Assembly (NCBI GenBank): GCA_030697205.1
Contig: JAUYQP010000032.1
Coordinates: forward strand, 62,001-126,000
Length of the DNA stretch: 64,000 nt
DNA from: Mycobacteriales bacterium
GTDB taxonomy: Bacteria > Actinomycetota > Actinomycetes > Mycobacteriales > SCTD01
Direction of reading: 5' to 3'
Each line of letters opens with the position of its first letter. Positions within the stretch are counted from its first letter, which is position 1. Shown here piece after piece: positions 1 through 64,000 of this stretch. A program made the position numbers and the translations under genes. Below the pieces are notes generated by a model. It did no database searches and was not told the DNA's origin. It worked only from the letters and a program-made list of their open reading frames with translations.

Positions 1-817
1 GCTCACGGGTCGCCTGGACGTGGTTGCGCAGCACCGCGGTGCGCTGGGCGTTGAAGTCCAGGCCGAGGCGCGGCACGTTGCCCTGCACGACCGCGACCGT
101 CGTCGTGGGGCCGTCGACCGGGGTGGGCACGAGGACGGCCACCGCCCACACCGCTAGGGCGGGTACGACGGGCCACAGGGCGCGCCTGCCGGGGCGGGTC
201 ACCACGTGCGCGAGGGCTCCCCCGACCAGCGCGACACCGAAGGTCACGAGCGGGGCACCGCCCAGTGCGGCCAGCGGGGTCAGCGCGGTGTCGGCCTGGC
301 TGAAGGCGAGCCGCCCCCACGGGAAGCCGCCGAAGGGCGCCCGCGAGCGCAGGGCCTCCCCCGCGACCCAGACGCCGGCCGACCAGACAGGCCACCAGGT
401 CAGGCGGCTGACGACCGCCAGGGCCGCGCCCATCGGGAGCACCATCGCGGTCTGCAGGAGCACCAGCGCGATCCACGCGCCGGGGCCGGCGACGGTCCCG
501 GACCAGTGCAGCAGCGGCAGGAAGAAGCCGAGCCCGAAGGCACCCGCGAGCACCACGCCGTGACGGGCGCTGCGTCCGCGGACGACGAGCAGCAGCCCGG
601 CGACGGCGACGGGTGCGAGCAGGGCGAGCGCGACGGGCGCGAAGGCGAGGTCGAGCACGACGCCGCTGGCCGCCGCGGCGGCGACCCGGGGAAGGCCCGG
701 CGCCCACGCGCGCCGGCCGACAGGGCCGGCTGTGGGAGCAGCAGGGCGGTCCACGACGGCGACACCATCCGCCCTGCCGTCAGCCCTACCTTCCGAGCCG
801 CCGTCCGCACTGCCCAT
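1..817 (-). CDS. lnt: Apolipoprotein N-acyltransferase, partial (3' end beyond the left edge)
   Basis: The frame is open to the left edge, so only about 272 N-terminal codons are present (the family is about 500 residues or more). The enzyme adds the third acyl chain to lipoproteins at the cytoplasmic membrane. The N-terminal half is a run of hydrophobic segments (for example LDLAFAPVALALLAPVAV and LAGAFGLGFFLPLLHWSG). It is followed by the family-typical EALRSRAPFGGFPWGRLAFS and then the start of the nitrilase-like domain (TVAVVQGNVPRLGLDFNAQR). I chose ATG at 817; GTG at 754 would also keep the first membrane segment. No good ribosome binding site decides between them. The catalytic Glu-Lys-Cys residues lie outside the window. 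Confidence 0.85.
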   Translation of the reverse strand, partial: MGSADGGSEGRADGRADGVAVVDRPAAPTAGPVGRRAWAPGLPRVAAAAASGVVLDLAFAPVALALLAPVAVAGLLLVVRGRSARHGVVLAGAFGLGFFLPLLHWSGTVAGPGAWIALVLLQTAMVLPMGAALAVVSRLTWWPVWSAGVWVAGEALRSRAPFGGFPWGRLAFSQADTALTPLAALGGAPLVTFGVALVGGALAHVVTRPGRRALWPVVPALAVWAVAVLVPTPVDGPTTTVAVVQGNVPRLGLDFNAQRTAVLRNHVQATRE

Positions 818-1289
818 CGGGTCCACACCGACAGTCTGCCTGGCGTGCCCGCACGAGGGTCGGTCGCGTGCGATGGAGCAGGGACCCGACGGCGCCTTCG
901 GTCCGACCCGCCGGCGGGTGGTGCCCGTCGCCGTGCCGTTATCTGATGAGCCACCGGGTCCCTGCCCTGGATCGCACCCCCCACGACCGCCTCCGGTGCT
1001 CCCGCGCGCCCGTCCCCGGTCCTGGGCTGGCGTCGCCGCGGCAGCGGGGTCGGGCTGCCGAGGTGCCCAGTCGGGGGCGGTCGCAGCGGGCCGGTGACGG
1101 ACCGTCCCTGGTGGACCGTCGCGGACCTTACCCACCCCCGCGGTGGGTCTGTCAACAGGCCCCTGACCTGCGGGTTTGCCGGGTTTTCGCAGGTCAGACG
1201 GCTATGGCAGATCTTGCTCCGTTCGGCGCTTGACTTCCGGCCCGCCGCACGGGCGACATCCGCCGTTCACCGACCCCCCGGCCGACCGG
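818..1289. other. Intergenic region between amidohydrolase and lnt
   Basis: No convincing gene is present. Two hairpins are visible: ACCCACC/GGTGGGT (1130-1136 and 1142-1148) and a perfect 10-bp inverted repeat, CTGACCTGCG/CGCAGGTCAG (1163-1172 and 1188-1197). Both lie downstream of the leftward amidohydrolase gene, so they are probably its terminator. The lnt promoter should lie between about 830 and 1100, but I cannot place it. The long open frames crossing this stretch have no coding features. Confidence 0.5.
1163..1197 (-). terminator. Perfect 10-bp inverted repeat downstream of the amidohydrolase
   Basis: The arms CTGACCTGCG and CGCAGGTCAG are separated by 15 nt and lie about 95 nt past the end of the leftward amidohydrolase gene. 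There is no T tract, which is usual for actinobacterial hairpin terminators. It could instead be an operator for lnt. Confidence 0.4.
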
Positions 1290-2861
1290 TCACCCGGCGT
1301 CGTGGACGGTCGTCCCGCGCACGACCAACCGCCGGCAGACCGGGCCGTCGGCGTCCAGGTCCGGCAGCCCCGCGACGGCCGCCCGCGGGTCGGTCGACCA
1401 GCCGCTGACGCGCTCGTCGGGGGTCTGCACGACGAGCTCGCCGGCGACGTCCCACACCGCGAGGGTGGCGGGCGCGCCCGGGACGAGCTCGCCCTCATCG
1501 TCGCGGCCGGCAGCCCGCCAGCCACCGCGGGTGTGGGCGGAGAAGGCCGCCCGGGCCGAGAGCCCCGAACCGGGGGTGCGGTGGTGCACCGCGGCGCGGA
1601 CCGTCCCCCACGGGTCGAGCGCGGTCACGGGGGCGTCCGAGCCGAGCGCGAGCGCGACGCCGGCGGCGGCCAGCGCGGCGAAGGGGTTCATGCCGGCCGC
1701 CCGCTCCCAGCCCAGCCGCTGGGCGTACATCCCCTCGGGCCCGCCCCAGCGGGCGTCGAAGACCGGCTGGACGCTCGCGACGAGTCCGAGCTCGGCCATC
1801 GCGGTGATCTGGTCGGCGGACAGCATCTCGGCGTGCTCGACGCGGTGCCGCAGTGCCCGCACCGCCGGCAGGCCCACGTCGGTCGCGGCCTCTGCGATGC
1901 CGGCGAGCACCTCGGCGAGCGCCTGGTCCCCGATGGCGTGGAACCCGGCCTGCAGGCCCGCCCGCGTGCAGGCGGCGACGTGGCGGGCGACGTCGGCGGC
2001 CGTGAGGTAGGGGTGCCCGGCGGTTTCGTCGTCGTCGTACGCCCTGCTCAGACAGGCGGTCCGCGACCCCAGCGCCCCGTCGGCGAACAGGTCTCCCCCG
2101 GCCCCGACCGCGCCGAGCTCACGGGCCCGCTCGACGCCGTCGAGCTCGCCCCAGTAGCCGATCCGCTCGACGCCGTGCTCGAGCGCGAGCAGCGCGGTGA
2201 AGTCGGTCTCACCGCCGATGTCGGGTCCCCCGCACTCATGGACGCAGGCGATCCCGAGCGACGCGGCGCGGTCCAGCGTCGCCCGCTGGGCCGCCCGGCG
2301 CTGCGCCGGTGTGACCGCCTCGTAGGCCGCGGCGCGGACCAGGTGGTGGGCCTCGGTGCGGACCAGGCCGTCGCCGGCGAAGCCGACCGCGTCACGGGCG
2401 GCGGGCACGGCGGCGAGCAGCGCGGACGACGCGACCGCGCTGTGGACGTCGGTGCGGGCGAGGTAGACGACCCCGCCGTAGGAGGCGCGGTCGAGCTCCG
2501 CGGCGGTCGGCGGACGGCCCTCGGGCCACGCGGTCTCGTCCCAGCCGGTGCCGAGCAGCACTCCCCCGCGGGCCTGGCGGGCGGCCGTCGCGACCCGGTC
2601 GAGGGCGGCCGCGAGCGAGGGCACCCCGGTGAGGTCGAGGCCCGTGAGCGCGAGCCCGTTGGAGGTGGCGTGCACGTGGGCGTCGACGAAGGCCGGCGCG
2701 ACCCAGGCGTCGTCGAGGTCGACGACCTCGTCCGCACCCATCGCGTCCGCGGCAGCCTCCGAACCCACCCAGGCGACCGTCTCGCCGTCGACGAGCAGCG
2801 CGGTGGCGAACGGGTCGGCCGGGGTGCGGACCCGGCCCCGTCGGTAGAGCGTGGTGGCCAT
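1290..2861 (-). CDS. Amidohydrolase family 3 protein (YtcJ-like)
   Basis: This 523-residue protein is a metal-dependent hydrolase of the amidohydrolase superfamily, probably cytoplasmic. The N-terminal metal-binding HxH occurs as AFVDAHVHA near residue 60. Further superfamily markers are CVHECG, the HAIGDQA block, HRVEHAEML and the late Asp in LALGSDAPV. The length and motif order match the YtcJ/AepA group, whose substrates are mostly unknown, so I assign no substrate. A -10-like TAGCGT ends 6 nt before the ATG, suggesting a leaderless transcript. The gene is divergent from the lysine aminotransferase gene. Confidence 0.85.
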   Translation of the reverse strand: MATTLYRRGRVRTPADPFATALLVDGETVAWVGSEAAADAMGADEVVDLDDAWVAPAFVDAHVHATSNGLALTGLDLTGVPSLAAALDRVATAARQARGGVLLGTGWDETAWPEGRPPTAAELDRASYGGVVYLARTDVHSAVASSALLAAVPAARDAVGFAGDGLVRTEAHHLVRAAAYEAVTPAQRRAAQRATLDRAASLGIACVHECGGPDIGGETDFTALLALEHGVERIGYWGELDGVERARELGAVGAGGDLFADGALGSRTACLSRAYDDDETAGHPYLTAADVARHVAACTRAGLQAGFHAIGDQALAEVLAGIAEAATDVGLPAVRALRHRVEHAEMLSADQITAMAELGLVASVQPVFDARWGGPEGMYAQRLGWERAAGMNPFAALAAAGVALALGSDAPVTALDPWGTVRAAVHHRTPGSGLSARAAFSAHTRGGWRAAGRDDEGELVPGAPATLAVWDVAGELVVQTPDERVSGWSTDPRAAVAGLPDLDADGPVCRRLVVRGTTVHDAG

Positions 2862-2867
2862 CCGCTC

Positions 2868-2873
2868 ACGCTA
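2868..2873 (-). promoter_or_regulatory. Leaderless -10 element of the amidohydrolase gene
   Basis: On the minus strand TAGCGT is followed by GAGCGG and then the ATG at 2861. A TANNNT hexamer 6-7 nt before the start codon is the standard layout of actinobacterial leaderless genes. No ribosome binding site is visible. Confidence 0.6.
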
Positions 2874-2937
2874 GTGAGCGGCCCGCGACACGGGAGATCC
2901 ACCCGTCCGAATGGCAGAAGGCGGGCGAATCTCCGGC

Positions 2938-2943
2938 TAGCCT
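2938..2943 (+). promoter_or_regulatory. Leaderless -10 element of the lysine aminotransferase gene
   Basis: TAGCCT is followed by GCAGAG and the ATG at 2950. It has the same hexamer and spacing as several other starts in the window, and no Shine-Dalgarno sequence is present. Confidence 0.65.
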
Positions 2944-2949
2944 GCAGAG

Positions 2950-4332
2950 ATGACGATGGTTGCGCCCGACCCGCAGCAGACCGACAGCGCCCCTGCGGCC
3001 CCGCCCGCGATCGCTCCCGGGGAGGTCCACGACGTCCTGCGGCGCTCGCTGCTCGTCGACGGCTTCGACATGGTGCTCGACCTCACGCGCAGCCGCGGCT
3101 CGCACCTCGTCGACGCCCGCGACGGCACGACGTACCTCGACCTGTTCACCTTCTTCGCCAGCAGTGCCCTGGGCATGAACCACCCGGCGCTCGCCGACGA
3201 CGCCGTCTTTCGCGCCGACCTTCTCGAGGCCGCGTTCAACAAGCCGTCCAACAGCGACGTCTACACCGTCGCGATGGCGCGCTTCGTCGACACCTTCCGG
3301 CGCGTGCTCGGCGACCCCGGCCTGCCGCACCTGTTCTTCGTCGAGGGCGGGGCGCTCGCCGTCGAGAACGCGCTGAAGGTCGCCTTCGACTGGAAGTCGC
3401 GGTGGAACGAGGCGCACGGCCTCGACCCGGCGCTCGGCACCAAGGTGCTGCACCTGCGCGACGCCTTCCACGGCCGCAGCGGCTACACCCTGTCGCTCAC
3501 CAACACCGACCCGGTCAAGACCGCGCGCTTCCCGCAGTTCGGCTGGCCGCGGATCCCCTCGCCCTACCTCTCCAGCTCCTACGACGAGAAGGCCCGCGAG
3601 GCCGAGGCCCTGGCGGCGGCGCGCGCGGCCTTCGAGCAGCACCCCCACGACATCGCGTGCTTCGTCATGGAGCCGATCCAGGGCGAGGGCGGCGACCACC
3701 ACTTCCGGCCGGAGTTCCTGCAGGCGATGCAGGCGCTGTGCGTCGAGTTCGACGCGCTGTTCGTCCTCGACGAGGTCCAGACCGGCTGCGGCCTGACCGG
3801 CACGGCGTGGGCCTTCCAGCAGCTCGGCGTGCAGCCCGACGTGGTCGCCTTCGGCAAGAAGACCCAGGTCTGCGGCGTCATGGCCGGCGGCCGCGTCGAC
3901 GAGGTGCCCGACAACGCCTTCGCGGTGTCGTCGCGGATCAACTCCACCTGGGGCGGGTCGCTCGTCGACATGGTCCGCGCTCGGCGCGTGCTGGAGGTCA
4001 TCGAGTCCGAGCGGCTGGTCGAGCGGGCCGCCTCGCTCGGCGAGGTCCTGCACGGGCTGCTCACCGACCTGGCCGCCACCCACCCCGTCGTCGAGGACGT
4101 CCGCGGCCGCGGCCTGATGCGGGCCTTCTCCCTGCCGGACAAGGGTCTGCGCGACGCGCTGCTCGCCGAGCTGCGCGACAGCGAGCGGGTGCTGCTGCTC
4201 GGCTGCGGCAGCCGTAGCGTGCGGTTCCGCCCCGCCCTCACCGTCACCGAGGCCGAGCTCGCCGCCGGCGTCGCCGCCGTCGACCGCGTCCTCACCCGGA
4301 TGACCCGCCCCACCACCGACCAGGAGTCCTGA
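2950..4332 (+). CDS. lat: L-lysine 6-aminotransferase
   Basis: This 460-residue class III PLP aminotransferase moves the epsilon-amino group of lysine to 2-oxoglutarate, giving 2-aminoadipate semialdehyde, which cyclises to piperideine-6-carboxylate. Diagnostic blocks are TYLDLFTFFASSALGMNHPA near the N terminus, FFVEGGALAVENALKVAFDW, the PLP-contacting Asp in LFVLDEVQTGCG, and the Schiff-base lysine region FGKKTQVCGVMAGGR. The next gene, 3 nt downstream, encodes an aldehyde dehydrogenase that fits the following step, so the pair probably forms a lysine to 2-aminoadipate route. In beta-lactam producers this route feeds antibiotic synthesis, but no such genes are seen here, so catabolism is likelier. 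Transcription is probably leaderless from 2938. Confidence 0.9.
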   Translation: MTMVAPDPQQTDSAPAAPPAIAPGEVHDVLRRSLLVDGFDMVLDLTRSRGSHLVDARDGTTYLDLFTFFASSALGMNHPALADDAVFRADLLEAAFNKPSNSDVYTVAMARFVDTFRRVLGDPGLPHLFFVEGGALAVENALKVAFDWKSRWNEAHGLDPALGTKVLHLRDAFHGRSGYTLSLTNTDPVKTARFPQFGWPRIPSPYLSSSYDEKAREAEALAAARAAFEQHPHDIACFVMEPIQGEGGDHHFRPEFLQAMQALCVEFDALFVLDEVQTGCGLTGTAWAFQQLGVQPDVVAFGKKTQVCGVMAGGRVDEVPDNAFAVSSRINSTWGGSLVDMVRARRVLEVIESERLVERAASLGEVLHGLLTDLAATHPVVEDVRGRGLMRAFSLPDKGLRDALLAELRDSERVLLLGCGSRSVRFRPALTVTEAELAAGVAAVDRVLTRMTRPTTDQES

Positions 4333-4335
4333 GCA

Positions 4336-5871
4336 GTGCTCGTCACGTCCTTCGTCGCCGGCCACCCCGTCCAGGGCACCGCCGGGACCTTCACGTCCGT
4401 CAACCCCGCGCAGCTCGACGACGTCGTCGCGGAGGTGTCGCTCGCCTCCGCCGACCAGCTCGTCGAGGCCTTTCGGGCCGCGAAGGCAGCGCAGCCCGCC
4501 TGGGCCGCCGTGCCCGCCCCTGTGCGCGGCAAGACGATCGCCGCGATCGGCCGGCTCGTCGAGGCCAACAAGGAGTCACTGGCGGCGCTGGTGACCCGCG
4601 AGGTCGGCAAGCCGCGCGCGGAGGCGCTCGGTGAGGTGCAGGAGATCATCGACACCTGCGACTTCTTCCTCGGTGAGGGCCGGCGCCTCTACGGCCAGAC
4701 CGTGCCGTCGGAGATGCGCGACAAGCAGCTGTTCACCTTCCGGATGCCGGTCGGCGTGGCTGGCATCATCACCGCCGGCAACTTCCCCGTCGCCGTGCCC
4801 TCCTGGTACCTCGTGCCCGCGCTGCTGTGCGGCAACGCCGTCGTGTGGAAGCCCGCCGACTACTCCGCGGCGCTCGGCGACGCCCTCACCCGGCTGTTCG
4901 TCGCGGGCGGCCTGCCCCCGGGTGTCCTCAACACCGTCCACGCCGACGGGCCGACCACCTACGACGGGTTGTCGCTCGCGCTCGAGCAGGGCCTCGTGCA
5001 GAAGGTCGGCTTCACCGGCTCGTCGGAGGTCGGCGCGCGCATCGGCGAGCTCACCGGCCGCCACCTGCAGACCGCCTGCCTCGAGCTCGGCGGCAAGAAC
5101 CCGCTCGTCGTCATGCCCGACGCCGACCTCGACCTCGCCGCCGAGGGCGCGCTGTTCAGCGGCTTCGGCACGGCCGGTCAGCGCTGCACCTCGCTCGGCG
5201 TCGCGATCGTGCACTCCTCGGTCCACGACGCGTTCCTCGAGAAGCTGCTCGCCCGCCTCGCGGACGCTCGGGTCGGTGACCCGACGCAGGACGTCCTCTA
5301 TGGCCCGATGCTGTCGGAGCGCTTCCTCGCCGGCTGGGAGAAGTGGCTCGGGGAGATCCAGCCGCACCACAGCACCCACGGACCGACCGGCCGGATCACG
5401 TCGACCAACCCGCGGCCGGGCTTCGTCGGTGACCCCGACGCGGGCGTCTACGCCCACCCGGTGGTCGTCTCCGGCGTACGCCCCGACGACGCCCTCTACC
5501 GCCACGAGACCTTCGGGCCGCTGGTGTCGGTGATGTCCTTCGAGACCTTCGACGAGGCGATCGCGCTCGCCAACGACCACGGCTACGGCCTGTCGTCGGC
5601 CATCTACACCAACGACCCCAAGGCCGCCTGGGACTTCCGCTCGCGGGTGTCGGCCGGGATGGTGTCGGTGAACAACTCGACCTCCGGCGCCGAGGCGCAC
5701 CTGCCCTTCGGCGGCAACGGCAAGTCCGGCAACGGCTCGCGGCAGAGCGGCGTGTGGGTGCTCGATCAGTTCACCCGCTGGCAGTCGATGAACTGGGACT
5801 ACGCCGGCACCCTGCAGAAGGCGCAGATGGACACCGAGGAGGCCGCCGCCGACCTGGACTTCCGGCTGTAG
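4336..5871 (+). CDS. NAD(P)-dependent aldehyde dehydrogenase, probably 2-aminoadipate semialdehyde dehydrogenase
   Basis: This 511-residue aldehyde dehydrogenase has the active-site Glu in CLELGGKNP and the catalytic Cys in GTAGQRCTSLG. The cofactor-fold motif FTGSSEVGARIG and the late ETFGPLVSVMSF block are also present. It starts with GTG 3 nt after the lat stop and is surely co-transcribed with it. By context it would oxidise 2-aminoadipate semialdehyde (in equilibrium with piperideine-6-carboxylate) to 2-aminoadipate. The substrate is inferred from the neighbour, not read from residues. Its TAG stop also forms the first three bases of the -10 hexamer for the next gene. Confidence 0.85.
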   Translation: MLVTSFVAGHPVQGTAGTFTSVNPAQLDDVVAEVSLASADQLVEAFRAAKAAQPAWAAVPAPVRGKTIAAIGRLVEANKESLAALVTREVGKPRAEALGEVQEIIDTCDFFLGEGRRLYGQTVPSEMRDKQLFTFRMPVGVAGIITAGNFPVAVPSWYLVPALLCGNAVVWKPADYSAALGDALTRLFVAGGLPPGVLNTVHADGPTTYDGLSLALEQGLVQKVGFTGSSEVGARIGELTGRHLQTACLELGGKNPLVVMPDADLDLAAEGALFSGFGTAGQRCTSLGVAIVHSSVHDAFLEKLLARLADARVGDPTQDVLYGPMLSERFLAGWEKWLGEIQPHHSTHGPTGRITSTNPRPGFVGDPDAGVYAHPVVVSGVRPDDALYRHETFGPLVSVMSFETFDEAIALANDHGYGLSSAIYTNDPKAAWDFRSRVSAGMVSVNNSTSGAEAHLPFGGNGKSGNGSRQSGVWVLDQFTRWQSMNWDYAGTLQKAQMDTEEAAADLDFRL

Positions 5872-5874
5872 CCT
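5869..5874 (+). promoter_or_regulatory. Leaderless -10 element built on the preceding stop codon
   Basis: TAGCCT starts with the TAG stop of the aldehyde dehydrogenase gene (5869-5871). Seven nucleotides later comes the GTG start at 5882. The next gene can therefore have its own leaderless promoter although the spacer is only 10 nt. Confidence 0.55.
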
Positions 5875-5881
5875 GCCGCGC

Positions 5882-6367
5882 GTGACCGTGCGACAGCGAT
5901 TCGACAGCGGCATCCAGCGCCTCGCGGGGACCGTGGTCTTCGCGCGGGTCGCGCGGCCGGTGATGCCGGTCCTCGACCGGGTCACCCATCGGCTCACCGG
6001 TGGCCGCTTCCTGCTCTCCACGGTCTTCGTGCCCGCTCTCGTCCTGCACACCACGGGTGCGAAGAGCGGCCTGCCGCGCGAGTCCCCGCTCGCCTCGCTG
6101 CCCGACGGCGACGGCTTCTACGTGGTCGGCTCGAACTGGGGCGGCGCCTCCCACCCGGCCTGGACCGCCAACCTCATCGCGCACCCCGACGCCTCGGTGA
6201 CCTACCGGGGCCGGACCTTCCCGATCCACGCCCACCTGCTCAGCGCTGCCGAGAAGGCCGAGGTCTGGCCGAGGCTGCTCGAGGTTTGGCCCACCTACGA
6301 CACCTATGTCGAACGCTCGGGGCGTGACCTGCGCGTCTTCCTGCTCACCCGCGTGTCCGCGTCCTGA
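5882..6367 (+). CDS. Nitroreductase/deazaflavin-dependent oxidoreductase family protein (Ddn/DUF385-like)
   Basis: This 161-residue protein belongs to the split-barrel family that includes mycobacterial Ddn. The recognisable blocks are LVLHTTGAKSGLPRESPL, the strand DGFYVVGSNWGG followed by HPAWTANLIAHPDASV, and the final RDLRVFLL. Members bind F420 or another flavin and reduce quinones or nitro compounds; the natural substrate here cannot be read from sequence. The GTG start at 5882 is set by the -10 element 7 nt upstream. Confidence 0.8.
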   Translation: MTVRQRFDSGIQRLAGTVVFARVARPVMPVLDRVTHRLTGGRFLLSTVFVPALVLHTTGAKSGLPRESPLASLPDGDGFYVVGSNWGGASHPAWTANLIAHPDASVTYRGRTFPIHAHLLSAAEKAEVWPRLLEVWPTYDTYVERSGRDLRVFLLTRVSAS

Positions 6368-6386
6368 CGGCGGGCAGGCCGACCCC

Positions 6387-7187
6387 ATGAGCGACCCGAC
6401 AGCCGCTGTCCCCACGACTGCGCTTCCCCTGCCCGGGGGCGGGCAGATGCCGCTGGTCGGCTTCGGCACCTGGCGGCTGCTCGGGCAGGGGGCTGTCGAC
6501 GCGACCCGCTGGGCCCTCGCGGCCGGCTACCGCCACCTCGACACCGCCACGATGTACGCCAACCAGGCCGAGGTCGGTCAGGCCCTGCGCGCCTCCGGCG
6601 TCCCCCGCGACGACGTGTTCGTCACGACGAAGCTGCCGCCGGACCGCGTCGCCGAGCCGCGAGCGGTCCTGGAGGAGAGCCTCACCGAGCTCGGCCTCGA
6701 CCAGGTCGACCTGTGGCTGGTGCACTGGCCGCCCCCGGGTGACGACACAGCGCTGTGGCGGGACTTCGTCGCCGCCCGCGACGAGGGCGTGGTCCGCGAC
6801 ATCGGGGTGAGCAACTACTCCCTTGAGCAGGTGGACCGGCTGGTCGAGTCCGTCGGCGTGCTGCCCGCCGTCAACCAGGTGCCCTGGAGTCCGCTGTCCT
6901 TCGACCGGGCGGTCCTCGACGGTCACCGCGCCCGTGGTGTCGTGCTCGAGGGCTACTCCACACTGCGTGGTGGCACCCTCACCCGCCCGGTCGTCGTCGC
7001 GATCGCCGCTCGCCTCGGTCGCACGCCGGCGCAGGTGCTGGTCCGCTGGCACGTCCAGCACGAGGTCGTCGTCATCCCGCGCTCCTCCCAGCGCGAGCGC
7101 GTCGTGGCCAACGCCGACGTCGACGGCTTTGCCCTGTCGGCGGCCGACATGGCTGCGCTGGACGCCCTCGGCGTCACCCCCGCCTGA
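6387..7187 (+). CDS. Aldo/keto reductase
   Basis: This 266-residue NADPH-dependent oxidoreductase has a TIM-barrel fold. The catalytic tetrad is visible: Asp and Tyr in HLDTATMYANQAEVG, Lys in VFVTTKLPPD, and His in LWLVHWPP. The cofactor tail IPRSSQRERVVAN is also present. I start it at ATG 6387, where homology begins; the frame is open 27 codons further upstream but that part overlaps the previous gene and looks non-coding. It is probably co-transcribed with the oxidoreductase upstream. The substrate is unknown. Confidence 0.88.
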   Translation: MSDPTAAVPTTALPLPGGGQMPLVGFGTWRLLGQGAVDATRWALAAGYRHLDTATMYANQAEVGQALRASGVPRDDVFVTTKLPPDRVAEPRAVLEESLTELGLDQVDLWLVHWPPPGDDTALWRDFVAARDEGVVRDIGVSNYSLEQVDRLVESVGVLPAVNQVPWSPLSFDRAVLDGHRARGVVLEGYSTLRGGTLTRPVVVAIAARLGRTPAQVLVRWHVQHEVVVIPRSSQRERVVANADVDGFALSAADMAALDALGVTPA

Positions 7188-7279
7188 CCGGGCCCGCCCG
7201 CTGTCCCGCCCCGGTCCGCTGCCCCGGTCCGCTGGCCCGGTCCGCCCAGAGCGCACCGCCCTCGGTCACCCTCGCTCGC

Positions 7280-7380
7280 CGCCTTGCTGCACTGCACGCC
7301 CTCCGCGTGCACTGCCCAACGGCCACGACGCGACCCACGCGTGTGCAGTGCACGGCAGGAGCGTGCACTGCAGCAAGGCG
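7280..7380. repeat. Intergenic long inverted repeat, family A copy 1
   Basis: The outer arms (7280-7298 and 7362-7380) are 19 nt long and pair at 18 positions; the left arm reads CGCCTTGCTGCACTGCACG. Nested inside are perfect 10-bp arms CGTGCACTGC/GCAGTGCACG (7306-7315 and 7345-7354). The element sits between two convergent genes, so it may be a bidirectional terminator. Nearly the same arms recur at 14594-14717. Confidence 0.75.
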
Positions 7381-7416
7381 CGCTGCAGGGGTACAGGCGC
7401 CCTGCCCGCGGCGCGG

Positions 7417-9021
7417 TCAGTGGCCGCCGGCGCGGTACCAGCGCGGCGACGTCGTCGGTGGCGGGGTCCACGAGGCCTTCACGACCAGCAGGTTGGGGCG
7501 ACCGCTCGCGATGCCGGCCGCCACCGCAGCACCCAGCTCCGCCACCGTCACCTCGCGCGCGTCGACCCGGAAGGCCGCCGCCATCGCCACGAAGTCGGGC
7601 GGCTCGAGATCGCAGCCGAGCGGCGCGAGCCCGTCCTTGGTGAAGTCGTAGGCGAGCATCCCGTAGCCGCCGTCGTCGACGAGCACGACCGTCACCGGCA
7701 GCCGCTCCTGGGCGGCCGTCGCGAGGTCACCGCAGGCGAAGAGGAAGCCACCGTCACCGACGACCGCGACCGCGGGCCGGCCGGACAGCGCCGTCCCGAG
7801 CGCGGCGGGGAAGCCGAAGCCCAGCGTCCCCCAGCCCACCGGGTAGGCCAGTCCGCGCGGCTGCCCGACCCGCCCGAACCCGCCGTACCAGTAGCCCGGG
7901 ACGCACATGTCGCACACCACGACGGCGTCGTCGGGGAGCCCCGACTCGAGCGCGTCGAGGAAGTCGGTCTCGGGACCGGCGTACGACGCACGCCCCGCCG
8001 GGCGCTCCCACCAGGGCTCGCGCGCGGGTCCGGGCAGCGCGGCGACGAGGCGCGCCACGGCGGACGACACGTCCTCCTGCAGCCACACGTCGGGCTCGAC
8101 GTTGACCGGCTTCGCGAGGTCGACGACGACGAGCGAGCGCGGGCGCGGCTGCCGGAAGCCCTGGGTGTTCATGAAGTCGAGGTCGCTGCCGAGCACGACG
8201 ACGCAGTCGGCCTCGTCCCACAGCGCGCCCGCCTCGGGCACGTGCGGCGGCAGGGGCACGAGGTGCGGGTGGTCGGGGGGCAGCAGGCCACGGCCGCCGT
8301 ACGACGACAGGACCGGTGCGCCGAGGGCCCGGGCCAGCCGGTCGACCAGGTCGCCGGCGTCGGAGGCGGTCGCTCCCCCGCCGACCCACAGCAACGGCTT
8401 CGCGGAGGTAAGGAGCTCCTCCAGCGCCGGCTCGCGCTCTCCGTCGGCGACGACGGGCCCTGTCCAGGACCGGCTGGCCAGGGTCCGCTGCACGGCCTGG
8501 CCGGTGACGGTCGCCGAGAGCAGGTCGGTCGGGATCTCGAGGTAGACCGGACGGCGTGGGTGCTCCAGGGCAAGCTCGCCGGCGCGCACGACGTCGTCGT
8601 ACACGCTGTCGACCGACGTCACGAGCACCTGCGCCTTGGTGACCGGGCGGAAGAAGCCGGCCTGGTCGACGGTCTCGTGCAGCACCCCGCGGTAGACGCC
8701 CTCGCGCCGCAGCGTCGTCGGGATGTCGGTCGCGACGACGAGCAGCGGCGAGTGCGACGCCCACGCCTCGCCGACGGCGGTGACGACGTTGGACGCACCC
8801 GGGCCGGTCGTGGTGATCGCGACGCCGAGGCGGCCGGTCGCGCGGGCGTATCCGTCCGCGGCGTAGCCGGCGGTCTGCTCGTGGCGCACCCCGACCAGTC
8901 GCACGCCGGAGCCCGGGAAGCCCTTCCAGGCCGCGAGGTTGTGCACCCCGGGCAGCCCGAAGGCCACCTCCACGCCGAGCGCCTCGAGGGCCCTCACGAG
9001 AGCCTCACCGCCGGTCGCCAT
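7417..9021 (-). CDS. Thiamine diphosphate-dependent enzyme (acetolactate synthase/decarboxylase family)
   Basis: This 534-residue protein has the three-domain ThDP layout. The N-terminal Pyr domain holds the catalytic Glu in VRHEQTAGYAADGYARATG. The central domain follows, and the C-terminal PP domain has the ThDP/metal motif GDGGFLFACGDLATA with DDGGYG. Start ATG 9021 is fixed by a perfect ribosome binding site (AGGAGGT 6-7 nt upstream) and by homology beginning there. It overlaps the end of the CoA-transferase gene by 17 nt, so the two are co-translated. This pairing recalls oxalyl-CoA decarboxylase with formyl-CoA transferase, but neither specificity can be shown here. Confidence 0.8.
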   Translation of the reverse strand: MATGGEALVRALEALGVEVAFGLPGVHNLAAWKGFPGSGVRLVGVRHEQTAGYAADGYARATGRLGVAITTTGPGASNVVTAVGEAWASHSPLLVVATDIPTTLRREGVYRGVLHETVDQAGFFRPVTKAQVLVTSVDSVYDDVVRAGELALEHPRRPVYLEIPTDLLSATVTGQAVQRTLASRSWTGPVVADGEREPALEELLTSAKPLLWVGGGATASDAGDLVDRLARALGAPVLSSYGGRGLLPPDHPHLVPLPPHVPEAGALWDEADCVVVLGSDLDFMNTQGFRQPRPRSLVVVDLAKPVNVEPDVWLQEDVSSAVARLVAALPGPAREPWWERPAGRASYAGPETDFLDALESGLPDDAVVVCDMCVPGYWYGGFGRVGQPRGLAYPVGWGTLGFGFPAALGTALSGRPAVAVVGDGGFLFACGDLATAAQERLPVTVVLVDDGGYGMLAYDFTKDGLAPLGCDLEPPDFVAMAAAFRVDAREVTVAELGAAVAAGIASGRPNLLVVKASWTPPPTTSPRWYRAGGH

Positions 9022-10246
9022 CGACCACCTCCTGGACCTGCGCGGCCGACAGGCCGAGCGACGTGAGCACCTCGACGGTGTGCTGACCGAGCAGCGGCGG
9101 GGCCCGCCGGACCCGTGGCCGCACCCCGTCGAGACGCAGCGGTGAGCCGACCACGGTGACCGGGCCGGCCGGGTGGTCGACGTCCTGCAGCAGACCCACC
9201 GCCGTGAGCTGCGGGTCGTCGGCGAGCTGCCCGACGTCCTGCACCGGGGCGCAGGGCACTCCCGCGGCCGCGAGCACCTCGGCCCACTGCGCGGCGGGCC
9301 GGGCGCCGAAGACCGCGGCCAGCGCGGCGGACAGCGCACCCCGGTCGGCGACCCGTCCCGCGTTGGTCGCCCAGCCGGGCAGCGGCTCCAGCCGGATGGC
9401 GGCGCACAGGTCGGCGAACTGGCTGTCGTTGCCGGCCCCGACGACCAGGGGGCGGTCGGCGCACGGGACCGGGCCGTAGGGCGCGATGTTGGGGTGGTCG
9501 TTGCCGGCGAAGGACGGCACGACGCCGCCGACGAGGGCGTTGCTCGCCTGGTTGACCAGCATCGACACGGCGGCCTCGAGCAGCCCGACCTCGACCCTCG
9601 TGGCCCGGCGGGTGAGCAGACCGGCCAACGCGCCCACCGCGGCGTAGAGACCGGTCACGACATCGGCGACGGCGACGCCGACCTTCGTGGGCTCGGACGT
9701 GCCGGTCACCGACATGAGGCCCGAGCGGGCCTGCGCCATCACGTCGTACCCCGGCTTGTGCCCGTCCGGACCGTCGGACCCCGCGCCGCGCACCGAGACC
9801 CAGGTCGCGCGGGTCTGCTCGCGCAGCTCGGCCAGGCCGAGGGCCTCGAGGTGGTGCGGCAGGAAGTTCTCGACGACGACGTCGGCGGTAAGCGCGAGCC
9901 GGCGCACGACGGCCCGGCCCCTTGCCGTGGTGAGGTCCAGCGCGACGGAGCGGCGGTCGCGGTTGACGGAGAAGAAGTACGCCGCGTCCGCTCCGTGGAA
10001 GGGCGGTCCCCAGTGGCGAGTGTCGTCACCGGTGCCTGGGCGCTCGACCTTGACGACGTCGGCGCCGAGGTCGGCGAGCACCATGCAGCAGTAGGGCCCG
10101 GCGAGCACGCGGGACAGGTCGAGGACCCGCACACCGGCGAGCGGGCCGGCCCCGGGCGCGTCGGTCACGTCCGGCCAGCCGGGCCCCGCGTCGAGGGCGG
10201 AGACCAGCCCGGCGAGCTCCGGGTCGACGTCTCGAGGGGCAGTCAC
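9005..10246 (-). CDS. Class III CoA-transferase (CaiB/BaiF family)
   Basis: This 413-residue protein moves CoA between carboxylic acids. The family blocks are VRVLDLSRVLAGPYCCMVLADLG, VIKVERP-like VVKVERPGTGDDTR and SVNRDRRSVALDL. The catalytic Asp lies in PGYDVMAQARSG, about 170 residues in. The GTG start at 10246 is downstream of a shared bidirectional promoter core. The downstream ThDP enzyme overlaps its 3' end, which implies a joint pathway, perhaps decarboxylation of an acyl-CoA. Confidence 0.85.
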   Translation of the reverse strand: MTAPRDVDPELAGLVSALDAGPGWPDVTDAPGAGPLAGVRVLDLSRVLAGPYCCMVLADLGADVVKVERPGTGDDTRHWGPPFHGADAAYFFSVNRDRRSVALDLTTARGRAVVRRLALTADVVVENFLPHHLEALGLAELREQTRATWVSVRGAGSDGPDGHKPGYDVMAQARSGLMSVTGTSEPTKVGVAVADVVTGLYAAVGALAGLLTRRATRVEVGLLEAAVSMLVNQASNALVGGVVPSFAGNDHPNIAPYGPVPCADRPLVVGAGNDSQFADLCAAIRLEPLPGWATNAGRVADRGALSAALAAVFGARPAAQWAEVLAAAGVPCAPVQDVGQLADDPQLTAVGLLQDVDHPAGPVTVVGSPLRLDGVRPRVRRAPPLLGQHTVEVLTSLGLSAAQVQEVVDGDRR

Positions 10247-10255
10247 AGCGCGGTC

Positions 10256-10265
10256 ACCCTAGCCT
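10256..10265. promoter_or_regulatory. Bidirectional -10 core ACCCTAGCCT
   Basis: On the plus strand TAGCCT (10260-10265) lies 7 nt before GTG 10273. On the minus strand TAGGGT (10261-10256) lies 9 nt before GTG 10246. The two hexamers share the central TA, so one 10-bp site can serve both genes. The same layout occurs at 26007-26016. Confidence 0.55.
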
Positions 10266-10272
10266 CTTGAGG

Positions 10273-10665
10273 GTGGCTCTCGACCCTGCCGACCTGCCCG
10301 CCGATGTCGTGTCGTTCCTGACCGAGCGGCACCTCGCGACCCTGACGACACTGCGCCCTGACGGCACCCCGCACGTCGTCGCGGTGGGCTTCACCTGGGA
10401 CCCCGAGAGCCGCCTGGGCCGGGTCATCTGCAGCGGCACGTCGCGCAAGGCGCACCACGTCCGCGCGGGCTCGCCCCGCGCGGTCGTCGCGCAGGTGGAC
10501 GGTCCGCGCTGGCTCTCGCTCGAGGGCGTGCCCGTCGTGTCCGACGACCCGGAGCGGGTCGCAGAAGCCGTACGCCGCTACGCGTCCCGCTACCGCCAGC
10601 CGGCCGTCAACCCGGCTCGCGTCGTCATCGAGATCGCGGTCGACCGGGTCCTCGGCCGCGGCTGA
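10273..10665 (+). CDS. PPOX-class F420- or FMN-dependent oxidoreductase
   Basis: This protein of about 130 residues has the split-barrel fold. ERHLATLTTLRPDGTPHVVAV is the characteristic N-terminal block, followed by RKAHHVRAGSPRAVVAQVDG. Such proteins in actinobacteria use F420 or bind heme or biliverdin; the substrate is unknown. GTG 10273 is preferred over TTG 10267 because TAGCCT lies exactly 7 nt upstream of it, as in other leaderless genes here. Confidence 0.8.
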   Translation: MALDPADLPADVVSFLTERHLATLTTLRPDGTPHVVAVGFTWDPESRLGRVICSGTSRKAHHVRAGSPRAVVAQVDGPRWLSLEGVPVVSDDPERVAEAVRRYASRYRQPAVNPARVVIEIAVDRVLGRG

Positions 10666-10683
10666 ACCCGGCTAGAACGGCAG

Positions 10684-11151
10684 TCACACCGGCGGGGGCG
10701 TCCGGCCCTCCCACGGGGTGGACAGCACGACGGTCGTGCGCGTGCGGACCCCCGCCGCGGCCCGGATCTCCTGCAGCAGCAGCTCGAGGTCACCAGGCCC
10801 CGCGACCCTGACCTCGAGGATGTAGCTCTCGTCCCCCGCGACGCTGTGGCACGCCTGGATGCTGTCGAGGTGGCGCAGCCGGTCCGGGGCGTCGTCGGGC
10901 GCGGCCGGGTCGATCGGGGTGATGCTGACGAAGGCGGTCAGTGGGCGGCCGGTCGCGACGGGGTCGAGCGACGCGGCGTAGCCGGTGACGACGCCGCGCT
11001 GCTCGAGCCGGCGTACCCGCTGGTGGGCGGCGCTGGTCGACAGCCCGGTCTCGCGGGCGAGGTCGGCGTAGCTGCGCCGGCCGTCCTCGGCGAGCAGCCG
11101 CAGGATCGCTCGGTCGAGGTCGTCGAGCTCGGGGGTCCGGGGGTGCGTCAC
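10684..11151 (-). CDS. Lrp/AsnC family transcriptional regulator
   Basis: This 155-residue protein has an N-terminal winged helix-turn-helix (LDDLDRAILRLLAEDGRRSY followed by LARETGLSTSAAHQRVRRLE). A C-terminal RAM effector-binding domain follows (AFVSITPIDP, QACHSVAGDESYILEVRV). Its GTG start overlaps the stop of the acyl-CoA dehydrogenase gene (GTGA), so it is the second gene of that operon and probably responds to an amino acid or acyl metabolite handled nearby. The inverted repeat at 12331-12354 in the operon promoter is a candidate target. Confidence 0.88.
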   Translation of the reverse strand: MTHPRTPELDDLDRAILRLLAEDGRRSYADLARETGLSTSAAHQRVRRLEQRGVVTGYAASLDPVATGRPLTAFVSITPIDPAAPDDAPDRLRHLDSIQACHSVAGDESYILEVRVAGPGDLELLLQEIRAAAGVRTRTTVVLSTPWEGRTPPPV

Positions 11152-12296
11152 GGGCGCGTCAGCGACCGGCCGATGACGATGCGCTGGACCTGGTTGGTGC
11201 CCTCGAAGATCTGCAAGATCTTCGCCTCGCGGAAATAGCGCTCCGCGGCGAAGTCCTCGACGTAGCCGTAACCGCCGAGGACCTGGATCGCATCGGTCGT
11301 CACCCGCATCGCGGTGTCGGTGGCGAACAGCTTGGCCATCGAGGCCTGCGGGCCGTAGGGCCGGCCGGCGTCCTTGAGGCGCGCGGCCGACAGGTAGAGC
11401 TGGCGGGCCGCCTCGGTCTGCGTCGCCATGTCGGCGAGCAGGAACGACACGCCCTGGAAGTCCGAGATGGCCTTGCCGAACTGCTTGCGCTCCCCGGCGT
11501 AGGAGACGGCGAGGTCCAGCGCCGCCTGGGCGAGCCCGACCGCGCAGGCCGCGATCCCGAGGCGCCCGCTGTCGAGAGCGCTCATGGCGATCTTGAAGCC
11601 GTCGCCCTCCCCCGCGATGAGCCGGTCGGCCGGGACGCGTGCCGCATCGAGCTGGATCGTCGTGGTGTGGGACGCCCGCATGCCCATCTTCTTCTCGGGC
11701 CGCTGCGGCACCAGCCCGGGCGTCGAGGCGTCGGCGAGCAGGCACGAGATCCCACCCGGGCCGTCCCCGCCGGTGCGGACCATGAGGTTGTAGAAGTCCG
11801 CCGACCCGCCGTGGGTCACCCAGGCCTTCGCGCCGTCGACGAGGTAGTCGTCGCCGTCACGCACCGCCCTCGTCGACAGCGCCGCCGCGTCCGACCCGCT
11901 GTGGGCCTCCGACAGGCAGTAGGCACCGAGCAGCTCGCCACCGAGCATGTCGGGCAGGAAGCGCTCCTGCTGCTCGGCGCTCCCCCACTGCGCGACCGGG
12001 AAGCAGGCGAGGGTGTGCACGCTGACGCCCACCGCCACGGCGGCCCAGACCCGACCGAGCTCCTCGAGCACCTGCAGGTAGACCTCGTAGGGCTGCCCGC
12101 CGCCGCCCTGCTCCTCCGGGTAGGCCAGGCCCAGCAGACCGGCCTTGCCGAGCGTGCGGAACAGCTCGCGCGGGAAGGTGCCGCTCGCCTCGTGGTCGGC
12201 GACCAGCGGCGCGACCTCGCCCTCGCACAGGTCGCGGGTCAGCCCGAGCAGCGCCTCGGCCTCAGGCGTCGGCAGCGTGCGGGTCACGGGCGGCAT
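11148..12296 (-). CDS. Acyl-CoA dehydrogenase
   Basis: This 382-residue FAD enzyme introduces the alpha-beta double bond into acyl-CoA. The FAD/substrate block CLSEAHSGSDAAALSTRAVR, KAWVTHGG and QFGKAISDFQGVSFLLADMA are typical. The catalytic Glu lies in the late loop ILQIFEGTNQVQRIVIGR. GAGAGG just upstream of the ATG is the ribosome binding site. It is followed by an Lrp-type regulator with a GTGA overlap. The chain-length or branched-chain specificity cannot be told from what I see. Confidence 0.88.
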   Translation of the reverse strand: MPPVTRTLPTPEAEALLGLTRDLCEGEVAPLVADHEASGTFPRELFRTLGKAGLLGLAYPEEQGGGGQPYEVYLQVLEELGRVWAAVAVGVSVHTLACFPVAQWGSAEQQERFLPDMLGGELLGAYCLSEAHSGSDAAALSTRAVRDGDDYLVDGAKAWVTHGGSADFYNLMVRTGGDGPGGISCLLADASTPGLVPQRPEKKMGMRASHTTTIQLDAARVPADRLIAGEGDGFKIAMSALDSGRLGIAACAVGLAQAALDLAVSYAGERKQFGKAISDFQGVSFLLADMATQTEAARQLYLSAARLKDAGRPYGPQASMAKLFATDTAMRVTTDAIQVLGGYGYVEDFAAERYFREAKILQIFEGTNQVQRIVIGRSLTRP

Positions 12297-12330
12297 GGGG
12301 GTCCTCTCGCGGCGGTGCGGGTGCGCGGCT

Positions 12331-12354
12331 CACGGTAGCGCCGCCGTTACCGTG
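12331..12354. promoter_or_regulatory. Inverted repeat carrying two divergent -10 hexamers
   Basis: CACGGTA (12331-12337) and TACCGTG (12348-12354) are perfect 7-bp arms around 10 nt. Each arm contains TACCGT, a TANNNT hexamer, one facing the acyl-CoA dehydrogenase gene and the other facing the secreted hydrolase gene. It could be both a divergent promoter and an operator. Confidence 0.4.
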
Positions 12355-12400
12355 TCGCCTGCGTTGCAGGAGGCAGGCCCGCCACGTAGAACCTGTTCTC

Positions 12401-14562
12401 ATGAGGCCTGCCGTGCTCGTGCTCGCCGCCGGTGCCCTGCTCGGCTCCCTCGCGTTCCCGCCACCGGCTCGACGCAGGCAGCCCCAGCAGCCTCGCCGCC
12501 CGCGTCCCCTGCGTCGCGCGGCCTGCCCGACGGTGTCCCGCCGGCCGTCCTGCGGCCCGAGCGTCCGCTGCCGAGCGCCGATGGCTGGCCCGGCTCCGAG
12601 GCCTTCGCCCGCACCTCGGGCACCGGTCGGCTCGACCGCGGCAGCCTGCTCTGGACCGACTTCCTCTACGACGACAGGGGTACGACGGCCCCTGCCGCCG
12701 GTGGCCCGGCCGGCAGCCTGTCGGAGGTCGGCACCCCGTCGTTCGGCGGCTACACCTACACCTCGCCGTCCGCGAAGGGCAACGCCGCCGACGTCTTCCG
12801 GGCAGGCGTGCACCTCGACCGGTCCGCGAGCTACTGGCGGGTCGACTGGACCACCTTCGCCGACCCGAGCCTGCCGCTCGCGGTCTGGACGATGGACACC
12901 GACGACAGCACCGCGACCGGCGCGTCGGACTGGCCCGCCGCCGCCGGCGTCAGCTCGCCCGGCGTCGAGCGGTCGCTGGTCCTGTCCGCGAAGGGCGCCC
13001 AGCTCCTCGACGGCGCAGGGACCGTCCTGGCCCGCCCGACCGTCACGGTCGACACGGCCGCGCGCTCCTTCGTCGTACGCATTTCCCGCACCGTCCTGCC
13101 GGTCGCCGGCACCTGGTCGGTGCGCCTGGCCGCCGGCGTGGCCGACCCCTCCGGCACGTCGATGGCCCGCCCCGGCGGCGCACTGCCGGGCCAGCCGTCG
13201 GTCTACCAGGCGAGCTTCCGGACGCTGGCGCAGGAGCCCCCGCTCTACCAGTTCTGGAACGACGGCGCGCAGGTCGCCGCCCTCGCCACCGGCGACGTCT
13301 CGGACTTCGCGGTCGACGTCGTCTGGGCCGACCTCGCCGCCCGTCGCAGCACGCCCGAGGCGAGCCCCAAGGGCTGGAGCCCGCGGTGGTACGTCTCCTC
13401 CGTCGAGCCGGGTCAGGGCCAGCTCACCGGCGCCGACACGCTTCGCGACGGGCAGCCCAACTACCTCGACCGGGTGCAGCCCTACGCGGTCTACGTCCCT
13501 GCGGCGTACGACGGCAAGCGCCCGACGTCCCTGACGTTCCTGCTGCACTCCTTCACCCAGAACCACAACCAGTACGCGAGCACGACCCCCACCTTCAGCC
13601 GGTTGGCCTGCGAGGAGCGCGACTCGATCTGCGTGACGACGCTCGGTCGCGGTCCGGACGGGGAGTACGAGGGTCTCGCGGAGCTCGACGTGTGGGAGGT
13701 GTGGGGACGGGTCGCCGCCGGCTTCCGTCTGGACTCCGAGCGCACCGTCGTCGCGGGCTACTCGATGGGCGGCTTCGGGACGACCAAGCTCGCCACCCAG
13801 CACCCGGACCTGTTCGCCAAGGCGGTGACGCTTGCCGGGTCGCTGGGCGACTACCCGCAGTTGGAGAACCTGCGCGAGCTCCCCTACTACCTCGCCGGCG
13901 GGGCCGCCGACGAGCTGGTGCCCTTCACCGACCAGCTCGCGACGGCGGAGCTGCTCGACGGCTTCGGCTACCGCTACCGCTGGCTGACCCACGCCACCGA
14001 CCACGTCGCCTACGAGCTGCAGGACGGATTCGCCGACGCGGCGTCGTGGATGGGGTCCTCGGTCCGGGCCCGCCGACCCGGGCGGATCACCTTCACCTGG
14101 GACAAGCGTCAGGAGCAGCCGGCGCTCGGGATCGGGGTGACCGGGGCCTACTGGCTGCGGTCCCTCTCGGCGCGGACCGGTGCCGCTCGGGTCGAGGCCT
14201 CCAGCGGTGGGCTGTTCCTGGCCGACCCGACGCCGCTGACCGCGCCGGGGATCGTCGCCCCCGGCGACACCGCCGGTCCGGCCGTGGTGCGCGAGCTGAC
14301 CTGGGGACCGGGCCCGTCACGGGTTCGCAGCCGCGACCTGGTGCTGTCGCTGACCGGGGTGCGGTCGGTCACCGTCGACCTCGCGGGCGCCGGCCTCGAC
14401 CGTGGCGGCGCCGTCCGGCTCACGACGACGGCAGATGCCCCGACGACGGTCGTCCTCGTCGGCCCGCGCTCCACCCGCACCGTGACCGTCCCCACCGGCA
14501 CCTCCACGCGCACCCTGCGACCTGCCCGGCGTGACCTGCCCGCCGTGACCTGCCCGCCGTGA
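12401..14562 (+). pseudogene. Secreted alpha/beta-hydrolase (esterase-like), broken by a frameshift after the signal peptide
   Basis: ATG 12401 opens a good signal peptide (MRPAVLVLAAGALLGSLAF), but that frame then becomes nonsense. The rest of the protein continues in the frame one base earlier, from about 12460 to 14562. Adding one C to the CCC run at 12457-12459 restores one frame of about 720 residues. The mature part has an N-terminal beta-rich region, then a hydrolase domain with the nucleophile elbow GYSMGGFG and an Asp/His region (GAADELVPFTDQ, THATDHVAYE), and a C-terminal beta domain. It resembles polyhydroxybutyrate depolymerase-like or esterase proteins. A base error or a real mutation are both possible. 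No bona fide start with a signal peptide exists in the second frame. Confidence 0.7.
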
Positions 14563-14593
14563 CCGTCCGCGGGGTTCACACACCCTTCGCCCG

Positions 14594-14717
14594 CGCCTTG
14601 CTGCACTGCACGCCCCTGCCGTGCACTGCACAGACGCGCCGTGGGCGTCGCCGGCGGCGACGTGAGCGCAGCAGTGCCCTGTGCAGTGCACGCGGGCAGC
14701 GTGCAGTGCAGCAAGGC
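14594..14717. repeat. Intergenic long inverted repeat, family A copy 2
   Basis: The outer arms GCCTTGCTGCACTGCACG (14595-14612) and its exact complement (14700-14717) pair over 18 bp. The inner arms CGTGCACTGC/GCAGTGCACG (14620-14629 and 14683-14692) are identical to those of the copy at 7280. The central loop differs and is longer. It lies just past the end of the secreted hydrolase gene. Confidence 0.75.
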
Positions 14718-14767
14718 AGGCGGCAGGACATCCAGCCCCCGACGCAGCGAGCTGGGTGAAGGGAGCA

Positions 14768-14812
14768 GGGCGCAGCGACCAAGGGCGCAGCGACCAAGGG
14801 CGCAGCGAGCAA
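14768..14812. repeat. Three 15-bp tandem repeats
   Basis: The unit GGGCGCAGCGACCAA occurs three times head to tail, the third with one change (GAGCAA for GACCAA). It lies in the 332-nt gap between the secreted hydrolase and the XRE gene. No coding role is apparent. Confidence 0.8.
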
Positions 14813-14894
14813 GGTGCAGGGATGTCCACAGGCCGGCCGGGCGTCCACAGGCCGCGCTGCCGTGTCACCGCGGTCTCGCTCCCGGCTCCACAGT

Positions 14895-15782
14895 GTGCCC
14901 GTGGACGTCGCGGAGGTGGTGTGGCAGGCGCGGGTGGCAGCGGGCCTCAGTCAGCGCGCGCTGGCTGCCGCGGCCGGGATGTCGCGCGGCACCGTCGGCG
15001 ACATCGAGTCCGGCCGTCGACAGGCGGCGTGGGCGTCGGTGTCCCGGTTGCTCGAGGCCTGCGGGCTGGAGTTGGCCGTGGCACCACCGGCGCCGGCGCT
15101 CGACGCCTCGACGCGGCGTTACCTGCAGATGAGCACGAGCGACCGGCTCTGGTCCTCCCTCAATGGCATGGACCGCGACCTCAACCGTCGTCGCCTGTCG
15201 GACCTGGACGTGTGGGTCCAGCTCGACCGGCTCACCTCCCGCAACACCGTCAGCCTGGCGCCCCGGGCGTGCGTGGGCGTCTGGTTGCGGCACCCTGCCC
15301 CGGTCCCGCTGCCCGTCGTCGTCCACCGTGACAGGCTCCCCGCCGGAGAATGGTCCGCCCTGACGGTCACCCTCGACCCGGCGCCGCCGGCGAGGCACCT
15401 CATCCCCGTCGGGCTCCACCCCCAGCGACGCGGGGTCCGTGTCCTTACTCCGGTCGCGCTCGCACTGCGGCCCGAGGTGGCCGAGCACGCCGCGCAGCTG
15501 CGCGCCGTGGCCCGCCACCTCCACCGTGAAGAGGGCTTCGACCGGGCCCGGCGGCATCGCCCGGCCCACCGCGTCAGCGACCCCATCAGGGAGGGCTGGG
15601 ACGTCCTGCAGCGGCACGCCTACGGGACGTCGAACGTCGAGCCTTCGTCCACGGCGCGCAGGGAGTGGCGCGCGTCGTCGTCGGTGAGCTTCTCGCAGTG
15701 GCTCACGCGCAACGGGTACCAAGACCCGCGCTACGACTGGCGGCGACAGGCCGACGCTGACGAGCAGGAGGAGGCGGGGTGA
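14895..15782 (+). CDS. Helix-turn-helix (XRE-type) protein with an uncharacterised C-terminal region
   Basis: This protein of about 295 residues begins with an XRE helix-turn-helix (VWQARVAAGLSQRALAAAAG, then MSRGTVGDIESGRRQ) in its first 60 residues. The following 230 residues match no family I recognise; they are rich in Arg and Trp and end in an acidic tail. GTG 14895 is chosen because the helix-turn-helix begins directly after it; GTG 14901 is an alternative. The sequence TCCACAG occurs three times upstream (14824, 14842 and 14887), which could be an autoregulatory site. The exonuclease gene follows after 13 nt, suggesting an operon. Confidence 0.65.
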   Translation: MPVDVAEVVWQARVAAGLSQRALAAAAGMSRGTVGDIESGRRQAAWASVSRLLEACGLELAVAPPAPALDASTRRYLQMSTSDRLWSSLNGMDRDLNRRRLSDLDVWVQLDRLTSRNTVSLAPRACVGVWLRHPAPVPLPVVVHRDRLPAGEWSALTVTLDPAPPARHLIPVGLHPQRRGVRVLTPVALALRPEVAEHAAQLRAVARHLHREEGFDRARRHRPAHRVSDPIREGWDVLQRHAYGTSNVEPSSTARREWRASSSVSFSQWLTRNGYQDPRYDWRRQADADEQEEAG

Positions 15783-15795
15783 GAGGCTCCGCACC

Positions 15796-16707
15796 GTGCC
15801 TGGACAGCTGACGCTCCTCGACGCCCCGAGCCTGTGGTACCGCTCGTTCTACGGCGTGCCCGACTCCATCACGGCCCCGGACGGGACCCCCGTCAACCTC
15901 GTGCGCGGCACGATCGACCTCATCGGCCGCATCGTGAAGGACACCCGCCCGGCCCGACTCGTCGCGGCGCTCGACCTCGACTGGCGGCCCGCTTTCCGGG
16001 TGGTGGCCGTTCCGTCGTACAAGGCTCATCGGGTGGCCGCGGCCGGCGGCGAGGAGGAGCCGCCCTCGCTCACCGTGCAGGTGCCGATCCTGCTCGAGGT
16101 CCTCGACGCGCTGGGGGTCTGCGTGGTCGGCGCGGAGGGGCACGAGGCAGACGACGTCCTCGGGACCTTGTCGACCCGTGACGCCGGACCGGTCGACGTC
16201 GTCACAGGTGACCGTGACCTCTTCCAGCTCGTGGACGACAGCCGAGGCGTGCGGGTCCTCTACACGGTCGAGAAGCTCAAGCCCTACGACGAGGCGGCCG
16301 TCACCGCGAAGTACGGCATCGCCGGCCGGTCCTACGCCGAGTTCGCCGTCCTGCGCGGTGATCCCAGCGACGGGCTGCCCGGTGTCAAGGGCGTGGGCGA
16401 GAAGACCGCTGCGGCGCTGGTCAACCGGTTCCACACGGTGGACGCGATCATCGAGGCCCTCGACGCCGGGTCCGACGACGGGTTCCCCGCGGGCACCCGC
16501 AACAAGCTCGAGGCCGCCCGGGACTACCTCGCCGTCGCCCCAGCGGTGAGCCGCACGGTGCGGGACCTCCCGATCCCTGACCTGGACGACGCGCTCCCCC
16601 GCACGCCGCGTGAGCCCGACCGGCTGCTGGCCCTGTCGGACCGCTGGGGCCTCGAGAGCTCGCTGGAGCGCTTCCTGCAGGCTTGCGAGGTCGCCCACAG
16701 CGCTTGA
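15796..16707 (+). CDS. 5'-3' exonuclease (PIN/FEN-like, Pol I 5'-nuclease family)
   Basis: This 303-residue protein is a stand-alone version of the 5'-nuclease domain of DNA polymerase I. Metal-binding acidic residues are seen in TLLDAPSLWYRSFYG, GHEADDVLG and VTGDRDLFQLV. A helix-hairpin-helix DNA-binding motif follows (GDPSDGLPGVKGVGEKTAA). It removes 5' flaps or RNA primers. The GTG start lies after the XRE gene with an AGAGG-like site upstream. Confidence 0.88.
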   Translation: MPGQLTLLDAPSLWYRSFYGVPDSITAPDGTPVNLVRGTIDLIGRIVKDTRPARLVAALDLDWRPAFRVVAVPSYKAHRVAAAGGEEEPPSLTVQVPILLEVLDALGVCVVGAEGHEADDVLGTLSTRDAGPVDVVTGDRDLFQLVDDSRGVRVLYTVEKLKPYDEAAVTAKYGIAGRSYAEFAVLRGDPSDGLPGVKGVGEKTAAALVNRFHTVDAIIEALDAGSDDGFPAGTRNKLEAARDYLAVAPAVSRTVRDLPIPDLDDALPRTPREPDRLLALSDRWGLESSLERFLQACEVAHSA

Positions 16708-16769
16708 CGCATCGCCCGATCCTGCCGATGGAGGAGTGAGCACGCCAGGAAGGTGGCAGACTCCTACTC

Positions 16770-18470
16770 ATGGGTAACAACGCGCCCGGCTTCTCGGTCC
16801 GCACCCGCGCGGCCGACCTCGCCGACGCCACCGCGACCGAGGTCGACGTCCTCGTCGTCGGCATGGGCGCGACCGGTGCGGGCGTGGCCCTCGATGCGGC
16901 CAGCCGCGGCCTGCGGGTCGCCGTCGTCGACAAGGGCGACCTCGCGAGCGGCACCAGCAGCAAGAGCAGCAAGCTCGTCCACGGCGGCCTGCGCTACCTG
17001 GAGAACTACGAGTTCGGGCTCGTCCGCGAGGGCGTGCTCGAGCGGCAGCTGCTCATGCGGCTCGCCCCGCACCTCGTGCGACCGATGGACTTCCTCTACC
17101 CCGTGTGGCCCGACACGGCCAAGCGGCGGCTGCTGGGGCTGGGACTCACGACGTACGACGTGTTTGCGCTCGCCTCGCTCGGCGGCCGCATGGGCGAGGT
17201 CCGGCGGCACCAGCGGGTCAGTGCCGAGGAGGCCGTCGAGCTGGCGCCGGCACTGGCCGACAGCGGACTGGCCTACTCCTACCTCTACGGCGACTGCGGC
17301 ACCGACGACGCCCGGCTGGTGCTCGCCGTCGTGCAGGCGGCTCGCCGGTTCGGTGCGCTCGTCGTGCCCTACGCCGAGGTCACCGACCTGCAGCAGACCG
17401 ATGGGCGCGTCAGCGGGGCGACGGTCACCGACCGGCTCACGGGGACCGCACTGACCGTGCGCGCCCGCCATGTCGTCAACGCGACCGGCGTGTGGGTCGA
17501 CCACCTGCAAGGGCTCGAGGAGCCCGGGCGCGCCCCGGTGGTCTCCCCGAGCAAGGGCGTGCACGTCGTCGTGCCGCGCGAGCGGCTGCCGCTGCTCAAG
17601 GCCTCGGTGCTGCTGCCGTCGAAGCAGGGCGACGGCAGGTCGATGTTCGCGATCCCGTGGGGGCGGCAGACGATCCTCGGCACGACCGACACCGCCTACG
17701 ACGGCGACCTCGCCGACCTGTCGCTGACGGGCCAGGACCTCGACTACGTGCTCGCGGCCGGCAACGACGTGTTCCGCCGCGGGCTCACCAGCGACGACGT
17801 GCTCGGCGCGTGGGCCGGTGTCCGGCCCCTCATCCGCGAGGCGGGCTCGTCCTCGATGAGCGACGTCTCGCGCCGCCACACCCTCGTCGAGGGCAGCGCA
17901 GGACTGCTGACGATCACCGGCGGCAAGCTCACGACCTACCGGCGGATGGCCAAGGACGTCGTCGACCGCATCGTCGAGCGCGACGGCCGCAAGGCCCGCT
18001 GCCGCACCGACGAGATCCCGCTGTCGGGCACGCGTCCGCTCGAGGCCCTGCAGCAGGAGATCTCCACCGCCGCCGTCCCGCTCGGGCTCGACGACGACGT
18101 CGCCCGCACCCTGGTCCGCCAGGCCGGCGAGCGCGCCTCCGACGTGCTGTCGCTGGTCGCCGCCGACCCAGCGCTCGGCAAGCGGCTGTCGCCTTGGTCG
18201 GCCCACATCGCCGCCGAGGTCGTCCATGCCGCCCGCGCGGAGGGCGCCGTCACCCTCGACGACGTCTTCAGCCGCCGCACCCGGCTGTCACTGCGCTCCA
18301 AGGACGCCGCGCTGCCGGCCGCTCCCGAGGCCGCACGGCTGCTCGCCGCCGAGACCGGCCGCGACGATCGGTGGGCCGCCGCGCAGGTGGCTGCCTACGC
18401 CGATGCCGTCCGTCGCGAGCGCGGGGTCCTCGGCCTCCCCGACGCCGCGCAGCTCCCCGCCGTCGGCTGA
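16770..18470 (+). CDS. glpD: Glycerol-3-phosphate dehydrogenase (FAD-dependent)
   Basis: This 566-residue flavoprotein oxidises glycerol 3-phosphate to dihydroxyacetone phosphate and passes electrons to the quinone pool at the membrane. The FAD-binding VLVVGMGATGAGVALDAASRG is followed by the family block SSKSSKLVHGGLRYLENYEF. IPWGRQTILGTTDTAYDGDL and ITGGKLTTYRRMAKDVVDRI are also present, and the C-terminal helical domain is complete. It ends opposite helY, with a hairpin between them. Confidence 0.93.
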   Translation: MGNNAPGFSVRTRAADLADATATEVDVLVVGMGATGAGVALDAASRGLRVAVVDKGDLASGTSSKSSKLVHGGLRYLENYEFGLVREGVLERQLLMRLAPHLVRPMDFLYPVWPDTAKRRLLGLGLTTYDVFALASLGGRMGEVRRHQRVSAEEAVELAPALADSGLAYSYLYGDCGTDDARLVLAVVQAARRFGALVVPYAEVTDLQQTDGRVSGATVTDRLTGTALTVRARHVVNATGVWVDHLQGLEEPGRAPVVSPSKGVHVVVPRERLPLLKASVLLPSKQGDGRSMFAIPWGRQTILGTTDTAYDGDLADLSLTGQDLDYVLAAGNDVFRRGLTSDDVLGAWAGVRPLIREAGSSSMSDVSRRHTLVEGSAGLLTITGGKLTTYRRMAKDVVDRIVERDGRKARCRTDEIPLSGTRPLEALQQEISTAAVPLGLDDDVARTLVRQAGERASDVLSLVAADPALGKRLSPWSAHIAAEVVHAARAEGAVTLDDVFSRRTRLSLRSKDAALPAAPEAARLLAAETGRDDRWAAAQVAAYADAVRRERGVLGLPDAAQLPAVG

Positions 18471-18517
18471 CAGTCCCCGCCCGCTGACCCTCCCCCGCCG
18501 CGGCGCCCTTCCCCGCT

Positions 18518-18573
18518 GATCTTCGCCTTCTTGCGGCTCGTCACGCTCACCGAATCGCAACAGGACGAAGATC
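18518..18573. terminator. Imperfect 18-bp inverted repeat between convergent glpD and helY
   Basis: GATCTTCGCCTTCTTGCG (18518-18535) pairs with CGCAACAGGACGAAGATC (18556-18573) at 15 of 18 positions around a 20-nt loop. It lies between the 3' ends of two convergent genes and has no T tract. The sequence differs from the other repeat families, but the position is like them. It is a likely bidirectional terminator. Confidence 0.6.
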
Positions 18574-18619
18574 GTCCGCAGGTGTAGGGGTACGGGCCGG
18601 GCGGGCGGGTGGCGGGCGG

Positions 18620-21322
18620 TCAGGTCACGGAGGTGTAGGCGACGACGCCGCGGCGGACCGCGGTGACCGCCTTGCGCGCACTGCCGCGCACCTCGGCCGG
18701 TGCGATGTCGGCGATCTGCCCGAGCAGGTCGAGCAGCTGCTTGCACCAGCGCACGAAGTCGCCCGCGGTCAGTTCGTCGCCGTCACCGAGGACGGTGTCG
18801 AGGCCCGCCCCGGAGGCCCAGGCGTACGCCGCCGCGGCGAACCCCGGGTCGGGCTCACGGAGCAGTTCGACCTTGTGGCGACCCTCGAGGTCGGCGAGCC
18901 GGGCCCAGAGCCGCGAGACCTCCGCGAGGGCGCCCTCGACGGCACCGCTCGGGACCCGCACCGCGCCGCCCTCGGGCCGGCGGGCGCTGTAGACGAGCGA
19001 CGACACCACCGCGGCGAGCTCGGCCGGACCGAGGCCGTCCCAGGCGCCGGTGCGCAGGCACTCGACCACCAGCAGGTCGGTCTCGCTGTAGACCCGGGCG
19101 AGCTGTCGGCCGGCGTCGGTGACCTCGTCATCGGCGAGGTAGCCGAGCTCGGTCAGCACCGCGCAGACCCGGTCGAAGGTCCGGGCGATCGAGCCGGTCT
19201 TGCCGGCGACGCGGTGCTCGAGGGCGTCGGTGTCGTGGCGCAGCCGCACCCACCGCTCGGCCCACCGCATGTGGGCCTCGCGGTCGTCGCAGCCGTGCAC
19301 CGGGTGCCGCCGCAGGGCGGCCCGCAGCGACTGCAGCTGGTCGTCGTCTCCGGGGTTGGACCGCCCGGCCCGCCCCGTGCGCGGGCCGCGCGAGTCGAGG
19401 CCGAGGTTGCGCAGCGAGGAGGCGAGGTCGCGCCGGACCTGCGGCTGGCGGTGGTCGACCCGCTTGGGCAGCCGCACCTGGGCGAGCGCCTCGACCGCGG
19501 ACGGGAAGTCTGCGGGTGAGAGCCGGCCCGCCCAGCGGTCCTCGGTGACGACCAGCGGGTGCGCGTCGCCACCCATCGACAGGCCCGGGTCGAGCACCAC
19601 GGCGAGCCCGGTGCGGCGCCCGTGCGGCACCCGGATCACGTCACCGGGCTTGAGGGCCTCGAGCGACTGCGCTGCCGCCGCCCGGCGCGACGCCGCGCCG
19701 GTGCGGGCGAGGTCGGTCTCGCGCCGCTTCACCGATGCGCGGAGCTCGGCGTACTCCTGGGTGTCACCGAGGTGGCAGGTCATCGCCTCGGTGTAGCCGG
19801 CCAGCGCCTCGAGGTTGCGCGAGACCTGGCGGGCGAGGCCGACGACGGAGCGGTCGGCCTGGAACTGCGCGAAGGAGCTCTCGAGCAGCGCCCGCGCGGG
19901 CTCGCGACCGACCGAGCCGACCAGGTTGCAGGCCATGTTGTAGGACGGGCGGAAGCTCGACCGCAACGGGTAGGTGCGGGTCGAGGCGAGGCCCGCGACC
20001 GCCTTCGGGTCGAGGCCCTGCTGCCACAGCACGACGGCGTGGCCCTCGACGTCGATGCCGCGGCGGCCGGCGCGGCCGGTGAGCTGGGTGTACTCCCCCG
20101 GGGTCACGTCGGCGTGGGTCTCGCCGTTCCACTTCACGAGCTTCTCGAGCACGACCGACCGGGCCGGCATGTTGATGCCGAGCGCGAGCGTCTCCGTGGC
20201 GAAGACCGCCTTGACGAGCCCCTGGACGAACAGTTCCTCGACGACCTCCTTGAAGGTCGGCAGCATCCCCGCGTGGTGCGCGGCCAGCCCGCGCTCGAGC
20301 CCCTCGAGCCAGTCCCAGTAGCCCAGGACGCGCAGGTCCTCGCGCGGGATGTCGGCCGTGCGCCGCTCGACGTGGCGGCGGACCGTCTCGCGCTCCTCGG
20401 CGGTGTTGAGCCGCAACCCGGAGCGCAGGCACTGCTCGACGGCCGCGGCGCAGCCGGCCCGGCTGAAGACGAAGGTGATCGCGGGCAGCAGCCCCTCGCG
20501 GTCGAGCCGCTCGATGACGTCGGGCCGCGACGCCTGGTGGCGCCGGGCAGGTCGTTCCCGGTCCCCGCTCCGCCCGCGGGGCAGGTAGCGCTCCTCGTCG
20601 CGCGCCAGCCGCACGAGCTCCGGGTTGACGTCGCGCTGGTCCTGGTCAACGAAGAGGTCGTAGAGGCGCGTGCCCACCAGGACGTGCTGCCACAGCGGCA
20701 CCGGCCGGTGCTCCTCGACGACGATCGTGGTGTCGCCGCGCACCGTCACGAGCCACTCGCCGAACTCCTCGGCGTTGCTCACCGTCGCCGACAGCGAGAC
20801 GACCGCCACCTCGTCGGGCAGGTGGATGATCACCTCTTCCCAGACCGCCCCGCGCTCGCGGTCGGCGAGGTAGTGGACCTCGTCCATGACGACGTGCGAC
20901 AGCCCGCGCAGGGCGTCCGAGCCGGCGTAGAGCATGTTGCGCAGGACCTCGGTGGTCATGACGACCACGTCCGCGTCGCCGTTGACCGCGTTGTCGCCGG
21001 TGAGCAGGCCGACGCGGTCGGGCCCGTGGCGGTCGACGAGGTCGGCGTACTTCTGGTTGGACAGCGCCTTGATCGGCGTCGTGTAGAAGCACTTGCCGCC
21101 GCCGCGCAGGGCGAGGTGCACGGCGAACTCCCCGACCACCGTCTTGCCGGCGCCGGTGGGAGCCGCGACAAGCACGCCCTGACCCGCCTCGAGGGCCTGG
21201 CAGGCGGTGCGCTGGAAGGCGTCGAGCCCGAAGGGGTAGCCGACCTCGAACTCCGCGAGCGCGACACCGACCTGGGTCCTGCGGAACGCCGCGTAGCGCT
21301 CGGCGGGCGAGGGCTCGCTCAT
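18620..21322 (-). CDS. helY: DEAD/DEAH-box RNA helicase, HelY/Mtr4-like
   Basis: This 900-residue superfamily 2 helicase has Walker A in VLVAAPTGAGKTVVGEFA, motif Ia TPIKALSNQKY, motif II VVMDEVHYLADRERG and motif III SLSATVSNAEEFGEW. Motifs V and VI are in VFATETLALGINMPARSVV and TQLTGRAGRRGIDVEGHAVV. The C-terminal half carries the long helical region of Ski2/Mtr4 relatives. The position next to tatC and tatA is the same as in mycobacteria. A -10 hexamer, TAGGGT, 6 nt before the ATG uses the stop codon of the kinase gene upstream, giving it its own leaderless transcript. Confidence 0.9.
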   Translation of the reverse strand: MSEPSPAERYAAFRRTQVGVALAEFEVGYPFGLDAFQRTACQALEAGQGVLVAAPTGAGKTVVGEFAVHLALRGGGKCFYTTPIKALSNQKYADLVDRHGPDRVGLLTGDNAVNGDADVVVMTTEVLRNMLYAGSDALRGLSHVVMDEVHYLADRERGAVWEEVIIHLPDEVAVVSLSATVSNAEEFGEWLVTVRGDTTIVVEEHRPVPLWQHVLVGTRLYDLFVDQDQRDVNPELVRLARDEERYLPRGRSGDRERPARRHQASRPDVIERLDREGLLPAITFVFSRAGCAAAVEQCLRSGLRLNTAEERETVRRHVERRTADIPREDLRVLGYWDWLEGLERGLAAHHAGMLPTFKEVVEELFVQGLVKAVFATETLALGINMPARSVVLEKLVKWNGETHADVTPGEYTQLTGRAGRRGIDVEGHAVVLWQQGLDPKAVAGLASTRTYPLRSSFRPSYNMACNLVGSVGREPARALLESSFAQFQADRSVVGLARQVSRNLEALAGYTEAMTCHLGDTQEYAELRASVKRRETDLARTGAASRRAAAAQSLEALKPGDVIRVPHGRRTGLAVVLDPGLSMGGDAHPLVVTEDRWAGRLSPADFPSAVEALAQVRLPKRVDHRQPQVRRDLASSLRNLGLDSRGPRTGRAGRSNPGDDDQLQSLRAALRRHPVHGCDDREAHMRWAERWVRLRHDTDALEHRVAGKTGSIARTFDRVCAVLTELGYLADDEVTDAGRQLARVYSETDLLVVECLRTGAWDGLGPAELAAVVSSLVYSARRPEGGAVRVPSGAVEGALAEVSRLWARLADLEGRHKVELLREPDPGFAAAAYAWASGAGLDTVLGDGDELTAGDFVRWCKQLLDLLGQIADIAPAEVRGSARKAVTAVRRGVVAYTSVT

Positions 21323-21328
21323 CCCACG

Positions 21329-21334
21329 ACCCTA
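21329..21334 (-). promoter_or_regulatory. Leaderless -10 element of helY built on the kinase stop codon
   Basis: On the minus strand TAGGGT begins with the TAG stop of the diacylglycerol kinase gene (21334-21332). Six nucleotides later comes ATG 21322. Confidence 0.55.
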
Positions 21335-22234
21335 CGTCGCTGGAGGTGTCCCGATCACGCGCAGCGCGCCGGGGACCACCGTTGTCGTGAGCGGCAGCCG
21401 ACCGAGGGCCTCGCCGTCGGCGTAGACGCTCGCGTCCCCCTCGATGCGGACCTCGCGGGCCCGCCCGGTCCAGACCTCCGGCGCCGCGAGATGGCCGCCC
21501 CGGAAGACCGACGGGAACAGCCGCAGGAAGCGCCTGCGCGACATCTCCCCGATGACGACGACGTCGAGCAGGCCGTCGTCGAGCCGGGCGTCGGGGCAGA
21601 CCCGCATGCCCCCGCCGTACGACGGGGCGTTGCCGACGGCGACGAGCATCGCGTCGACCTGGCGTGGCACCCCGTCGAGCACGAGCAGGAAGCGCTTCGG
21701 CCGGTAGCTCATGAGCTCCGCGACGACGGCCACGTCGTAGCGCCGACGGCCGCGGGGGAAGCGCATCCGGTTGGCGCGGTCGTTGGTCGCGGCATCGAAG
21801 CCGGTGCCGAGCACGCACGCCCACCACTGGTCGCCGCACCGCACCGCGTCGACCTGGCGCGCGGGTGCGGTCAGCAGCAGCTGGGCGCTGCGGGCGGGGT
21901 CGCCGAGCGGCAGTCCGAGGGCCCGCGCGAGGTCGTTGCCGGTGCCGGTCGGGACCAGCCCGAAGCCCGTGGGTGTCCCCGCGACGGCCTGCAGCGCCAG
22001 GTGGGCCATCCCGTCACCACCGACCGCGACGAGCGCCTCGGCGCCCTGCGCGACCGCCTCGCTGCACAGCCGCGCGGCATCGGGCCCGTCGTGGCCGACG
22101 ACGCGGACGACGGAGGTGCCCGCGGCGCGCAGGTGCTGCTCGACGACGTCGGCCGCCCTGCCCGCGCGGCCCTTGCCGCTGGCCGGGTTGACGACCAGCG
22201 CGACCCGCCCGAGCCCGCTCGGAGCGCCGGTCAG
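21332..22234 (-). CDS. Diacylglycerol kinase family lipid kinase, apparent CTG start
   Basis: This protein of about 300 residues is of the DagK/YegS type and phosphorylates diacylglycerol or a related lipid. ALVVNPASGKGRAG is the N-terminal nucleotide-binding block. VAVGGDGMAHLALQAV holds the GGDG motif, LVPTGTGNDLARALGLPLG follows, and DGEALGRLPL is near the C terminus. In frame, no ATG, GTG or TTG lies between the tatC stop and the first conserved strand. The best start is CTG 22234, overlapping the tatC stop (CTGA), with GAGGTG as ribosome binding site. It is probably co-transcribed with tatAC. Confidence 0.85.
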   Translation of the reverse strand: MTGAPSGLGRVALVVNPASGKGRAGRAADVVEQHLRAAGTSVVRVVGHDGPDAARLCSEAVAQGAEALVAVGGDGMAHLALQAVAGTPTGFGLVPTGTGNDLARALGLPLGDPARSAQLLLTAPARQVDAVRCGDQWWACVLGTGFDAATNDRANRMRFPRGRRRYDVAVVAELMSYRPKRFLLVLDGVPRQVDAMLVAVGNAPSYGGGMRVCPDARLDDGLLDVVVIGEMSRRRFLRLFPSVFRGGHLAAPEVWTGRAREVRIEGDASVYADGEALGRLPLTTTVVPGALRVIGTPPAT

Positions 22235-23085
22235 AGCGCCGACACCTCGTCGTCGGCGAGCCCGCTGTAGTCCTCGCCGCTGCCGCGCCGGGCGCGCTCG
22301 CGCAGCCGCGCGATGACGATGCAGGCTTCGTAGAGCAGGTAGATCGGGATGGCCATGAAGCAGAACGTGAACGGGTCCTGCGACGGCGTGATGAGCGCGC
22401 TGCCCGTGAAGATCCCGAGGATCATCCCGCGGCGCCAGGCGCGCATCTTCGACGACGGGAAGACCCCGACGACGTTGAGGAACAGCACCAGCACCGGGAA
22501 CTCGAAGGCCACTCCGAACGCGAGCAGGCACAGCGTGAGGAACGACAGGTAGCTCTGGATCGACAGCAGCGTGTTGATGTCGCCGCCACCGACCTCGAGC
22601 AGGAAGTCGAGCCCGCGGCTGACGGTGAGGTAGGCGAAGGTCGTCCCGACGAGGAAGAGCAGCAACGCGGCGGCGAGGAAGCCCGCGGCGTACTTCTTCT
22701 CCTTGCGGTGCAGCGCCGGGGTGATGAAAGCCCCGAGCTGGTAGAGCCACACCGGTGACGAGACGATCGCGCCGCCGATGAAGGCGACCCGCAGCCGGAC
22801 CTTGAACTGGTCGAAGATCCCGAAGGCTGTGAGGTCGCAGTTCTCCGCGCCGGCGCGGGTGTCGCAGTAGGGCTGGCGCAGGAAGTCGTAGGCCGGCTCC
22901 CAGAAGACGAACACCACGACCACGCAGACCGCGAGCGCCGCGAGCGACTTGGCCGAGCGGTTGCGCAGCTCGACGAGGTGCTCGATCAGGCTCATCCGAC
23001 CGTCACCGGACGACCCGAGCGTCTCCTCGGTGGACGGCGGCGCGGTGGGCGGCCCGGGTGGGCGGGGGGTGGCGGGTCGGCCCAC
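22231..23085 (-). CDS. tatC: Sec-independent protein translocase subunit TatC
   Basis: This 284-residue integral membrane protein is the substrate receptor of the twin-arginine translocase. The conserved N-terminal motif MSLIEHLVELRNRSAKSL follows a Pro-rich extension of about 30 residues. Six membrane segments are evident (for example LAALAVCVVVVFVFW and FLAAALLLFLVGTTFAYL), and FEFPVLVLFLN is typical. It begins directly after tatA and the two form an operon. A predicted Tat substrate, the hydrolase at 43779, lies in this window. Confidence 0.95.
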   Translation of the reverse strand: MGRPATPRPPGPPTAPPSTEETLGSSGDGRMSLIEHLVELRNRSAKSLAALAVCVVVVFVFWEPAYDFLRQPYCDTRAGAENCDLTAFGIFDQFKVRLRVAFIGGAIVSSPVWLYQLGAFITPALHRKEKKYAAGFLAAALLLFLVGTTFAYLTVSRGLDFLLEVGGGDINTLLSIQSYLSFLTLCLLAFGVAFEFPVLVLFLNVVGVFPSSKMRAWRRGMILGIFTGSALITPSQDPFTFCFMAIPIYLLYEACIVIARLRERARRGSGEDYSGLADDEVSAL

Positions 23086-23310
23086 CTACGGGTTGCTCTG
23101 GTCGGACTGGCGGTTCTTGTCCGCGATGACCGGCGGGAGGGAGGTGTCGGACTCCGACGTGCCGTCCTCGCGCAGGCCCTTCGTCTCGGCCTTGAAGATC
23201 CGCAGCGAGCGACCCAGCGAGCGCGACGCGTCCGGCAGCCTCTTCGCGCCGAACAGGACCATGACGACCACGGCGATGATGAGAATCTCGGTGGTGCCGA
23301 GGTTGGGCAC
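23086..23310 (-). CDS. tatA: Sec-independent protein translocase subunit TatA
   Basis: This 74-residue protein has one N-terminal membrane segment ([19 protein letters not shown]), the FGAKRLPD hinge with an amphipathic helix, and a polar tail. It forms the Tat pore with TatC. The GTG start at 23310 has AGGAGGT upstream, and a -10 TAGGCT (23344-23339) gives a leader of about 25 nt. Confidence 0.93.
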
Positions 23311-23338
23311 GACGTACCTCCTGGTTGGGCCTGTCGCC

Positions 23339-23344
23339 AGCCTA
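23339..23344 (-). promoter_or_regulatory. -10 element of the tatA-tatC operon
   Basis: TAGGCT on the minus strand is followed by about 28 nt that contain AGGAGGT before GTG 23310. Unlike most promoters in this window, this one makes a leadered transcript. Confidence 0.45.
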
Positions 23345-23405
23345 CGCCGGACCGTGGCTGTCGAGCGTCCTCACGGCGAACGCCGAGTGGACCGGCAGCG
23401 ACCAG

Positions 23406-23582
23406 TCAGCGCCGGGTGGGCGGCTGCTGGACCTCGAGCCCGGCACTCGCGCGGTCGACGACCTCGCTGATGCGGCTCACCGAGCCGCCGAGCGCCTTCA
23501 CGGCGCCCCAGAGCCGCCACGCCAGCGCCCCGAAGAGCACGAGCGTGACCAGGACGAGCAGGACTCCCGCGACCCAGACCAC
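23406..23582 (-). CDS. Small single-pass membrane protein (58 residues), unknown
   Basis: This short frame starts with GTG and encodes an N-terminal membrane segment (VAGVLLVLVTLVLFGALAW). A short amphipathic region (WGAVKALGGSVSRISEVVDR) and a polar tail follow. A TAGCCT hexamer ends 6 nt before the start, as for other leaderless genes here, which supports it as a real gene. Its place before tatA and after the zinc-ribbon gene suggests part of a co-oriented cluster. I recognise no family. Confidence 0.65.
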   Translation of the reverse strand: MVWVAGVLLVLVTLVLFGALAWRLWGAVKALGGSVSRISEVVDRASAGLEVQQPPTRR

Positions 23583-23588
23583 GGGTCG

Positions 23589-23594
23589 AGGCTA
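23589..23594 (-). promoter_or_regulatory. Leaderless -10 element of the 58-residue membrane protein
   Basis: TAGCCT on the minus strand is followed by CGACCC and GTG 23582. It has the same hexamer and spacing as the lat and DUF3866 starts. Confidence 0.55.
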
Positions 23595-23605
23595 CCGAGT
23601 GGGGC

Positions 23606-23938
23606 CTACGGGCTGACGGAGGCGCCGGCGAGGGACGCGATGAGGTCGGTCTCGCCGAGCTGCAGCGCGAAGTCGAGCAGGTCGTCGTAGGACAGCGTGG
23701 CGCCCGGGTGCGGCTCGAGGGCCTCGGCCGGGACGTCCCAGACCTGGGCGGGGACGCCACCGCTGACCAGCAGCGACACGACGTGGTCGTCGGCCGGCTT
23801 GCGGATCTCGTCGGCGCAGGTCGGGCAGTCGAAGCGGTAGTAGGAGAGCGGTGCGTGGCTGCAGACCATGAGCGCGACGTCCGCGGGGGTCAGCTCGACC
23901 TCGCCGCAGGTGGGGCAGCTCGCCTTGATGGTCGTCAT
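23606..23938 (-). CDS. Small zinc-ribbon-like protein, hypothetical
   Basis: This 110-residue protein has two CPTC-type knuckles (KASCPTCGEVEL near residue 8 and RFDCPTCADEIRKPA near residue 45), spaced as in a zinc ribbon. An acidic helical C-terminal half follows. The ATG has AGGAG 7 nt upstream. It lies between pafC and tatA, all leftward. I do not assign a function; RNA polymerase or redox roles would be guesses. Confidence 0.7.
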   Translation of the reverse strand: MTTIKASCPTCGEVELTPADVALMVCSHAPLSYYRFDCPTCADEIRKPADDHVVSLLVSGGVPAQVWDVPAEALEPHPGATLSYDDLLDFALQLGETDLIASLAGASVSP

Positions 23939-24018
23939 CGCGGTCTCCTCGGGTGCCAGGTGTCGCGCCGGTGGTGCGGCACAAGCGGCATCGGCAGATC
24001 CGGCCGATCGCTTGACGA

Positions 24019-24034
24019 CCATCCGCAGGGATGG
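24019..24034. terminator. Short hairpin between pafC and the zinc-ribbon gene
   Basis: CCATCC and GGATGG pair around the tetraloop GCAG. It lies about 70 nt past the pafC stop and no T tract follows. Confidence 0.35.
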
Positions 24035-24104
24035 CACGGAGTGACTACGACCCGGTCCAGGAGGTCCAGGTCGGGCGCAGGGCCGTTCGGCGCAGCAGCG
24101 AGGC

Positions 24105-25049
24105 TCAGGAGGAGTACGCCGCGAGCGCGGCCGCGGCGTCGGCGCGGACCTGCTCGGCGAGCGCGGCCGGCGCGACCACCCGACCGGTATCGCCCAGGCG
24201 CAGGGCAAGCCGCCGGACCCAGTGGTGGTCGGGCGTGCGCAGCCCGACGAGCAGCTCGCTGCCGACCTGCTCCACGGTCTCGCAGGGGTGGTAGTCGGCG
24301 ACCCAGTGGGCACCCGGTCCGAGCGCCAACGTGACGAGGTCGTCGTCGGGGCCGGGCTGGAAGAGCCCCTGCGACAGGTCGCGGCTCTCCGCGTGGGGCG
24401 GGACGGCCGCGGCCTCGTCGAGGACCTCGACCCCGGCAATCCGGTCGAGTCGGAAGAGCCGGACGCCCTCGGCCAGCCGGCACCAGGCCTCGAGGTAGCT
24501 GCGGCCCTCGACGACCAGGCGCATCGGGTCCACCAGCCGGGTGGTGCGCTCGTCGCGCCCCGGGACGTCGTAGTCGAGGCGCACGAGGCGGCCGCGCTCG
24601 AGCGCGTCGGTGAGGGTGCTGAGCAGCACCGCCTCCGGCTCGACGACGACCTCGACGCGCTGGGCCTGCTCGGCGGCCGCGCCGGCGGCCTCCTCGACCT
24701 TGACCAGGGCGCGATCGACGGCGTCGCGGTCGGCGAGGCCGGGCGTCTCGGCGAGGGTGCGCAGCGCGACGACGAGCGCGAGGGCCTCGTCGACGGTGAG
24801 GCGCAGCGGCCGGTCGACGCCCTGCGCGTCGAGCAGCGTGACGGTGTCGCCCTCGAACTCGAGGTCGATGAGGTCACCGGGGCTGTGGCCCGGCAGCCCG
24901 CACAGCCACACCAGGTTGAGGTCGCGGCGCAGCCGCTCCTCGGTGATGCCGAAGTCGGCCGCGACGTCGGCGAGCCGGACGCCCTGGTGGGCCTGCAGGT
25001 AGGGCACGAGCGCGAGCAGCCTCGGCAGGTCCCCGAGCGCGCCGGTCAC
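24105..25049 (-). CDS. pafC: WYL-domain transcriptional activator PafC
   Basis: This 314-residue protein has an N-terminal helix-turn-helix (LPRLLALVPYLQAHQGVRLA, DFGITEERLRRDL), a WYL domain (DYDVPGRDERTTRLVDPMRL, GRSYLEAWCRLAEGVRLFRL) and a C-terminal WCX domain. With PafB it forms the heteromer that activates LexA-independent DNA-damage genes in mycobacteria. The GTG start overlaps the pafB stop (GTGA), so both subunits are translated together. Confidence 0.9.
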   Translation of the reverse strand: MTGALGDLPRLLALVPYLQAHQGVRLADVAADFGITEERLRRDLNLVWLCGLPGHSPGDLIDLEFEGDTVTLLDAQGVDRPLRLTVDEALALVVALRTLAETPGLADRDAVDRALVKVEEAAGAAAEQAQRVEVVVEPEAVLLSTLTDALERGRLVRLDYDVPGRDERTTRLVDPMRLVVEGRSYLEAWCRLAEGVRLFRLDRIAGVEVLDEAAAVPPHAESRDLSQGLFQPGPDDDLVTLALGPGAHWVADYHPCETVEQVGSELLVGLRTPDHHWVRRLALRLGDTGRVVAPAALAEQVRADAAAALAAYSS

Positions 25050-25999
25050 CGGGCACCCGCCAGTGCCGTGAGGCGGCGCACGACGGCCGCGCGAGCCTCG
25101 GGCGGGGCGAGCACGACCGCGTCGGCCCCGAAGCCGGTGACCCGGTCGGCGAAGCGCTCCGGGTCGGAGAAGCCGAGCTCGACGACGTCCCAGCCGTCGC
25201 CGTCGGGCGTGCTGGCGGTCGCCTCGCGGCGCAGCTCCCAGCCCGCGCCCGCGCGCAACCGGACGGTCGCGGTGGCCCGGGGCTCGTCTCCGGCGAGCCG
25301 GGCGACGATGGCCCGCAGGTCGACCGACGGTGCGACGACGGCACCCGCGGCGCCCTCGGGTCGCACCGCGCCCTCGATGCGTGACAGCCGGAAGACGCGC
25401 TCGGCCTCGCGGGCGCGGTCGTGGCCCACGAGGTACCACCGGCTGCGCCAGGACACGACGCCCCACGGCTCCACGACGCGCTCCTCGGCGGGCTGACCAC
25501 CCGGGCGGCGGTAGTCGAAGCGGATCGCCTGCTGGTCGCGCACGGCCGACCAGCAGGCCTCGAAGGCGGGCTCGCTCGCCCCGACCCGCGGCTCCAGGGC
25601 GCCGCGGGCCTCGACGACGTCGACACCGGCCGCCCGCAGCTTCAGCAGCGCCGAGCCGGTCGCCGCAGCCTGCGGGGCCGACTGCCACAGGCGGGCGGCC
25701 AGCCCCAGCGCGGCCGCCTCGTCGGGCAGCAGCGTGATCGGCGGCAGCTCGTAGTCGCGCCGCGCGATGCGGTAGCCGGGCTCGTCGTCGTGGGCGTGGC
25801 TGTCGGTGCCGGTCTCCAAGGGGATCCCGAGCTCGCGCAGCTCCTCCTTGTCGCGCTCGAACATCCGCCGGAAGGACTCCTCGGAGCCCTGCTCGTAGCC
25901 CGGGACCGCGTCGCGGATCTGCTGGACCGACAGGTAGCGGCGGGTGTGGAGCAGGCAGATGACGAGGTTGAGGAGCCGCTCGGTCTTCTTCGCTGCCAC
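25046..25999 (-). CDS. pafB: WYL-domain transcriptional activator PafB
   Basis: This 317-residue partner of PafC has the helix-turn-helix ERLLNLVICLLHTRRYLSVQ with ESFRRMFERDKEELRELGIP. The WYL core is RFDYRRPGGQPAEERVVEPW and SRWYLVGHDRAREAERVFRL. The GTG start is preceded by TAGCGT at 7 nt, in a core shared with the divergent DUF3866 gene. In related genomes the pair sits in the Pup-proteasome locus, as here. Confidence 0.9.
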   Translation of the reverse strand: MAAKKTERLLNLVICLLHTRRYLSVQQIRDAVPGYEQGSEESFRRMFERDKEELRELGIPLETGTDSHAHDDEPGYRIARRDYELPPITLLPDEAAALGLAARLWQSAPQAAATGSALLKLRAAGVDVVEARGALEPRVGASEPAFEACWSAVRDQQAIRFDYRRPGGQPAEERVVEPWGVVSWRSRWYLVGHDRAREAERVFRLSRIEGAVRPEGAAGAVVAPSVDLRAIVARLAGDEPRATATVRLRAGAGWELRREATASTPDGDGWDVVELGFSDPERFADRVTGFGADAVVLAPPEARAAVVRRLTALAGAR

Positions 26000-26006
26000 G
26001 GCGGCG

Positions 26007-26016
26007 ACGCTAGCCT
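26007..26016. promoter_or_regulatory. Bidirectional leaderless -10 core ACGCTAGCCT
   Basis: Rightward TAGCCT (26011-26016) lies 6 nt before a GTG at 26023. Leftward TAGCGT (26012-26007) lies 7 nt before the pafB GTG at 25999. The hexamers overlap at the TA of a CTAG palindrome, so RNA polymerase cannot hold both at once. This would make pafB and the DUF3866-cyclase operon compete. Confidence 0.6.
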
Positions 26017-26022
26017 GCCGGC

Positions 26023-26049
26023 GTGCCTGAGCGCGGGAGGGTCCGGTGA
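26023..26049 (+). CDS. Eight-codon leader peptide overlapping the DUF3866 start
   Basis: GTG 26023 opens a mini-frame (VPERGRVR) that ends in TGA at 26047-26049, overlapping the GTG start of the next gene (GTGA). The -10 TAGCCT lies 6 nt upstream, so the mini-frame would be the leaderless start. It also contains GGGAGG, a ribosome binding site for the DUF3866 gene. Whether it is translated is an inference. Confidence 0.4.
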   Translation: MPERGRVR

Positions 26050-27098
26050 TCGTCTGGCGGCGCGGGACCGTGGCCGCGACCGGCCGCTCCTGGCCGGGAG
26101 CGGTCGAGCTCGACGTGGACGTCGAGGGCCCGGCCCCGAGCGGCCGCCTGCGCGCGCTCGCCTACACCGACCTGGTCGGGACCCCAGCGCCCGGCGACGC
26201 GGTCCTGCTCAACGCGACGGCGCTCGGCCTGGGCCTCGGCACCGGCGGCTACGCCCTCGTCATCGCGGTCCCCGACCGGCTGCCGCCCGACCGCGAGGGC
26301 CCGGGCCACCTCGTCAAGGCCCGCTACACACCGCTGCAGACCGTCGTGCTCGGCACCGACGAGCAGGACTCCCCCGCCCACGCACTGCTCACCGACGACG
26401 GCCCGCTGCCCGGCACCCCGGTGGTCGTCGCCGACCTGCACTCCTCCCTGCCCGCGGTCGTCGCGGGGGTCCTGCACGACCGGCCCGGGACCCGGGTGGC
26501 CTACGTCATGACCGACGGCGGCACCCTGCCGCTTGCCTTCTCCCGCACCGTCGCGGCCCTGCGCCCGTCGCTCTGCGGCACCGTCACCGCCGGACAGGCC
26601 TACGGCGGCGACGGCGAGGCCGTCACGGTCCACAGCGCCCTGCTGGTCGCCGTGCGGGTGCTGCACGCCGAGGTCGTCGTGGTCACCCAGGGTCCCGGCA
26701 ACCTCGGCACCGGCACCCCGTGGGGCTTCTCCGGGGTCGCGGCGGGCGAGGCTGTCAACGCCGCCGCGGCCGTCGGCGCCCGGCCGGTCGCGACGCTGCG
26801 GATGTCGCAGGCCGACCCGCGCGAGCGCCACCGCGGCGTGTCCCACCACTCGCTCACCGCCTACGGCCGGGTCGCCCTCTCCCCCGCCGACGTCGTCGTC
26901 CCGTCGTCGTGGGCGGCGCTGGTCGACCCGACCGCCTTCGCCCGCCACCGCGTCGTGACGGTCGACGACGACGGCCTGCTCGACGCCCTGCGGGCCGGCC
27001 CCGTCCCGCTGTCGTCCATGGGCCGCGGCCTCGACGACGACCCGGTGGCCTTCGTCGCGGCGGCGGCGGCCGGCCGGCACGCCGCAACCCTCCTGTGA
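26046..27098 (+). CDS. DUF3866 family protein
   Basis: This 350-residue protein belongs to a conserved actinobacterial family of unknown function often found beside pafBC. It has an N-terminal beta-rich part (TDLVGTPAPGDAVLLN) and a Rossmann-like central part (VAYVMTDGGTLPLAFSRTVA, VTAGQAYGGDGEAV). The conserved segments VVTQGPGNLGTGTPWGFSG and RMSQADPRERHRGVSHHSL follow. The last blocks, rich in Gly and His, suggest ligand binding, but no activity is established that I know of. It overlaps the downstream cyclase by GTGA. Confidence 0.85.
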   Translation: MIVWRRGTVAATGRSWPGAVELDVDVEGPAPSGRLRALAYTDLVGTPAPGDAVLLNATALGLGLGTGGYALVIAVPDRLPPDREGPGHLVKARYTPLQTVVLGTDEQDSPAHALLTDDGPLPGTPVVVADLHSSLPAVVAGVLHDRPGTRVAYVMTDGGTLPLAFSRTVAALRPSLCGTVTAGQAYGGDGEAVTVHSALLVAVRVLHAEVVVVTQGPGNLGTGTPWGFSGVAAGEAVNAAAAVGARPVATLRMSQADPRERHRGVSHHSLTAYGRVALSPADVVVPSSWAALVDPTAFARHRVVTVDDDGLLDALRAGPVPLSSMGRGLDDDPVAFVAAAAAGRHAATLL

Positions 27099-28603
27099 CG
27101 GTGTCCGGGCAGGTCGCCCCGGCGTACCGCCGTGCCGTGGCCCGCCGCTTCGTGCTCGTCATGTCGGTGTCGATGTTCGGCGCCAACACCCTCGGCGCGC
27201 TCGTCGTCTTCGTCTACCTCACCTTCGTGCTGCCCGATGCCATGAGCGCCGACCTCGAGCTCGTCAACAGCATCGTCGCGGCGTCCTACCTCGTCTTCTC
27301 GCTGGTCGTCGGGACGGTCGGCTCGGTGGTGCTGCAGCGGCGGATCCTGCGGTGGTTCCGCAAGGCGCACGTCCTCGACGACGAGGACAGGCGTACGACG
27401 CTGCGCCTCCCGGCGCGGTGCGTCCGTCTCTACGGCGTCCTGTGGGGCGTCGCGGTCGTCGTCTTCGTGTCCATCAACCTCGGAAACGACGTCAACCGGG
27501 CGCTCGACATCGCGTCCACCATCGGCTTCGGCGGACTGACCACCTGCGCGCTGGCCTACCTGCTGGCGGAGCGCGCCGTCCGCCCGCTCGTCGCCGAGGC
27601 GATGCGCGACCAGGTCGAGCCGCCACCGGTGGTCCTCGGCGTACGCCGTCGGATCCTGCTGTCGTGGGCGCTCGGCACCGCGGTGCCGGTGTCGGGGATC
27701 GTGATCGGTGTCCTCGACCCGGCCGACGACGGGGGTCTCGACCCTCCCGCGGTGCTCTTCCTCTGCGTGGTCGCCCTCGGGGTGGGACTGCTCGCGATGC
27801 TGGTCGCCGCGCGGTCGGTGAGCGACCCGGTCCAGTCGGTCACGCGGGCCCTGGCCGCCGTCGCCGCGGGCGACCTCAGCGTGCGGGTCGATGTCGACGA
27901 CGTGAGCGAGGTCGGCCAGCTGCAGAGCGGCGTCAACGCCATGGTCCTCGGCCTGCAGGAGCGGGACCGGCTGCAGGACCTCTTCGGCAGGCAGGTGGGC
28001 CGCGACGTCGCCCGGCTGGCGCTGGAGCGGGGCGTCGACCTGCGCGGCGAGCGGCGCGAGGTCGCGGTGCTCTTCGTCGACGTCGTCGGCTCGACCGCCC
28101 TTGCCGCGCGCAGCGACCCGGAGGACGTCGTGAGCGCCCTCAACCTCTTCTTCGGTGTCGTCGTCGACGCGGTCCAGGCAGAGGGCGGCTGGGTCAACAA
28201 GTTCGAGGGCGACGCCGCGCTGTGCGTCTTCGGCGCGCCCGTCGGCCTCGACGACCCGTGGACGGCGGTGCTGCGGGCCGGCCGGGCGCTGGCCGCGCGG
28301 CTGGAGCCGCTGCCGCTGGAGGCCGCGGTGGGCATCAGCGGCGGCACCGTCGTCGCCGGCCACATCGGGGCCTCGTCGCGGTTCGAGTACACCGTCATCG
28401 GCGACCCGGTCAACGCCGCGGCCCGGCTCACCGAGCTCGCGAAGCAGGAGCCGGGTCGGATCCTGGCGGACGGTGCCGTCGTCGGGCGGGCCGAGGCAGG
28501 CGAGGCCGAGCGGTGGCTGCCCGGCGAGCGGGTCGTGCTGCGCGGCCGGACCGCGTCGACCGTCCTGCACGCTCCGCTGGACCCTCAGCACCAGGGCCCG
28601 TAG
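27095..28603 (+). CDS. Membrane-bound class III adenylate/guanylate cyclase
   Basis: This protein of about 502 residues has an N-terminal membrane region of several helices (VLVMSVSMFGANTLGALVVF, GVLWGVAVVVFVSINLG and others). A HAMP linker follows (SDPVQSVTRALAAVAAGDLS), then a C-terminal class III catalytic domain. The metal-binding Asp residues are in VLFVDVVGSTALAA and NKFEGDAALCVFGAP. The transition-state Asn and Arg lie in IGDPVNAAARLTEL. It makes cAMP or cGMP in response to an unknown membrane signal; the Lys in KFEGD favours ATP. GTG 27095 overlaps the DUF3866 stop, so the two are co-translated. Confidence 0.88.
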   Translation: MTVSGQVAPAYRRAVARRFVLVMSVSMFGANTLGALVVFVYLTFVLPDAMSADLELVNSIVAASYLVFSLVVGTVGSVVLQRRILRWFRKAHVLDDEDRRTTLRLPARCVRLYGVLWGVAVVVFVSINLGNDVNRALDIASTIGFGGLTTCALAYLLAERAVRPLVAEAMRDQVEPPPVVLGVRRRILLSWALGTAVPVSGIVIGVLDPADDGGLDPPAVLFLCVVALGVGLLAMLVAARSVSDPVQSVTRALAAVAAGDLSVRVDVDDVSEVGQLQSGVNAMVLGLQERDRLQDLFGRQVGRDVARLALERGVDLRGERREVAVLFVDVVGSTALAARSDPEDVVSALNLFFGVVVDAVQAEGGWVNKFEGDAALCVFGAPVGLDDPWTAVLRAGRALAARLEPLPLEAAVGISGGTVVAGHIGASSRFEYTVIGDPVNAAARLTELAKQEPGRILADGAVVGRAEAGEAERWLPGERVVLRGRTASTVLHAPLDPQHQGP

Positions 28604-28690
28604 TCACGGCGGGCCACTGGACGACGCGCGCCCGGGTGGTCCCGCCGGACTCTGCTTGCGAGCGGGTAGGGGTGTGCCGATGGTCGTCGT

Positions 28691-30862
28691 GTGAGCCCTG
28701 ACTCCTCGGCCGGTCCCGCGTTCAGCCGCGCGGCGCGGCAGGTCCTCGCTCACCTGCGAGAACAGCTCGACCTCGAGGTCGCCTTCGTGTCCCGCAAGGT
28801 CGGCGACACCTGGTTGCTGCTGCAGGTCGACGACGACGCGTTCGGCCTGACCGAGGGGCTGTCGATCCCCTGGAGCGACTCGCTGTGCAGCCGGGTGGCG
28901 TCGGGCGAGGCACCGACCGTCGCGCCCGACGTGTCCGCAGTGCCCGTCTACGCCACGGCCGCTGCCCACCTCGGGCTGTCCCTCGGCGCCATCGTCAGCG
29001 TGCCGATGCGCGACGACCACGGGGAGCTGCTGGGGACCCTCTGCGCCGGGAGCCCCCGGGCCCGTGGCCCGGAGCTCGCTGCCCAGGAGCGCCACGTGTC
29101 GCTGCTGGCCGCGCTGCTCGGCTCCCTGCTCTCCTCCGAGGTGGGCTCTCTTCGGGAGGACCGGCGGCTGCTGCTCTCCGCGGCGGCACCCGACCCCGTC
29201 ACGAGTGCTCTCCCGCGCGCGGTCTGGGACCGCGCGCTCTCGGCGGAGGAGGCCCGCTGCGCGACCTACGGCCTGCCGTGCTCCTTGGTCGTCGTCGACC
29301 TGGCCGGCCTGTCCGAGGTCAACGCCACCCTGGGTCACGAGGCCGGAGACGCGGTGCTGCGTGCGGCGGCGCAGGTCCTGCGGGACAGCAGCCGCGCCGA
29401 GGACCTGCTCGCCCGCATCTCCGGTGACCAGCTCGGGCTGCTCCTCGTGGAGTGCGACCGGCCGCAGGCAGAGGCCCGCGTCCGTCAGCTGCGTGCTGCG
29501 CTCGACGCAGTGGGCGTCCGGGCTGCGGTGGGCAGCGCGACCAGGCGCGACGACCTGATGAGCGCCTGGCACCGCGCCGACGAGAAGGTCCGCGCGAGCA
29601 AGGGCGACCCGGCTGCACGGCTCCCGCTGGACGGGGCCGCCTGGGAGGTGCCGACGCACGACGACCCGGTCCTGTCGGAGCTGCTCGACCTCGCCCGCCG
29701 TCAGGTCGGTGCCGACATCGCCTTCCTCGGAGCCTTCACCCAGGGGGCTCGGGTGATGCGCGCGATCTCCTCCGAGCACCCGCTTCCGATCGGGCCCGGT
29801 GCGGTCGAGGACCTCGACGTCACGCTGTGCCAGCGCATCCTCGACGGCCGGCTGCCCCCGGTCATCCCCGACACGGCCGCGGAACCCGAGGCCATGGCCC
29901 TGGCCATCACCCGGGCCCTTCCGATCGGGTCCTACGTCGGGGTGCCGGTGGTGCTGCCAGGCGGGCGGCTGTACGGCACGCTGTGCGCGCTGTCACCGAT
30001 GCCGGACGCCTCGCTCTCCCAGCGCGACGCGGACGCCCTCACCGCCATCGCCCAGAGCATGGCCCGCGTGCTCACCCACGAGGAGACCAGCCGCCTCGCG
30101 CGCAGGTCCGTGCTGCGACGGTTGGACACCGCGCTGGCAGGCGACGCGACCACCATGGTGTTCCAACCGGTGCTCGACCTGAACGGACGCGTGGTCGGCT
30201 CTGAGGCGCTCGCCCGCTTCCAGCTCGAGCCGGTCCGCGGCGCCGACCAGTGGTTCGCCGACGCGGCCTCGGTCGGCCTCACCGTCGAGCTGGAGCTCGC
30301 GACCGCGCGACAGGCCCTGGCGGCGTTGTCGAGGTTGCCCGGGTGGCTCGCCCTCAACTTCTCCGCCACCACCCTGTGCACGCCGGCGCTCCAGGCGGCG
30401 CTCGCCGACGTCGACGTGAGCCGGCTCGTGCTCGAGGTCAGCGAGCACGAGGAGATCGCCGACTACGACGCCCTTCTGCGCGCGCTCGCACCGCTGCGCC
30501 TGCGGGGTGCCCGGGTCGCGGTGGACGACGCGGGTGCGGGCTATGCGAGCCTGCGCCACGTCGTGCGGCTCGAGCCCGAGGTGCTCAAGCTCGACATCTC
30601 GCTCGTGCGCGGCATCGACACGGCCCCCAATCAGCTCGCGCTCGCGACCGCCCTCACGACCTTCGCCCACGAGATCGGCTCGACGGTCATCGCCGAGGGC
30701 GTCGAGACGGCCGCGGAGCTCGCGACGCTGTCCGAGGTGGGAGTCGGGCTGGTGCAGGGGTGGTACCTCGGTCGGGGCGTGCCGCTGAAGGAGTTCCTGC
30801 GCCGCTGGAGCGTCCCGGGCCCGAGGGCCCGGGTCCGCACCAGCGGGCTGGCCGTCAGCTGA
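28691..30862 (+). CDS. GAF-GGDEF-GAF-EAL protein, probable cyclic di-GMP phosphodiesterase
   Basis: This 723-residue cytoplasmic protein has GAF 1 (about 15-150), a GGDEF domain (about 170-310), GAF 2 (about 320-450) and EAL (about 460-710). The GGDEF active loop reads ARISGDQLGLLL, that is SGDQL in place of GGDEF, so cyclase activity is unlikely. The EAL domain keeps its catalytic residues: GSEALARF, NFSATTL, LEVSEHEE, DDAGAGYASL, the Lys in LKLDISLV, and EGVET. It should hydrolyse c-di-GMP under control of the GAF domains. The GTG start overlaps the stop of a 4-codon mini-frame at 28680. Its 3' end overlaps the convergent FKBP gene by 8 nt. Confidence 0.88.
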   Translation: MSPDSSAGPAFSRAARQVLAHLREQLDLEVAFVSRKVGDTWLLLQVDDDAFGLTEGLSIPWSDSLCSRVASGEAPTVAPDVSAVPVYATAAAHLGLSLGAIVSVPMRDDHGELLGTLCAGSPRARGPELAAQERHVSLLAALLGSLLSSEVGSLREDRRLLLSAAAPDPVTSALPRAVWDRALSAEEARCATYGLPCSLVVVDLAGLSEVNATLGHEAGDAVLRAAAQVLRDSSRAEDLLARISGDQLGLLLVECDRPQAEARVRQLRAALDAVGVRAAVGSATRRDDLMSAWHRADEKVRASKGDPAARLPLDGAAWEVPTHDDPVLSELLDLARRQVGADIAFLGAFTQGARVMRAISSEHPLPIGPGAVEDLDVTLCQRILDGRLPPVIPDTAAEPEAMALAITRALPIGSYVGVPVVLPGGRLYGTLCALSPMPDASLSQRDADALTAIAQSMARVLTHEETSRLARRSVLRRLDTALAGDATTMVFQPVLDLNGRVVGSEALARFQLEPVRGADQWFADAASVGLTVELELATARQALAALSRLPGWLALNFSATTLCTPALQAALADVDVSRLVLEVSEHEEIADYDALLRALAPLRLRGARVAVDDAGAGYASLRHVVRLEPEVLKLDISLVRGIDTAPNQLALATALTTFAHEIGSTVIAEGVETAAELATLSEVGVGLVQGWYLGRGVPLKEFLRRWSVPGPRARVRTSGLAVS

Positions 30863-31226
30863 CGCGCAGCAGGTCCACGACGAAGACGAGCGTCTCGTTG
30901 GGGCCGATGGCGCCCCCGGCACCGCGGGCGCCGTAGCCGAGGTCCGGCGGGATGGTCAGCTTGCGACGGCCACCGACCTTCATGCCTGCGACGCCCTTGT
31001 CCCAGCCGCCGATGACGTGCCCGGCACCGAGCGCGAAGGTGAACGGCTCACCGCGGTCCCAGCTCGCGTCGAACTGCTTGCCGGCCGACCAGGAGTGGCC
31101 GACGTACTGCATGGTGCAGGTCGTGCCGGCGGTGGCCTCGGTGCCGTCGCCGACGGTGAGGTCCTCGATGACCAGCTCGGTCGGAGGGGCACCCTCGGGG
31201 ATGGTGACCTCGGGCTTGCTGCTCAA
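30855..31226 (-). CDS. FKBP-type peptidyl-prolyl cis-trans isomerase (cytoplasmic)
   Basis: This 123-residue single FKBP domain has [40 protein letters not shown] and GGRRKLTIPPDLGYGARGAG, the usual active-site frame. It starts with TTG preceded by AAGGAG. It lies 22 nt after pafA in the same direction, as in other actinobacterial Pup loci. There is no signal peptide, unlike the second FKBP at 37790. Confidence 0.92.
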   Translation of the reverse strand: MSSKPEVTIPEGAPPTELVIEDLTVGDGTEATAGTTCTMQYVGHSWSAGKQFDASWDRGEPFTFALGAGHVIGGWDKGVAGMKVGGRRKLTIPPDLGYGARGAGGAIGPNETLVFVVDLLRVS

Positions 31227-31248
31227 CTCGTGCTCCTTGCTCGGGGCG

Positions 31249-32607
31249 TCACATGGACGCGATCAACTTGTCCACCCGGTCGTCGACCGAGCGGAAGGGG
31301 TCCTTGCACAGCACGGTGCGCTGCGCCTGGTCGTTGAGCTTGAGGTGCACCCAGTCGACGGTGAAGTCGCGGCGCTTCTCCTGGGCCCGCTTGATGAACT
31401 CCCCGCGCAGCTTGGCGCGGGTCGTCTGCGGCGGCACGGACTTGGCCTCGAAGACCGCGAGGTCCGTGGTGGCCCGCTCGACAGCGCCCTTCTTCTCCAG
31501 CAGGTAGTAGAGGCCCCGGTGGCGGTTGACGTCGTGGTAGGCGAGGTCGAGCTGGGCGACCCGGGCGCTCGAGAGCGGGAGGTCGTGCTTGGCGCGGTAG
31601 CGCTCGATGAGCTGGTACTTCGTGACCCAGTCGATCTCGCGGTCGACCAGCGACAGGTCGCCGGTGTCGATGGCCTCCAGCGTCCGGCGCCACAGGTCGA
31701 GCACCCGCTTCACGGTCGCGTCGCCGCCACGGCGGTCGATGAAGTCCTGCGCCTTCGCGTAGTACTCCCGCTGGATCTCGAGCGCGGTGGCCTCGCGGCC
31801 GTTGGCGAGCTTGACTTTGCGCCGGCTGGTGATGTCGTGGCTGACCTCGCGGATCGCCCGGATGGGGTTCTCCAGGGTCAGGTCGCGCATGACGATCCCG
31901 GCCTCGATCATCCGGAGCACGAGGTCGGTCGTGCCGACCTTGAGCAGCGTCGTGACCTCGTTCATGTTGCTGTCGCCGACGATGACGTGCAGCCGGCGGA
32001 AGCGCTCGGCGTCCGCGTGGGGCTCGTCGCGGGTGTTGATGATGGGGCGGCTGCGGGTCGTGGCGCTCGAGACGCCCTCCCAGATGTGCTCGGCCCGCTG
32101 GCTGACGCAGTAGACCGCGCCGCGGGGCGTCTGCAGGACCTTGCCCGCGCCGCAGATGATCTGGCGGGTCACGAGGAAGGGGATGAGCACGTCCGCGAGG
32201 CGGCTGAACTCGCCGTGACGTCCGACCAGGTAGTTCTCGTGGCAGCCGTAGGAGTTGCCGGCGCTGTCGGTGTTGTTCTTGAACAGGTAGATGTCGCCGG
32301 CGATGCCCTCCTCACGGAGCCTGCGCTCGGCGTCCATGAGCAGGCCCTCGAGGATCCGCTCCCCCGCCTTGTCGTGCGTGACGAGGTCGACCGCGTCGTC
32401 GCACTCCGGGGTGGCGTACTCCGGGTGGCTGCCGACGTCGAGGTAGAGCCGCGCGCCGTTCTTGAGGAAGACGTTGGAGCTGCGCCCCCAGCTCACGACC
32501 CGGCGAAAGAGGTAGCGGGCGACCTCGTCGGGCGACAGCCGGCGCTGCCCCTTGAACGTGCACGTCACGCCGTACTCGTTCTCGATCCCGAAGATCCGGC
32601 GGTCCAC
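31249..32607 (-). CDS. pafA: Pup-protein ligase PafA
   Basis: This 452-residue enzyme activates the C-terminal Glu of Pup with ATP and joins it to substrate lysines. Family blocks are [16 protein letters not shown] at the N terminus (catalytic Glu/Asp region), [40 protein letters not shown] and [18 protein letters not shown]. The GTG start at 32607 is fixed by homology and by TAGCGT 7 nt upstream; the open frame runs further upstream without meaning. The length is as expected. Confidence 0.97.
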
Positions 32608-32614
32608 CCTCCGG

Positions 32615-32620
32615 ACGCTA
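32615..32620 (-). promoter_or_regulatory. Leaderless -10 element of pafA
   Basis: TAGCGT on the minus strand is followed by CCGGAGG and GTG 32607. The GGAGG touches the start codon and is too close to act as a ribosome binding site, which supports leaderless translation. Confidence 0.6.
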
Positions 32621-32684
32621 CAGGTCACAGTGCCGCACGTCCGCGCGACCCTCGTCAGGCACCGCAATGGATCGGCGCTCCGGC

Positions 32685-35438
32685 TCAGACCGCGCTGGTC
32701 TCCCGGCCGGTCGCGGGTGCCGGCACGGTCCACGGGGTCGGGACCTTCCGCAGCTCGAGCACGGCGATGACCCGGGTGCCCGTGGCGTCGCCGCTGATCT
32801 GCAGGTCCTCCGACACGGCCTGCACGATGTGCAGCCCGCGACCGCTCTCGCTGCTCGCGACGGCTCGCGACGGCAGGCCGTCGAGCCCCGGCCCGTCGTC
32901 GTCGACCTGCAGGACGAGCCGGTTGCCTTCGAGTGACACCGACAGCTCCACCCGGGAGCGGGCGGCGCGCACCGCGTTGGCGAGCAGCTCACCGGCGGCC
33001 AGCGCGGCGTCGTCGGCGTCGACGGCGCGGGCCCGCAGCCACGCGGTCAGCTGCCGCCGTGCGGCGGCCGCGCCCTCGGGCCCGGCACCGACGTCCCAGC
33101 GCGCGGTCGGGGCCACGACCGCAGCGACCGTACGACGAAGGACGAGGGCGAGCGTGTCGTCTCGACGGTCGCCCTCGCGCAGCGCCGCCTCGACGAGCGA
33201 AGCCGACTGCGACTGGGCGTCGAGGCTCGCGACGGTGCCCGCGTGCTCGGCGAGGTCCTCGAGGCCCTGCAGGATGTCGCGCGTGGACTCGACCAGGCCG
33301 TCGGTGTAGAGCAGCAGGGAGTCGCCCGGGGCGAGCCAGGTCTCGGTGACGTCGTCGCTGCCGGCGCCCGGCCAGCCGATCGCGCCGCCGTGCGCGACCA
33401 CCTGGCGGACCTGGCCGTCGGACCCGACGACCAGCGGCGGCGGGTGGCCACCGCTCGCGACGAGCAACCGCCCGGTCGTGGGCTGGTAGCGGGCGAGCAC
33501 CACGGTCGCCACGAGCTCGGGGTCCTGGCGGCCTAGCAGCTCGTCGCAGCGGCCGACGACGTCCTGCAGCGGGGTGCCGTCGAAGACGACGTTGCGCAGC
33601 GCGTGCACGACCGCGAGGGCGTCCTGGGTCGCGCGCACCCCGTGCCCGAGGACGTCCACGACGGCGAGGTGCAGCTCGCCGGTGGGCAGGACCTGGCAGT
33701 CGTAGAGGTCCCCGCCCGTGGGAGACGACGGGTCGGAGGCGACGTAGGTGACCCCGAGCTCGACGCCGTCGACGTCGGGCCGCGGCGGCATGACTGCCTC
33801 CTGCAGGTGCTCGACGACGACGCGCTGCGCGGCCTCCATCTCGACCAGCTGGCGGAACTGCGCGCGCAGCTGCTCCATCTCCTCGGCGGGCGTGACGTCA
33901 CGGGCGACGACGACGAGGGTGGGCTGCTCCCCCAGCCGTTCGGCGGTGGAGTAGCTGCAGGCCAGGCGACGTGGGCCGGCGGGTCCGCGGACCAGCACCT
34001 CGGAGGGAAGGTCACCGCGCGTCGTCCAGCTGGCGAGGTCGACCGGCAGCCCGGTGCGGGTCGTGAGGTGCAGACGTCGCAGCGCACCCGGTCGACCGAC
34101 CACGCCGACCGCGAGCGCCCCGGTGATGCGCTCGAGCGCGGGGTTCCACGACAGCACGGTGCCGTCCTCGTCGAGGGTCGCGATGCCGTCTGACGTCGAG
34201 CTGATGATCTCGTCGAGCTTGCGCCGCTCCTCGAGCACCGTGGCGAGCAGCCGGCCCTTGGCGAACGCGCTCGTGGCCTCCCGGGCGAGGGCCTCGACGA
34301 TCGCGATCTCCTCGCGGCCCGCCGACTCGAAGCCCGCGCGGTCCACCACCAGCAGCGCCCCGATGAGGCGGGCGTCGTCGCGTAGCGGGGCGGCCAGGCA
34401 GTCCCGCCCCTGCTCCCCCGCCAGCGCGAGCGCCAACGGGCCGGTGTCGGTGCGCCGCACCTCCACCGGGCCCGGCAGCGCAGCCATGACCCCCGCGAGC
34501 GACAGCGCGTCGTCGCCCTCCACGAGCACGGTCGGCTCGCCGGCCAGCGAGCCGTCGACGGCCCGCTCGAGGCGGTGCACCTCCCGGCTGCCGTCCGTGC
34601 GCAGGACCAGCATGACGAGCCGCGCGTCGAAGGTCGCGGCGACCTCGTGGAGGTAGGCGCCGATCGCCTCGCGCGGGTCGATCGGTTGGCTCAGCGCGGA
34701 CGCCGCCCGCTGCAGCCCTGCGACCCGTGCCCGCTCGGCGCGGGCCGCCGCCTGGCCGCGGTAGGCGAGGTGGAGCAGGACGAGGGGGACGGCGAAGACG
34801 GGCACGGTCGCGGGGTGTCCGTCGTAGGACGCCGTGAAGAGCAGGCCCACGGCTGCGTTGACGGCCAGGCCGCCGAGCCACCCGGGCAGCACGACCGGTG
34901 CCAGTCCGGTGAGGACCGCGCCGACGCCCCCGCCGTTGCTGATCGCCAGCACGACTGCGAAGGCCGCGTGGTTGACCAAGGCGACCAATGCGAGTCCGAG
35001 CAGCACGCCGAGCAGCCCGCGCACGTCGAACCCGTCGCCACCCACAGCGTGCACGGCGGTCGCACCGAGTGCTGTCGCGAGCGACCACTGCGCGACGTTG
35101 AAGACCAGCTTGAGGGAGTCGTTGCGGCGGAGCAGTCCGGCGACCGCCTGACCGGACGCCACCGCGGCGACGGCCTGCCACCCGGCAAAGGCGAAGAGCA
35201 GGGGGGCGAGGACGGCCTCGACGAGGTTGAGGCCGTTGACGTGGCGGCCGAGCCGGAAGCGGACCTGGAGGAACTCGGCCAGCCCGACCAGCAGTGCCAG
35301 GACGGGTAGCACGAGCGGGGCGGGGTCGCCCGGTCCCCGGGCGTCGTCGACCACGAGCCCGACGGTGACCGCGCTCGCAGCCACCGCCAGCCCGAGGACA
35401 AAGGCTCCGACCGCGACGGGTCGGCGCACTGACGTCAT
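32685..35438 (-). CDS. Membrane-bound sensor PP2C phosphatase (GAF-PAS-SpoIIE-HATPase)
   Basis: This 917-residue protein has an N-terminal membrane region of about seven helices (residues 1-235). A GAF domain (about 255-400), a PAS domain ([20 protein letters not shown], about 425-520) and a SpoIIE phosphatase domain ([52 protein letters not shown], about 545-760) follow. A fused anti-sigma-type ATPase domain closes the protein ([36 protein letters not shown]). This is the layout of RsbU-RsbW-like switches that control sigma factors through an anti-sigma antagonist. None is encoded nearby. It starts 5 nt after the subtilase stop, so both are co-transcribed. Confidence 0.87.
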
Positions 35439-35442
35439 CCGG

Positions 35443-37254
35443 CTAGTCCCAGGCCCCGTACCAGGCACCACCGGGGAGCGGTACGCCGAAGAACGTCCTC
35501 TCCCCCGACGAGCTGCCGTCGTCGGTCTCGCCGTACCAGCTGCTGCCGTACCAGCTCGAGCCGTACCAGCTCGAGCCGTACCAGCTACTGCCCGTCCACT
35601 GGCTCTCGTACCAGCTCGAGCCCGTCCACTCGCTGTCGCGGAACTCCTGCGGGTCGAACTCCCGCAGCTGGCCGGTCGTCTGTCCTGCCAGCTGCTCGGG
35701 GCAGAAGACGTCGCGGACCGGGTCGAGCGGGTCGCCCGTCGTGCACGTTGGGGTCACCAGCACTGTGCCGCGGCTGCCCTGCAGCGACCCGACCGTCTCG
35801 AAAGCGTCGCGGACCTGGGACACGACGGCCGCGGTGCTGAGTCCCGCCCGGACGATGTCGAGCAGCCCTGCGCCGACCACCAGCGGGTCACGGGCCTGGA
35901 TGCGCTGGGCACCAGCCGTGAGCCGGGTCTTCACCGCGTCGGGCGTGAGCGTCGAACGCTGCTGCAGCAGCAGCGCGACGGCGCCGGAGGTCACGGCGGT
36001 CGCCATCGAGGTCCCGGAGCCGGCGCGGTAGGGCCCGCTAGGCGCACCGGGCATCGCCGCCAGCGCCGAGCCGGGGGCCTGCAGCGACACGACCTTCGCG
36101 CCGGGGGCGACGAGGTCAGGCTTGGCGATCCCGTGGCGGGTCGGCCCGCGGCCGCTGAAGTCCGGGACGCGGTCGTCGTCGACGGCCGGCGTGCCGCGGT
36201 CGTTGACCGCACCCACCGTGATGACGAGCGGGTCGTCGCCCGGCTTGCTGATCGTGCCGGCGGACGGTCCGCGGTTGCTCGCCGCGACGGTGACGACGAG
36301 TCCGGAGGCCCAGGCCCGCTGCACGGCGAGGTTGAGCGGGTCGACGGTGTGCGACACCGGGCTGTCCGTGCCGAGCGAGAGGTTGAGGACGCGGATGCCG
36401 TAGCGCGGCGCGAACGACGTGACCCATTGGATCCCGGCGAGCACCTTGCTGACGTCCGCCGATCCGTCCCTGCCCGCGATCTTGACGCTGATGAGATCGG
36501 CGTCGGGGGCCGTGCCCTTGTAGAGGCCGCCGGACTGCGCGCCGTTGCCGGCGATCAGACCGGCGAGAAAGGTGCCGTGGCCGTAGCTGTCGTCGCAGCT
36601 CGCCTCGCCGGAGAAGTTCACGCAGGCCACCGTGGCCCGCTGGCGGGGGGCCACGTCGTCGACGTCGGGCAGGGACGCACCGAGGTCGTTCGGCAGCGAC
36701 TCGACGGCCTTGCTGCGGTCGGCCGGAAGCGGGTCCTCCACGGGCAGGACCCGCGAGCGCGACCCGTCACTCGTCATGAGGTCGGGAGACGGGGTGATGC
36801 CGGTGTCGAGCAGCGCGACGACGACGCCCTTGCCGGTGATCCCGAGGGCGTGCGCAGCCTCGGCGTTGGTCTCGCGGTTGACCACGGGCCGGGGGTACGA
36901 CGAGGACGTGTCCGTGGCGGTCGACGGGTCGGCCTGGACGTGGACGCTCGCGTCAGGGGTGACGGCCCGTACTCCGGCGGAGGAAGCCAGCCGTGGCTGC
37001 GCGTCCACGGGGATGCTGGCAGCGACACCGTCGACGATCGCCAGCTCGCGCGTCACGCTGCCACCGACCCGACGCACCGCCTGCGCGGCGGCCTCGACCG
37101 AGTCGGCCTGCACCACGACCCGAACGGGTGCGGTGGCCTGTGCACCCTGGGACACCGGTGCGCCCTGCGCCAGCGGGGCCGCGGTCGCGGCGGGGGCCAC
37201 CACCACGCACGTGCCGAGCAGCAGTGCGATTCCGACCTGTGGAGCTCTCGTCAC
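35443..37254 (-). CDS. Secreted S8 serine protease (subtilase) with GSSWY-repeat tail
   Basis: This protein of about 603 residues has a Sec signal peptide (ALLLGTCVVVAPAATAAP), an I9-type propeptide (about 44-110) and a subtilase domain. The triad is Asp about 150 (VALLDTGITPSPDL), His about 226 (SYGHGTFLAGLIAGN) and Ser about 416 (GSGTSMATAVTSGAVALLL). Asn about 327 (VAASNRG) forms the oxyanion hole. After the domain comes an unusual tail in which GSSWY recurs five times within about 30 residues, ending in GAWYGAWD. The GTG start is chosen for the signal peptide, with AGGGGG upstream. It is the first gene of an operon with the SpoIIE phosphatase. Confidence 0.88.
   Translation of the reverse strand: MTRAPQVGIALLLGTCVVVAPAATAAPLAQGAPVSQGAQATAPVRVVVQADSVEAAAQAVRRVGGSVTRELAIVDGVAASIPVDAQPRLASSAGVRAVTPDASVHVQADPSTATDTSSSYPRPVVNRETNAEAAHALGITGKGVVVALLDTGITPSPDLMTSDGSRSRVLPVEDPLPADRSKAVESLPNDLGASLPDVDDVAPRQRATVACVNFSGEASCDDSYGHGTFLAGLIAGNGAQSGGLYKGTAPDADLISVKIAGRDGSADVSKVLAGIQWVTSFAPRYGIRVLNLSLGTDSPVSHTVDPLNLAVQRAWASGLVVTVAASNRGPSAGTISKPGDDPLVITVGAVNDRGTPAVDDDRVPDFSGRGPTRHGIAKPDLVAPGAKVVSLQAPGSALAAMPGAPSGPYRAGSGTSMATAVTSGAVALLLQQRSTLTPDAVKTRLTAGAQRIQARDPLVVGAGLLDIVRAGLSTAAVVSQVRDAFETVGSLQGSRGTVLVTPTCTTGDPLDPVRDVFCPEQLAGQTTGQLREFDPQEFRDSEWTGSSWYESQWTGSSWYGSSWYGSSWYGSSWYGETDDGSSSGERTFFGVPLPGGAWYGAWD
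35515..35640 (-). repeat. 15-bp tandem repeats encoding GSSWY units
   Basis: On the plus strand the unit is close to CCGTACCAGCTCGAG, repeated with small changes from about 35531 to 35585 and then with wider spacing. The units are in frame with the subtilase C terminus. Silent changes between units (for example ctactg for ctcgag) show that the protein repeat is kept. Confidence 0.8.
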
Positions 37255-37383
37255 CGAACGTCCCCCCTGAGCCACGGGCTGTGACCGCTCGTGGTCACGA
37301 CCAGCACCGTCCGGCCGGATTACCCGGCCTTCCCACGAGCGAAACGCAGCATGCTGCGCCAATGTCGTGAGATGCCCGTCACA

Positions 37384-37593
37384 TCACCAGGTCGGTCGTC
37401 GCCAACCTCTTTCCAGCAGTGCCTCCTGCAGTGCCGTCCCCGCCTCGTCGCGCTCGGCCTGCAACCGGTCCATCGTCGCGAGGTCGAGCTCGCCACGGCC
37501 TGCGTGGTGCTCCAGCCGGTTGGTGGCGATGACCAGGTCGCGCATGGCGGCGACGAGACGGTCGTCGGTGAGAGCGAGGGCGAGAGCGGGCAC
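37384..37593 (-). CDS. Hypothetical 69-residue helical protein
   Basis: This short frame starts with GTG and has GGGAGG just upstream. The product is mostly helical and charged (DDRLVAAMRDLVIATNRLEH, MDRLQAERDEAGTALQEALL) and could form a small coiled coil. It lies between the FKBP lipoprotein and the subtilase, all leftward. I recognise no family. Confidence 0.5.
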   Translation of the reverse strand: MPALALALTDDRLVAAMRDLVIATNRLEHHAGRGELDLATMDRLQAERDEAGTALQEALLERGWRRPTW

Positions 37594-37683
37594 GGGGCCT
37601 CCCGAGGCTGAGGTGTGCTCTCTGCCTCGGCCACCTGGAGCAGTGTTCTGCAGCGAGCGGCCGAGAGTCCACCCGATCGGCGC

Positions 37684-37711
37684 ATCGGCCCGACGCGGCT
37701 GCTGGGCCGAT
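37684..37711. terminator. Hairpin downstream of the FKBP lipoprotein gene
   Basis: ATCGGCCC (37684-37691) and GGGCCGAT (37704-37711) form a perfect 8-bp stem with a 12-nt loop, about 80 nt after the FKBP stop. A second stem, CTCGGCC/GGCCGAG (37626-37632 and 37659-37665), follows downstream. Both could terminate the prcBA-FKBP transcript. Confidence 0.45.
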
Positions 37712-37789
37712 CGGAGCAGTCAGTACCCGCGGGCGGTCTCGCGGGCGGTCCCGCTGGAGGTGGCGCCCTGCAGACGGCGTACCCCGCTG

Positions 37790-38407
37790 CTACTCGACCT
37801 TCACCAGGTCGACGACGAAGACCAGCGACGCTCCGCCCGGGATGTCGGGCGGGTAGCCCTCCGCGCCGTACCCCTGCTCGGCCGGGATGGTCAGCTGGCG
37901 CCGGCCACCGACCTTCATACCGACCAGGCCACGGTCCCAGCCCTGGATGACCGCGCCCTCGCCGAGGGTGAAGGGGAAGGTCGAGTCGGGGCCGCGGTCC
38001 CAGGAGGCGTCGAACTGCTTGCCGTCTGCGGCGAGGACCCCGACGTAGCGCACCGTGAGCGCCGAGCCCGCGCAGGCCGTCGTCCCGGTGCCGGTGACGA
38101 CATCGGCGACGACCAGCGCCTCCACCGTCGCGGGGCCCTTCGGGACGGTCGGCTTCTTCGTCAGGTCGGTGGTGCTCCCGGCCGCGGCGGGCGAGAGGGC
38201 CGGCGCTCCGTCGCAGGACGCCGCGTCACCAGGCGCGGGCGCCCCGGTCGGAAGGCCCGGCCCCTGGATGGGCGCGCTGGTGCTGGGTGCGCTCTGCACC
38301 GTTGGGTCCTCGAGGGCGTCGGTGGCCTCATCGCCGCAGCCGGCCAGCCCGACGAGCAGGGCCACGACGACCGTCGTACGCCGTGCTGTGGTCAGTGCGC
38401 GTCTCAC
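37790..38407 (-). CDS. FKBP-type peptidyl-prolyl isomerase, lipoprotein
   Basis: This 205-residue protein starts with a lipoprotein signal ([14 protein letters not shown], lipobox LAGC), so it is anchored to the outer face of the membrane. A Pro/Ser/Ala-rich linker of about 70 residues is followed by an FKBP domain ([39 protein letters not shown]). The GTG start overlaps the prcA stop by GTGA, so an extracytoplasmic folding factor is translationally coupled to the proteasome alpha subunit. Confidence 0.9.
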
Positions 38408-39102
38408 GGGGCGAGCAGCCTCTCGAGCGGGGCGCCGACGAGGCGCTTGAAGGCGCGCCGGGGTCGGGTGCGGTCAAGGACAGCGGCCTCGAGGTCCTCG
38501 GCCGCGATGGTGCGGGCCTCGGCTCCGTCGGCGACCGGCTGCGCGAGCGCGGTGACGGCGAGCTTGAGCACGTCGGCGAGCGGCGCGGTGGGGTCGTGGT
38601 GCTCCTTGACCCAGGTGGCGATGGGCTCGGCGTTGCCGCCCATGGCGACGAAGCCGTGCTCGTCGGCCACGCTGCCGTCGTAGGTGAGCCGGTAGATCTG
38701 GTCGTCGGCCGCGGTCTGGCCGACCTCGGCGACGACGAGCTCGACCTCGTAGGGCTTGCCGGACTCGGTGAAGATCGTGCCGAGGGTCTGGGCGTAGGCG
38801 TTGGCGAGGCCCCGGCTGGTGACGTCGCGGCGGTCGTACTGGTAGCCGCGGAGGTCGGCGTAGCGGACACCCGCGAGCCGGAGGTTCTCGAACTCGTTGT
38901 ACTTGCCGACCGCGGCGAAGGCGATGCGGTCGTAGATCTCGGAGATCTTGTGCAGCGCGTTGGAGGGATTCTCGCCGACGAACAGGATGCCGTCGGCGTA
39001 GGTGATCGTCAGGACGCTGCGACCGCGCGCGATGCCCTTGCGGGCGTAGTCGCTCTTGTCCTTCATCACCTGCTCGGGCGAGACGTAGAACGGCGTGCTC
39101 AT
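38404..39102 (-). CDS. prcA: Proteasome alpha subunit
   Basis: This 232-residue alpha-type subunit forms the outer rings and gate of the 20S proteasome. [20 protein letters not shown] is the N-terminal gate/helix region typical of actinobacterial PrcA, and [20 protein letters not shown] follows. There is no catalytic N-terminal Thr. It starts 4 nt after prcB, in the same operon. Confidence 0.96.
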
Positions 39103-39106
39103 CGGC

Positions 39107-39925
39107 TCAGCCCCCCGGGTTCGTCATGCGGGCGTCGACGACGCTCTGGACCACGGCGCCGACCTCGATGTCGGGCAGCCTGCGCAGCCCCTCGTCGGTC
39201 ACGCTCATGACCACGGGCCAGATCTTGCGGGTGAGGTCGGGGCCGCCGGTCGCGCTGTCGTCGTCGGCGGCGTCGTAGAGCGCGTCCACGCACAGCGCCA
39301 CCGCCTCGGCCTCAGTGCTGCCCTCGGTGAAGCGCTTCTTCAGCGCGCTGCGGGCGAAGACGCTGCCCGAGCCGACGCTGTGGAAGCTGTGCTCCTCGTA
39401 GCGCCCGCCCGTCACGTCGTAGCTGAAGATCCGACCGATGCCTGCGTCGAGGTCGTAGCCGGCGAACAGCGGCACGACCGCGAGGCCCTGCATGGCCATC
39501 GCGAGGTTGCCGCGGATCATCGCGGACAGCCGGTTGGCCTTGCCGTCGAGGCTCAGCACGCTGCCCTCGAGCTTCTCGTAGTGCTCGAGCTCGACCTGGA
39601 ACAGCCGCACCATCTCGATCGCGAGGCCCGCCGTGCCGGCGATGCCCACGCAGGAGTACTCGTCGGCGGGGAAGACCTTCTCGATGTCGCGCTGGGCGAT
39701 GATGTTGCCCATCGTCGCGCGGCGGTCCCCGGCCATCACCACGCCGTGCGCGTGCGTAACCGCGACGATCGTCGTGCCGTGCGGCGCGTCCACAGTGCCG
39801 GACGGCAGCGTCAGCCGCGACGGGAGCAGGTCCGGCGCTGCCGCTCCGAGGAACTCCACGAAGCTGCCCGCCGGTGCGGTGTAGTGGGCGGGCAAGCGCC
39901 CGGACTCCCCTGGTGCCTGTGTCAC
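39107..39925 (-). CDS. prcB: Proteasome beta subunit
   Basis: This 272-residue precursor has a propeptide of about 49 residues that is cleaved before the active-site Thr in [20 protein letters not shown]. Further beta-type blocks are [20 protein letters not shown] and [20 protein letters not shown]. It makes the inner catalytic rings with PrcA. The GTG start overlaps the stop of the endonuclease gene (GTGA). Confidence 0.97.
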
Positions 39926-40488
39926 GACGTCCTCTCGATGTACTCGATCATCCGGCGCAGCGTCTCAGAGGAGTCTGCGACCTGGCCGAGCGCGGCGTTG
40001 CACCGGAAGCAAAGCACCCCGCGCACCTGGCCCGTCACGTGGTCGTGGTCGACATGGACCGCCTCGTGCTTCTGGCAGATGGCGCAGAGCCCGCCTTGGG
40101 CGTCGATGAGAGCGTCGCGCTGGGTCAGAGTGAGTCCGTAGACCTTGAGGAAGCGCGTCTCTCGCGCCTTGGCGGCCACGCACTCCTTGCACCAGGCATT
40201 GAGCCCGCCAGGCTGCCGCGGCGCCTTCGAGAACCGATTGTGCGGTAGGACCGACGTGCATCGTGGGCAGTACTTGTGACCCTCGGGATCCTGGCGCCTG
40301 GCTCGCACCGTGTGCCCGGCACGCTCTCGTCGGCGTCGGTACGTGGCCGCAGCGCGCAAGGAGAAGCACTGCTTGCAGTAGAACTGCAGGCCGTCTGGCT
40401 GCCCGGCATTCTTAGAGAAGTCACTGACTTGTTTCGCCTGCTTGCAATCTGGGCAAACCTTGCGGCCCGCGCGAGGCGAATCGCTCAA
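39922..40488 (-). CDS. Endonuclease VII/HNH-type zinc protein between pup and prcB
   Basis: This 188-residue protein has three pairs of CxxC knuckles: [13 protein letters not shown] with [25 protein letters not shown] with [12 protein letters not shown], and [19 protein letters not shown] with [11 protein letters not shown]. The last is the recombination endonuclease VII/HNH core (HVDHDH and a Cys-rich site). I recall the same kind of gene at this place in Streptomyces, so the position is probably conserved, but its role in pupylation is not established. It starts with TTG directly after the pup TAA, with AAGGGGGG as ribosome binding site. It is visibly less GC-rich than its neighbours. Confidence 0.75.
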
Positions 40489-40710
40489 TTATTGGCCCCC
40501 CTTCTGAACGTATCCCTTCACGAAGTCCTCAGCATTCGACTCGAGCACCTCGTCGATTTCGTCCAACAATGCGTCGACGTCGTCGGTGAGGGCACCGACG
40601 CGCTCCTGCACGTCGCTGGTCGCGTCGACCGGGTCGGCGCCGGTCTCCTCGACCTCGTCCGACGAGCGGTTCGCCCGCTCCTGACCGCCGCCACTGTCCT
40701 TGGTCGCCAT
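40489..40710 (-). CDS. pup: Prokaryotic ubiquitin-like protein Pup
   Basis: This 73-residue disordered protein ends in VKGYVQKGGQ. The terminal Gln means it must be deamidated by Dop before PafA can ligate it. The central helix (VDALLDEIDEVLESNAEDF) is the part bound by Mpa/ARC coiled coils. Its ATG has CAGGAG upstream. It heads the pup-endonuclease-prcB-prcA-FKBP operon. Confidence 0.97.
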   Translation of the reverse strand: MATKDSGGGQERANRSSDEVEETGADPVDATSDVQERVGALTDDVDALLDEIDEVLESNAEDFVKGYVQKGGQ

Positions 40711-40736
40711 CGTGCGCTCCTGCCGTCGGGATCCCT

Positions 40737-40766
40737 GTGACGCAACCTATGCGACGGGAGCGTCAC
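40737..40766. promoter_or_regulatory. pup promoter with inverted repeat around the -10
   Basis: TAGGTT on the minus strand (40749-40744) is a TANNNT hexamer about 33 nt before the pup ATG. Arms GTGACGC (40737-40743) and GCGTCAC (40760-40766) flank it exactly. This could be an operator or the end hairpin of the Rieske gene. Confidence 0.35.
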
Positions 40767-40794
40767 CCACCCATCGGCGCGGCTGGCGTGTGGA

Positions 40795-41145
40795 TCAGTC
40801 GTCGACGACGACCCAGGAGCCGTCGCGGCGGGCGGGGCGGCGGCGCAGCCTCGCGACCCGGCCGAGCAACGCGAATGCCTGGGTGTAGCCGGGGGTCTTC
40901 CCGACGTAGGTCAAGAAGCCCTTCGGGCCCTCGACCATCTCGCCGGTGTCGAGGTCGTAGCGGGAGCCGTGCCACGGGCAGACCAGGCAGCCGGCGGCGT
41001 CGAGCGAGCCCTTGGACAGGTCGGCGAGCTGGTGGCGGCAGCGGGAGGAGACTGCGCGCAGCTCGCCGTCACGATCGGCGACGGTCCATCGACCGGCGCG
41101 GGCGACGCCACGGGTCGGGAGCGAGGTGGCGGGGATCTGCGGCAC
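40795..41145 (-). CDS. Rieske [2Fe-2S] ferredoxin-like protein
   Basis: This 116-residue protein has the two Rieske ligand boxes SSRCRHQLADLSKG and CLVCPWHGSRYDLDTGE (Cys-His and Cys-His). It is a soluble electron carrier, with no membrane segment. GGAGG precedes the GTG start. It lies next to pup, facing the same way; whether it is linked to the Pup genes by function is unknown. Confidence 0.87.
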   Translation of the reverse strand: MPQIPATSLPTRGVARAGRWTVADRDGELRAVSSRCRHQLADLSKGSLDAAGCLVCPWHGSRYDLDTGEMVEGPKGFLTYVGKTPGYTQAFALLGRVARLRRRPARRDGSWVVVDD

Positions 41146-41231
41146 GGGGCCTCCAGGTGGGGTTCGGAACAGCGACCCTGCTCGCCCGACCCCACTGCTG
41201 TCCAGCGCAGCCGGACGGCAGACTGCGCGGC

Positions 41232-42116
41232 ATGGGGATCGACGAGCTCGCGGACGCGCTCTACGCGCTGCCGCCGGAAGCTTTCACGGTCGCCCGCGGC
41301 ACCGCGGCGAGGGCCGACCCGTCGAGCAAGCAGGCCATCACTGCGCTGCGTCGACCGACCGTCGCGGCCTGGATCGTCAACGTCCTCGTTCGTCACGACC
41401 CCGCGGTGCTCGAGGACCTGCTCGCCCTGGGGCCCGCGCTGGTCGAGGCTCAGCGCGCCGGTGACGGACCGCAGCTGCGCACCCTGTCCGAGCGGAGGCG
41501 GGCGCTGCTCGGGACAGTGACCGCGCGCGCGGTCGAGCTGGCCTACCGCGAGGTCACCGGCGCCGTGCGGAGCGAGGTCGAGGCGACCCTCGATGCAGCC
41601 CTGGCCGATCCCGCGAGCGCCGACGCGGTGCGTTCGGGCCGGCTGGTCCGGGCGCTGTCCTACGCGGGTTTCGGTGGTGTCGACCTCGACGGAGCGACGG
41701 CCGTGCCGATGAGCGCGGGCAAGGCGGCCGCGGGCAAGGCGACCGGCGGCAAGGCGACCGGTGACAGAGCGCCCGCGGTGGCGGGGCCGTCGGCGGCCGA
41801 GCTCACGGCCCGCGCGGAGCTGGAGCGGCTGGAGGCCGACGCCCTCGACGCCGCCGGCCGGCTCGACGACGCCGTACGCGCCCTCGACACCTCCTGCGAG
41901 GCCGCCAACCGGGCCGCCGCGGACCTCACCGTCGCCGACGCGGAGGTCGCCCGCGCCGAGGAGGCGCTGGCGCAGGCGCGGCAGCGTCGTACAGCCGTGC
42001 ACGACCGCGAGCGCGAGACCACGTCCGCGAGGGCCGCGGCAGAGCGGGCCGTCACGAGAGCCCAGGCCCGCGCGGAGAAAGCGCGGCTGGCCCTCGACGC
42101 GCGACGGCGGGGCTAG
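41232..42116 (+). CDS. Hypothetical Ala-rich protein with C-terminal coiled coil
   Basis: This 294-residue protein has an N-terminal helical domain ([38 protein letters not shown]). A linker with repeated GKA(A/T) units ([16 protein letters not shown], about 160-175) and a long coiled coil (about 190-290) follow. I recall similar proteins next to dop in actinobacteria but know no function. The linker resembles a nucleic-acid-binding, histone-like tail, which is only a suggestion. Its stop overlaps the convergent dop stop. Confidence 0.6.
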
Positions 42117-43639
42117 CGCTTGCCGGCCAGCCGGTCGACGAGCTCGAGCGCGGTGTCGCAGGCGTCGAGCAGCTCACCGACGTGGGCCCTGGTCCCGCGC
42201 AGGGGCTCCAGGGTCGGGACGCGCTGCAGCGACTCGCGGCCGACGTCAAAGATGACGGAGTCCCACGACGCGGCGGCGACGGCGGTGGGGTACTTCGACA
42301 GGCAGCGCCCGCGGAAGTAGGCGCGGGTGTCCTCCGGCGGGTTGAGGACAGCGTGCTGCACCTCGTCCTCGGTGACGATCGTGTCCATAGACCCGCGCGC
42401 GACGAGCCGGTTGTAGAGGCCCTTGTCGAGCCGCACGTCGGACCACTGCAGGTCGACCAGGTGCAGCTTGGCGGCGTCCCACGTCAATCCCTCGCGGTCG
42501 CGGTAGCCCTCGAGCAGGCTGAGCTTGGCCACCCAGTCGAGCTCGCGCGCCAGCGACATCGGGTCGGTGGCGAGCCGGTCGAGCACCGACTCCCAGCGGC
42601 GCAGGACGTCGTCGGTCTCGGGGTCGACGTCGGCGCCGTAGCGGTCCTCGACGAACTTGCGCGCCTGCTCGAGGTACTCCGTCTGCAGCTGCACCGCGGT
42701 GAGGTGCCGGCCGTCGCGCAGGGTCAGCAGGTGGGTCAGCGACGGGTCGTGCGACACGGCGCGCAGTGACGCGACGGGGTCGACGACCGCGAGGTCCACG
42801 CCGGTCTCGGTGAACCACCGCGCTTCGATCATCGACAGCACCAGCGAGGTGGTGCCGACCTTGAGGTACGTCGAGACCTCCGCGAGGTTGGCGTCGCCGA
42901 TGATGACGTGCAGCCGGCGGTACTTCTCCGGGTCGGCGTGCGGCTCGTCGCGGGTGTTGATGATGGGTCGCTTGAGGGTGGTCTCGAGGCCCACCTCGAC
43001 CTCGAAGAAGTCGGCGCGCTGCGACAGCTGGAAGCCGGTGCCGCGCCCGTCCTGGCCGGTCCCGACCCGACCGGCTCCGGTGACGACCTGTCGGGAGACG
43101 AAGAACGGCGTGAGGTGCCGGACGATCTCCGCGAAGGGCGTCTGACGGGCCATCAGGTAGTTCTCGTGGGTGCCGTAGGAGGCGCCCTTGCCGTCGGTGT
43201 TGTTCTTGTAGAGCTGGATCGGCGCGGTCCCCGGCACCTGCAGCGCCCGCTCCGCCGCGAGCGCCATCACCCGCTCCCCCGCCTTGTCCCACAGCACCGC
43301 GTCGCGCGGGCCGGTGACCTCCGGCGAGGAGTACTCCGGGTGTGCGTGGTCGACGTAGAGCCGCGCGCCGTTGGTGAGGATCACGTTGGCGAGGCCGAGC
43401 TCGTCGTCGGGCTCGCCGGGCGAGTGGTCGGAGCCGCCGAGGCCCACCTCGAACCCACGCGCGTCGCGCAGCGGGTTCTCCTCCTCGAAGTCCCACCGGG
43501 TACGCCGGTCCCGCGTGGGCATCGCGCCCGCGTAGCCGTTGACGACCTGGGAGCTGGCAACCATCGCGTTGACGCCCGCGACGCTCGGGACGGAGACGCC
43601 GTACTCCGTCTCGATCCCCATGACCCGCCGGCTGCTCAT
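42113..43639 (-). CDS. dop: Depupylase/Pup deamidase Dop
   Basis: This 508-residue paralogue of PafA starts with [17 protein letters not shown]. It carries the Dop-specific insertion after the first strand (a disordered loop including [18 protein letters not shown]). It shares with Paf[40 protein letters not shown] and [18 protein letters not shown]. It converts Pup-Gln to Pup-Glu and removes Pup from proteins. The start is set by TAGGCT 7 nt before the ATG. Confidence 0.96.
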
Positions 43640-43646
43640 GACCCCG

Positions 43647-43652
43647 AGCCTA
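43647..43652 (-). promoter_or_regulatory. Leaderless -10 element of dop
   Basis: TAGGCT on the minus strand is followed by CGGGGTC and ATG 43639. The inverted repeat at 43668 lies about 15 nt further upstream, at the place of a -35 or operator. Confidence 0.55.
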
Positions 43653-43667
43653 AGCCGCCCCCCGCCC

Positions 43668-43723
43668 CCCTTGCGTCATCAGGACTCAGGAGATGCCGCC
43701 GCGCGGGGGTTATGACGCAAGGG
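43668..43723. repeat. Intergenic inverted repeat, family B copy 1
   Basis: CCCTTGCGTCAT (43668-43679) and ATGACGCAAGGG (43712-43723) are perfect 12-bp arms around 32 nt. The loop contains CTCAGGAGATGCC. The element lies between the divergent dop and Tat-hydrolase genes. A copy of the same length and with the same core occurs at 55725. Confidence 0.7.
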
Positions 43724-43778
43724 CCGGTGAACCGCGGATCCCCCGCGGGCGAACGCCTCCACCGTGCAGGATGGTCGG

Positions 43779-44636
43779 ATGACGCGACGACGGGCGCTCG
43801 GGGTGCTCGGGGCCGCCGTCGCCGGTGCCGCGGGCCTGCTGGGGCTGCGCGAGCTCGCCCGCACCGCCCCGGATCCGGTCGTCGTCGCCGGCACGACGCG
43901 CACCATCGACCGCTTCGCCGACCACGCGAGCGGCGAGGGCGAGTGGTGGGTGCCACCGGGCGCCACCGGGCCGCTGCCGACGGTCGTGCTGGTCCACGGC
44001 GGCTACTGGCGGGCCGGCTTCGACCGGACCCTCGAGGACGCCCTCGCCGCGGACCTCGCCGGCCGCGGGTTCCTCGTCTGGAACCTCGACTACCGCCCCT
44101 CCACGACGGCCTTCCCGACGACCCTCACCGATGCCGCACAGGCCTACGACCACCTCGTCACCGGGGTCCACGCCGACCGGGTCGACCGGTCGCGCGTCGC
44201 GGTCGCGGGCCACTCCGCCGGCGGACACCTCGCGCTGTGGCTCGCCAGCCGGCCGCGGCTGCCGGACGGCCACCCGGTCCGGACCCCCGCGGTCGTGCCG
44301 GCGCTGTGCGTGGCGCAGGCCCCGGTGGCCGACCTCGTCGAGGCCCACCGCCTCGGCCTCGGCGGCGGTGCGGTCGCGGCGCTGCTCGACGGCTCGCCAC
44401 GTGACCACCCGGACCGCTACGCCGTCGCGGACCCGGCCCAGCTCGCGCCGTCAGGGGTCCGCACCGTGCTCGTCCACGGTGTCGACGACAGCGTCGTCCC
44501 GATCAGCCAGAGCGAGGCCTACCTCCGGCGCGACCCCACCGCGCAGTTACGACGGGTCGCCGGCGGGCACTTCGAGCACCTCGACCCGCGCACCGAGGCG
44601 ATCGGTGCGCTGCGCGAGGCGCTCGCGACGCTGTAA
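43779..44636 (+). CDS. Tat-exported alpha/beta-hydrolase
   Basis: This 285-residue protein begins with a twin-arginine signal (MTRRRALGVLGAAVAGAAG). The hydrolase domain has the HGG oxyanion motif in VLVHGGYWRAGF, the nucleophile in VAGHSAGGHLALWLA, Asp in HGVDDSVVPISQ and His in GGHFEHLDP. This pattern is shared with kynurenine formamidase-like and carboxylesterase enzymes; the substrate is not known. ATG 43779 is chosen over GTG 43764 because AGGATGG lies just before it and the Tat motif starts directly after. Confidence 0.8.
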   Translation: MTRRRALGVLGAAVAGAAGLLGLRELARTAPDPVVVAGTTRTIDRFADHASGEGEWWVPPGATGPLPTVVLVHGGYWRAGFDRTLEDALAADLAGRGFLVWNLDYRPSTTAFPTTLTDAAQAYDHLVTGVHADRVDRSRVAVAGHSAGGHLALWLASRPRLPDGHPVRTPAVVPALCVAQAPVADLVEAHRLGLGGGAVAALLDGSPRDHPDRYAVADPAQLAPSGVRTVLVHGVDDSVVPISQSEAYLRRDPTAQLRRVAGGHFEHLDPRTEAIGALREALATL

Positions 44637-44660
44637 CGCCGCGGCGTACTCCTTGCGGCC

Positions 44661-46421
44661 CTAGAGGTACTGGCCGGTGTTGGAGATGGTGTCGATGGAC
44701 TTGCCGGTCTCCGTGCCCTTGGCGCTGGTGACGAGCGTGCGGATGTAGACGATCCGCTCGCCCTTCTTGCCCGAGATCCGGGCCCAGTCGTCGGGGTTGG
44801 TGGTGTTGGGCAGGTCCTCGTTCTCCTTGAACTCGTCGATGCACGCGGTGAGCAGGTGCTGCATCCGCAGCCCCTTCTGCGTGGTCTCGAGGAAGTCCTT
44901 GATGGCCATCTTCTTGGCGCGGGCCACGATGTTCTCGATCATGGCGCCGGAGTTGAAGTCCTTGAAGTACAGGACCTCCTTGTCACCGTTGGCGTAGGTC
45001 ACCTCGAGGAAGCGGTTCTCCTCCCCCTCGGTGTAGATGCGCTCGACGACGCCCTGCACCATCGCGGCCAGCGTGGCCTCGCGGGAGCCGCCGTGCTCGG
45101 CGAGGTCCTCGGCGTGCAGCGGCAGCTCGGTGACGAGGTACTTGCCGAAGATGTCCTTCGCCGCCTCGGCGTCAGGCCGCTCGATCTTGATCTTCACGTC
45201 GAGGCGACCGGGTCGCAGGATCGCCGGGTCGATCATGTCCTCGCGGTTCGAGGCGCCGATGACGACGACGTTCTCGAGGGTCTCGACGCCGTCGATCTCG
45301 GCCAGCAGCTGCGGCACGATCGTGGTCTCGACATCGGAGCTCACGCCGGACCCGCGGGTGCGGAAGATGGACTCCATCTCGTCGAAGAAGACGATGACGG
45401 GCGTGCCCTCCGACGCCTTCTCGCGGGCCCGCTGGAAGATCAGCCGGATCTGGCGCTCGGTCTCGCCGACGTACTTGTTGAGCAGCTCCGGGCCCTTGAT
45501 GTTGAGGAAGTAGGCGCGGCCCTCGGGCTTGCCGGTGACCTCCGCGACCTTCTTCGCCAGGGAGTTCGCCACCGCCTTGGCGATGAGGGTCTTGCCGCAG
45601 CCGGGCGGGCCGTAGAGCAGGACGCCCTTGGGCGGGCGGAGCTGGTGCTCCTTGAACAGCTCCTTGTGCAGGAACGGCAGCTCGACCGCATCGCGGATCG
45701 CCTCGATCTGCGACGCGAGACCGCCGATGTCGGAGTAGTCGATGTCGGGGACCTCTTCGAGGACGAGCTCCTCGACCTCGCTCTTGGGGATCCGCTCGTA
45801 GACATAGCCGCTGCGGGTCTCCAGCAGCAGCGAGTCACCGGCCTTGATGGGCGTGTCGAGCAGCGAGTCGGCGAGCATCACGACCCGCTCCTCGTCGGTG
45901 TGACCGACGACCAGCGCGCGGTCCCCGCCCTCGAGGACCTCCTTGAGAACGACGACGTCGCCCTGCTTCTCGAAGGCCAGAGCACGTACGACGTTCAAGG
46001 CCTCGTTGAGCATGACCTCCTGGCCACGGCGCAGGTCGTCGAGCTCCACCTCGGGGCTCACGGTCACACGGAGCTTGCGGCCACCGGTGAAGACGTCGAC
46101 GGTGTCGTCGTCGTGGCGCGACAGGAAGACGCCGTACCCGCTCGGCGGCTGAGCGAGCCGCTCGACCTCCTCCTTCAGCGCCACGATCTGGTCGCGTGCT
46201 TCCTTGAGGGTGTTGACGAGCCGGTCGTTCTGCCCGGACGCGCCGGCGAGTGACTCCTGGGCCTGGGCGAGACGTTCCTCGAGCTGGCGGACCTGGCGCG
46301 GGGAGTCGGAGAGGCGGCGCCGCAGGACGGCGATCTCCTCCTCGAGGTGCGCCACCTGCGCGGTCAGGTCCGAGACCTCACGCGGGCGCTCCTCGGAGCT
46401 CCCTGAACGTGTGCTTGCCAC
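44661..46421 (-). CDS. mpa: Proteasome-associated AAA ATPase (ARC/Mpa)
   Basis: This 586-residue ring ATPase unfolds pupylated proteins. An N-terminal coiled coil (about 15-95) binds Pup, followed by two OB-fold domains (about 96-235). The AAA domain has Walker [21 protein letters not shown], Walker [20 protein letters not shown] and sensor [20 protein letters not shown]-like residues. The C-terminal GQYL docks into the PrcA ring. Start GTG 46421; a possible -10 TAGGAT lies about 40 nt upstream. Confidence 0.97.
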
Positions 46422-46584
46422 GCTGTCACCATCCCGTCACGCAGTCGGGCGTCCTTCGCTCGCATCCTACGTACGTCGCCAACGGCTCCGCCGTTCGCCG
46501 TGCCGTGCGGGTACCCATCGGCAGCGCGGGCCGTGCGCTGAGGGTCACGCGCACCTGCGACGGGTGGGCGGGCGGCTTTCGCCG

Positions 46585-46590
46585 TACTGT
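46585..46590 (+). promoter_or_regulatory. Leaderless -10 element of the ferredoxin remnant
   Basis: TACTGT is followed by GCGGGT and GTG 46597. The promoter looks intact although the gene behind it is truncated. Confidence 0.5.
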
Positions 46591-46596
46591 GCGGGT

Positions 46597-46716
46597 GTGT
46601 CCGACGAGCTGGTCCGCGTCGACCAGGACCTGTGCACCGGTGACGGGCTGTGCGTGCAGTACGCCCCCGAGGTGTTCATCGGCATGCCGGCCGTGCCGTC
46701 ACGGCTGTCCGCCTGA
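46597..46716 (+). pseudogene. Truncated [3Fe-4S]-type ferredoxin
   Basis: The first 27 codons match the ferredoxin commonly found beside mpa/arc (VRVDQDLCTGDGLCVQYAP with EVF). The reading then turns to IGMPAVPSRLSA and stops at 39 residues. The C-terminal half with the last cysteines is missing and is not found in another frame nearby. The intact promoter suggests a recent deletion, perhaps one that brought the next gene close. Confidence 0.65.
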
Positions 46717-46720
46717 CCCC

Positions 46721-47666
46721 GTGACTGACGACGAGGGCCTGCCGCGGCCGCTCGTCACGATCAGCGGCGGGCCGGTCGACCTGCAGCAGGGCGACGTCCT
46801 GGGGGTCGAGCCCGGTCCTCGGCGCGGTCCGGTCGACGTCGCCCGCACCGTCCTCGGCTGGCAGCCCCGCCGTGACGTGCGGACCCCGCTGACGGCCGCA
46901 GCAGCGGTGGTGCTGCTCGCCGGAGCCGTCAGCGCCGTGGCTCTCGAGCTGCGCCCGGTGTCCACCGTGCCGGCCGACGTCGTGGCCGCCACCCTGGCCA
47001 CCGGCAGCTACCGCGTCGAGCTGCGCCGACGAGACCGAGGGTGACGCGTCGCCCGACCGCGCCGTGCTCGACGTGGACCTCGGTGAGGAGGCCTTCCGCT
47101 TCGAGGTGTCGACGTCGTCACCGTCCGGGCAGGGGGTGTCCTTCGGGGTCGTCACGATCGGGGACGACACGTGGACGCGGTTCCCGTCGCCCGAGGCACT
47201 GGCCCGCGACGAGCTGGGTGCGGAGCCCTCCGACGAGGCGGTCTGGCTGCGCAGCGACACCGACGCCGAGCAGAGCGCCCAGCTGCTGGGCACCGAGGCG
47301 GGACTGCGCGACCTGCTGGCCGACGCGCGGGTCGTGCGCGAGCTGCCCGACGGCCGAGTCGGTGACGACGAGGTGCGGCGCGTGGTCGTGGCGCTGACCG
47401 ACCCGGCCAGCGACAGCGACGGCGACAACGACAGCGCTGCCGACGATGCCGACGCGCTGGCCGGGGCCGATGAGACCGACGAGGTCGAGGCGCAGATGTC
47501 GGTCGACGACGAGGGCCGGCTGCGTCAGCTGGTGCTCGTCGACGACGAGGGCCGCAGTCAGGTGCGCAGCACCCTGGAGCTGTCGCGCTTCGGTGACGAC
47601 CTCGACATCGAGCCGCCCCCGGCCGATCAGGTCCGCGAGGGCGGCAGCGGTCTGTTCGGCACCTGA
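46721..47666 (+). pseudogene. Single-pass membrane protein of unknown function, split by a frameshift
   Basis: The first part (GTG 46721 to a stop at 47044) has a cytoplasmic region of about 60 residues (LVTISGGPVDLQQGDVLG) and one membrane segment (PLTAAAAVVLLAGAVSAVAL). It ends in nonsense after YRVEL. The frame one base later continues with DETEGDASPDRAVLDVDLGE from about 47028 and runs to 47666 with an acidic Asp-rich stretch. Removing one C near 47024-47030 joins them into one protein of about 314 residues. The C-terminal part would be extracytoplasmic. It may be a sequencing error; no family is recognised. Confidence 0.6.
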
Positions 47667-47797
47667 CCCCGCGGGAGCGCCCCGCCAGAGCGGGGTGCGG
47701 CGGAAGTGCGTGCAGGTGGCGGCCGCGCCCCGGGTGACGCGCCCCGACCCGCCGTGGCGGCGACAAGGCCCTCTCGAGCGCACGCAGTCCCGCCGGA

Positions 47798-47886
47798 GGT
47801 CCTTGCTGCTTCCAGTCCCGCGCCGCTACCAGCCTGCTCCCGCAGCGCCAGCGCCAGTGGAGCGAGGACTGGAAGCAGGAAGGACC
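47798..47886. repeat. Intergenic long inverted repeat, family A-like copy 3
   Basis: Arms GGTCCTTGCTGCTTCCAGTCC (47798-47818, 21 nt) and 47866-47886 pair at 20 of 21 positions, around a 47-nt loop with shorter inner arms. The outermost CCTTGCTGC is identical to the family A copies at 7280 and 14594, while the inner part of the arm differs. It lies between the convergent membrane-protein and trmI genes. Confidence 0.7.
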
Positions 47887-47898
47887 GCAAGAGCCGCC

Positions 47899-48834
47899 CT
47901 ACGGCAGCTGCGGCCGGAAGGGGGTCTTCGGTGCGGAGGGGTCGGGTGCGTCCGCGGAGGTGTCCGTCGACTCGGTCACGGGCTCGCCGTACATCCCCTT
48001 GGACGGCCGGCGCCGGCGCAGCGGCGGCTCCACCCCGTCGGCGAGGCGGCGGGTCGTGCAGAGGAAGCCGGTGTGGCCGACCATCCGGTGCTGCGGCCGG
48101 ACCGCGAGCCCCTCGACGTGCCACCCGCGGGCCATCGTCTCCCAGGATTCCGGCTCGGTGAAGCTGCCGTGCGCGCGCATCGCCTCGACCGTGGTCGACA
48201 GCTGGGTGGTGGTCGCGACGTAGCAGCACAAGACGCCGCCGGGGCGCAGGGCGCGGGCCACCGCGTCGAGGCACTCCCAGGGCGCGAGCATGTCGAGGAC
48301 CACGCGGTCGGCGTCGGTCTCGTCGAGCTCGTCCTGCAGCGACCCGACCGTGATGGACCACGCCGGGTGCGGCCCGCCGAAGAAGCGCTCGACGTTGGCC
48401 CGGGCGATGTCGGCGAAGTCCTGGCGGCGCTCGTACGACGACAACCGACCCCCGTCACCCACGGCGCGCAGCAGCGACATGGACAGCGCGCCGGACCCCA
48501 CGCCCGCCTCGATGACGTGCGCGCCGGGGAAGACGTCGGCCATCCCGACGATGTTGGCGCTGTCCTTGGGGTAGACGACCTGGGCGCCGCGCGGCATCGA
48601 CAGGACGTAGTCCGGCAGCAGCGGGCGCAGGGCGAGGTACTCCGTCACGCCTATCCGCACGACGACGCCCTCGGGCCCGCCGAGCAGGCTGTCGTGCTCG
48701 AGGATCCCCTTGTGGGTGTGGAACTGCTTGCCCGCCTCGAGCGTGATGGTGTGCATCCGCCCCTTGGGGTCGGTCAGCTGCACCTGGTCGTCGGGGCGCA
48801 GGGGCCCGCGGCGTCGTTCCGCTCCTGTGGTCAC
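47899..48834 (-). CDS. trmI: tRNA (adenine-58-N1)-methyltransferase
   Basis: This 311-residue SAM-dependent enzyme makes m1A58 in the T-loop of tRNAs and works as a homotetramer. An N-terminal beta domain is followed by a Rossmann fold with motif I GAHVIEAGVGSGALSMSLLR. LDMLAPWECLDAVARALRPG and CYVATTTQLSTTVEAMRAHG follow, and a C-terminal charged extension closes the protein. Its position after mpa/arc is common in actinobacteria. TAGCCT lies 9 nt before the GTG start. Confidence 0.92.
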   Translation of the reverse strand: MTTGAERRRGPLRPDDQVQLTDPKGRMHTITLEAGKQFHTHKGILEHDSLLGGPEGVVVRIGVTEYLALRPLLPDYVLSMPRGAQVVYPKDSANIVGMADVFPGAHVIEAGVGSGALSMSLLRAVGDGGRLSSYERRQDFADIARANVERFFGGPHPAWSITVGSLQDELDETDADRVVLDMLAPWECLDAVARALRPGGVLCCYVATTTQLSTTVEAMRAHGSFTEPESWETMARGWHVEGLAVRPQHRMVGHTGFLCTTRRLADGVEPPLRRRRPSKGMYGEPVTESTDTSADAPDPSAPKTPFRPQLP

Positions 48835-48843
48835 AAGGAGTCG

Positions 48844-48849
48844 AGGCTA
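48844..48849 (-). promoter_or_regulatory. -10 element of trmI
   Basis: TAGCCT on the minus strand is followed by 9 nt and GTG 48834, so the leader is two or three nucleotides at most. Confidence 0.5.
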
Positions 48850-48868
48850 GTAGGCCCCAGGGAGTGCC

Positions 48869-49984
48869 TCAGGGCGTGACGGCCTTGGCGACGTCGGCGA
48901 CCGACACCACCCGCACCTCGCCGGTGGCCGGGTCGGACGTGACGTACTCCGTCGCGGGGTGCCGCCGCAGCGCCTCCAGCAGCGGCTCCCCCGACAGGGT
49001 CGGGTCGAGCACCATGCCGTCGACGATGCGGCGAGCGACGGTCCCGACGGTGACCCAGGGCCGACGCGCCTCGGGCGTCGCGAGGACCGCGGCCTCGTTG
49101 ACGACAGCCTCGAGCCGGTCGGCGGAGTCCACGACGACGACCCCGCTCACCCCGGCCTCCTGGGCACGTCGCACGGCCTCGGACAGCGGCAGGGTCGAGG
49201 GCACCCGGATGGCCGGTCGGGCGAGCGCCACGACGCTGACCTCGGGCAGCTTGGTCATCACCTGCGACCGCCGCAGGGCCGCGGTCGCGCCGGAGAAGAT
49301 GACGGCGGACATGAGCGCGGAGACCAGCACCTCGAAGATGCCCACGTCGTAGTCGAGCGCCGCCGGCACGATGCCCACGAGCAGGACGGGTACGCCGACG
49401 AGGGCCACCGCCTGTCCGGCGCGGGCCGCCGCACGGGTGGCCCGCTCGGCGTCGCCACCGAGGTGCCAGGCGACGGCGCGCACGACCCGCCCGCCGTCGA
49501 GCGGCAGGCCCGGCAGCAGGTTGAAGACGGCGACGGCGCCGTTGACGTAGGTCAGCAGCAGGCAGATCGCGGCTGCCACGGAACCCTCGGCGAAGGCGTC
49601 ACCGACGACCAGCGCTGCGCCAGCGCTGCAGAGCAGCAACGAGACCATCGGCCCGCTGATCGCGACGGCGTACTCCCTCGCCGGGGTCTGGGGGGGCTCG
49701 GTGATCTCGGTGAGGCCGGCGAGCAGGGTGATGGTGATGGACTTCACCGGCAGGCCGAGCAGCCGGGCGACGACGCAGTGCCCGATCTCGTGCAGCAGCA
49801 CCGACAGGCCGAGCAGCAGCGCGAGACCTGCGGCGATGCCGTAGGCCCGCGCGGTCGTCGTCTCGTCCTGCAGCTGCCGGCCGAACTGCAGCACGATGAA
49901 GGCCGCGAAGAGGAACCACGACGGGGCCACCAGGACGGGTACGCCGAGGACGCGTCCGACCTGCAGGCCTCCTCTCGGGGTCAC
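48869..49984 (-). CDS. Site-2 protease family zinc metalloprotease with CBS domains
   Basis: This 371-residue M50 intramembrane protease has the zinc motif LSVLLHEIGHCVVARLLGLP. The second conserved block is VFNLLPGLPLDGGRVVRAVA (NxxPxxPLDGG), and at least six hydrophobic segments are present. Two CBS domains fill the last 130 residues. There is no PDZ domain. It is of the Rip3-like type, with nucleotide sensing by the CBS pair. GTG 49984 follows TAAGGT at 6 nt. Confidence 0.9.
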   Translation of the reverse strand: MTPRGGLQVGRVLGVPVLVAPSWFLFAAFIVLQFGRQLQDETTTARAYGIAAGLALLLGLSVLLHEIGHCVVARLLGLPVKSITITLLAGLTEITEPPQTPAREYAVAISGPMVSLLLCSAGAALVVGDAFAEGSVAAAICLLLTYVNGAVAVFNLLPGLPLDGGRVVRAVAWHLGGDAERATRAAARAGQAVALVGVPVLLVGIVPAALDYDVGIFEVLVSALMSAVIFSGATAALRRSQVMTKLPEVSVVALARPAIRVPSTLPLSEAVRRAQEAGVSGVVVVDSADRLEAVVNEAAVLATPEARRPWVTVGTVARRIVDGMVLDPTLSGEPLLEALRRHPATEYVTSDPATGEVRVVSVADVAKAVTP

Positions 49985-49990
49985 CCCCGC

Positions 49991-49996
49991 ACCTTA
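49991..49996 (-). promoter_or_regulatory. Leaderless -10 element of the site-2 protease built on the preceding stop codon
   Basis: TAAGGT on the minus strand begins with the TAA stop (49996-49994) of the 124-residue hypothetical gene. Six nucleotides follow before GTG 49984. Confidence 0.5.
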
Positions 49997-50368
49997 CGTG
50001 GCGTTGCTCGGTGTCCTGCCCGACCAGGCCACCCGACTGCCCACGGGGGCCACGTGGTGGAGGTCGACGCCGTGCAGGGCGGCGGTCCGCGCGGCGGCGG
50101 CGGCGTCGGCCGCGACGGCCACCAACCGGCCACCCGGGGCGAGGGCCAGCACGGCTGCGGGCACGTCGTGCGCGGCCACCGCGACCGCCACGTCAGCGGC
50201 GCGGGAGGCGGCCGGGGGCTCGTCCGGCTCGTCCGGCTCGACCGGTCCGGCACCCGCGAGCAGGGCGCGCCGCAGGACGTCACCGCCGCCGAGCACCACC
50301 ACGGACTGACCCGCGCGCACCCCCGCGAGCGCGGTGAGCACGGCGGCGAGCTCGCGGTCCCCTGTCAT
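49994..50368 (-). CDS. Hypothetical 124-residue Ala/Val-rich protein
   Basis: The ATG has GGGAGG at a good distance. The product reads like part of a Rossmann fold (SVVVLGGGDVLRRALLAGAG, VLALAPGGRLVAVAADAAA) with an acidic, Pro-rich insert (PVEPDEPDEPPAA), but it is too short for a full enzyme. It might be a remnant of a methyltransferase or dehydrogenase. It lies between the site-2 protease and the divergent RecB-type nuclease. Confidence 0.45.
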   Translation of the reverse strand: MTGDRELAAVLTALAGVRAGQSVVVLGGGDVLRRALLAGAGPVEPDEPDEPPAASRAADVAVAVAAHDVPAAVLALAPGGRLVAVAADAAAAARTAALHGVDLHHVAPVGSRVAWSGRTPSNAT

Positions 50369-50470
50369 CACGCACCGCCTCCCTGACCTGACCCGACTCC
50401 CGGAGCCTGCCACCACCGGCGTCGTCCACAGGGGGTGGCGCGCGTCCCCGGTCTTGTCCCAGCCCGGACC

Positions 50471-50476
50471 TACCCT
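50471..50476 (+). promoter_or_regulatory. Leaderless -10 element of the RecB-type nuclease
   Basis: TACCCT is followed by GGCGCC and ATG 50483. Confidence 0.55.
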
Positions 50477-50482
50477 GGCGCC

Positions 50483-51358
50483 ATGTCCGCTGCCGTCGAC
50501 CTTCCACTGCCCGTCGTGGGGTCGCTGTCGCCGTCGCGCGCGGGCGACTTCATGACCTGCCCCTTGCTGTTCCGCCTGCGCACGATCGACCGGCTGCCCT
50601 CGCCGCCGTCGTCGGCGGCGACCCGCGGCACGCTCGTCCACTCGGTGCTGGAGCGGCTGTTCGACCTGCCCGCCGACGAGCGGACCCCTGAGGCTGCTGC
50701 AGCCCTGCTGCAGCCGGAGTGGGACCGCCTCGTCGAGGCCGAGCCCGAGGTCGCCGGGCTGTTCGCCGACGAGACCGAGCTGGCGGCCTGGCTGGTGAGC
50801 GCGAAGGGCCTGCTCGACGGCTACTTCACCCTCGAGGACCCGCGGCGCTACGAGCCGGCCGAGCGGGAGTCCTACGTCGAGGTCGTCCTCGACGGCGGTC
50901 TGCGCCTGCGCGGCATCGTCGACCGCCTCGACGTCTCCCCCGACGGCCGGCTGCGCATCGTCGACTACAAGACCGGCCGCTCGCCCAACGAGGCGTACGA
51001 GGGCAAGGTCCTGTTCCAGATGAAGTTCTACGCGCTCGTCATCTGGCGCACCCGCGGCAGCATCCCGGCGCTGCTGCAGCTGATGTACCTCGGCGACACC
51101 CAGGTCCTGCGCTACGTCCCCGACGAGGCGGACCTGCTCGCCACCGAGCGCAAGCTGCTGGCCCTGTGGGCCGCGATCGAGCGGGCCACGCAGCTGCGCG
51201 ACTTCCCGCCGCGGGCGTCCAAGCTCTGCGACTGGTGCGACCACCAGGCGCTGTGCCCGGAGTTCGGCGGGACGCCGCCGGCCTGGCCCGAGGACGCCGT
51301 GTCCCGGCTGGCGCTGTCGTCGACCGCCGCGATCCCGGCGCAGGACACAGCGGAGTAG
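50483..51358 (+). CDS. RecB/Cas4-like PD-(D/E)XK nuclease with Fe-S cluster
   Basis: This 291-residue stand-alone nuclease has the active-site region RGTLVHSVLERLF (His), GIVDRLDVSPDG with LRIVDYKTGRSP (Asp and Lys of PD-(D/E)XK) and QMKFYALVIWR. Cysteines in FMTCPLLFRLR and CDWCDHQALCPEF form the AddB/Cas4-type iron-sulfur site. No cas genes or CRISPR repeats are nearby. The place next to trmI and the site-2 protease is conserved as far as I recall. The role is presumably DNA repair. Confidence 0.88.
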   Translation: MSAAVDLPLPVVGSLSPSRAGDFMTCPLLFRLRTIDRLPSPPSSAATRGTLVHSVLERLFDLPADERTPEAAAALLQPEWDRLVEAEPEVAGLFADETELAAWLVSAKGLLDGYFTLEDPRRYEPAERESYVEVVLDGGLRLRGIVDRLDVSPDGRLRIVDYKTGRSPNEAYEGKVLFQMKFYALVIWRTRGSIPALLQLMYLGDTQVLRYVPDEADLLATERKLLALWAAIERATQLRDFPPRASKLCDWCDHQALCPEFGGTPPAWPEDAVSRLALSSTAAIPAQDTAE

Positions 51359-51498
51359 ACAGGGGCGTCAGACGGGGACGACTCGGGCACCGGCGGTTTC
51401 CGGCGTACTCCCCCGTCGTGTCCCTGAGGTAGGAAACCAGGGTGCGCTCGGGGTCCTGCCCTGGTGTGCTGCCGCCTGACCCCGGCCAGGGTTCCCGC

Positions 51499-52311
51499 AT
51501 GACGACAGCACTGGGAGTGACCGTGACGACAGCCGCCCGCACCATCGACCTGGTCAAGGTCTACGGGTCCGGCGACACCGAGGTGCGCGCGCTCGACGGC
51601 GTGACGCTCGAGTTCGCGAGCGGCGAGTTCACCGCGATCATGGGGCCGTCCGGGTCCGGCAAGTCGACCCTGATGCACGTCATGGCCGGGCTCGACGGTG
51701 CGACCAGCGGGCAGAGCTGGGTCGGCGACGTCGACCTGTCGGAGCTCTCGCCACCGCCGGTGCGTGGCTGGCGGACCTGGCTGCGGCGTCGTCGGCAGGA
51801 CAAGCGCGCCGACAAGGCGCTGACCGCGCTGCGCCGCGACCGGGTCGGCTTCGTCTTCCAGCAGTTCAACCTGCTGCCGACCCTGACCGCCGGGGAGAAC
51901 ATCACGCTGCCGCTGGACATCGCCGGACGCGACGTGGACCCGTCGTGGTTCGAGGAGGTGGTGCGGGCGGTCGGGCTGGGCGACCGGCTCGGGCACCGTC
52001 CGGCGGAGCTCTCGGGCGGGCAGCAGCAGCGCGTCGCCTGCGCTCGCGCGTTGGTGTCGCGCCCCGCGGTCGTCTTCGCCGACGAGCCCACCGGCAACCT
52101 CGACTCACGCGCCGGCGCGGAGGTGCTGGGGTTCCTGCGGAGCTCGGTCAAGGACCTCGGCCAGACCGTCGTGATGGTCACGCACGACCCGGTCGCTGCG
52201 TCCTACGCCGACCGGGTCGTCTTCCTCGCCGACGGCCGGCTCGTCGGTGAGCTGCGCGAGCCGACCGCGGAGCGGGTGCTCGACACCCTCAAGACCCTCG
52301 AGCAGGCCTGA
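51499..52311 (+). CDS. ABC transporter ATPase (MacB/LolD type)
   Basis: This 270-residue nucleotide-binding protein has Walker A in AIMGPSGSGKSTLMHVMAGL, the Q-loop FVFQQFNLLPTLTAGENITL, the signature LSGGQQQRVACARALV, Walker B VVFADEPTGNLDSRAG and the switch His in VMVTHDPVAASYA. An unusual basic insert, WRTWLRRRRQDKRADK, precedes the Q-loop. It is followed after 1 nt by its FtsX-like permease. The partner suggests lipoprotein or peptide export. Confidence 0.92.
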   Translation: MTTALGVTVTTAARTIDLVKVYGSGDTEVRALDGVTLEFASGEFTAIMGPSGSGKSTLMHVMAGLDGATSGQSWVGDVDLSELSPPPVRGWRTWLRRRRQDKRADKALTALRRDRVGFVFQQFNLLPTLTAGENITLPLDIAGRDVDPSWFEEVVRAVGLGDRLGHRPAELSGGQQQRVACARALVSRPAVVFADEPTGNLDSRAGAEVLGFLRSSVKDLGQTVVMVTHDPVAASYADRVVFLADGRLVGELREPTAERVLDTLKTLEQA

Positions 52312-52312
52312 G

Positions 52313-54826
52313 GTGCTGCGCGCGACGTTCCGGTCGCTGCTGGCCCGCAAGCTGCGCCTCCTGCTGTCCGCGACCGCGATCGTGCTCGGCGTCTCCTTCG
52401 TGAGTGGCTCGCTCGTGCTCACCGACACCCTGGGCCGGGTCTTCGACGAGCTGTTCGCGAGCGTCAACGCCAAGACCGCCGTGGAGGTCCGCGGCAAGGA
52501 GGCCTTCGACGCCGGCAACCAGGGCGAGGCCGCCCGGCAACCCGTGCCCGTGTCCGTGCTCGACACGATCCGGGCGGTCGACGGCGTCACCGCGGTGGTC
52601 GGCGACGTGTCCGGCTACGCCCAGGTCGTCGACGCCGACGGCGAGCCCTACAGCACCGGGGGCGCACCCACCTTCGGGCTCAACTACGACGCCGACCCGT
52701 TGACGTCGTCGTTCACCCTGCGCTCCGGTGAGGCCCCAGAGGGCCCGGGTGAGGTCGCGCTCGACGCCGCGACCTCCGAGGCCACCGGCTTCGAGGTCGG
52801 CGACACCGTCAGCGTCATCCTGGCCCAGGGCCGCAAGGAGCTCACGGTCAGCGGCGTCTTCGGCTTCGGGGAGAACGACAACCTCGCCGGGACGAGCATC
52901 GTCGCGCTCGACCAGGGGGTCGCGGAGCAGCTGCTCGGACGACCGGGTGAGTACGACGTGGTGCGCGCCGCGGCCGAGGACGGCGTGTCTCGGGAGGAGC
53001 TGCGCGACCGGGTCGCCGCGGTACTGCCCGCGGGCACCGAGGCCGTCACGGGTGAGCAGAGCGCCGACGAGACCGCAGGTGACATCAAGGACGCGCTCGG
53101 CTTCGTCAACACCTTCCTGCTCGTCTTCGCCGGCATCTCGCTGTTCGTCGGCGGCTTCCTCATCTTCAACACCTTCACGATGCTCGTCGCGCAGCGCCAG
53201 CGCGAGCTCGCGCTCCTGCGGGCGCTCGGTGCCAGCCGCGGCCAGGTGATCCGCAGCGTCCTCGTGGAGGCGCTCGTCGTCGGCTTCGTCGCGTCGGTCG
53301 TGGGCCTCGGCACCGGACTGCTCGTCGCTGTCGGCCTGCAGGGCCTCATCCGGGCCGTCGGCGGCTCGCTGCCCCAGGGCGACCTGGTCGTGCAGACCTC
53401 CACCGTCGTCGCCTGCTTCGTGGTCGGCATCGTCGTGACCGCCGTGGCGGCACTGCTCCCCGCGCGTCGGGCCTCTGCCGTGCCGCCGGTCGCCGCGATG
53501 CGCGACGCGGTAGCCCCGGAGCACTCGCTGCGGCGCGGGTCGACGATCGGCGCGGGGCTGCTCGTGCTGGGGGTCGTGGCCATCGGGGTGGGCCTGCAGG
53601 GCGAGCTCGCCGTGCTCGGGCTCGGTGCCGTGCTGGCCTTCCTGGGGGTCGCCGGCCTGTCGCCGCTGCTGTCCCGGCCCGCCGCACGGCTCCTCGGCGC
53701 CCCGCTAGCCCGCGGTGTGCCCGGTCGCCTGGGCCGGCTCAACGCGATGCGCAACCCGCGCCGGTCGGCCTCGACCGCGGCCGCGCTGATGATCGGCCTC
53801 GCGCTGGTCAGCGCCGTGTCCATCCTCGGTTCGTCGGCCAAGGCGACCGTCGAGAAGATCGTCCAGGGCGCCGTCGGGGCAGACCTGGTGGTCCAGCAGA
53901 AGGGCAGGTTCGACGGCTTCTCGGCCGCTGTGGCTGCGACCCTGAAGGACCTTGACGAGGTCGAGACGGCCGACGTCCTGCGCTTCGACCTCGTCCAGAT
54001 CGGCGAGCAGGTCACCTTCGTCACCGCGGTGTCGGACGCCGCGCTCGATCGGAGCCTGACGCTGGACGAGGTCGACGGCGACCTCAGCCTCGCGCCGGGC
54101 GTACTGCTGCTGTCGGAGTCCGAGTCGGAGGCCCGCGGGCTGTCGACGGGTGACACGGCGCCGGTGACCTTCGCCCGCGGTGCCGTGCGCGACTACCGGG
54201 TCGGAGGCGTCTACGCGGACAACCAGCTGGTCGGGCCCTACCTGCTCGACGCCACCGCCGGCGCGGACTTCGCCACCGACCTCGACGGCGTCGTGCTGGT
54301 CAACGCCGCGGACGGGGTGTCCGCCGCCGAGCTGCGCACCGCGGTGGACACCTCCCTCGAGGCGTTCCCGACGGTGGAGGCCGCCACCGGCGGCGAGTTC
54401 GCCGACGACGTTGCGGGCAACATCGACGTGGTCCTCACGATCATCAGCGTGCTGCTCCTGCTGTCGATCCTCATCGCGGTGCTCGGCATCGTGAACACCC
54501 TTGCGCTGTCGGTCCTGGAGCGGACCCGGGAGCTCGGCCTGCTGCGCGCCGTCGGCCTGGCCCGGCCGCAGATGCGCCGGATGGTCAGGGTCGAGGCGGT
54601 CGTCGTGTCGCTGTTCGGCACCGCGCTCGGACTCGTCGTGGGCACCGCCCTGGGGATCGCCGTGCAGCGCGCGCTCGCCGACGACGGCATCACCGAGCTG
54701 CAGGTGCCGGTCGGCCGCTTCGCGCTCTTCGCGCTCGCCGCCGCCGTCGCTGGGGTCGTCGCGGCGGTCCTCCCCGCACGTCGCGCCGCCCGGCTCGACG
54801 TGCTGCAGGCCATCGCCACGACGTGA
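52313..54826 (+). CDS. FtsX/MacB-like ABC transporter permease
   Basis: This 837-residue membrane protein has the double-FtsX layout. An N-terminal helix (LLLSATAIVLGVSFVSGSLV) is followed by an extracytoplasmic MacB-PCD region. A three-helix FtsX domain begins at about residue 265 (FLLVFAGISLFVGGFLIFNT), a second periplasmic region follows, and the last three helices (about 715-830) are near LLRAVGLARPQMRRMV. The GTG start lies directly after the ATPase stop, so both are translated together. The exported substrate is unknown. Confidence 0.9.
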   Translation: MLRATFRSLLARKLRLLLSATAIVLGVSFVSGSLVLTDTLGRVFDELFASVNAKTAVEVRGKEAFDAGNQGEAARQPVPVSVLDTIRAVDGVTAVVGDVSGYAQVVDADGEPYSTGGAPTFGLNYDADPLTSSFTLRSGEAPEGPGEVALDAATSEATGFEVGDTVSVILAQGRKELTVSGVFGFGENDNLAGTSIVALDQGVAEQLLGRPGEYDVVRAAAEDGVSREELRDRVAAVLPAGTEAVTGEQSADETAGDIKDALGFVNTFLLVFAGISLFVGGFLIFNTFTMLVAQRQRELALLRALGASRGQVIRSVLVEALVVGFVASVVGLGTGLLVAVGLQGLIRAVGGSLPQGDLVVQTSTVVACFVVGIVVTAVAALLPARRASAVPPVAAMRDAVAPEHSLRRGSTIGAGLLVLGVVAIGVGLQGELAVLGLGAVLAFLGVAGLSPLLSRPAARLLGAPLARGVPGRLGRLNAMRNPRRSASTAAALMIGLALVSAVSILGSSAKATVEKIVQGAVGADLVVQQKGRFDGFSAAVAATLKDLDEVETADVLRFDLVQIGEQVTFVTAVSDAALDRSLTLDEVDGDLSLAPGVLLLSESESEARGLSTGDTAPVTFARGAVRDYRVGGVYADNQLVGPYLLDATAGADFATDLDGVVLVNAADGVSAAELRTAVDTSLEAFPTVEAATGGEFADDVAGNIDVVLTIISVLLLLSILIAVLGIVNTLALSVLERTRELGLLRAVGLARPQMRRMVRVEAVVVSLFGTALGLVVGTALGIAVQRALADDGITELQVPVGRFALFALAAAVAGVVAAVLPARRAARLDVLQAIATT

Positions 54827-54876
54827 CACGTGCGGCACACTGGGGCCACGCACCACAGCCCCTCCCGGAGGACGAC

Positions 54877-55722
54877 ATGACGACCGACACCGCTGCCGCT
54901 CACGCCGACGAGCTGGTCACCGCCGCGCACCTGCCCGACGACGTCGCCTCGCTGGCCGTCGGCCCGCAGCTGACGATGCCGCTGCCGGTCACCTACGACA
55001 CCGTCGAGGAGGAGCGCTACCACCGCAAGGTCCGCCTCGCTGCGGCGTTCCGGATGTTCTCGAAGGCCGGGCTCGACGAGGGCGTCGCCGGTCACGTCAC
55101 GGCGCGCGACCCCGAGCACACCGACTCCTACTGGGTGAACCCCTTCGGGATGCACTTCTCGATGATCAAGCAGTCCGACCTGGTGCGCGTCGACCACGCC
55201 GGCAACGTCGTCGAGGGCACCCGCGCGGTCAACGGCGCGGCCGTCGCCATCCACTGCGCGGTCCACGCCGCCCGCCCCGACGTCATCGCCGCGGCCCACG
55301 CCCACGGCCCCTACGGCAAGACGCTGTCGTCGCTGCCGATGACCGTCGAGCCCATCACCCAGGACGCCTGCGCCTTCTACGACGACATCGGCATCCACGA
55401 GGACTACACCGGCGTCGTGCTCGACCCCGAGGAGGGCAAGAAGATCGGCGCCTCCCTCGGTGCCCACAAGGCGGTCATCCTGCGCAACCACGGGATGCTC
55501 ACGGTCGGCGAGACCGTCGACAGCGCCGCCTGGTGGTTCCTCACCCTCGAGCGCACCGCCCAGGCCCAGCTCATGGCCTACGCCGCCGGCACGCCCCGCC
55601 AGATCCCGCACGACGCCGCGGAGCAGACCCGCGGGCAGGTCGGCTTCGAGTTCGCCGGCTGGTTCCAGTTCCAGCCGATCTGGGAGCGCATCTCCAAGGA
55701 CAACCCCGACATCTACGACTGA
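54877..55722 (+). CDS. Class II aldolase/adducin family protein
   Basis: This 281-residue zinc-dependent enzyme has the class II aldolase fold. The metal-binding HxH is in VIAAAHAHGPYGKTL and the second His in AVILRNHGMLTVGETV. DEGVAGHVTARDPEHTDSYW and VNPFGMHFSMIKQSDLVRVD are the N-terminal family blocks. Fuculose-phosphate aldolase-like and decarboxylating relatives exist, so the reaction is open. GGAGG precedes the ATG. Confidence 0.87.
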   Translation: MTTDTAAAHADELVTAAHLPDDVASLAVGPQLTMPLPVTYDTVEEERYHRKVRLAAAFRMFSKAGLDEGVAGHVTARDPEHTDSYWVNPFGMHFSMIKQSDLVRVDHAGNVVEGTRAVNGAAVAIHCAVHAARPDVIAAAHAHGPYGKTLSSLPMTVEPITQDACAFYDDIGIHEDYTGVVLDPEEGKKIGASLGAHKAVILRNHGMLTVGETVDSAAWWFLTLERTAQAQLMAYAAGTPRQIPHDAAEQTRGQVGFEFAGWFQFQPIWERISKDNPDIYD

Positions 55723-55724
55723 TT

Positions 55725-55787
55725 CCCTCCGCAACGTCATAGCGGCTCAGGAGCTGCCAGGCTTGTGCAGTTATGACGCAACGAGGG
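55725..55787. repeat. Intergenic inverted repeat, family B copy 2
   Basis: GTCATA and TATGAC, with outer CCCTC/GAGGG, enclose CTCAGGAGCTGCC. Between the GTCAT and the final GACGCAA the distance is exactly that of the copy at 43668, with CTCAGGAG, TGCC and GTTATGACGCAA conserved. It lies between convergent genes, and the right arm overlaps the last codons of the HAD gene. Confidence 0.7.
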
Positions 55788-56456
55788 TGTGGAGGGCGTC
55801 GAGGGTGACGGCTGCCAACGAGGGGACCACCAGGCGGCGCGGGGCGGGGGCGAAGGACACACCGGGCACCGACGGTACGGCGACGACGGCGCAGCCGGCT
55901 GCCTCGCCGGCCGCCACCCCGGCGGGCGAGTCCTCCATGACGACGCAGTCGCGCGGGTCGACCCCCAGCCGCGCCGCGGCCGTCAGGTAGGGCTCCGGGT
56001 GCGGCTTGCCCTGCTCGACCTCGTCGCCCGCGACGGTCACGTCGAAGGGACCGATCCCGTGGGCCAGCACGGCGTCGACGAGCACCCGGTAGGACGACGA
56101 GACGAGCGCGAGCGGGACGCCCGCGTCGCGCAGTGACGCGAGCAGACCGGCCACCCCCGGCAGCAGCGGCAGGTCGACCTCGAACAGCTCCACCATGCGG
56201 GCGAGCAGCCAGGCCGACGTCTCGGCGACGGTGTCGGGGCCGTCGTCAGCGTCGTACCAGCGCAGGATCGTCGGGACCGCGACCTCGAGGCGGGTCCCGA
56301 CGATCGCGGCCTTGAGCTCGTCGGTGAACTCCCCGCCGAGGCGCGCGGCGAGCTCGACCTCCGCGACCGTCCAGAGCGGCTCGCTGTCGACGAGCAGGCC
56401 GTCCATGTCCCACAGGACCGCAGCCGGTCCGGTCACCCGGGCAGTCACGGCGAGGG

Positions 56457-56460
<4 letters not shown>
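55771..56460 (-). CDS. HAD-superfamily phosphatase (beta-phosphoglucomutase-like)
   Basis: This 229-residue protein has the HAD motifs [17 protein letters not shown] (catalytic Asp pair), [12 protein letters not shown], the Lys in [12 protein letters not shown] and [18 protein letters not shown]. The cap domain is of the small helical type. The substrate is probably a sugar phosphate or nucleotide. Its GTG start overlaps the metH stop (GTGA), an arrangement I recall from other actinobacteria. This marks the 3' part of metH as native to this chromosome. Confidence 0.9.
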
Positions 56461-59120
<2,660 letters not shown>

Positions 59121-59244
59121 CGATTCCGCTCTCTTGTCCCCTCTCGTCCTTCGCCCCTTGTGGGGTTGAGAGCGGCGGCTCGCTCTTGCGATCCGCATGG
59201 CCGGACATGTCCGGCTCGCTCTCGACGGTGGCCCCGCGGCGCGG

Positions 59245-59363
59245 GGTCGGATGAGGGGTCTCTCAAAACTATCCAGGTGTTCGACGGCGGTCGGCGGATG
59301 GGTCGGTGCAACCCCTCATCCGACCTGCTGCCGCAGGCCACCTTCTCCCGCAAGGGGAGAAGG
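59245..59363. repeat. REP-type palindromes in the gap between the two metH genes
   Basis: A perfect 15-bp inverted repeat, GGTCGGATGAGGGGT (59245-59259) with its complement at 59311-59325, is followed by the hairpin CTTCTCCC-GCAAG-GGGAGAAG (59342-59362). Such ATGAGGGG/CTTCTCCCGCAAGGGGAGAAGG units are common dispersed repeats in Caulobacterales and Rhizobiales. A related stretch lies at about 59139-59172. They do not occur in the rest of this window. Confidence 0.7.
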
Positions 59364-59374
59364 ACGCGAAACTC

Positions 59375-60439
59375 TTACGCCAGTTCGAAGGGCTCCAGCC
59401 CGGCCAGCCGCATGGCCTTGGGGCGTTCCGGAATCTGCCGGGGCTTAACACCCTTCACCGCCTCGGCGACGTGGCGAATGTGGTCGGGCGTGGTGCCGCA
59501 GCAGCCGCCCAGGATGTTGACCAGGCCGCGCGACGCCCACTCGTGCAGCTCGTGCGCCGTCTGGTGGGCCTCCTCGTCGTACTCGCCAAAGGCGTTGGGC
59601 AGGCCGGCGTTGGGATAGGCGCTCACCAGGGTGTCGGCGACGCGGCTGAGCTCGGCGATGTGCGGCCGCATCAGGTCGGCGCCCAGCGCGCAGTTCAGGC
59701 CGATGGCGAAGGGCTTGGCGTGCTTCACCGAGTTCCAGAAAGCCTCCACCGTCTGGCCCGATAGCGTGCGGCCCGACCGGTCGGTGATGGTTCCGGAGAT
59801 CCAGATCGGCAGGGGCTCGTAGCCCTCATCCTCCATGTCCAGGATCACCTTGATGGCGGCCTTGCAGTTGAGCGTGTCGGTGATGGTCTCGATCAGGAAC
59901 ATGTCCACCCCGCCGTCGTGCAGGGCGATCATCTGTTCGCGGTAGGCGACGTAGACCTCGTCGAAGGTCACCAGCCGCGCGCCCGGATCGTTTACGTCCG
60001 AGGACATCGACAGCATCTTGTTCAGCGGCCCCACCGAGCCGGCCACGAAGCGCGGCTTGTGCGGCTCCCTGGCGGTCCAGGCGTCGGCCCGCTCGCGGGC
60101 GATCCGCGCGCCCTCGAAGTTGATGTCGCGGACCGCGCTCTCCAGCTCGTAGTCGGCCTGGGCGATCGTGGTCGCCGAGAAGGTGTTGGTCTCGCTGATG
60201 TCGGCGCCGGCGGCGTAGTACTGATCGTGCAGGTCGCCGACGATATCGGGCCGCGTCAGGCACAGGATGTCGTTGTTGCCCTTCAGCTGGCCGGGATGGT
60301 CCTGGAACCGCTCGCCCCGATAGTCGGCCTCATCCAGCTTGCGCTTCTGGAACATCACCCCCCAGGAGCCGTCCAGAATCAACACGCGCTCACGCGAAAT
60401 TTGTTTCAGCTTTTCAATACGTTCTGAGCGCAGGCTCAT
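59375..60439 (-). CDS. metH: Methionine synthase, homocysteine-binding domain (separate subunit)
   Basis: This 354-residue protein is domain 1 of methionine synthase made as its own chain, as in Caulobacter and relatives. The zinc-binding Cys residues are in [15 protein letters not shown] and [38 protein letters not shown] and [15 protein letters not shown] are N-terminal family blocks. It binds homocysteine through zinc and accepts the methyl group from the B12 subunit. ATG 60439 overlaps the metF stop (ATGA); the frame is open further upstream but homology starts here. Confidence 0.92.
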
Positions 60440-61359
60440 GCGGCTTTCTCCGTCGGCTCTTCCCGCACGCCCAGCACCCGGCAGATGGCGTAAACGAGGT
60501 CGGCCCTGTTCAGGGTATAGAAATGCAGGTCTGAGAACCCCTCCTCCACCAGCCGCGCGCACATCTCGGCGGCGACGGAGCAGGCGAGCAGCTTGCGGGT
60601 CTCGACGTCGTCGTCGAGCCCCTCGAACAGATTGCCCAGCCAGCCCGGCAAGGTGACGCCGATGCGCTGGGACATGTTCTTCAGCCCCTCATAGCCGCTC
60701 ACCGGCATGACGCCCGGCAGGATCGGGATGGTGACGCCAGCCTTGCGGATCTTCTCGACGAACCGCAGGTAGCCGTCGATGTCGAAGAAGAAGTTGCTGA
60801 TCGCCCGGGTGGCCCCGGCGTCGATCTTGGCTTTCAGCACGTCGATGTCATGGTCCACCGACGGGCTTTCCGGGTGGATCTGCGGATAGACCCCGACGCT
60901 GACGTCGAAGTCGCCGATCGCACGGATGCCGGCGGTCAGCTCCGTGGCGTTCTGATAGCCATCGGCGCGGGGCGTATAGGCTCCGCCCAGCGATCCCGGC
61001 GGGTCGCCGCGCAGGGCCACGATGTGCCGGATCCCCGCGTCCCAATAGTCCTGGATCACCTCGTCCACCTCGGCGCGGGAGGCTTCCACGCAGGTCAGGT
61101 GGGCGGCGGGGCGCAGGGTGGTCTCGTGCAGCATCCGGACCACCGTGCGGTGGGTGCGGTCCCGGGTCGAACCGCCGGCGCCATAGGTCACCGACACGAA
61201 GGATGGGTTCAGGGGCTCGAGCCGCCGGATGGCCTCCCACAGGCTCTCCTCGCTCTTGGGCCCCTTGGGCGGCGAAAATTCGAAGGAGACGGAGGGGCGC
61301 TTGGCCAGGCCGGCGCCGGCGCGCGCCACCGGTCCCAGCGCGGTTTCCAGCGGACTCAT
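60436..61359 (-). CDS. metF: Methylenetetrahydrofolate reductase
   Basis: This 307-residue FAD enzyme supplies 5-methyltetrahydrofolate to methionine synthase. The catalytic Glu lies in SVSFEFSPPKGPKSEESLW. FVSVTYGAGGSTRDRTHRTV, IVALRGDPPGS and ILPGVMPVSGYEGLKNMSQR are family blocks. AAGGAG precedes the ATG, which overlaps the stop of the regulator gene (ATGA). The order regulator-metF-metH is that of an alphaproteobacterial methionine operon. Confidence 0.95.
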   Translation of the reverse strand: MSPLETALGPVARAGAGLAKRPSVSFEFSPPKGPKSEESLWEAIRRLEPLNPSFVSVTYGAGGSTRDRTHRTVVRMLHETTLRPAAHLTCVEASRAEVDEVIQDYWDAGIRHIVALRGDPPGSLGGAYTPRADGYQNATELTAGIRAIGDFDVSVGVYPQIHPESPSVDHDIDVLKAKIDAGATRAISNFFFDIDGYLRFVEKIRKAGVTIPILPGVMPVSGYEGLKNMSQRIGVTLPGWLGNLFEGLDDDVETRKLLACSVAAEMCARLVEEGFSDLHFYTLNRADLVYAICRVLGVREEPTEKAA

Positions 61360-62327
61360 GCGGCGCTCCTTACAGCTTTTCGGACGCGCTCGGCGGTCCA
61401 GATCTTGACGGTCAGACCCTCGCCCCGGGCGGGCGGCAGGGCGGCGGCGCGGACCTTGGTCAGGCCCGCCTCGTTCAGCCACCGCTCCATCTCGGCCTCG
61501 GCGAAACCGAGGCGGCGGTGCTGGTGCTGCTCGCGCAGGAACTCCAGGCTGTGGGGCGCAAAGTCGACAATGATCAGTCGGCCGTCCTCGGCCACCAGTC
61601 GCGCGGCTTCGCGCACGGCGGCGGCGGGATCGCCCAGATAGTGCAGCACCTGGTGGACCACCACCAGATCGGCGCTCTGGCCCGGCAGGCGGGTGCCGAA
61701 GATGTCCCCGTGGCGCAGCTCGCAGCGCTCCAGTCCGGCGTCGGCGACATGCCGGCGCGCGATGTTCAGCATCTGCTGCGACAGATCCAGCCCAACGGCG
61801 GCTTGGGCATGCGGCCCCAGCAGGGTCAGCATGCGGCCGGTGCCGGAACCCAGGTCCACCAGACGCTTGAAGGGTCCGGGGCCGGCGGCCTCCAGAACCG
61901 CGGCCTCGACGTCGGTCTCCGACACGTAGAGCGAGCGGATCTCGTCCCAGCGCGCGGCGTTGCGGGCGAAGTATTCCCCGGCCTCCGTGGAGCGTTCGGC
62001 GCGCACGGCCTGCAGCCGCTCGGCGTCGCGGGCCAGGATGGGGTCTGCGAGGTCCACCACCGCCAAGGTCTCGTCGGCCAGCCGACGCGCCAGGCCGCCG
62101 GCCACCAGGCGGTAGAAGACCCAGGCCCCGTCCGGGAACCGCTCCACCAGACCGGCCTCGGCCAGCAGCTTCAGGTGCCGCGAGACACGGGGCTGGCTCT
62201 GGTCCAGAACCTTGCACAGCTCCAGGACCGCCAGTTCCTCGTGGGACAGCAGGGCGAGGATGCGCAGGCGGGTCGGTTCGCCCGCCGCGCGCAACACTTC
62301 CACAGCCTGGATCGCTGAAAGACTCAT
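61356..62327 (-). CDS. ArsR-type regulator fused to a SAM-binding methyltransferase domain (SahR-like)
   Basis: This protein of about 323 residues has an ArsR winged helix (PTRLRILALLSHEELAVLEL, LDQSQPRVSRHLKLLAEAGL) in its first 95 residues. A class I methyltransferase fold follows, with motif I in LVDLGSGTGRMLTLLGP and VVVHQVLHYLGDPAAAVREA. It heads an operon of methionine-cycle genes. This matches what I recall of SahR in Proteobacteria, an ArsR-family repressor sensing S-adenosylhomocysteine. Start ATG 62327, or GTG 62333 inside the palindrome. No arsenic or metal ligand Cys pair is visible in the helix-turn-helix. Confidence 0.8.
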   Translation of the reverse strand: MSLSAIQAVEVLRAAGEPTRLRILALLSHEELAVLELCKVLDQSQPRVSRHLKLLAEAGLVERFPDGAWVFYRLVAGGLARRLADETLAVVDLADPILARDAERLQAVRAERSTEAGEYFARNAARWDEIRSLYVSETDVEAAVLEAAGPGPFKRLVDLGSGTGRMLTLLGPHAQAAVGLDLSQQMLNIARRHVADAGLERCELRHGDIFGTRLPGQSADLVVVHQVLHYLGDPAAAVREAARLVAEDGRLIIVDFAPHSLEFLREQHQHRRLGFAEAEMERWLNEAGLTKVRAAALPPARGEGLTVKIWTAERVRKAVRSAA

Positions 62328-62332
62328 TGGCA

Positions 62333-62350
62333 CATAAAGATATCTTTATG
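62333..62350. promoter_or_regulatory. 18-bp perfect palindrome, probable SahR operator
   Basis: CATAAAGATATCTTTATG is a perfect palindrome directly before (or over) the start codon of the ArsR-methyltransferase gene. A further half-site, TCTTTATG, follows at about 62351-62358. It is the most AT-rich spot of the window and resembles the SahR motif as I remember it. Binding here would block the whole regulator-metF-metH operon. Confidence 0.75.
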
Positions 62351-62358
62351 TCTTTATG

Positions 62359-62736
62359 TCAAGCCTCGGGAGGGGCGACCGCCGGCTCCCAGAGTTCGAT
62401 CTTCAGACCAGCCGGATCCATCAGCCAGGCGAAGCGCCCGTTGGGATCGGAGTCGTCGCGACCGGTGGGTTCAACCCCTTCGGCGGCGGCGCGGGCCAGC
62501 ACCCCGTCCATATCATCGACGATGAAATTGATCATGAACGGCGAGGCCGAGGGCTCGAAATATGTGGTGTCGGCCTTGAACGGCGACCAGAGGGTGTAGC
62601 CCTTGTCCCCGTGCGGCCACATGGCGCCCGGCCACGGGCCGCCGCCGAATCCCAGCACCCGATGGTACCAGGCGGCCACGGCGGCGGGGTCTGAGGTTTT
62701 GAAGAAAACCCCACCGATTCCAAGGACTTTGGCCAT
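62359..62736 (-). CDS. VOC (glyoxalase-like) family protein
   Basis: This 125-residue single-domain protein has paired beta-alpha-beta-beta-beta units. GGVFFKTSDPAAVAAWYHRV and LGFGGGPWPGAMWPHGDKGY form the first unit. MINFIVDDMDGVLARAAAEG and WLMDPAGLKIELWEP form the second, where Glu of KIELWEP is a usual metal ligand. AGGAGG precedes the ATG. Probably co-transcribed with the dehydrogenase upstream. The reaction is unknown. Confidence 0.82.
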   Translation of the reverse strand: MAKVLGIGGVFFKTSDPAAVAAWYHRVLGFGGGPWPGAMWPHGDKGYTLWSPFKADTTYFEPSASPFMINFIVDDMDGVLARAAAEGVEPTGRDDSDPNGRFAWLMDPAGLKIELWEPAVAPPEA

Positions 62737-62747
62737 GATCCTGCCTC

Positions 62748-63671
62748 CTAGGCGACCGGACTCAGCAGGGCCTCGCCGGCGAAGTGGCGGCGCAGGTTCT
62801 CGAAGGTCTGACCGATCATCGAGGGCAGGGAATCCACTGTGCCCCCGGCGCTGTGCGGGGTCAGCACCGTGTTCGGCACGCCCTCCCAGCGCTCTGCCGG
62901 CGTCGGCTCGGTGGCGAACACATCCAGGCCCGCCCGACCGAGCCGGCCCGCTTTCAGCGCCGCGATCAGGGCGTCCTCGTCGATCACCGAGCCCCGCGCG
63001 ACATTGACGATCATCCCCTTGGGACCCACCGCCTCGATCACCTCGGCGTTCACCGCCTGGCGGTTGGACACATCGGCGCGGCAGGCCACCACCAGGATGT
63101 CGCTGTCCTGGGCGAGCGCCAGCAGGCTCTCGGCCCGGGGCCAGGCGGCGCCCGGCTTTTCGTTGGGTCCCCACCAGGCCACCGTCATGCCGAAGGCCTC
63201 CACCCGCCTGGCCACCGCCACGCCGATATGGCCCAGCCCCATGATCCCCACGCGCTGGCCCTTCAGCCCCGGCCCGATCTCCAGGCGGTCATGGTTCCAG
63301 CGCCCCGCCCGCAGCATCCGGTCGCCGGCCACGATGTTGCGCCAGCCGCCGATCAGCAGGCCCAGCGCATGGTCGGCCACGTCCTCGGCGTTCAGCCCGT
63401 CGGCGTGGGACACTTCGATCCCCCGCGCCCGGCACCAGGGCACGTCGACCCCGTCATAGCCGACGCTGACATTGGCGATCAGCTTGAGGTTGGTCAGGCT
63501 CTCCAGAAAGTCGGCGGTCAGGTAGATCTCGCCGGCATGGACGATGGCGTCCACCGCCTGGGCCTCCCCGTCGGCCATCTCCCAGCGCCGCACGACCCGG
63601 TAGCCCTTCGCCTCCAGCCTCGCCTGCATGAGCGACAGCATGGGGTGGGAGATCAGCACGGTGTGGGGCAT
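62748..63671 (-). CDS. D-isomer-specific 2-hydroxyacid dehydrogenase
   Basis: This 307-residue NAD(P)-dependent dehydrogenase has the dinucleotide motif VGIMGLGHIGVAVARRVEAF. The catalytic Arg is in VACRADVSNRQAVN, Glu in LDVFATEPTPAE and His in NTVLTPHSAGGT. SVGYDGVDVPWCRARGIEVS is the substrate-side block. It is of the glyoxylate/hydroxypyruvate reductase subgroup in general look. Alphaproteobacterial style. Confidence 0.9.
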   Translation of the reverse strand: MPHTVLISHPMLSLMQARLEAKGYRVVRRWEMADGEAQAVDAIVHAGEIYLTADFLESLTNLKLIANVSVGYDGVDVPWCRARGIEVSHADGLNAEDVADHALGLLIGGWRNIVAGDRMLRAGRWNHDRLEIGPGLKGQRVGIMGLGHIGVAVARRVEAFGMTVAWWGPNEKPGAAWPRAESLLALAQDSDILVVACRADVSNRQAVNAEVIEAVGPKGMIVNVARGSVIDEDALIAALKAGRLGRAGLDVFATEPTPAERWEGVPNTVLTPHSAGGTVDSLPSMIGQTFENLRRHFAGEALLSPVA

Positions 63672-63707
63672 GGGGCTCTCCGAAGGGCGGCCCTTCTATA
63701 GCCGTGC

Positions 63708-64000
63708 TCAGGCGATCGCCGCCAGCACGCCGCCCAGGATCCCGGTCAGCTTGTCGATCTCCGCCTGCGAGATGATCAGCGGCGGCGACAGCGCGATGGT
63801 GTCCCCCGTGGCCCGCACCAGCAGGCCCGCCTTCAGCGCGCTCACCAGCACCTCATAGCCCCGCGCGCCGGGCGCTCCGTCGCGGGGCGACAGCTCGATG
63901 GCGCCCATCAGGCCCACATTGCGGATGTCGATGACGTGGGGCGCGGCGCGCAGCGCGTGCAGCGCCGCCTCCCACAGCGGCGCGAGGGCCGCGACCCGGC
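63708..64000 (-). CDS. Class III aminotransferase (beta-alanine/omega-amino acid type), C-terminal part
   Basis: The frame is open to the right edge, so only about 97 C-terminal codons are present. APHVIDIRNVGLMGAIELSP, the basic loop around GARGYEVLVSALKAGLLVRA, DTIALSPPLIISQAEIDKL and the final helix are typical of the omega-amino acid-pyruvate aminotransferases. The PLP lysine is outside the window. Confidence 0.8.
   Translation of the reverse strand, partial: RVAALAPLWEAALHALRAAPHVIDIRNVGLMGAIELSPRDGAPGARGYEVLVSALKAGLLVRATGDTIALSPPLIISQAEIDKLTGILGGVLAAIA

What the first reader, a model, noticed from the sequence alone, without database searches (positions are those of the whole stretch)
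5869..5882. Stop codons that double as the -10 box of the next gene (5869, 21334, 49996)
In three places the TAG or TAA stop of one gene is the first half of a TANNNT hexamer (TAGCCT, TAGGGT, TAAGGT) that sits 6-7 nt before the start of the next, leaderless gene. This lets tightly packed genes have their own promoters without any spacer. Such an overlap ties stop-codon choice (TAG or TAA, not TGA) to promoter function and could be general in this genome.
Basis: partly seen in the sequence, partly recalled or inferred. Interest (0 to 1): 0.6.

Follow-up and report, generated by a model that had tools for sequence, protein, structure and literature searches.

The report
Stop codons doubling as promoter boxes
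In this GC-rich actinobacterium the stop codon of one gene is often, far beyond chance, also the first half of the promoter box that should start the next gene, so one three-letter word does two jobs and the choice of stop codon is tied to transcription.

Summary
In each, TAG or TAA ends one gene and is also the first half of a TANNNT box 6-7 nt before the next start codon. They are the only such pairs among my gene calls in the window.

The pattern is far beyond chance. In 2.65 Mb of the same genome, 29 gene pairs show exact stop/-10 coincidence, against about 0.7-1 expected. Neighbouring registers are nearly empty. Without calling the downstream gene, TAR (TAG or TAA) stops followed by T at hexamer position 6 carry ATG/GTG at gap 9-11 in 29 of 45 cases, against 9 of 169 for TGA stops. 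The downstream genes lack Shine-Dalgarno motifs (1 of 29, against about 50%). Where no leaderless gene follows, that T is avoided after TAR stops (3 of 302 convergent stops, against 56 of 502 for TGA).

Relatives show two histories. At 21334 the -10 is conserved in 26 of 28 order-level relatives and upstream frames came to end on it repeatedly. At 5869 the stop is ancestral and the promoter probably arose on it.

Leaderless TANNNT promoters are known. The shared-letter coupling to stop codons, and avoidance of accidental boxes at stops, look new. No transcript ends were measured.

The parts
4336..5871 (+). upstream gene of site 1, aldehyde dehydrogenase (511 aa), ends in TAG
   Evidence: gene; PF00171 E=5e-131; C-terminus FRL* conserved across Actinobacteria
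5869..5874 (+). TAGCCT: stop codon TAG = first half of the -10 box
5882..6367 (+). downstream leaderless-type gene, F420H2-dependent quinone reductase family (161 aa), GTG start
   Evidence: PF04075 E=5e-28; homologues in relatives are not on the aldehyde dehydrogenase contigs
21332..22009 (-). upstream gene of site 2, YegS-like lipid/diacylglycerol kinase C-terminal part as called; homologues suggest the start lies further upstream; stop TAG 21334-21332
   Evidence: PF19279, PF00781; open frame of 496 codons, homologous over 288-433 aa to relatives
21329..21334 (-). TAGGGT: stop codon TAG = first half of the -10 box
   Evidence: box conserved in position in 26 of 28 relatives
18620..21322 (-). 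downstream leaderless-type gene, DEAD-box helicase with DSHCT domain (900 aa), ATG start
   Evidence: PF08148, PF00270
49994..50368 (-). upstream gene of site 3, 124-aa protein without Pfam hit, ends in TAA 49996-49994
   Evidence: score 40; homologues in 15 of 23 other family genomes, in most next to the M50 gene
49991..49996 (-). TAAGGT: stop codon TAA = first half of the -10 box
48869..49984 (-). downstream leaderless-type gene, M50 family peptidase (371 aa), GTG start
   Evidence: PF02163 E=3e-20

Best explanation
TANNNT is the -10 element of housekeeping-type promoters in this organism, and for about 11% of genes it sits 6-8 nt before the start codon, so transcription would start on the start codon and the mRNA would be leaderless. 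Where such a gene directly follows another on the same strand, the TA of the -10 box is very often the TA of the upstream TAG or TAA stop codon. RNA polymerase holoenzyme would melt the DNA at the stop codon and begin the next mRNA 6-8 nt later, giving the second gene its own promoter with a gap of only 9-11 nt. The box needs no conserved -35, so the coding sequence upstream is free. The state is reached two ways: a T at position 6 creates a promoter on an existing stop (site 5869), or an upstream reading frame that loses its own stop, or whose spacer is deleted, ends on the TAG/TAA/TGA letters of an existing -10 box (site 21334). Elsewhere T at that position is purged, which keeps TAG/TAA stops from firing accidental promoters. 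Shown by sequence: register, stop type, missing Shine-Dalgarno, conservation, avoidance. Inferred: transcription start at the start codon, sigma factor, and selection as the cause.
For: TANNNT counts at spacer 6/7/8 before called starts are 132/111/32, against 0-7 at most nearby spacers. Register of box to stop among 126 codirectional leaderless-type pairs: register 0 = 29; registers +1 to +3 = 0; -1 to -4 = 0. Gap 9-11: TAR 45, TGA 8; other gaps 0-60: 117 and 327. Start-call-independent: TAR+T6 29/45 have ATG/GTG at gap 9-11; TAR without T6 36/567; TGA+T6 9/169. Shine-Dalgarno 4-mers: 1/29 register-0 genes, 8/242 other leaderless-type, 62/123 other codirectional at gap 5-20. In 26 of 28 relatives the helicase of site 2 has the box at spacer 6-8; upstream frames end on it as TAG or TAA in own genome, G011, G003, G007, G029, and as TGA sharing T6 in G016, G012; in most others the stop lies 19-65 nt upstream. 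The TatC-like protein of G007 reads ...TPSEL-AP-TAG(box) where its relative G010 stops after TPSQL, 30 nt before the box. T6 after TAR stops in convergent pairs 3/302, after TGA 56/502, p=5e-9. In coding DNA T is depleted at exactly +5 from TA (obs/exp 0.36) and close to expectation at the other offsets from +2 to +11. Other actinobacterial loci: register 0 = 9 of 65, registers -7 to +4 otherwise 0. Neighbours often look functionally unrelated, e.g. response regulator/MurB, tyrosine phosphatase/PurK.
Against: No transcript 5' ends are available. About 65% of the genome was read, with a home-made gene caller. A Rhodococcus megaplasmid (500 kb) and 150 kb of Deinococcota plasmids showed no register-0 pair, but they held only 6 codirectional leaderless-type pairs each, so they test little. 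The promoter arrangement at site 1 is not seen in relatives, except a box whose contig ends 7 nt later (L180). Conservation of the box at site 3 could not be read.
Confidence: 0.85

Rival explanations
1. Passive trap: the -10 boxes are simply the first in-frame stop met by upstream genes whose own stop was lost, because stops are rare at 73% GC and about 72% of -10 boxes here read TAG or TAA. No selection for sharing is involved.
For: Third base of leaderless -10 boxes is G or A about as often in divergent promoters (103/145) as in non-shared codirectional ones. Site 2 and the G007, G012 and G029 cases show frames ending on an older box.
Against: Does not explain site 1, where the ...FRL stop is ancestral across Actinobacteria. 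Empty registers +1 to +3 and the roughly 30-fold excess are larger than I would expect from drift alone, but this was not modelled.
Confidence: 0.35
2. The TAG excess at gap 9-11 comes from stops overlapping the Shine-Dalgarno sequence (TAGGAG), not from promoters.
For: About 10 of 16 TAR pairs without T6 at this gap read TAGGAG, TAGGGG or similar; such sharing is published (PMC2784483).
Against: The 29 T6 pairs lack Shine-Dalgarno motifs (1/29), and T6 itself predicts the start position (29/45 against 36/567).
Confidence: 0.05
3. Chance or gene-calling artefact: TANNNT and start codons are placed at random and the caller picks matching starts.
For: The caller is home-made and picks among several starts.
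Against: Starts were chosen without promoter information, and the test that ignores downstream gene calls gives the same result. TANNNT is depleted in the window (38 against 134 expected).
Confidence: 0.01
4. The downstream genes are translated by coupling in one operon mRNA, and the box is a relic or a weak internal promoter that contributes little.
For: Gaps of 9-11 nt are typical of operons, and no expression data exist.
Against: No Shine-Dalgarno in 28 of 29; neighbours often unrelated in function; box conserved across an order while the upstream gene changes.
Confidence: 0.1

Closest known systems
TANNNT-led leaderless genes of Actinobacteria and Deinococcus-Thermus (Zheng et al. 2011, PMC3160421; Cortes et al. 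2013, PMC3898074; Deinococcus 2025, PMC12340547)
   Same: Same box, same distance to the start codon, no Shine-Dalgarno, no visible -35.
   Different: A search of these texts for stop or termination codons found no mention; the sharing of letters with the upstream stop is the added feature.
Stop codon / Shine-Dalgarno overlap in short codirectional spacers (Palleja et al. 2009, PMC2784483)
   Same: A stop codon shares letters with the start signal of the next gene and stop usage changes accordingly.
   Different: There the shared signal is for translation at gaps 5-8 nt; here it is a promoter element at gaps 9-11 nt.
The TAG paradox in stop codon usage (Ho and Hurst 2022, PMC9348620)
   Same: That paper names avoidance of Pribnow boxes as one imaginable reason for TAG usage trends and calls none of the ideas compelling.
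   Different: Here the avoidance is measured base by base next to stops, together with positive use of the same word as a promoter.
New TANNNT boxes created by mutation in mycobacteria (PMC6728331, PMC10653884)
   Same: One base change can create an active -10 box and transcripts that are then translated.
   Different: Those boxes lie in genes or promoter regions in general; the stop codon is not singled out as a site.

Membership tests
Leaderless gene with TANNNT promoter | TANNNT about 12 nt upstream of the start codon | tested here: met
   spacers 7, 6, 6 at the three sites; genome-wide peak at 6-8
Leaderless gene with TANNNT promoter | no Shine-Dalgarno sequence | tested here: met
   1 of 29 register-0 genes against 62 of 123 other close codirectional genes
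Leaderless gene with TANNNT promoter | transcription start on the first base of the start codon | not testable with these tools
   needs differential RNA-seq
Leaderless gene with TANNNT promoter | box conserved with the gene in relatives | tested here: met
   site 2 helicase, 26 of 28 relatives; not readable for sites 1 and 3
Stop/Shine-Dalgarno overlap | stop codon forms part of a Shine-Dalgarno motif | tested here: not met
   TAGCCT, TAGGGT and TAAGGT followed by spacers without GGAG or AGGA at the three sites; 1 of 29 overall

The most novel reading that the evidence does not exclude
Stop codon identity and the third base after the stop are under promoter selection across a GC-rich genome: TAG/TAA with T at position 6 is kept where a leaderless gene follows and purged elsewhere, and -10 boxes act as stop-codon catchers for upstream genes. 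This would make promoter avoidance one concrete force behind TAG usage in actinobacteria.
Probability: 0.6. Interest if true: 0.72.

Novelty: new variant of a known kind. Interest (0 to 1): 0.62.

Why it matters
It shows one codon serving translation termination and (by inference) transcription initiation at once, at dozens of places in a genome. It gives a rule for finding promoters inside apparent operons of actinobacteria. It also offers a testable link to an open question, why TAG usage does not follow base composition: each TAG or TAA is one base away from a promoter, and that base is avoided unless used.

Tried and rejected
Fourth site at 26012-26007 (TAGCGT, spacer 7, GTG 25999): its 'stop' belongs to an antisense ORF inside the + strand gene 26046-27098, so it is an ordinary divergent promoter and not a case. 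My first notebook entry calls it a missed case; that is withdrawn.

A -35 element: no position upstream of the box carries information above 0.15 bits among 242 leaderless-type genes.

Plasmid controls (Rhodococcus pRHL1, Sinorhizobium pSymB, Deinococcota) gave too few leaderless pairs to test generality.

Enrichment of TGA directly after the box (TAGCCTGA, seen in many relatives of the helicase) is not general: TANNNTGA occurs at 1 of 1634 TGA stops in the own genome.

Full report
What was claimed and checked. A gene caller based on codon usage only, without any promoter or ribosome-site information, calls the six genes with these ends. They are: aldehyde dehydrogenase then an F420H2-quinone-reductase-family protein (site 5869); a YegS-like lipid kinase then a DEAD/DSHCT helicase (site 21334); a 124-aa conserved protein of unknown family then an M50 peptidase (site 49996). 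Among my gene calls no other pair in the window has this geometry.

The genome. The window is bases 62001-126000 of contig 32 of a 4.02-Mb assembly. Its closest named relatives are MAGs labelled Frankiales. I read 2.65 Mb of it, 72.8% GC, and called 2518 genes: 1818 end in TGA, 624 in TAG, 76 in TAA.

Leaderless-type promoters. TANNNT stands 6, 7 or 8 nt before 132, 111 and 32 called starts; most nearby spacers have 0-7. These 271 genes (about 11%) lack Shine-Dalgarno motifs: 9 of 271, against about 45-50% elsewhere. No -35 is visible. The middle of the box is usually TAGNNT: 94 of 145 divergent promoters have G at position 3.

Stop/-10 sharing. Among 126 leaderless-type genes that follow a codirectional gene, the box starts on the first base of the stop codon in 29. 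Registers -4 to -1 and +1 to +3 hold none, and each register from +4 to +15 holds 0-6. If gaps followed those of other codirectional pairs, 0.67 to 1.05 would be expected. At gaps 9-11 the stops are TAG/TAA in 45 and TGA in 8 pairs; at other gaps from 0 to 60 they are 117 and 327 (Fisher 9e-17). Ignoring downstream gene calls altogether, a TAR stop with T at hexamer position 6 is followed by ATG or GTG at gap 9-11 in 29 of 45 cases, a TAR stop without that T in 36 of 567, and a TGA stop with it in 9 of 169. A part of the raw TAG excess is the already published overlap of stop and Shine-Dalgarno (TAGGAG; about 10 of the 16 TAR pairs without T6).

Avoidance. Where no gene follows on the same strand (convergent pairs), T at position 6 follows 3 of 302 TAR stops but 56 of 502 TGA stops (p=5e-9). 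With gaps of at least 12 nt only, it is 2/135 against 31/319 (p=0.001). The same rule runs through coding DNA: after TA, T at offset +5 occurs 0.36 times as often as expected, while the other offsets from +2 to +11 lie between 0.88 and 1.16; on the antisense strand the ratio is 0.12-0.35. The stop codon is thus a place where TA is forced into the reading frame, and the base that would complete a promoter is purged unless it is used. That selection is the cause is an inference.

History in relatives. For the helicase of site 2, 26 of 28 relatives (same family and same order) have the box at spacer 6-8, as TAGCCT, TAACCT, TAGCGT, TAGGCT, TACGCT and so on. Upstream, two different genes occur: the lipid kinase, or a protein whose sequence looks like TatC (by eye, not searched). 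Their stops lie on the box as TAG or TAA in the own genome, G011, G003, G007 and G029. In G016 and G012 the gene ends in a TGA whose T is the last T of the box. In most others the stop lies 19-65 nt before the box. In G007 the TatC-like protein ends TPSEL-AP on the box, while its 87%-identical relative G010 stops after TPSQL, 30 nt earlier. In G012 the protein runs 13 residues past the common end into the box. So at this locus the promoter is the older part and upstream frames were caught by it several times. At site 1 the reverse holds: the aldehyde dehydrogenase ends FRL-stop, or within a few residues of it, in most of 80 actinobacterial loci with TGA, TAG or TAA and different neighbours. 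Homologues of the quinone reductase lie on other contigs in the relatives. The promoter there most likely arose on a pre-existing stop.

Generality. In 80 loci from other actinobacteria (Pseudonocardia, Asanoa, Microlunatus, Solirubrobacterales and others), 9 of 65 codirectional leaderless-type genes are in register 0, and registers -7 to +4 otherwise hold none. TAR against TGA at gap 9-11 there is 15/11 against 59/124 (p=0.015). Plasmid sets from Rhodococcus, Sinorhizobium and Deinococcota were too poor in such genes to say anything.

Function of the pairs. Many of the annotated register-0 pairs look functionally unrelated, for example trehalose-phosphate synthase type/CDC48-like ATPase, response regulator/MurB, ABC ATPase/GlpX, tyrosine phosphatase/PurK. 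That fits a second promoter between neighbours better than an operon.

What is known. TANNNT-led leaderless genes are well described (PMC3160421, PMC3898074, PMC12340547), and overlap of stop and Shine-Dalgarno is described (PMC2784483). Searches of the open library and of the main texts of the leaderless papers for 'stop codon' found no account of stops shared with -10 boxes. Subscription papers and supplements were not searched. Ho and Hurst (PMC9348620) list avoidance of Pribnow boxes as an untested idea for the TAG paradox; the avoidance measured here is evidence that such a force acts next to stops in one genome. Whether it shapes TAG usage across genomes is not shown.

Noticed in passing
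window 10256-10265: Two facing -10 boxes (TAGGGT on -, TAGCCT on +) share the TA between the divergent genes 9005-10246 (-) and 10273-10665 (+). Genome-wide 13 divergent pairs have leaderless-type starts on both sides; in two of them the boxes lie 4 nt apart and share letters.
   Followed up: partly
whole fetched genome: T at +5 from TA is depleted to 0.36 of expectation in coding sense DNA and 0.12-0.35 antisense, only at that offset: genome-wide avoidance of TANNNT; in the window 38 TANNNT against 134 expected.
   Followed up: yes
whole fetched genome, convergent pairs: Where convergent genes overlap, TAG is unusually frequent as a stop (108 of 204 stops), perhaps because CTAG serves as a stop on both strands.
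   Followed up: no
L157 (G016) and L156 (G012), upstream of the helicase: Second way of sharing: the upstream gene ends in TGA whose T is the last T of the -10 box (TANNNTGA). In the own genome this occurs once, with a start 4 nt after the stop.
   Followed up: partly
window 49994-50368 (-): Conserved 124-aa protein without Pfam hit next to an M50 peptidase; in G001, G010 and G018 the match contains an in-frame TAG, suggesting a variable C-terminus.
   Followed up: no
L187: Record titled Candidatus Melainabacteria but 74% GC with an actinobacterial gene and promoter style; probably a mislabelled bin.
   Followed up: no
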